Of a DNA stretch of 32,415 nt, positions 1-32,415 are shown piece after piece; positions within the stretch are counted from its first letter, which is position 1, and the number at the start of each line of letters is the position of its first letter. Origin of the DNA: Desulfosporosinus sp. Its GTDB lineage: Bacteria > Campylobacterota > Campylobacteria > Campylobacterales > Arcobacteraceae. The notes below the pieces were generated by a model, which saw nothing but the letters and a program-made list of their open reading frames with translations, searched no databases and was not told where the DNA came from. The DNA is taken from contig DYPS01000025.1 of assembly GCA_020719775.1 (NCBI GenBank), positions 1 through 32,415 on the forward strand, in the 5' to 3' direction. The translations under genes and the position numbers were made by a program.

Positions 1-217
1 AGAGACTGAGACTGCACTGATCTATTCATCAATTATATTTTTAATAAAAATCAAAAACATAGAAATATTATTGAATATTTAAATGAATTGAAAAGTTTGA
101 TCAATTTTATTTCCCAACATTTTGCAAAACACCAAAAAAAGCTGCATTTGTCATATAATTGGTTAACTTTAATAAAGCATAAGCTTTAAATCTTCTCATA
201 TAAAAAATAATTAGATA
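1..217. other. 5' flank without recognised gene
   Basis: AT-rich stretch before the first gene. No open frame worth calling on either strand with TGA as the only stop, and no telomeric C4A2/C4A3-type repeat, so the window begins inside a chromosome. It presumably holds the promoter and short 5' leader of the phosphatase gene that starts at 218. Confidence 0.6.
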
Positions 218-1176
218 ATGAGTCAAATTGATAAGCAAATTGAACAGCTACGAAAAGGATAAATAATCAGCTAACAAGAAGTTAAATATCTATGCTCTAA
301 GGCCCGTTAAATTCTAGTAGAAGAGGGTAACGTACAGAGAGTTGATTCACCTGTCACAATTTGCGGAGATATTCATGGACAATTTTATGATCTTTTAGAG
401 TTATTCAAAAATGGAGGAGATATCCCAGGAGTTTGCTATCTTTTCCTCGGAGATTTCGTAGATAGAGGTTTCAATAGTGTTTAAACCTTTTTGCTACTTT
501 TGGCCTATAAAGTGCGCTATCCCGACTTGGTAACTCTAATCAGAGGCAACCACGAATGTCGTCAAATTACACAGGTTTATGGTTTTTACGATTAATGTTT
601 GCGTAAGTATGGTTCTCTAAATGTTTGGCGTTACTGTACTGATGTATTCGACTATCTATCATTGGCTGCGATAGTGGACGATAGTATTTTTTGTGTTCAT
701 GGTGGTTTGAGTCCAAGTATAAACGATTCAATTGATGAGGTAATTTTAATCTTAATTTAGATTCGTTCAATTGACAGAAAGCAATAAATTCCTCATGATG
801 GTTCTATGTGTGATTTAATGTGGTCTGATCCTGATGGTAGTTTACTTGTTATTTAGATATTTCAGGATGGGTCTTAAGTCCTAGAGGAGCTGGCTATCTG
901 TTTGGAGGAAATGTGGTTGAGTCTTTTAACCATTTGAACAATATTACTGAAATAGTGAGAGCTCATCAGTTAATTATGGAGGGGTATAAATAAATGTTTA
1001 ATAAGCAATTGGTGACTGTTTGGTCTGCACCTAATTATTGTTATCGTTGTAACAATATTGCATCTATTCTCGTGCTGGATGATAAGTTGAATCAAAAGTT
1101 TATTAAATTCGAGGCAGCTACTCATTAAAGTAGAGTTATTCCCGCTAAAAAAGCAATACCTGAGTATTTTTTATGA
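218..1176 (+). CDS. PPP4C: Protein phosphatase 4 catalytic subunit (PPX/PP4c)
   Basis: Ser/Thr phosphatase of the PPP family, which removes phosphate from proteins using two metal ions and works with regulatory subunits in nucleus and cytoplasm. Seen: 305 residues after removing introns at 740-760 (21 nt) and 837-856 (20 nt). The PPP motifs are in order: GDIHGQ at about residue 50, GDFVDRG at 78, RGNHE at 109, then HGGLSP and SAPNYCYRC. The N-terminus (DRQIEQLR-like, [10 protein letters not shown]), the RGAGYLFGG stretch, VMEGYK-like IMEGYK and the EYFL tail match PP4 better than PP2A or PP6. The C-terminal leucine, methylated in PP2A/PP4, is kept. RGNHEC replaces the usual RGNHES. Many glutamines are TAA/TAG. 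The ATG at 218 gives the family N-terminus directly. The spacer to the next gene is 263 nt. Confidence 0.93.
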
Positions 1177-1439
1177 TGTTTGAACAGTTAGTTTATGAAT
1201 AAGACTTATATTCTTTATTTGCTTACTTTTTAATTAAAAAAGTAAAAATAATCATTTTAAACAGCATGATAGATATTTCACTGCCAAAATGCAAAAACTA
1301 ACTCATAAGTACAAAAGCCAATTAATATTTTCGAATCACTGTTTGACCTAAATTGTCATATTATTTGTTAACTTCGAATGATATTAGCATCAACTCTCAT
1401 TATAGTTGATTAATAAATTTTATTTTCAGAAGAAGAATT

Positions 1440-1981
1440 ATGTCCTACTACTACCCTTACTATTCCAGGTACAAACTATATTATTCAGCTATGCAGCCAC
1501 CATTGCTGCTGAAAGCGCATTGCGTAGATCAAGAGTAGAAGCAGAAATTGCTGCTTCAAGAGTTGCCACTGATGCTGCACTTAGAAGATCAAGAATTTAA
1601 GCTGAAATTGTCACTGAGTCAGCTCTTAGAAGATCCAGAATTTAGGCTGAAGTTGCTGTTGAGAGAGTAGCCACTGAGACTGCTTTAAGAAGATCTAGAC
1701 TTGCTGCTGAATTAGCTGCATCAAGACTTGAAACTGAAGCTGCTCTTAGAAGATCTAGAGTTGCAGTTGAAATCGAAGCAGATAGAATTTACACTGAAAG
1801 TGCTTTAAGACGATCAAGAGTCTAGGCTTAAATTGCTGCTTAGAGGTTTGCCGCTGTTGATGCAGTGAGACGTTCTCGAGTTGAGGCTGAAGTGATTACA
1901 GAGGCTGCTTTGAGAAGATCAAGAGTTGAGGCTGAAATTGAAGCATCAAGAATTCGTAGATACTATTATCCTTACATCTGA
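1440..1981 (+). CDS. ALRRSR-repeat protein with YYYPY ends
   Basis: Not recognised as a named family. One 20-nt intron (1469-1488) right after the ninth codon is needed to join the start to the repeat; the result is 173 residues. The protein opens with MSYYYPYYSS and ends RRYYYPYI. Between these lie eight degenerate repeats with core ALRRSR, followed by (V/I/L)xAE(I/V/L), spaced alternately about 20 and 15 residues. Arg, Ala and Glu dominate and no hydrophobic segment or signal peptide is seen, so a charged helical or coiled structural protein is likely. Three internal TAG/TAA glutamines (QAE, QAQ) fall inside repeats, confirming the code. The start is chosen because the ATG immediately precedes the YYYPY motif. 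A role in cortex, cytoskeleton or filament assembly is inference only. Confidence 0.82.
1497..1959 (+). repeat. Eight ALRRSR coding repeats
   Basis: Imperfect tandem repeat inside the preceding gene. Each unit encodes ALRRSR plus a short Ala/Glu-rich helix; units alternate between roughly 60 and 45 nt. DNA copies (for example cttagaagatcaaga) vary mostly at third codon positions while the protein stays constant, as expected for selection on the protein rather than a recent expansion. Confidence 0.8.
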
Positions 1982-2294
1982 TTAGTATATCATCTTTAAA
2001 ATTAATCATCTCAGAACTGTTTTAGTTTGAAATTAATCTCATGAGACTCTAAATTATTTGATTTTCTAACTTTAATCGTAAATATTTTTTAATAAATTTA
2101 CGGCAGAGCTAATATAAGTCTTAAGTACTCTTTTATAGATAAATAATGAGTAATTCTCATATTTGTATGCAAATTGGTGTTGGAAATGGCAATGACTATA
2201 ATGTTAATTTCTTATTGTTCAATGAATTATTGAAACAGTGTTGGATTTGCAAATGTTATTTTGCATTTGGTAATATAGTCATTTATAAATCGTT
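1982..2294. other. Spacer, with an undecided short open frame
   Basis: Mostly AT-rich and non-coding. An open frame starts at ATG 2146 and runs to the next gene. A GT...AG pair of exactly 20 nt (2292-2311) could splice it in frame onto the downstream protein, but doing so would remove the downstream ATG and the start of its signal peptide. I regard 2146-2294 as probable leader sequence, not protein. Confidence 0.45.
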
Positions 2295-3859
2295 ATGTGG
2301 AGCATATCTAGAGTATTACTACTTGGTTTGATCATAATTTTCGCTTCATCCAGTTATCTCTAATTCAGTCTGCTCAGGATTCCAGTTAAGAGTCAATCCT
2401 TCACCTTCGCCCCAGTGACATGCAAGAATGAGTCAACAATAAATCAGGATGCATAATACAAATAAATTTGTTATGAAAAAGATATAAGCTATGTCATTCC
2501 ATTTATTAAAGATGGATAACACTTTGAAATATCGGCTGATTTTACCACTCCTATCAGTTGGCTTAAAACTCATGATTGTGTGATTGAGGGAACGAGTAAA
2601 AGATGTGAGAGATTGATTTAGACAATTTCAGATAAGGCTAAAGAAGTTAAGAAAAAAATTGTGGGTAAATTCAAAAAACATGATAAAAAAGATGTGCAAG
2701 TTGAAAATGCAATTATAGAGGGTTCTTCATAAATTATTAAAGGATAAATTGAGCAATCTAAAAACATATCCTTTACAACAAAGGATTCAAGTAGATTGAA
2801 CAACATGTTCTAGCTGATAATGTTAGGTCTATTCATCTATGGCTAAAAGGATTCCCTTACTCTATAATCAACAAATTTCATCAACGCCATATCAATCAGT
2901 CCTAATCTAAACAGTCTTAGTGATGGAGCCATTTCCATGCGATTCGACTAATCTTCGTAAAATTCATTCCTAAATGAAATATTCAGTTATGTTAAAGCTA
3001 CATAAAAGACAGTTACTGTATATTTGGGTGCAAATCAAACGCTTACTATTGGTGACATGACTGCTAAGTATACAGAAAGTGGTTATAGTAGTATTAATTG
3101 GGTGGATATGCCTGATGATTAAGGTTTTGGGAAGATGGCTCAAATTTCTGATATTGCGATTGAAGATAGACTTGAGGATTCTGAAGATGATAATTCTGAA
3201 ACTCTTCCTGCTATTTTGACTTTGAGTGCTTCTTATATTGGATTGCCGGAATTTGCTATTAATGAACTGTTGAAATCTTTTAAAAATGTAACTTGCCATA
3301 TTGATGCGAAAACTTATTATTTGACTTGTTAATCGACAAATAAAAAGAATTTGGAAAAAATAGTTAAAAAGAATTTGATATTTGGATTTGGAGATAAGAA
3401 ACAAATGATTCCGATGGAAAAACTTGTTTTGAAGGATGAACACGGCAAAAAAATAATTTTCAATATAAAAAAAACATTTAATAGTAGAGCCATTCTTGGT
3501 GAACCAATTTTCAAACAATACTTTATGATTTTCGATTACAGTAAAAATAGAATTGGATTTTCCCCAAAAAGGTAAAGATTCAATTAGTTCTTCGTCAATG
3601 TGATTACCCTGGTGAGATTCCTTTGTTTTGTCTTTGTGCTGGGTAAATTCAATCCTATTTAGGTTGCAGCTTTATCATTTGCTATCAGCCAATCAAAAAA
3701 ATGTTCAAAGCTTTCTCTTAAAGAGGTTTTAAAAGGGCTGGAAAGGAAGGGAGAAGATTAAAGCAGTATTCTCCTATACAATAGAATCCTTATGAAGATC
3801 TGAAGGGAAAGATTCAGGATGTTATAAGCAGTACATAGAAATAATCCGATGAAATATGA
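2295..3859 (+). CDS. Pepsin-like (A1) membrane protein, probably inactive
   Basis: 514 residues after removing a 20-nt intron (3643-3662). An N-terminal signal peptide (hydrophobic VLLLGLIIIFASSS) is followed by an aspartyl-protease fold and a C-terminal transmembrane segment (about residues 433-458) with a basic cytosolic tail. Fold evidence: FEISADFTTPISWL fits the first active-site strand (family: FDTGSSxLWV); ILTLSASYIGLP fits the second (AIVDTGTSxxxLP); ILGEPIFKQYFMIFDYSKNRIGF is the standard end of the pepsin fold, with key part DYSKNRIGF. The first catalytic Asp is present but DTG is DFT, and the second Asp position is Thr. Known family members need both Asp, so proteolysis is unlikely; a binding or surface role is inference. 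The start is chosen because it begins the signal peptide. The intron is needed to put the transmembrane segment and tail in frame. Confidence 0.8.
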
Positions 3860-4042
3860 TTGTTTCCTAACTTACATATCAACTCTCTAAATATCATCAG
3901 CATTTATTGGGATCAACTGAAGAATGATTGGTTTTAACTTTTCATGTTTAATAATTTTATCTAGAATATTTATGATTTTATGGTTTAAACAGTTTTATGA
4001 CATTCGCATGATTACTTTCAAATATAAATAAAATTATAACTG

Positions 4043-5537
4043 ATGCCACGATCAGAACACTCCCAAAGCTTTTCAGTCAACTCTACAGGAACCCGTCTCA
4101 GTCAAACTGAAAAAATGCAAAGAGAAGCCGATCATTACACTAAAAAGTATTAGTGGGAGAGAAGAAATTTGTTGACTCTTCAGGGAGTTTAAAGCAAACT
4201 TCAAGGAGATATATAAAATTTGAAAAAGAATGTGGCCCAACTGAAAAAGGAAAGTGAGGAGGGGGAGGTAAAGGTTATGTTTACCAAAATGAGAAATCTA
4301 CAAAAACAAATCGACATCGTAAAATTGTTTTTATGCAGAATGATAAAAGATACAATGAAACAATGGGAGAAATAGCTAGATTGAAAAAGGCAATTGATTT
4401 GCTTAGACAGGAAAAGACTATGTATCAAAATAATCTGAAAAGTTTGGAAGGAGATATCTAAAAGGCCGACGGAGAGATCAACAGTTTGATGCAAAACATT
4501 TAATCCAGCCAAAACACCAGTAAAATGAGTCAAAATTTAATGCTAGGCTTGAAGATGAAGAATGAAGAGGACAAAACTAATTATTATCGCAGACTGACTT
4601 AGCTTAATAAGGAACTTAAAGACCCCAAACTTAACAGAGGCAGTCGCATTAAAACTGGAGAGATTAATGCAATTCAAAATGACACAGCTGCAGTATTGAA
4701 ACATCGATTGACGAAGTTGATAGTAAACAATAAATAGAAAGTGAAACTAATCGACAACTACCAGAGAAATATGAAGGTGATTGATGAGGCTTTCACAACA
4801 ATAAAGGAAGCAACTGGACTAACTGACATTTTATAAATTCAGAATACTTTCATAAAGGGAGAGGAGCAAAACTACAATTTGTTGACTTATGTCGATGTTT
4901 TAAATCAATAGATTGATAACTTAGTTGATGTCAATCAAAATTTGAGAGCCAAAAACGAACAGCTTAAAAAGGATAATCAATAGAAGCAAAGAATTTTGAA
5001 TTAAACTCCTGAGGATTAAAAGAGAAGAATTAAAATTCAGTAGTATATTGACAAAAAGAAAAAGGATGTTGATTAATTCCAGCACATGCTTGATTAAATA
5101 TCTCCACTTGTCAAGTAAGTGTTGATCAAAATGGCTGGATCCAAATTTAACAGATCGAATCCTCATCGAGTCCAGGAGTATATCAATTCTGGAGTTAATC
5201 TCAATGACTCCAATTTGGCTGAGTATTTGTCTGAACTTGAAGAGTATACCAACAGCATTCTCATCTATAAGGGCAAAGCTAGCAAACAAACTAACTCTTA
5301 AATTTATGCTAAAACTCTCCTTTTGGATGAATTAGCCCCCAAATAATTCAAAAAAAGAACTTATGTATTTTTTCAATAATTTAGGATAATACGGTGTTAA
5401 ATAACGTGTTGTAAGATGTGAAAGACAAAACCAAAGGTATTTAAAAACTACTTGATCGCGAACAGCTTTAAGATCTTGCCAAGAAGGATATCGATGTTAA
5501 AAAGCAAACTGAGGCTGCTAAAACAAAAAAGAAATGA
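4043..5537 (+). CDS. Outer dynein arm docking complex coiled-coil protein (ODA1/CCDC63/CCDC114-like)
   Basis: 484 residues after introns at 4319-4338 and 5365-5384 (20 nt each). Almost entirely coiled coil, rich in K, E, Q, N. Near residue 268 is EEQNYNLLTYVDVLNQQID, which resembles the most conserved motif of the ODA1/DC2 family (F/Y-S/N-L-F/L-N/T-Y-V-N/D-E/V-x-N-x-x-I). Known members form the docking complex that fixes outer dynein arms to axonemal doublet microtubules. The lysine-rich C-terminus ends AKTKKK. Both introns are required to keep frame. The start ATG lies just after an AT-rich leader and gives a short Ser/Arg-rich head before the first coil. Family assignment rests on this motif and the overall architecture; paralogues ODAD1 and CCDC63 cannot be separated by eye. 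Confidence 0.75.
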
Positions 5538-5662
5538 TTATAACTTCAATGAGCAATTCATTCTACATATACTTATTCAACAAAAATTATAATAATAAGA
5601 GTCTTTTTGGCTTAAATCTTAAAAAATATAAATATTGATCTTAAATTAAGGATATGCATTGA

Positions 5663-7391
5663 TCAAAACATTCTTAAATTTGACACGGCTGATGTTTCTT
5701 ATTTTTTGATGAGTTTCTTTCTCTCTTCGATCAGCAGATCGATTTGTTTCAGTCCGTTGTATATTTTTTGGCTTGGATCATTTATGGACTTAGACTATAC
5801 TTTTTTAACAAGTTCTTCAATATCTAGGCCTCTTTTTCTTTGGGAAACAGTTCTTTTCATTTATCCGAACCTATAAGTAAATATTCTGAGTTCTTCTGCC
5901 ACATTTTAATAGTACTCTTATAGATTCTGCAGCAACTGCAAGGTATCTATTTTTTCCTAATTTTATGCATTTGAAGTCAGTAGGTCATCTAACTTGTTCT
6001 AAATCGCAGTCATCTTGATGAATATTTTATTGGCGATATCCAAACAAAACTGATTGGGATCTTCAAAAGCCACATTAGTTTTATTCTGAGCCGCATTATA
6101 AATGGGACGAATGCAGTTATATATCTAATTCTACAACTCCATAATTTCCTATTTGATATTCTCGATCATTTTATGATTGCCTATCGTTTCAATTGCCAAT
6201 TCCTTGCATTCTTGCAAAGTTTTCATAAATTGATGTCCCCAATTCTATGCGCCATTTGTTATAGATCTATGTTGATTTTATATATGAGTTATAGCCTAAG
6301 AGAATTGTCGTTTGCTGAGTGATAAGACTATTACTTTTTGAGAATGGCTAGTAGTTGAGGTTTTATATCTAATTGTTAAATTGGAGTGTTATAAAATGGA
6401 TTTTTTTCACTCATTTTGGCCTATTAAATGGGCTATATTTTAAGGCGGCTGGACAATTACATTAGGACCATTTTCATTCTGAAAACATTGTTTATATCGG
6501 GTTTTAATTATCCCTTTTAGTTTAGTTAGGGAATTTTGAACATCTAGGCTAAATTTGCAGGAAGAACTATATCTATATTTGGCTGAGGTTGAATATTTTG
6601 TAAACCAAAAGCTGGCTGTTGTTGTTGTTGAGCATTTGGGTTTAAAATGCCGCCTTGGTTTGGAAGGGGGTTAATGTTTGGCTGGAAATTTTGTTGGAAA
6701 TTTTGTTGAAAATTTTGGTTGAAAGGTTGAGGATTGAGATTATTTGGAAACATGGCATTTGGCTGCTGTTGTAAATGATTGGGCTGCATTTGAAAGGCAT
6801 TAGTTTGCATATTATTGAAGGGTTGATTCTGCTGAAATTGATTGGTTTGAATATTTTGAGCAAACATATTGCTTCCATTTTGAAGTGGATTCATAATATT
6901 TTGGCTTTTCGAATTAAAAATACCATTTGTTGTTGTTCCTGGTTGGTTGTATTGAGCATTATTTGTCTGGCCAATTATTCCCGTATTTGTGATTACCTTC
7001 GATTGATTGTTTGCAAAGATACCATTGCCAATAGTATTATTTCCTTGAATAACCACATGAAATACCTGAATTATTGAATCCCGTAGAAAAAGAATTGTTT
7101 CCGATCGATGTTATTCTATTGCTGTTATTATTTCCTGGAAAGGGATTCATATTTCCTCCACCCTGCTGATTACTTCCTGCCAGAGGAATTTTACTTGTAA
7201 AAATATTGCCAGATGGAGAATTATTGTTGGGATTAGAGTCTGTATGAATGAAGCTGTACTGAACATATTTTTGTTGGTGTTGTTATTGAAGTTGTTGTTG
7301 TTGGGGATGGAGTTGTTGTTGAGTGGGTTGTTGAACATTGGGTTGGCTGAGTGAGGTGAGAAGTACTGTTGTTGGGTTTGGGGAAGTTCAT
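5663..7391 (-). CDS. N/Q-rich FG-nucleoporin-like coiled-coil protein
   Basis: 531 residues with six introns, read right to left: 7347-7366, 7240-7259, 7044-7065, 6583-6605 (tentative, GTT donor), 6433-6460 (28 nt) and 6315-6334. The first roughly 300 residues are Asn/Gln/Pro/Phe rich with repeated NxF/QxF motifs (QNFQQNFQQNFQ, GIFANNQ), followed by a helical C-terminal half with heptad-like stretches (QFMKTLQECKELAIETIG, EELVKKVQ). This order, a disordered Phe-rich head followed by a coiled coil, is that of the Nup62/Nup54/Nup58 channel nucleoporins, and the spacing of the second helix (EDPNQFCLDIANKIF...) is reminiscent of Nup58. True FG dipeptides are few, so the assignment is tentative; another prion-like N/Q-rich protein is possible. 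It converges on the dynein docking gene with a 125-nt spacer. Confidence 0.6.
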
Positions 7392-7553
7392 TGATGGGCT
7401 AGCTTGAAGTGAATAATAAATGAGATCTTAACTGCTTATAAATTGGTACAAAAATATCGAGGGAATTATAAACAAATAGGATAGTTAATTTATGAAAGTA
7501 AAATAGTTTAAAGTTAAAATAGAAGTTTAAGTTAATATAGAGTATTTCACATA

Positions 7554-8795
7554 TCAGTGAGTGGATGAATTATTTAAGTTACTTATTATTTTTAAGGCAG
7601 TTTGTAGCTATTAAACTTAGTAATTGCTCATTTATTTTGCATTTATATTTCTGAATTTACGAATAATGCTTTGAATTTATGGTTTGACATGATTGAATAC
7701 TTGAACTACCAGGCAGCATCCCAAACAAATCAAAGCTTATTTGTGTTGTTGAGAATGATTAACTACATCTTTCAGTTTGTTAAAATCTTTTACTGTATGT
7801 TCAATTACTATTTGCACTAAGCGTGTTGTATTCTATGAATTGACTTGAAACTATGAATAAAATAGGTTTTATGAATTGTTCTCCCATTTTTTAGACTGTT
7901 TCAACTTTTTCAGCATCAGTTCAATCACCTATTTTATTTTTTAATTCTACTGATTAATCTACTTAATTAAATGACTTATTGATCTCTATGTGCTGTTTTT
8001 TTATTGAATTTGCTGTTTAACTAGTTCTCTTCTGAGCCAGTAGAGTTTATACATCAGAAACATAGTTAGTCTGAAATGCACCTTATACTCTATCATAATA
8101 CCTGAAATGTGATTGAGGATGGGGCTTATCGGGTCAATCCATAGTTGTATTTCATTTTTCAATTATTCAATATTCACAATTTTACGCTATACTTTTATTG
8201 AGGATTATGGTTGAGTAGTTATTGAACTGTTTTACAAATGAGGAGTATTTTATTTTTATGATAAATTGCAATGTTTAGGCATTTTTTGATTCTTTTTATT
8301 TTATTTTTAGCATATTTCTGATTTGTCCTTAAATATTTCCGTAATAATTTGCTACTTCATAAATTGAAGCTACTTATCCTACTATATCCTATCTTTCTGT
8401 TTATTGTTTAGTTATACTTAATTTTCACATTCAGTCAAACACTGCCGATACACTCTCTCCTTCAACTGAATATTTAAACTATTCTTATGCTTTATTGCCT
8501 GTTATAATTTAATCGAGTTACGAGAAGAATGCAAAATTTCCTTTTTAATTTGTTAGCAGCTTACAGAAAGCAGTCCTTTAGGTCTATATTTTCTTTTATT
8601 TTTGGGAAATGAAATGGTATTATTTTGGTTTTGAATACTACTGCAGTGATGATCCTAATTAATGGTAGATGAATGCCAAGTGTTTGACTCGATGTTTTTC
8701 TATTATTTTAGAATGCGACTAACTCCTGTTCTTGCCTTTACTTGCAATTTTATAGATTTTAAAATGCAATTTGTTTTGATTTGTTACTATAACAT
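7554..8795 (-). CDS. Q/K/N-rich protein of unknown function
   Basis: 392 residues if introns at 8082-8101 (20 nt), 7905-7928 (24 nt, GTG donor) and 7833-7851 (19 nt, GTT donor) are removed; the first is convincing, the other two are tentative. No family recognised. The N-terminal half is Gln/Lys/Asn rich and probably disordered or coiled (VYRQCLTECENQ, KQLQFMKQQII). The C-terminal third is more helical and hydrophobic (QALICLGCCLVVQVF) but lacks a clear membrane span or signal peptide. The start is the first ATG after an in-frame TGA near 8860; a later ATG at 8282 would give a shorter form. The opposite strand is also open over 8200-8790, but this strand gives the more protein-like composition and the good 20-nt intron. 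Confidence 0.55.
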
Positions 8796-9110
8796 GTTCC
8801 CAGTTAATAATTGGAAGAATAATAATTCTATGATATCTGCTTTTATTTAACAAACAAATCAAATCCACTTTTTATAGTTTATGTTTGAAAAATAAAATGT
8901 TAAGGAAATATCGGTTTGTTCAAGGCCGTCAGTTTATTAAAATCATCTTTGCTTAATTCATTAAATGATGAATGTTAAAAATGAATGTGCGATGGAAGAA
9001 TATATTTTAAAATAAGTGTTTCTGTTATTTGCAATTGACAATACCTTATTAAAAATTATAAAAAAGACTATAAATAGTGAATCATTTTAGCAAGAAGATA
9101 TAAACTTCAA
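8796..9110. other. Divergent intergenic region
   Basis: Spacer between two divergently transcribed genes (minus gene starting at 8795, plus gene starting at 9111). AT-rich, with no credible coding frame. It must hold both promoters; no specific element could be recognised. Confidence 0.55.
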
Positions 9111-10283
9111 ATGAACAAAATTATTATTCTCTGTCTGGTGACACTCATCATAGGATCCCAAGCAGGCATTATTATTACTCCTATTGGATGGACTGACCCT
9201 ACTACAACTACCACCAACACCACATCCACCAACACAACATCCACTCCAACCAACACCACAACCACCAACACCACAACCACCCCAACTAACACAACAACAA
9301 GCAACACAACAACAAGCAACACCAACGCCACTTCCACCCCAACTAACACCCCAACCACCAACACTACAACCACCCCAACTAACACCACTACAACCTCAAC
9401 AAACACTACTACTAATACAACTCCCAACACTACAACCACCACCACCACACCCACTTCGACAACCCCTGCAAACACTTCTACATCTAACACTTCAAATACA
9501 ACCAATTCAAGTAATACAGTCCCAACTCTTACTCCAGTTCCTTCCAATTCGACAACACCTGCAAATACAACTACTTCTCATGTGATATCAACTATTTAAA
9601 ATTCAGGTCCAACTACAGTTACTATTTCGATAGTAATCAGTAATGGTTCGGCAACTCCAATTATTCTTTCCAGTTAATTGCCGAAACCTGTTTTGAGTAG
9701 TTAAAAGCATGATTCTTCTCGATAAAAAGAAGATGAAAAGAAATATAACAAAGATAGCAAAACATTGCCAACTATCACCACAAACTTAGTTGTAAATGGA
9801 GATTTTTAAGCAGCCAAATTATCAAATAATCTACAAGTATCTTCCATAAATCCATCAATTGGATGGACGCTAAATCGAGCCTATCCGATTGACGGCAGTA
9901 AGGTTGCTCCAAATTGGAAATCACAATTAGTTATTGGAAATTTGCAATGTAGTTCTTCACAAGGAAATCTTGCTCCAAATACCCTTATTTATCAGAATAT
10001 TAAAATTCTGAAAGCAGGATAGGTCAAATTAACCTTTAATTACGGATTGGTAAGCCTTGGAAATAAATCGCCAGTACCTCAAAACGGATAACAAATTTTG
10101 TTTTTAAACTTCAACGGCCGATCTTTCCCCCTTATTGCTAGTGATAAGCCCCAAACATATGAAAAAGTGTTTAAAGTGTTGCCAGGTAATGCTGAGCTAT
10201 TCTTTTCTCCAGTTGAAGATAGTACTCGTTGTGATCCTCAACTCTTCATGGCTTTGGACAACATTTCCTTATTCTATACGTGA
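9111..10283 (+). CDS. Secreted Thr-rich (mucin-like) protein with NGDF-type C-terminal domain
   Basis: 390 residues, no intron. Signal peptide MNKIIILCLVTLIIGSQAG, then about 120 residues almost wholly Thr/Asn/Pro/Ser with many N-x-T/S sequons (NTT), a set-up for dense O- and N-glycosylation. A short charged linker (about residues 195-220) follows. The C-terminal domain starts LVVNGDFQ, contains SIGWTLNRAYPID and ends ALDNISLFYT. The NGDF...GW...DN(I/V)SL frame is that of galactose-binding-like jelly-roll domains (CBM4/9, DUF642 type). So this is probably a cell-surface or released glycoprotein that may bind sugar or wall material; that role is inference. Glutamines are TAA/TAG after residue 163. 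The neighbour downstream is a kinase 513 nt away, with no visible link. Confidence 0.8.
9196..9470 (+). repeat. ACC/ACA-rich Thr/Asn tract
   Basis: Low-complexity coding tract of ACA, ACC, ACT and AAC codons giving runs of TTTTNTTT and TPTNTTT. Its base composition (C-rich on the plus strand, almost no G) differs sharply from the rest of the window. The minus strand gives a valine-rich frame that is only a shadow. Confidence 0.85.
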
Positions 10284-10795
10284 TCTGCATTCATTCTATT
10301 TTTTGATATTTTTAATCATAATGAAAGAGTTATAAACATTAGTAAATTTATATCACATTGACTCAACATAGTGTAAATCAATTGTTTTCTGATGAATAAG
10401 GATGGACAATGATTCGAATATTTTTAAAAAATAAAAATAATTTGTAATTAAAAATGATTAATTTATTATGAACATTTGAAGCACATCTATATTGGTAATC
10501 AAAGCCTTATTAAGACAATCATATAAGTTCAATTGCCTTCATCATTAAAATTTAATTAAATGTTTTTATTGTCTAAATAATAATTAACCATCCAAAGCAG
10601 CAATAAATATTTCTCTTTGCCCCAACCAAATATCAATTTAATTTAAACCAATCCAAGCATCAAAATAAAACTACATCAAATTGAAATATCTTAGTATATT
10701 AACTGATCTGAATGATGAATGTTGCAAAGTTTGATGTATGATAAGGTGAGTTATAGTTCTCTTCCTTTATTTTATTTATAAATTATTGCTTATAC
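10284..10795. other. Long AT-rich spacer
   Basis: The longest spacer in the window (512 nt). With TGA as stop, no frame of credible composition continues on either strand, and no tRNA-like or snRNA-like fold was noticed. It holds the 3' end of the Thr-rich protein gene and the promoter and leader of the kinase gene. No defined element recognised. Confidence 0.55.
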
Positions 10796-12469
10796 ATGTA
10801 AAAATACAAGATCATCAAAACACTTGGAGATGGAGCATTCGGCACAGTCTACAAGGCTACCAATACCAAGACAGGAGAAGTGGTGGCCATTAAAAAAATG
10901 AAACAAAAATACACCAGCTGGAACGAATGCATCGAATTACGTGAAATTAAATCTCTTCGTAAACTCAACCACAGCAGCATAATAAAACTTAAGTAAGTGC
11001 TGCTAGTCTCATAATAACTGTATATGGTGTTCTAGTACCTTGACTATAACATCTATGAAGTTTATTCCAAAATGAAGGAGGAAAACAAACGCTTTACTTA
11101 AAAGGAAATCAAGTAAATCAACATCTATTCTAGGAGCATGATCTATCAGATTGTTAGTGGACTTGCTAATATGCACAAAAATGGATTTTTTCACAGAGAT
11201 ATGAAACCTTAGAATTTGCTAGTTTATAACAATGTAGTCAAACTGTGCGATTTGGGATTGGCCAGAGAGATACGTTCACGTCCTCCATTCACTGATTATG
11301 TTTCTACTCGATGGTATAATTCAATTAAAATAGGTATAGAGCTCCTGAACTTTTACTAAGGTCGACCAGTTATAACTCACCTGTCGATATTTTTGCTTTG
11401 GGATGCATAATGGCTGAGCTGTATACATTTTGTCCTCTTTTTCCGGGAACAAACGAAGTGGATCAGTTAAATAAAATTGTGAAGATACTTGGAACTCCTG
11501 ATAAAAATGATTGGCCATAGGGATTTAAATTAGCACAATCAAGAGGTACTTCGTCTCAAACTAAGGATATTACTTTGCCTAAGAAAAGGGAGTTAATTTG
11601 GGAGAGTTAATCCCTGATGCATCTATGTAGGCAATTGATTTAATTTAATCAATGCTTCAGTATTCTTCAAGGAAACGTCCAACTGCTGCTGAGTATTTAT
11701 TGTGTTATGAAGAATATTGAAGCATTAATATTTCAAAGGAGTGACAGTGTCTGTAAGTGAAAATATTTCCAAGGATGTAATATTTGAGGAGAAGCCAGCG
11801 GGAGTGAAGTTAGATACTCAAAAAGAAGATAAGAAGATTGATGTTTTTAGGGCAACCAAATAAAAGTTTAAGCAAACGAGAAGGCATGATGCGATGGAAT
11901 CGAATTTGTTCAAGCAGTTGGACAATTTTGATAAATCAGGAGATGCAGATGATATTGACTCCATTCTGAAGGAACTTTAGGATAAAAACAAGAAGAAACA
12001 TCAGCCACAGAAGGATAAATTACCATATATCAGTACCAAATAAAAGTTTTATAAACCTGCATAGAAAAAATAACTGAGAGAATCAAAGACAGAACTAAAA
12101 CAGGGAGAGTTTAAGTATTACGAAAAGGATGATTGGAGAAATATTAAAAACAACCCACAGTTATTCGAATAAAAGGAAAAGAATTACAACAGGGGCGAGG
12201 ATAGTAGTTATAAAAGATATCTCTCTAACCCTTTAAATCCCATTGGATCCATTAACTCAATTGCTCCTGCCAGTAAGAAGGAAAGTTTACCGGCCAATAA
12301 ATTTTCGTATAGTTTTCAACCTGCCATCAATCCGATCTTCATTCCTCAATCTAAAAATTCAAGTAAAACAGCCAATCTAGGACTTGGTTTAGGATTTTTG
12401 CCTCTTCCGAAGCCAAATACTTTACTGAAAAAACCAGAGATGCAACCACTCGCAGCCTATAAATATTGA
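10796..12469 (+). CDS. MAK/ICK/MOK-type ciliary protein kinase (RCK family)
   Basis: 530 residues after introns at 11112-11132, 11324-11343, 11546-11565 and 11693-11712. Kinase domain about 4-285: glycine loop GDGAFGTV at 12, catalytic Lys33 in VAIKK, HRDMKPQN at 126-133 (Q is TAG), DLG at 145 in place of DFG, and the TDY activation motif (T159-Y161) followed by [18 protein letters not shown] and the [13 protein letters not shown] loop are hallmarks of the MAK/ICK/MOK group, which controls ciliary length and turnaround of intraflagellar transport. The tail of about 240 residues is Lys/Gln/Ser/Pro rich with no domain, as is typical. Intron 4 was chosen because it restores AEILKHQYF, the end of the kinase fold. 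The ATG at 10796 gives a minimal N-terminus. DLG still keeps the metal-binding Asp, so activity is expected. Confidence 0.9.
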
Positions 12470-12657
12470 ATTTTGCCACAATTTTTCTTGTTTTGTTCTA
12501 GTTATTATATTCATTATTCACTTCTAAATATTTATTTGTAACATTTCTTTGATCCAACTAATCGTTTTAATATATTTTTGAGTGTATTATTTTTCACAAT
12601 TCGGCAAATCTGTTTTTGGGTTGATTAAACTTGAAATTTACATATAACAAATAACCT

Positions 12658-13655
12658 ATGAATGATAAAACCCTAACTAATTTGGAACTAGACACTCTCA
12701 TCGAACGTCTAACCAGCTAGAAAAATGGAAAGGATGTAAAAATGAGTTAATCTGAAATAAAAGGAGTCTGTCAGATGGCTCGGGATATATTTCTCAATCA
12801 GCCCATGCTGCTTTAGCTCGAAGCACCAATCAAAATAGTTGGAGATATACATGGGCAGTATCAGGATTTACTTAAAATATTCGATTATGGAGGATTTCCT
12901 CCTTAAAAAAATTATCTTTTCTTGGGAGACTATGTCGATAGAGGTAAGCAATCGATCGAAACAATAGTGTTGCTGATGTCTTACAAAATAAAATATCCTT
13001 AGAATTTCTTCCTGTTGAGGGGGAATCACGAATCTGCAGAAATTAACAAGTTGTATGGATTTTACGACGAATGTATTTATTGGAGTATTTAAGGTAAACG
13101 CAAATATTCGTTAAAATTATGGAAAATATTCACTTAAACTTTTAATGCCATGCCCATTGCTGCCATAATCTAATAAAAAATATTGTGTATGCATGGTGGA
13201 ATAAGTCCGGAACTATCAAAAATTAAAAAAATATTAAACCTCAATCGACCCACAGATATACCATCTCAGGGCATGCTATGTGACTTGCTTTGGTCCGACC
13301 CCGTTGAATAGCAGAAAGGCTGGTTATAGAACAAATAGCGAGGTATTAGTTATCTTTTCGGGCAAGATGTACTCGCTCAATTTTTGAAAACTAACGACTT
13401 AGATTTGATATGTCGTTCTCATCAGGTAATAATTATGTAAGGTAGATTGTTGAGTAAGGTTATTAGTTCTTTGGGAAAAAACAGTTGGTTACTATTTTTT
13501 CAGCGCCGAATTATTGCGGTATGTTTGAGAATTGGGGTGCAGTTTTGAATGTGGATAGTGATCTGATTTGTTCATTTCATGTGATTAAATCTGATTTGAA
13601 GAAAGGAGGGATTGACAATAAGAAGAGGCCGAAAACACCGAAGTATATAAATTGA
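12658..13655 (+). CDS. PP1-like serine/threonine phosphatase catalytic subunit
   Basis: 318 residues after introns at 13073-13093 (21 nt) and 13426-13445 (20 nt). PPP motifs present: [30 protein letters not shown] and FSAPNYCG. The overall order, with [19 protein letters not shown] and [26 protein letters not shown] (here in two parts), matches PP1 rather than PP2A. It is diverged from ordinary PP1: RGNHESAE for RGNHECAS, CRSHQ for [21 protein letters not shown], and a lysine-rich tail ending KTPKYIN. Metal ligands and the catalytic His appear intact, so it should be active; substrate targeting may differ. It lies 188 nt after the MAK/ICK-like kinase and converges on the SAPS gene with only 57 nt between the stops. 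Confidence 0.88.
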
Positions 13656-13712
13656 TTTGCTATTTTTTAATGTTAATTATGAAATATAGATCATCGGATT
13701 CAATGAATACTG

Positions 13713-15410
13713 TCAGAAAAAGGAGGCGAAATCTCCAAATAGATCTGTTTTTTATTATTTTTTAACTTCCTTTGGCTCATTAACTGACCAAGATTAGAAG
13801 AAATTAAACTAATCTTTTGTCTTTTGCTATAATTCAATAGACGTAAAATTATCTACAGGAACTGCTGCTAATTATTCTGTTTTTTGTTCACTTAATTCGA
13901 TCTTTTAACATGACTATATTCCCGTCTCAGCATTAGTTTTATCCTCTTCGTCGACAATAAGTTTGTGGTTGGTACTCTGAATATGCTAGATAGTATTTTT
14001 ATTGATTTAATATTTCATTAAAGGGGCAAATTGATTCTAAACTAATGATTTATATGAAGTCAGCAGATCTTCATCAGTTGTAACTTTTTATAAGCAGTTG
14101 GTCTATTTCCAGATGGTGAAGATAAAAGGTTTAAACATTTGTAAATTTTGTTTTGCTAGCTATAGCATATAGGATTCAAAGTGATTTAAAAATAAATTGG
14201 TCATCTATTTGTTTTAGTGTTTGTATATGTTCCCGAATATTTTTAGGACTATCACTTGCAAAATAGAGTTGTATGGATATAGAACCACCAAATTCCATAA
14301 ATTATTGACCAGTTGGCCAGTGATGAACTTAGTCAGTTTCATTTAAATAGCTAATGAAATCAAATTTAAGAGCGAATATATTTTTTTGTTGCTTTTTCGA
14401 ATTGTAGTTCTGTTCTGATTGGTGAGATATTCATTTGTGTTTGATAGTTCACTGATGAGTTGTACTTATTTTACAAGATAAGATTATAATTATTGATAAT
14501 GTTAAGAGGGAATAGTGAGGATTGGAACTAGTTCATCTTTTTAATTTGTTATTTTCTGCTGTGATTTTTTAAGTAAACTCACCAGAAATGCGTTGATTGC
14601 TGAACTGTTCTGAATCGAACAATAATTACCTATATTTTATATATTTCCAGTAGTGTTTTACTATTCAAAATAAATGCAGAAATAGTATCTCCAGAACTAA
14701 ATGCCTGAAATTTCTGAATAATTTCTGAGAGTATGTCAGAAGTAATGGTTTTCACCTCTTCACTGCCATTCACCAGAATTTCTATAACTTTGCTTACTAT
14801 TTATAATCTTTCTTCCAGGACAGCTCCTTCAGGAGTTGTTAATAATATGATACAGTTTTTAATTATATCACCGATTGAGCCATTGCTAACTAAAGGTAGA
14901 AACTTATTGAGATGATGGGCGATAACTTTAGTTGTCTATATTTATACAAAAATTACTTTGATGTTGTTTCCGTTGTAGAGATTGTTGATTACTTTTTGAA
15001 AATAACCCATCAATACTTAGCTATGGGCAGCTGGGGTCTATAAAAAGTTAATGAGTTGATTCCAGAATGGATTAGATGACTATTCTACTCCCTACTTAAA
15101 AAATTAAGCGTAAATAAGTTCACTATTGATAGCTAGCAGTTCTGAACTAATGTAGGGTAATTTATGTCCTCGATCATATCCTTCACTTTATAGAGGCATA
15201 ATGACTGTGTATTCGATGAGTTCACGGATAAACGATTGTTTATGTTCGTTAAGACTGGGAATGAATAAATTGATACTATTCGAGAAGTTTAGGATTTTGA
15301 TTTTTGAGTTCGGTTATGATGTTTTAATCGAGGAGTAAAGTTACTATCTTTAGGGAGGGGTCTTAAAAATGTTTATCAAACTATGACTGTTCGATGAAAT
15401 CCCAAATCAT
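13713..15410 (-). CDS. SAPS-domain (SIT4/PP6-associated) phosphatase regulatory subunit
   Basis: 551 residues after introns at 15255-15276 (22 nt) and 14610-14629 (20 nt). Family features: an N-terminal stretch LLLDQNIITELKNQNPKLLEYL, typical of SAPS proteins (a leucine-rich LLDxxxxxxExKxQNxKLxxFL), then helical repeats with INFLQTPAAHSQVLMGYFQK and VIAHHLNKF, and a later LWNLVVLYPYNSILQ segment that matches the conserved YPxNxxL helix. SAPS proteins bind the PP6/Sit4 catalytic subunit and set its targets in cell-cycle and stress signalling. The C-terminal roughly 120 residues are Gln/Lys/Glu rich and disordered, ending FGDFASFF. Both introns were needed to keep frame. Its start lies 63 nt after the stop of the minus-strand MORN gene. 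Confidence 0.82.
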
Positions 15411-15473
15411 TGATTTTTTTAAATTGATGATTATATTAGTTTATAAACAAACATAAAATTTTGAGTGAAACAA

Positions 15474-17045
15474 TCATAAATATTCATGTTTTTCGTCATT
15501 GTTTTAGTAAGGCTCCGAATACTATTCAAAATTTTATGAAGATTGCCGATCGATATTATACTAAGCCTGTTCTCCTGAACGATAATCGAATCTTTTTCCC
15601 TTTTTCCAATATCCAACATAGACCAATTAATTTTTATCTTTATAAACTCCCAATCCTTATTTTTTATTTTTGACAAATTATCCATAGTAAACATAGTTCT
15701 TTGGTTACCATTCTAATCCCAATCCATGTTTGACACCTTCATCCAGATACTATGTTTGCCATCCGCCTAGATATCTCTTTCCATCGAAGTGCCAAATTAA
15801 ACAAATATTTCTTACTATTATCATCGTGCAATTAGTGTAACGTTTAATTATTATGTTTTCGCAGGGCATTTTCAATTATCTGAAGATTTATTGGGCAACT
15901 TCGTACAGTTAGGATTTTTATTGGTTTTTGAAAATTAATCTCTATGTGAATAGTTTGGGGATTTTTACAATTAATTTATAATTTTGTTATCCTTATAATT
16001 TAAAAAATAGATCTTTGATGTACGAAAGAGAGGATCTATAAGAAATTAAAAATTAAGGTAATTGCTGATTCGGAAAAGGTTCTGATTTTTTCTGATTGAT
16101 TTTATATGTTTTGGAATGTTTGTCATTGTTTTATTCACTATCATCACCTGAGTTTGTGGATTATTGCATATTTTAATGCATTCTTTTTTTGTTTCTTGTC
16201 AACTGATTTATTTCCTATTTCAATTTGTCAACCACACTAGCCTCAAACCTGGGAAACTATACATTTTTTGGTTCCTATAACTCTTTTTTACGCATTGACA
16301 TTATGAAATTATTGACTTGGCCAATGTTACTGCTTTGTGATTGTTTACGTTTACGAAATGTATCATAATATTATTTTGCTATACCATTCATACTGTTATT
16401 GAGAACATTTTTATTTACAGAAGGCAGCTAATTAACACTGCTACCTTTTAATCGACTTTCCTTGAATTTTTAAAGTAAATCTTTTTATGAGGTCATCCAT
16501 TTTCTTGAATTCATTTCTGCTGATGATTGAAATTTTATTATGGATACTGGGCCCTTACCAATTTTTTGATTGCTTTTGCTCATCATCTCAATTCGACATG
16601 GATCTTCCAATGGAAGTGGAATTTGTCTGTTTTGCAGTTGTTTTTTAATTGATCCTGGGCTTGATGAATTTTCAAGATTATTTTAATAGCTTTATGATAT
16701 TTATTGGCTATTGCTTTCACTAAATCTTGGCTTTTTAAGAATATCGGCATCAATGTCCGGTTTTTTGCAATAACTGTGCTGATTTAAAGGCTTATCTTGT
16801 TCAATCAAATCGAAATTTACTACAAATTTTTATGGGTTAACTGCTTGTTTTACGATTGACTCTTGAAGATCAGTTTCTCTGGCAACTTAATCAATGTTTT
16901 CATCATATTTTCTGATGGTCTGAGCTTCTATTTGATACTTTTAATTAAACGTAAAGCGAGTATTATTAGGAGTGTTGATTCGACTGCTGGGTAAGAAATC
17001 TTTGGGATAATGAAGTTGTTTTCTTTGAATTGGATGCTCTATCAT
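15474..17045 (-). CDS. MORN-repeat protein with long disordered N-terminus
   Basis: 523 residues as a single open frame. The first roughly 400 residues are low in hydrophobics and rich in Gln, Asn, Ser and Lys, without a recognised domain. The C-terminal part (about 415-490) contains three MORN-like repeats: FDGKRYLGGWQTQY with GVKHGLGLEW, YVYYGQFVKNKKQGLGVY and LVYVGYWKKGKR. MORN repeats bind membranes or scaffold partners at basal bodies, cortex and axonemes in protists. No intron is required, though a 27-nt in-phase GT...AG (in the segment encoding VKIPKLFTQ, about residues 357-365) could be spliced without breaking frame. The start is the first ATG after an AT-rich leader; the AP-1 gene is divergent, 303 nt away. 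Confidence 0.75.
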
Positions 17046-17348
17046 CTGGCGAAATAAGCTTATTACAAGTTTAAATAAAATTATTAAATAGAGATAAATA
17101 ATCATAAATGCACTGAGCCCAAAATCATTTTAGTTACTTTGTTGAATTCAATTGTTACGAATAAAGAATAGTTATTTAAATAAGTTTAGGAAATATATAA
17201 AACTAGGAATTATTAATGACTTCAGAATTAAAGTAAATGATCTTTGATGCTTATAAAGATAATAAAAATCATTTTTTTCTGTATTTTTTATATAGAATTA
17301 TCAATATATTGATTTTACTCGTGACATAAAATCTTATATTTGATTTGA
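17046..17348. other. Divergent intergenic region
   Basis: AT-rich spacer between the divergent MORN-repeat gene (minus) and AP-1 mu gene (plus). No credible coding frame. Must carry both promoters; no element recognised. Confidence 0.55.
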
Positions 17349-18699
17349 ATGTGTGGAATTTCAGCCATTTACATTTTGGATAAAAAGGGAAGAGTACTCA
17401 TCTCCAGACACTTTCGTCCCGATCTTCCAACAAACATCTACGACGTCTTTAACAAAAAGATCCTCGAGTATGACGAATACTCTTTGAAGTATATCTTCAT
17501 TGACTTAGGCCTCTCATCAAAGACAAGGACAATAATCTCTTCTATTTCCATAAGCATAACGATCTCAACCTTGTCGCCATTTCTAAAAAGAATAATAATG
17601 CTGTCATGGTTTTTACATTTCTTCATACTCTTGTAAATGTACTTGAGAGTTACTTCAAAGATGTGCAGGAAGAGTCCATTAGAGATAACTTCGTTGTTGT
17701 TTACGAACTGTTGGATGAAATGATGGACAACGGTTACCCCCAAACCACATAAATCAAATTGCTCAAAGGATTCATCAAAACCTAATCATATTAACTTTCC
17801 AATCCTTTCTCTAAAAAGGCTCAATTAGCCAATTCTATTGATGCTGCCAGGCAAGTCTCCAACATTGTTTCATGGCGCCAGGAAGGTATCAAATATTCCA
17901 AAAATTAATTTTTCCTTGATGTAGTTGAAAAGCTATCGATGCTCATTGGACCTTCAAACAATATTATCAAATCATAAATTATTGGAGTGGTTAATGCCGA
18001 TTGCCAACTCTCAGGAATGCCCGATCTTAAGTTAGGCCTCAATGATAAAGCCTATTATTAAGCACAAGGTCGTACTTCAAAAAATAAAGCCGTTGAATTC
18101 AATGATATTAAGTTCCATCAATGTGTTCGTTTGGGCCGTTTTGAAAATGAGCGTTTGGTAACTTTTATTCCTCCAGATGGAAAATTTGAACTCATGAGTT
18201 ATCGTCTTGACATTAGAGTTAAGCCTTTGTTCTCAGTCGATGTGATTGTCTAAACTCCATCAAACACAAGAATCAGATTCGTAGTCAAAGTTAAAAGTAA
18301 CTACAAAGAGAGGAGCATCGCTAACAACGTTGATATTTTCGTACCAGTTCCTGAAGATGTTGAGAGTCCAAGCTTTAATACTCCCACTGGTAGTGCAGTT
18401 TATGTCCCTTAGCATAATGCTTTGAGATGGACTGTGAAACAATTTGCAGGTCATAAGTAATTTCAATTTAATTAAGGGAATATGTTTTAAGTGCCGATTT
18501 CAAGTTGCCAACAATTGAATCTCCAAAGCGTAATCTGTACAAAAAGCAGCCAATCAACATTAACTTTGAAATTCCATTCTTCACAGTTTCTGGTTTTCAG
18601 GTCCGCTATTTGAAGATAGTAGACAGAAGCGGATATAAGGCATCTCCTTGGGTGAAATATCTAACTAAGAATGGAGAGTATCAAATCAGAATGAACTGA
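17349..18699 (+). CDS. AP1M: AP-1 clathrin adaptor mu subunit
   Basis: 436 residues after introns at 17489-17508 and 18457-18476 (20 nt each). The medium chain of the AP-1 complex binds YxxPhi sorting signals at the trans-Golgi/endosome and links cargo to clathrin. The N-terminal longin-like half includes IYILDKKGRVLISRHFR and EESIRDNFVVVYELLDEMMD. The C-terminal mu homology domain includes VSWRQEGIKYSKNQFFLDV, SGMPDLKLGLND, VEFNDIKFHQCVRLGRFEN, FIPPDGKFELMSYRL and the ending FQVRYLKIVDRSGYKA then PWVKYLTKNGEYQIRMN. These match AP-1 mu more closely than AP-2 mu, which is longer and lacks the SGYxAxPWVxY ending. The start MCGISAIYILD gives the full longin domain. Introns fall in places that restore conserved sequence (EYSLKPLIKDKDN; AGHKEYVLSADFKLP). 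Confidence 0.93.
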
Positions 18700-19026
18700 T
18701 GAATAGATTGATGTGCATTGTTTGCGATTAGCCTTAAAATCAAATATATTTGTTTAAATCATTAAAAAATATTGAAATTGAGGTTTCTCTTCTCCAAAAT
18801 TACAAAACCTTGCCATAATATATTTATTTGGGTTCTCACTTTTATTATTAATTGGTATCAATAAGTCATTAAGAATATTCACAAACTAAAATCAATAATC
18901 TCATGTTCATATTTATGTGGGCATGATGGCACTATGATGTATATTTTGTTGTGAGTATTGTTTTAATACATTAATTTTCCTGTTTGCTCTTATGTTAGAA
19001 CTTTGATATAATATTAGTTGAATTTG
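18700..19026. other. AT-rich spacer
   Basis: Between the AP-1 mu stop and the carrier gene start. Short frames only, none with coding-like composition. A minus-strand frame at 18913-19200 mostly overlaps the first exon of the carrier gene and is a shadow. Confidence 0.55.
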
Positions 19027-20042
19027 ATGAGCTTCGTGTCTGAATATCTCTCCCATCTTCTCGATGGTTATGGTCGCCTCATTGATGGTGCTTATCTCGC
19101 CGATCAGCTCAAGTATAAGGGTAGTCAGTAAGTCGGTGGTGACTATGTGAACAAGTGTTTGAGAGCACAAAGACGTACAATCCAAACTAGGTACAAACAC
19201 TATTTAATTCAGATATGATGAAACAGTCAAGCGCACTAAAGATCCCAGTTTCCCCGATTTTGCTCAGGATAATATTTTGAGACTTATACTCAATCGTAAA
19301 ATCATAATAATTCAGCTTTCGATCGTCTTATCGTCGCTTATCAAGCCTATCCTTCTCTTAAGGCCCGTTTCTCCAAGCCTGGAACATTTAGTCACACATT
19401 CACTGAAATTCTCAATGAAGGTGTTTTTCTTGGCGCCTTCAAAGGAGTTATCTTTAACTTCGCCCAACTCTCGCTCATTCTTTACCCCGCAGTCTATATT
19501 GCAAACAAAAACGGAAGTGAAAACAAATTCCTTACTTTCTTGAGCACTTACACATTCCTAGATACTCTATTCTATCCTTTGGATTCTCTCAAGAATATTC
19601 TTTACGCTGACACTCTTGGAAGATACAGTATAAATGATTCTATATAGATGTCAAGACTGTGGCCAACATTCCTTTCATCCTCGATCTCTACAAAGGACTT
19701 CTCTTTAAACTCGCTTATAATGTTCCAGTTTTATCAGGAATTTATTGTACATCACAATCCGGCTACGAATATGAGTCCTACCTTTCTTGGGCCCTTGCTG
19801 GTATTCTCTATCCTCTTAACACTCAAAAAGTAAGAGCTCAGGTTTCAGCAAGTTCCATCTCAACAGTTAATTCTAAGACCGGTCTGATTCTTCACAGCAA
19901 CTACAGAGGAGTTGTTCCTTACTTGCTTTTGAATGCAGTGATTGGCTACAGTCTCAAGCCTATTTTCAGTAAATAAAAACTTGATGACGTCCGCCGTGAA
20001 GTTAACGTTGACCTAAAGCACTTCGGATTCCCCGAGATTTGA
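19027..20042 (+). CDS. Mitochondrial carrier family (SLC25-like) protein
   Basis: 317 residues after introns at 19191-19212 (22 nt), 19296-19315 and 19628-19647 (20 nt). Three repeats each carry a form of the carrier signature Px(D/E)xx(K/R): NPFDRLIVAYQ, YPLDSLKNIL and YPLNTQKVRAQ, each followed by a matching helix (GAFKGVIFNFAQ, YKGLLFKLAYNVPV, YRGVVPYLLLNAV). Length near 300 residues and six predicted membrane helices fit the family, which exchanges metabolites across the inner mitochondrial membrane. Signatures are weakened: the third has Asn for Asp, and the first lacks the basic residue at its end. The N-terminal 80 residues are longer and more polar than usual. Substrate cannot be told. 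Codons here are C-richer at third positions than neighbours, as in highly expressed genes. Confidence 0.75.
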
Positions 20043-20130
20043 TTTCGAAATATTAGAAAATAGACTGAAAAATAGCAAATTATAAATAAATGCTATTAAT
20101 ATAATTCGTATATACATTAAAATAGGCGGT

Positions 20131-22805
20131 ATGAGCTAATAACTTTGGAATGTATTGCAGGGTTGCCTCGATTCAAATACCATTCACGCTTCATAGTTGA
20201 GGCTTAAACAACTCAGTGAGGACTCGCTATTCACTCAAGCTTTACTTGGTTTAGTCCCAAATCAAAATCATAACATGCTTATCATGGTACTAACAACACT
20301 CAAAAACTACCTTCTGGCTCGTTATAACAGTCCAGATCGCCCAATCACTTAAGATCAGAAAAATATACTAAAAGGTAGTATTCTCGATCTTTTTTATGAA
20401 ATAATGAATAACCAACAAGCAATAAATATCTATAAAGAAATAATTTATATCATCATTGCTGTTGATTACCCGTGGCAGGGCATATAAGATAGTCTTCTGA
20501 AAGATTTGAATGGGTCAATTATGGCTTCAATTTATTTTTTTAGACAGGTTGCAAAAGTAAATTAATGGTTCCAGAATGAAGAAAGACAAAAGTTTTAGGA
20601 ATTTATTAGCAAATTTTTCCCGCATATATAGGTAATAATTCAACAAATTTTATCTAATTATAGTGAGGTGACTGCTAAACTTTTAGACTAAATTTTAAAA
20701 ACTTTCTACTCAGCTTTTCACATTGAAACTCCGTACTATCTTCGTGATTTTGCGAACATTGATAGATGGTTGGTCTACTTCTAGACTATCATAAATGCAT
20801 AAAGTGGAGCACTTGCACCTTCAAGTCAAGCATATGTTGCAAAAATATACTTGAAATTATTCGCATTGTACTGTAATTAAATACAGGATAATAAACAATT
20901 TAAAGGCTGGGCTCAAGCTTTTAGATAAAAATATGCCCAAAGATTATTTTAAACCATTTTTGCACTCATTATCGCAAAAAAAGACAACTAATAAATTCTC
21001 AGCACTTTAATAAATTGTTTGCATGAAATAGTAAAACATGATTATTTAAATGGGTTGATAACAGAGCAGCACTGCCAGACACTTCTGTATAATAATTGCC
21101 TGCTTCCCCTTTGTCAAACACTTCCAGAATAAATGAATCTCTTCAATAAAGATTAAATATAGTATGTTCGCAGACAATAGGATTTATCTTGTTTCTCTGC
21201 TAGAAGGTCAGTACTTGACTTCATTTAAATATGTGCATCTAAATTAGTATACAATGGTAAATCTGAAATGATAAGAATGGTTTAGTATTCTGCATCAGTT
21301 TTGAAAAATCCTAATTCCACAGAAGCTGAGCAATAGGTGATTGTGAGACTACTATCCAAAATAGGAAAACAAATTTTGAAAAATAAATATCTTAAAGCAG
21401 AGTTTTAAAACTTAACTCTTCAGTATTTTCTCCCTTTGCTAAAGAGCAATAGTTTCCTTCTTAATTCGTTGACTTGCTAGCTTTTATCCCTGTATCTTCC
21501 GTTTGGTTAACTTAGCAATTAAACTGTGACTCTCATAATGTAAGTCATTTATGACAAAATAATTAATACTACTTCACTTGTTGTTCGATATAATGCAATT
21601 TTAGCCTTTACTGCTTTATTGAATCATAAAACAGCTTTTGAAGCCGCAAAACCACACTTTTCCAAAATATTGCAAATATATGTTGAAATTATGAATACAT
21701 TTGATCATTAAAATCTTATTTCCTGCTTATAGTCCATCGTCAAATATTTTAGTAATTAAATAATTGACTTTGCCCCTCAACTATTAACACATCTTCTGAC
21801 AATGTTCGCTTCTTTCTGTCAAAATAATCGGGAAGAAGTTGATGACGAATAGGACCAAAATACTCCTGCGACTGCAGCTTTGTCAACTGTCAAGCAAATC
21901 CTTTCATGCGAACTGAATCCTGAAATATATTTTAATATAAGTACTGATATAATCGAAATGCTCAGAGGAATTTTTAACCGTTATGATAATTTCTTTGATG
22001 AGATACTCAGTCTTTTCAATGTTCTAGTTTACGAAGCGAAGACTATCTCAAACTATTAATACCCTTATCTTGCTTGTCGCAAATTGCTTGAAGGAGATAA
22101 CTCAATTTTGGAAAGATGTGGTCTTTAATCCTAAATTGTCGGAGAACTGCTTAAAGCTGAGCAGGCAGATAGCTAATTTTAATAATCGCTAGTTTCAATT
22201 TTGAAGAATTTAATACAAAAGATGCCAAACTAAATCCTTCACCGCTATCCTTATCCTAAGCATCAGCAATTGTTGCTTTGCTTGATTTAAAACAATAAGC
22301 TTTCTCCTCAAGACTTTAGCAATTTGAATACTCAGGATGTGGATGCAATTTGGTCTCCTTACTTGACTACATACTCTTGGTTAATATATGGGGTTGGTAA
22401 TATTGTCCATCCTCAAAATGTGAAGGCTATCGTGGGTGTTTCAGTGTTTCCTTGGATAAAAAGTGGTGTAACTATTTAAATTGTTAAATTGATTGTCAAT
22501 GCCATTGAAGATGATGATTAGGATGATGATGACGATCTTCTTTAATAAAATACTGCGCAAATGCTGTAAAAGTATGCTAATTAATAATAGGAAGACTAAG
22601 AATAAAATTTTTATGAAAGTTCAGGAGTTAATTACTCGTATTTGTATGATTCACCATATGACTCTGCAAAAGATAGGCAAATGCTCATCTAATATTTAGT
22701 AATTTTTATGTTATTTAGAAAAGTATGTCGCAGCAGGACGCACTTAATCTCATTAACTCTCTTCCACTCAGATACCGTAAAAAGGTAGAAACACTCTTCA
22801 AATGA
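20131..22805 (+). CDS. Importin-beta family karyopherin (importin-7/8, Nmd5/Sxm1 type)
   Basis: 884 residues after one 20-nt intron near the end (22699-22718). The N-terminus reads QLWNVLQGCLDSNTIHASQ...LKQL, the start of an importin-N (IBN_N) domain, then LVPNQNHNMLIMVLTTLKNYL. The body is a run of HEAT-like amphipathic helices. Near residue 790 is an acidic cluster (EDDDQDDDDD) followed by YESSGVNYSYLYDSPYDS, which resembles the acidic loop and SPLD motif typical of the importin-7/8 group; this group carries ribosomal proteins, histone H1 and signalling proteins into the nucleus. It is shorter than animal importin-7 (just over 1,000 residues). The terminal intron is supported because it yields QYLKSMSQQDALNLINSLP, close to the family end. 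The start ATG is the first in frame. Confidence 0.85.
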
Positions 22806-22894
22806 TTTGTGAAAACATAGTTATTACATTAGATTAAACCAATTAATATATAGTTTTCTTTATTTTTTTGAGGTGATACAAATAAATAGCAAAA

Positions 22895-25800
22895 TCATAA
22901 TGCAGCTCTTCTCTTTTTCTTGCGTTTGTCTTTTCGTTTCTTATCTGGGGTCTTCTCTCCATCTTCTTAATAGAGTAGTGTTTCTGTCTCCTGCTGATAG
23001 AAATGTTGTTTCATGAACAAATATTGGCTTTGGTAGATGGACATGGCCTTTAATTTTTCCTAAATAAATGAAAATATACCAAGGTCGATATTTGATAAGT
23101 TTTATTTGGATCTTCCTCCTATTTCTTTTCTTATATTTCTTAAATTTAATCGACTATCTTCTCTTCGGCTCCTGAATTTTAAGAAATAATTTCTCCTTCT
23201 TGCTTCTTTTAGGAAAATATTTATTCATCTTATTTTAAATCAATGTCATCTCCTTCCTCCTCAATTTAGGCTTATATTTCTTCTCCATTTTATAAATCTT
23301 ACTTATCTTCTCCGTCTACTTCATCCTTGTCCTCATTTAACTATCCTTCTTCCTATATTTATTCTCCTTCATCTTCGTCAGATATCTATCTGTTGAATTA
23401 TTCCACAATTTATGCATTTTCTAACATCTTCATTCCATACCTAAACAATTTTGGCAGCATTTCAACTTACAACTATTCTTGCTCTTCCTCTTTAACGTCT
23501 TTCCGTTACCTTTCAGCTGCCTGCAACATTTCTCTATCCTAAATATCCTCAACTTCTGCCAAATCTGCCTCTTTATCATGATCATAATCAATGGCCCCCT
23601 CCAATAAACCCTTCAAACTCACCTTCTCAAAGTATGAAGTGTCAAACATACCTTCCTCTGTAACCAAAGATTATAACTTTCGTTTTTGTATTGACTTCAT
23701 GAGAATATTTTCCTATATACTATACTCGGTAATTAATCGATATATTATTACATTTCTAGTCTGTCCTATTCTATGGCAACGATCTTGAGCTTGTTTATCC
23801 ATGGCTGGATTCCAGTCAGTATCATAAAATATTACATTGCTTGCTCCTGTCAAGTTAAGTCCTATTCCTCCCGAACGAGTGCTGCTGATAAAGGCTAAAA
23901 CTCTAGGATCATTGTTAAAGCGTTCGACAATGGTCTGTCTGAGTTATGTTTTTGTGTTGCCGTCTAAGCGAACATAATTAAACTTAAACATGTTGAGAAT
24001 TTTTTAGAAGATATCTAACATTTTAGTCATTTGAGTGAAAATCAACACCTTTTGTCCTCTGTACTTTATGGCCCTGAGCAAAAACACCATTTTGATTAGC
24101 TTTCCACTATCATAAAGAATAATGTTTTTGTTTGGGAAATGAAGTAAAAATCTAGAACGGATACATTCTAATTCACGGGGAATCATAGTTTTTATACTGT
24201 TGCGTAAATACTAAAGACGATTTGTTTCAGCTTGTACTTCAGAACTCATTGGAAAAGTAGCGAGATGAGCTGGTCTTGCCATAACTTTGGGGACAACAAA
24301 TAGATATTTATCAAAGATGGTTTCAAACTCTTGAGCTCTTTCTGCTATAGTTTTACTCATATAATAAGGAACTTTTTAATCTTTTATTTAAAATTTATTG
24401 AATTCGAAGGAATAAGGTTTAAATTAGCTTCTTTTGGATCTCTAATAGTTGATCTTAGCGAAGAAGAGTCTATCTGCATACTTATGTTTATAATATTCTT
24501 CATTGTCCTTAGTTATTCTTGTTTCGGCATATCTTCTTAGGATATCCTCAGCAATTTGTTCATAATTTGCCTTGAAGCCATCAACAAAATCTTTCAAGTG
24601 GTGGATGCGATATGTTTAAAAATGAAGTTTTAAGAACATATGATGGGCTATAACTATGGTCAATGGCACCCAATTGAGTGGACTTTCTTCTATTCTTGGC
24701 TGAAATAGATCTGGATGATTGCATATTTTTTTAAGACCCATCAGGACATTCATCATGCCAGTTGATTAGTTGGTCTTCTGTTTGCGATTTTCATGCCAGA
24801 TTACCTCATCGTACAGATATTTTTGTCTACGACTCATACTGCAACGAATAATTGATTCTGTTTTTTTGGGAAGCTGAGTTTACACATCTTTTTTCATTCT
24901 TCTCAAGAAGAAAGGTCTTAGTACTGTATGTAATTTTTTCAGAATCTATTGACTTATTGGAAAATTCTTTTAGAGAGCCTCTTGAAAGGGAATATTAAAC
25001 CATTCATTAAAGTCATCAAAGGAATTGAAAATTTTTGGCATTAAAAAATGAAGTAGTGACCATAATTCAGTCAAGTCATTCTGAAGAGGAGTTCCAGTAA
25101 GTAAGAGTCTACTATGTGCTTTAAAATTTAATAAAATTTGCCATCTCTGAGATTTAAAATTTTTGATGTTTTGAGCTTCATCTAGAATCATATAATACCA
25201 TTTTTTACGACGGAAAATAGGATGGTCAGTGACGGCTATTTTATAGCTGGTGATACAAATGTGAAAGCTGTTCAATTTGGACCATCCTTTACGTTTCTGT
25301 TTTCTTTATTTGGTTGAACCAAAGTAAGTCATTATTTTAAAGGCAGGGCACCATCTTTTGAATTAAATTTACCAATTCATTAAAATTGTGGTTGGGACAA
25401 TAACCAAGTGAGGTCCCCAAATGCCCTGCTCGATTGCAAGATGAGCCAATAGAGCTATGGTTTGAATTGTTTTACCCAAACCCATCTCATCGGCGAGAAT
25501 ACAATTCATATTGCGATTGTGAAGAGTTGACATCCAATACACGCCTAACAATTGATACTCTCTTAGTGGAAATTTGACCAGTAATGAAGGACGAATGACA
25601 TTGTCTTCATGTAGTCCAATATACTTTGCCTTTGGCTATCTTCTTACATCTATTACTACAGGTACTCTTGAGTTTTGGGAGACTTGTAAGTTGTCGAGTG
25701 AAATCTATTTATAGCCTTCTAGGATTTTGGTAATTCTTTGGGATGCATCAAACTGTTTGGCAACTAAATCTTCAAGTTTTTTCATTTTGTTTTCTCTTTA

Positions 25801-26565
25801 TTCCTTTTTTTTCTATTGCTGCAAAACAACTTTTCTGACTTTAATGGCACTTCCCCAAAACTATCTTTTCACATGTCTCAATATTTCCAAAGATTGTCTT
25901 TTTAATTTTTTTTATTCTTCTCTCGCCCTCTGCTCTTTAATCTGTTCAAATCGATTGAATGTACTTTGACTGAACTTTGCAATTTTTCTTTTCAATTTTA
26001 TTCTTTCTTCTCTTTCAGATGCAAAATCTCTGCCTACTTCTTCAATTTGTTTCAGCAGATATTTCCAACGATTTGTTACTTGAGGTTCTTCTAAACGATG
26101 TATTCTTCTGCCGAATTGGCTGTACACTTATTATAATTATTTCTAGTATTTTTGTCGCAGAATATGATTTTCATTATGCAGTTCAGGATTAAATATTTTC
26201 AGTTCTACTTTTGTTTTGCTGCTTCCGGTATATACATAATCGACATATTAAAGCTAAGGTTGTTCTCCTTTCTCACGACGAATCTCTTCTTTTTTAGGTT
26301 TACTTCCTTTTGGACAGCTGCCTGTAACCATTTTAGATTTGATTTTGCGCCTCTTAGCTTCATTCTTTTTTAATCTCGCTACCCCATAAGTGAAAGAGTC
26401 ATCCTCATCCTCTTATGATAGTTGATTATCTTTTTCTTATTCAGATTCCTACTGTTCTGAATCATTGCGCTAGAATTATTCATCATAACAATAAATTTCT
26501 TAACGCTTGCGCTTTGGATTAGTTCTGCGATGTCTTTGGGTCAACCCAGTTCCATTTTCCGCCAT
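22895..26565 (-). CDS. SWR1: SWR1/SRCAP-type SNF2 chromatin-remodelling ATPase
   Basis: 1216 residues; one 20-nt intron near the 3' end (23060-23079). Order: acidic, basic-rich head; HSA-like helix (about 155-245; RWKYLLKQIEEVGRDFASER, binds actin-related proteins); SNF2 ATPase with LREYQLLGVYWM, Walker A DEMGLGKT (about 359), IVPTTILMNW, then FHICITSYK, DEAQNIKNFKSQRW (about 461), LLLTGTPLQNDLTELWSLL; helicase C with KVLIFTQMTKMLDI, VRLDGNTKTQLRQ, STRSGGIGLNLTGA, DWNPAMDKQAQDRCHRIGQ (about 925); then a very acidic tail ending in a Lys/Arg block. The DEAQNIKNFKSQRW stretch is typical of SRCAP/SWR1, the complex that swaps H2A.Z into nucleosomes. It is much shorter than animal SRCAP, and the two ATPase lobes are about 270 residues apart. 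It converges on the importin gene, 89 nt away. Confidence 0.9.
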
Positions 26566-26690
26566 ATATCTAAGGATTATTAAAAAATAAGAATAAATCT
26601 ATAAATAGAGCGCGAAGATCCATTTTCAATATACTATGCATCACTTGCTCATTCTTGCTAATTAAGTGAGAGTATAATCACACATGACAA

Positions 26691-26984
26691 TCATTCGGTT
26701 TATTTCTTTTATTTGAATCCCAATATGGTTTTGTACTCCTTGATCATGAAACGCACCATTACATTAAATTTGCGTTTCTCTTCGTTATCACCAGCCTCTT
26801 TTGTGCGACTGGAGACCCACATCAAAGTTCTTGGGATTTATGTGGTGATTAGCATTTTCTATTTGAGATGCATCCCTCTAAGTTTGTTTAGATTCTTCAT
26901 GCTTTCGGCAAAACCTATCTTTTAGAAGCGCTTGATTTTACGTTTTAAGGCTAAAACATCATAAGGATTGATCTCAGAGCTCAT
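26691..26984 (-). CDS. Small TFIIS N-terminal-domain-like protein
   Basis: 97 residues, no intron. Centre and C-terminus (about 35-90) read MKNLNKLRGMHLKQKMLITT, then IPRTLMWVSSRTKEAGDN and KFNVMVRFMIKEYK. This pattern, a short leucine helix, an IxxTL/VxxL turn and a final helix with WK/YK, resembles the TFIIS N-terminal (LW/TND) domain found in transcription elongation factors and Mediator/Iws1-type proteins. It is only the domain plus short flanks, so it would act as an adaptor. It lies 125 nt upstream of the SWR1-type remodeller on the same strand, consistent with (but not evidence for) a chromatin role. Assignment is by eye and moderate. Confidence 0.6.
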
Positions 26985-27269
26985 TATTCAATTATTATCG
27001 CTCAGATTCAGAATTTTGAATATATATAAATCAACTTAGCCAATTTGATTTAGTTAGTGCGAAATCATAAATAGAGTCAGCTTTAAAAGGATATTATTTA
27101 TAAATAGAGTTTGCTAGCCTCATTCAAAAATTGATTATCATCTTTATAAAAATAATTGGCTGCTGCAAACCAATTGTTTTTGAACAATTTTAAGATATAT
27201 TTTATTGTTCAATTTTATAATTTGTTGAAAAATTCTATTAAAATTAAGTAAATTACAGTGAATACATCA
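26985..27269. other. Spacer with inverted repeats
   Basis: Between the NEK-kinase stop and the small TFIIS-N-like gene start, both minus strand. Contains AATTGG(10 nt)CCAATT and a perfect 9-bp inverted repeat TTGAACAAT (27180-27188) / ATTGTTCAA (27204-27212), the left arm of which can also pair with an ATTGTT just before it. These could form hairpins in the 3' end of the upstream transcript. Confidence 0.5.
27180..27212. repeat. Perfect 9-bp inverted repeat
   Basis: TTGAACAAT, 15-nt loop, ATTGTTCAA. Sits about 60 nt downstream of the NEK kinase stop and about 200 nt upstream of the next minus-strand start. Could be a transcript-end hairpin or chance in AT-rich DNA. Confidence 0.5.
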
Positions 27270-28523
27270 TCATTTGATTACAATTTTCCTATTTTATTTT
27301 TCTATTGTGATATTTTTCATGGATCGAATTTATGTGTGAAGTTTCGTCACACTCTTTGTAGTTTTCAGTATTTATTTTTACAATGGAGGCAGCTTAATTG
27401 TGCTATTTTTCCCTGCAAATTTAGGAGTCTTTTTATCTACATCTTTTTATTATTTAAGAATAGTTTCCTATGGATCAATGTTTATAACTTTCTAGGATCT
27501 GCATTTCTTTGTTTTTATTTTGAATGAGGAACCTGATTATGGCTATTTTGTTGCGAAACACACTGTCTTTTTACTATTCTATTCAAATTTAGATTTTGGA
27601 AGTCTGTCGTTCAGCAATCGAAGGACTTTAGGGCATTAAATTGGCTCAATTATATTTATTTAGCTTTTTCCTTATAAATCAGAAGTAATACTTTAAACAC
27701 TCAATTAAAATTCAGCAAAATAAGGCTTTTCTAAGAGACATGCAGCACTTGGTCTTTAGTTAGGATCTACTTTTAAGCAGAGACCAATGAAATCTTTCAA
27801 TGTTTTTGTATATCTTTTAGGAATCTACTGATACACTCCACTGGTGATGACTTGAAACAGTCCAGGAAAGTCTTCAGCCCTAAATGGAGGCAAGAGCATG
27901 CACATCTCATACAGTATGCATCCTAAAGCCCAAATATCACATTTATTATCATATTTTGTTCCTTTCCATATTTCAGGACTAGTATAATAAGGAGTTCCAG
28001 TCTGAGTAGAAGCAAACCCATTATCAGTAATTTTAGAAATGTTCAGATCTCCTAATTTGGCTATTCCCGCAACAAAAAATATATTAGCGCATTTCAAATC
28101 TCTATGTATAATATTGTGCTAATGTAATCCTTTCAACCCTTTCAAAAGCTGATAGGCTGTTTTCCAAATAAAATGCTATTAAAATCCAAAGCAACTGTTG
28201 GTATCTGAACGTTGGCTGATTTTTCCTTATAAATCTCCTCCATCGGCATACTCCATGACAATACATAGTGATTGAATTTATGGGACATAGAATGAGCATT
28301 TATAAGAAATGACGAAAGGCATATTGATAGATGCAAGGAGTCGAATTTAATTAAGTGCTGCGTCTTTTTCTTTTTGTTTTGCATTTGCTAGAAACATAGA
28401 TTTGAGTGCGTAGTATTTTTGATCTGATTTTTTCCTGACTAGCTGCACTCTGCCATAGCTGCCGCAGCCGAGTTCTTTGATGACATCGAAGTCTTTAATG
28501 TTGAGTTGTTCTGATTTGTCCAT
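27270..28523 (-). CDS. NEK (NIMA-related) protein kinase
   Basis: 417 residues as one open frame. Kinase domain about 10-270: ELGCGSYGRV at 17-26, catalytic Lys41 in YALKSM, VMEYADGGDL at 89-98, HRDLKCANIF at 140-149, GDLNISK at 158 (DLN where most kinases have DFG), TQTGTPYYTSPEIWKG, and YDNKCDIWALGCILYEM. The TGTPYYxSPE loop and GDLNxSK are features of one branch of NEKs that regulate cilia and basal bodies in protists, for example Chlamydomonas Fa2-type kinases. The metal-binding Asp is present, so activity is expected. The tail of about 145 residues is Lys/Gln rich and disordered. Ciliates carry many NEKs, so the exact orthologue cannot be named. Confidence 0.9.
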
Positions 28524-28733
28524 GGGTTAATTTGGAAGAATAGAATACTTAATTTATATATTTTCGGAACCGCTACTGTTTATTGCAATAAGTCAAAAAA
28601 TAAATAGTTTACAATTAAGTAAAAGATAAATCGTGAAGTGAAGAGGAATCAACTTATTTAATAATTAAATTAAGTCTATCTTAAATATTCCATCAATGTT
28701 TATAAACAAGTTATTTATATCATTCTTAATTCG

Positions 28734-29552
28734 TCATTTTTTACCAAACTGAAAATTGTCTCCACTCACCGCATTAATTTCAATCTTTTGATCAATAACA
28801 TTAATAACCCGACTCACATTTCCATAGGCAATATTTAAAATCGTAACTTTTTGAAGCCTCTCTTTGAATATTTCAGGACAATGTTTATTTAATAGCTCCA
28901 ACACACTATTACTTTCAACAGCTGATGCTTTTCCCTTTAACAGCAAAGTTATATGGGGAAAATCGTTGTCAACTTCAACTCCTTGAGTATTAGAAACGAA
29001 TCCAGCGATAATATGGTTTGGGACATAGACTAAGAAATCTATTGTAATTGTCATTTTTTGTCCACTCTTCCAATTTTAAAATATATTTTTTTGTTGTTTG
29101 TTTAGCTTCTAAAGTTTGTGACCAATATATAGAGTAGTGCAATGATAATTGTCGCCTGGACAATTGAAATTTTCATAATTTGAATAATCTTTTTCCACAA
29201 GTACGACTTCATCTTACATTGGATCTGTTTCTAACTCATACTTTTTCTCTTTTTTGATTGTTTATTATCCTTATTCGAGATAGGCTTATGGTCTTTATTT
29301 TTGCAATACACAAAGTATAGCATTTTTGCATGCTGCTCGAATGCACTTGGTAGTATCTTTAGAGTCAATTACGAATAGTCCTAAATAAACTGGAGTCTTT
29401 GGCTTTCCTCCCTTGTGTCCTTTCTACATGGCCTTTAATAAAGAATTAATTATTAATTTTGATAATTCTTTTATTTGAGTAACAGGTATCAATTTCAAAA
29501 TTTCCAACATTTCAAATATTTTTAACATTTTAAATATTTCAATATGAATCAT
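28734..29552 (-). CDS. Candidate 2H-phosphoesterase-like protein
   Basis: 272 residues if translation begins at 29552; a later ATG at 29429 (MQKGHKGGKPKTPVYLG...) would give 231 residues and may be the true start because the first 40 residues come from a low-complexity near-repeat (aaatatttgaaatg). No intron needed. Two HxT motifs are visible: YHCTTLY (about residue 155) and FPHITLLL (about 200), in the order seen in 2H phosphoesterases (LigT, AKAP7, tRNA-ligase CPD domains), where the pair of His/Thr forms the active site for 2',3'- or 2',5'-linked RNA ends. The spacing (about 50 residues) is shorter than in typical 2H enzymes and the rest of the fold was not recognised, so this is a suggestion, not an assignment. 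It follows the SPRY-like gene by about 22 nt. Confidence 0.5.
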
Positions 29553-29574
29553 TTGATTTTAGTAATTAAAACAA

Positions 29575-30168
29575 TCAATCATAAACTGTTAATGCTGCCA
29601 CATCACCTTCTCCTCGTATTATAATAGTCGGATAAAGACATTCAACCTTCATATTTTAGTTAATTTGAGTTGAATGGATAATTTCTTTCCCGTTATCTTT
29701 TCTAATCCACTCGATTTTCCAGTTTATAGTGTCAACTTTCATGATAATTTCACTATCTGCTTGAATCCTTTAAAAAGCTTTATTCCAAGTCGGAATTGAA
29801 CTGTTATAAATTTGTCCGTCAAATGTGTGAACTGCATTTAAATCTTTATTAAAAGTTGGATTCGTTACTCCAAAACATTTCTCTGTACATATTCCAAACA
29901 TCATACTTTAATTAAATTTGACTAACCTGAAAGAATAAATACTGATTTTATTGTTAGGAATGGTAACATTAGGAATGAAGCATCTAGAAGTTTTATCATA
30001 TAAAATTCTGGTTATTTTTAAACAATAGCCCTCATCATCAATAGGAATTGTGGAAAAATATATTTTATCTTTATTACCAAGTTTGAGCTGGTCAAGAGAA
30101 GGATATCTTTTCTTTAATTTTAGTCTTTTGTAAGTCTGACTTTAAGTACTCTTACACATGCTGCCCAT
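29575..30168 (-). CDS. SPRY/B30.2-like domain protein
   Basis: 197 residues, open without introns; a 21-nt in-phase GT...AG near codon 85 could be spliced and cannot be excluded. No signal peptide or membrane span. From about residue 85, FRLVKFNQSMMFGICTEKCF, HTFDGQIYNSSI, SEIIMKVDTINWKIEWIRKDNG and a final YPTIIIRGEGDVAALTVYD follow the plan of a SPRY domain (cold, curved strand with GIC, Y/F-S-xx strand, large loop, D-x-x-x-x-x-I/V-x-W strand), a beta-sandwich that binds protein partners. The N-terminal part is Lys rich. Recognition is weak but the order of strands fits. It and the following gene are on the same strand, with 22 nt from its stop to the longest-start ATG. Confidence 0.5.
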
Positions 30169-30597
30169 ATACCCACAAATGGTTTTTTATAATAATAAAT
30201 ATCAAAAAGACTAAAATTAAAAATATAGGAAAAGGGAAAAATATTAAAAATTGAAAAACAATTAAATGAAGAGAGGAAAATGGAATATAACTGAAATAAT
30301 TGAAAAATTAAAAAATTAAAATTAAAAATATACTTTATATGTAAAGTGCAGGACGAATGAATTAAAAATAATTAAAATATGAATTCACCGGATATTTACG
30401 AATTCAATGAGAGACATAAAAATTTTGTAACTTTATTTGTTCAATTTTCGTATCCTTTCTTATCAATTAGGTTTTATTAGCTATAAAACTGAAAATTAAA
30501 ACTGTTGGTTAAATATGCACATTTAAATGGTAAGAAAGCTTCTATTTTCAATTAATATAAAGTAGTATGAGAAGTGAATTAATCAATTAGTAAAGAA
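30169..30597. other. Low-complexity AT-rich spacer
   Basis: Runs of A/T with few G or C; no credible coding frame. The 16-nt word taaaattaaaaatata occurs twice (30212-30227 and 30317-30332). It lies between the Myb gene stop and the SPRY-like gene start, both minus strand, so it holds the end of one transcript and the promoter of the other. Confidence 0.5.
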
Positions 30598-31926
30598 TCA
30601 ATCAAAATCAACCTTTCCTAGCTTAGGTATACCGAAAATCCCCAGCTTCATATCTGAAAAGTCTTGGATTAACTTTTGATGCTGTTCAAATTAGTTTTCC
30701 ACTTCCATTTCACCATAGAAAAGTTTATCATTTTCTTCAGTCATTTCCATTTTCTATTAAATAGTCAATTTTCTGGGAGATATGACCCTCATTTACAAAG
30801 ATTATTCGCCCCACATATCTAAATTATAAATAAAATACACATTCGGTTGCAGTCATTTGAAGAGTTTTCGCTTTTTTTTGATTTTTAAGAACTAAAAGAT
30901 CTTTTTCTTTCAATGGCAATTTATTTTTTTACTTCAAACTTAAGTGGAGATCTCTTCGGGCATAATGAGTTAGCACTCTTATACAAAAAATCTTATTGCC
31001 CATTGCTATCATTTTCTTAGGACTATGACTTAATACTATGAGATCGAAATATTTTTTTTGGTTTTTCAAGTCTTTGACTTCCAAATGAACGGTGGTCGAT
31101 GCTTGACGATGAAAACATTTAGGAGTTGCTATAGGACTCGCTCTAATCATCATAGACTGACTTAGTTGACGAGACTTTACTGTTCCAAGACTTGGGTTTT
31201 AGGCTGGAATCTTCTTCTGAAAGTTTAGCGCTGGATTTGAGATTTTAATTTTTAGTATTTTTCTTAATATCCTTGTCCAAGACTGAAATATCTTAAATAA
31301 TTTTCCTGACATAAATGAGTTCTTGTTGTATATCTGAAAATGTCAGGATTTAATCTTAATATTTTCTCAGCTATTTTTTGATATCTAACTAGTTTATTTG
31401 TTTACTTTTGCAGAGCTAGTAAGTTTCTACTTATATATTTTGAGTCAGCTTATTCCTATTCTCCATAGTTTATATTATCCTATACAGGGTGCTCGTCTTA
31501 ATATCCTTATACTCTTTTTTCATATATTTGTGAATCTTTTTATTCACCTTCCTTAAACTCTTTCGCAACTTAGAGTAAAAGTGATTTTTCACACAATTGT
31601 CCGTTCTAAATCGATCAGTTACTACCTTCCAGGCAATTTGCTAGAAATCAAAGCCCATTTATTCCCCATCTCATCCTGCATATCAAACAATAAATTTTCT
31701 TCTTCCAATGTCCATTCATCATTTTTTATATTGCGATCAAGATGATTATGATATCTATATAGGCGAAGGTCTACCTTTCTCGGCATTGCTTGCCATTACG
31801 TCCCAAAATGCTAAATTATTATTCCATAACACGTGATATCTGCGACCACTTGCTCAATCCTCGTTCCTCGATTAGAAATTTTAAAACTCGGTCCTACTCC
31901 GCAGTCCAAACTTTACGCTCAGGCAT
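30598..31926 (-). CDS. R2R3-Myb DNA-binding protein
   Basis: 422 residues after introns at 31755-31774, 31606-31625 and 30819-30838 (all 20 nt). Two Myb repeats at the N-terminus: WTAEQDRVLKFLIEERGLSK with KWSQISRVM and GRNGKQCRERYHNHL; then WTLEEENLLFDMQDEMGNKW, ALISSKLPGRTDNCVKNHFY. The three spaced Trp of each repeat are partly replaced in the usual way (W, W, Y/F). KQCRERYHNHL and RTDNCVKNHFY are the DNA-recognition helices. The long tail is Ser/Gln/Lys rich, suggesting phosphorylation, with no other domain. Introns 1 and 2 sit inside the recognition helices and are needed to restore them. The last exon ends GIFGIPKLGKVDFD. The start ATG gives MPERKVWTAEQD; an N-terminal extension is possible (see the next entry). 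Confidence 0.85.
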
Positions 31927-32371
31927 TACGATGCTAATTTACAATTTGAGCAATAAATTATTAATAATCACCAATTTAACCGCAGATTGAAAAAAGAAAG
32001 CTACAGTCTTTGGCTGTGAATACGCTAAGTGGAAAGGTTAAAGGAGTAATTGATATTGATTAAATATCCTTGGATGGAGAAATAATAAGGTTAAATTGCA
32101 AAACTGATAAAGGTTATTTTTAATGATAGTATTGTGAAGCGTGTTTTAATTGTGATTGTTGTTTGCTATTTTTGTTTGTTGAATAAGGATTAGCAAAATG
32201 GGAAAATAAGTTGATGGAATGACAGAAAAGCTATTTTTTGATTTTTTGATTTAATATCAATAACTCATTTGATATAACACATTATTATTGTTATCTAGTT
32301 TCAAAGTAATTCTGATTGATAAATTGTTTATTACTTTTGTCAACTTCTACTTTCTCGCATTTTAGATTCAT
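31919..32371 (-). other. Open frame of unclear status upstream of Myb
   Basis: An open frame of 150 codons from ATG (32371) to TGA that overlaps the first codons of the Myb gene in another frame. Composition is Gln/Asn/Ser rich and could be protein (MNLKCEKVEVDKSNKQFINQ at the start). A 19-nt GT...AG at the overlap would splice it in frame into the Myb repeat (...NQHLWTAEQD), which would make it an N-terminal extension. Equally, AT-rich DNA with one stop codon often gives open frames of this size. I give it no gene status. Confidence 0.35.
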
Positions 32372-32415
32372 AATTTTAAAAATAAGATTACTTTGAGCTT
32401 CACATCACAAAATAT
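31927..32415. other. End of window, upstream of Myb
   Basis: Apart from the undecided open frame listed separately, nothing can be assigned. A short plus-strand frame (about 31950-32125, containing VNTLSGKVKGVIDIDQISLD) looks protein-like but has no start codon and runs over the Myb leader. No telomeric repeat is present at the end. Confidence 0.45.

Follow-up and report, generated by a model that had tools for sequence, protein, structure and literature searches.

What kind of protein is built from serial copies of an ALRRSR motif between tyrosine- and proline-rich ends, and to what organism does its gene belong? The window, by which we mean the whole stretch of 32,415 nucleotides that was analysed, is contig C85 of a prokaryote-filed assembly, which totals 2.85 Mb and is divided into 228 contigs. 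An eight-copy A[L/V]RRSR repeat with YYYPY at both ends had been reported at positions 1440-1981 by the initial annotation, and the sequence bears it out (Table 1).

Table 1. Features of the repeat gene and of the neighbouring phosphatase gene in the window
Feature	Positions	Strand	Remarks
Exon 1	1440..1468	+	MSYYYPYYS plus the first two bases of the codon that the intron splits; Tyr/Pro cap at the N-terminus; cap and splice point shared with the paralogue
Intron, 20 nt, GTACAAACTATATTATTCAG	1469..1488	+	GT-AG; its removal brings the repeats into frame
Exon 2	1489..1981	+	eight A[L/V]RRSR units, C-terminal IRRYYYPYI cap, TGA stop
Single helix predicted by AlphaFold	1493..1966	+	residues 2-159 of the exon 2 protein, which starts at base 1490
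PP2A/PP4-type phosphatase gene	218..1176	+	context; served to fix the genetic code

The recognised genes on the window are eukaryotic and encode PPP-type phosphatases, protein kinases, an adaptor-complex medium subunit, an SNF2 helicase, a pepsin-like protease and an ODAD1-like ciliary protein. Judged by this gene content, the window is not prokaryotic DNA, despite its place in a bacterial assembly. No telomere was found on the window itself; GGGGTT telomere repeats occur on other contigs of the assembly, in several of them at both ends, and contig C203 is a complete chromosome of 13,551 bases with telomeres at both ends. The bacterial assembly thus contains ciliate macronuclear chromosomes. 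Minichromosomes of ~7-40 kb with GGGGTT at both ends include C6, C8, C29, C31, C48, C49, C59, C76 and C203. The assembly carries a completeness value of 100 and a contamination value of 0.32, the latter giving no sign of the ciliate minichromosomes. A chlamydial bacterium was considered as a member of the assembly: Chlam_OMP was not detected, and the control searches were silent as well.

The genetic code can be read from the gene adjoining the repeat. The initial annotation had taken TAA and TAG to mean Gln, which proves to be wrong: the phosphatase gene holds eight in-frame TAA codons, and in an alignment to PP2A structures those at residues 19, 31, 89, 126 and 183 fall on conserved columns where the best match has Glu. 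Translation by table 30 instead of table 6 raises the Pfam score of the kinase from 186.1 to 192.6 bits and that of SNF2 from 286.1 to 290.6, and slightly lowers that of ODAD1 (81.2 to 80.0). In the repeat gene, too, the TAA and TAG positions are mostly Glu in the other repeats and in a paralogue described below. Since TAA stands on conserved Glu columns of the phosphatase, the code is the peritrich-type table 30 with TAA and TAG read as Glu. UAR codons are known to specify Glu in the peritrichs Campanella and Carchesium (PMC10553269), and on account of this shared code the window most likely comes from a peritrich ciliate. Searching with a pattern for the conserved 3' end of 18S turned up no eukaryotic rRNA. 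The four introns inferred here are very short: two in the phosphatase gene (740-760, 21 nt, and 837-865, 29 nt) and one each in the repeat gene and its paralogue, at 20 and 21 nt. Two further loci of the window may be recorded here: an ODAD1/CCDC114-like coiled-coil protein of outer dynein arm docking at 4258-5421 (PF21773, ~80 bits), and tandem-repeat DNA at 9210-9454 with ACCACCAACACC-like units of periods 15-57, within an ORF at 9081-10283 that has no Pfam match.

Read by table 30, the ALRRSR protein has 173 residues, a mass of 19.7 kDa and a pI of ~9.6. Its eight units, seven ALRRSR and one AVRRSR, span residues 20-155 between an N-terminal MSYYYPYY and a C-terminal RRYYYPYI, and follow the consensus ALRRSR[VIL][EA]AE[IVL] with a short or long spacer after it, the resulting 15-residue unit being the 20-residue unit minus a five-residue block. 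The two kinds of unit had been thought to alternate; they do not, for the spacing runs 20,15,20,20,20,20,15 and is likewise irregular in the paralogue. Tandem Repeats Finder reports periods of 45 and 60 nt at 1563-1821. Five Glu residues of the protein are encoded by TAA or TAG, so that a wrong stop-codon code on such contigs blurs the repeat: what appears as RIQAEI under the Gln reading is RIEAEI under table 30, and the protein is left without any Gln. In both paralogues Pro is confined to the caps, Tyr nearly so, and the repeats lack Pro and Gly. Together the two proteins contain no lysine in 360 residues, against ~10% in neighbouring proteins (K/(K+R) 0.66), and by this measure of composition arginine is specifically kept over lysine in both. 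Inspection of the sequence only gave no signal-peptide-like start.

The paralogue lies on the 13.6-kb telomere-capped chromosome C203 of the same assembly and encodes 187 residues (21.3 kDa) in nine units spaced 20,15,15,20,22,15,20,15, with MSYYYPYY at its start and RRMYYPYI at its end. The two proteins are 69% identical. The similarity is confined to the coding parts, the flanks matching at chance level, and no shared gene order was seen between the paralogue locus and the window; a WD40-repeat-like gene adjoins the paralogue (bases 3-1315 of that locus). The intron that had been proposed in the window gene gains support from the paralogue, whose own intron of 21 nt agrees with it in position and phase.

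A repeat array alone can hold a reading frame open, and the locus might on that ground be a chance open frame or a decaying array that yields no protein. This is scarcely credible given a paralogue that sits on a separate chromosome and shares both caps and intron place, flanks that are unrelated, and a dN/dS of ~0.2 (dN 0.25, dS 1.28). Within the window gene the repeat cores differ by a mean pS of 0.58 against a pN of 0.15, and over the repeat cores generally pS is 0.48-0.58 and pN 0.14-0.15. With silent sites near saturation and protein changes few, the ALRRSR genes are, by their substitution patterns, an old two-copy family under purifying selection; the earlier claim that the DNA copies differ at silent sites and that the repeat is old and kept by selection therefore stands.

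Is the protein known elsewhere? No named family was recognised at the outset, and this holds across the collections searched (Pfam, PDB, PHROGs, phage, viral and prokaryote). Pfam gave no family match, and no membrane-skeleton family was among the matches up to E 10. Searches of PDB sequences with the single protein, a profile and a repeat profile returned only a chance match (E 0.25), and a Foldseek search of the PDB came back empty, which is what a solitary helix would lead one to expect. There was no homologue in PHROGs and phage records or, by protein, in viral contigs, where a DNA pattern picked out 59 stretches, none related by profile. GTDB genome contigs, as well as sets of 60 and 104 related prokaryote genomes, contained nothing beyond the two copies of the assembly itself. 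The strings ALRRSR, YYYPYY, LRRSRVEAE and LRRSRIEAE were not found in the collection of papers searched. Of the homologues that the initial annotation had asked for, the paralogue in the same assembly is the only one to have come to light. The sequence collections cover solved structures together with prokaryote, viral and phage entries rather than ciliate proteomes, so that they do not establish a new family.

Structure prediction of the monomer, a step suggested by the initial annotation, yields a single helix with pLDDT ~95. AlphaFold models exon 2 of the window gene as one continuous helix (residues 2-159, mean pLDDT 94.9, ~23.7 nm) and exon 2 of the paralogue likewise (residues 2-171, mean pLDDT 94.8, ~25.5 nm), from alignments of two sequences only, with pTM of 0.41-0.42 and a method prone to helix for Ala/Arg/Glu-rich sequence. 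Pairs of Arg and Glu at i to i+4 are frequent in the repeat protein. Each protein is thus well predicted to be a single unbroken alpha-helix. A beta-solenoid, suggested by a 5.0-residue hydrophobic period, was dropped in view of the confident helix, and also because a 2.2-residue peak is the second harmonic of a helix.

Along this helix, neither protein has hydrophobic power at periods of 3.4 to 3.8 residues, so a hydrophobic period near 3.5-3.7 is absent, and the power of a one-sided stripe at 94-106 degrees per residue is 0.3 and 0.6 in the two paralogues. Because there is no stripe of period 3.5-3.67, with power at most 0.6, the sequences exclude a coiled coil built on regular heptads or hendecads. 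SF-assemblin, tektin and intermediate filaments are heptad coiled-coil fibre proteins and long helical structural rods; the ALRRSR rods differ from them in having no power at 3.5 residues. Two-sided, second-harmonic power reaches 16.8 and 19.2 against shuffle 99th percentiles of 6.4 and 6.1, much of which follows from periodicity, as a 20-residue repeat is about half a helix turn out of step. When this built-in periodicity is allowed for by permuting the columns of the repeat, the power is 15.6 and 14.3 against an expected 5.0 and 5.1 (p = 0.031 and 0.042, the paralogues not being independent). In 30-residue windows the two-faced phase holds steady as long as 20-residue units follow one another, and crossing the first 15-residue unit moves it by ~90 degrees, which corresponds to 45 degrees around the helix axis. 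These values weakly suggest that nonpolar residues lie on two opposite faces of the modelled helix.

What could such a helix do in the cell? We consider it a fair prospect, a little short of even, that the protein is a cytosolic structural rod of a peritrich-type ciliate whose helices pack side by side. Two opposing nonpolar faces would let each helix pack sideways on both, giving a sheet, bundle or filament, and the charged residues between the faces would be R3, R6 and E10 on one side and E8, R15 and E19 on the other. Each 15-residue unit would turn the faces by ~45 degrees, and the Tyr/Pro caps may terminate the helix and mediate contacts, either end-to-end or with a partner. As to the structure served, we can only guess at the cortex, the contractile fibre of the stalk or basal-body fibres. 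Of the earlier proposal of a two-layer helical filament or binding rod, the helical rod with its Tyr/Pro ends is upheld, two-layer packing finds at most slight encouragement in the two opposite faces of the predicted helix, and the alternating spacing on which it was founded falls away.

Epiplastins, the alveolate membrane-skeleton proteins comprising articulins, epiplasmins and alveolins, have middle domains rich in V, E, I, K, Q and P with many acid-base dyads, predicted as beta or coil without helices (PMC6212826). The ALRRSR proteins resemble them in a low-complexity, repeat-like, V/I/E-rich middle between distinct ends, but their repeats lack K, Q and P, hold three dyads per protein and are predicted all helix at pLDDT ~95. 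In designed cross-alpha nanotubes (Form I peptides) helices stack by two nonpolar faces, and Arg is special over Lys (PMC7814010). The two tentatively assigned nonpolar faces and the presence of Arg without Lys recall these nanotubes, which are, however, designed and heptad-based and have an RxxxR clasp, whereas no heptad stripe occurs here. An arginine clasp was considered for the ALRRSR proteins and ruled out, as RxxxR is absent from both; RxxR occurs in every unit. It is unlikely, in our estimate, that the ALRRSR proteins are a natural family whose helices bear nonpolar residues on two opposite faces and assemble, free of coiled-coil stripes, into a sheet- or tube-like filament serving a structure peculiar to peritrichs, for instance the cortex or contractile stalk.

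Another possibility is suggested by the serial arrangement of the basic motifs, eight to nine of them evenly repeated along a long predicted helix: a scaffold binding copies of a partner along its length, as Sfi1 binds centrin, with spasmin as a possible partner in a stalked peritrich. Sfi1, PtCenBP1 and spaconnectin share the long helix and serial repeats, and spaconnectin is itself a peritrich protein, an alpha-helical connector of 50 kDa proposed to join spasmins in Vorticella (PMC6189993). The ALRRSR proteins have neither Trp nor an IQ motif, and neither of them fits the Trp-containing repeat pattern of Sfi1; their repeat is shorter, with a spacing of 15-20 residues, and at 19.7 and 21.3 kDa (20-21 kDa overall) they fall well below spaconnectin. 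We regard such a scaffold as rather unlikely.

The length of the rod raises the question of a microtubule- or axoneme-bound element running along the lattice. The predicted 158 residues at 0.15 nm each give 23.7 nm, and 24 nm corresponds to three tubulin dimers; ciliates, moreover, have many lineage-specific axonemal proteins. This length is not kept by the paralogue (~25.5 nm), and rods of ~24 and ~26 nm argue against a strict ruler. With no match in the PDB either, where ciliate axoneme chains are many, this role appears distinctly unlikely.

The Ala/Arg/Glu-rich, low-complexity composition would also suit an LEA/CAHS-like protein serving in stress or encystment, disordered in solution and helical on drying or crowding, and peritrichs form cysts. 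We find this quite improbable in the face of the confident AlphaFold helix, the lack of a Pfam match, and a sequence with bulky hydrophobics in fixed places, no Lys and almost no Gly; LEA proteins are unlike the rod protein in just these respects, their Lys and Gly content and the fixed-place bulky hydrophobics.

The significance of the ALRRSR proteins depends on whether the structural rods assemble side by side. If they do not, the locus would add one more lineage-specific low-complexity rod protein. If the proposed assembly is true, they would represent a helical filament protein specific to its lineage, whose repeat differs from heptads and hendecads alike, and would be a candidate for poorly known structural parts of peritrichs such as the cortex and the contractile stalk.
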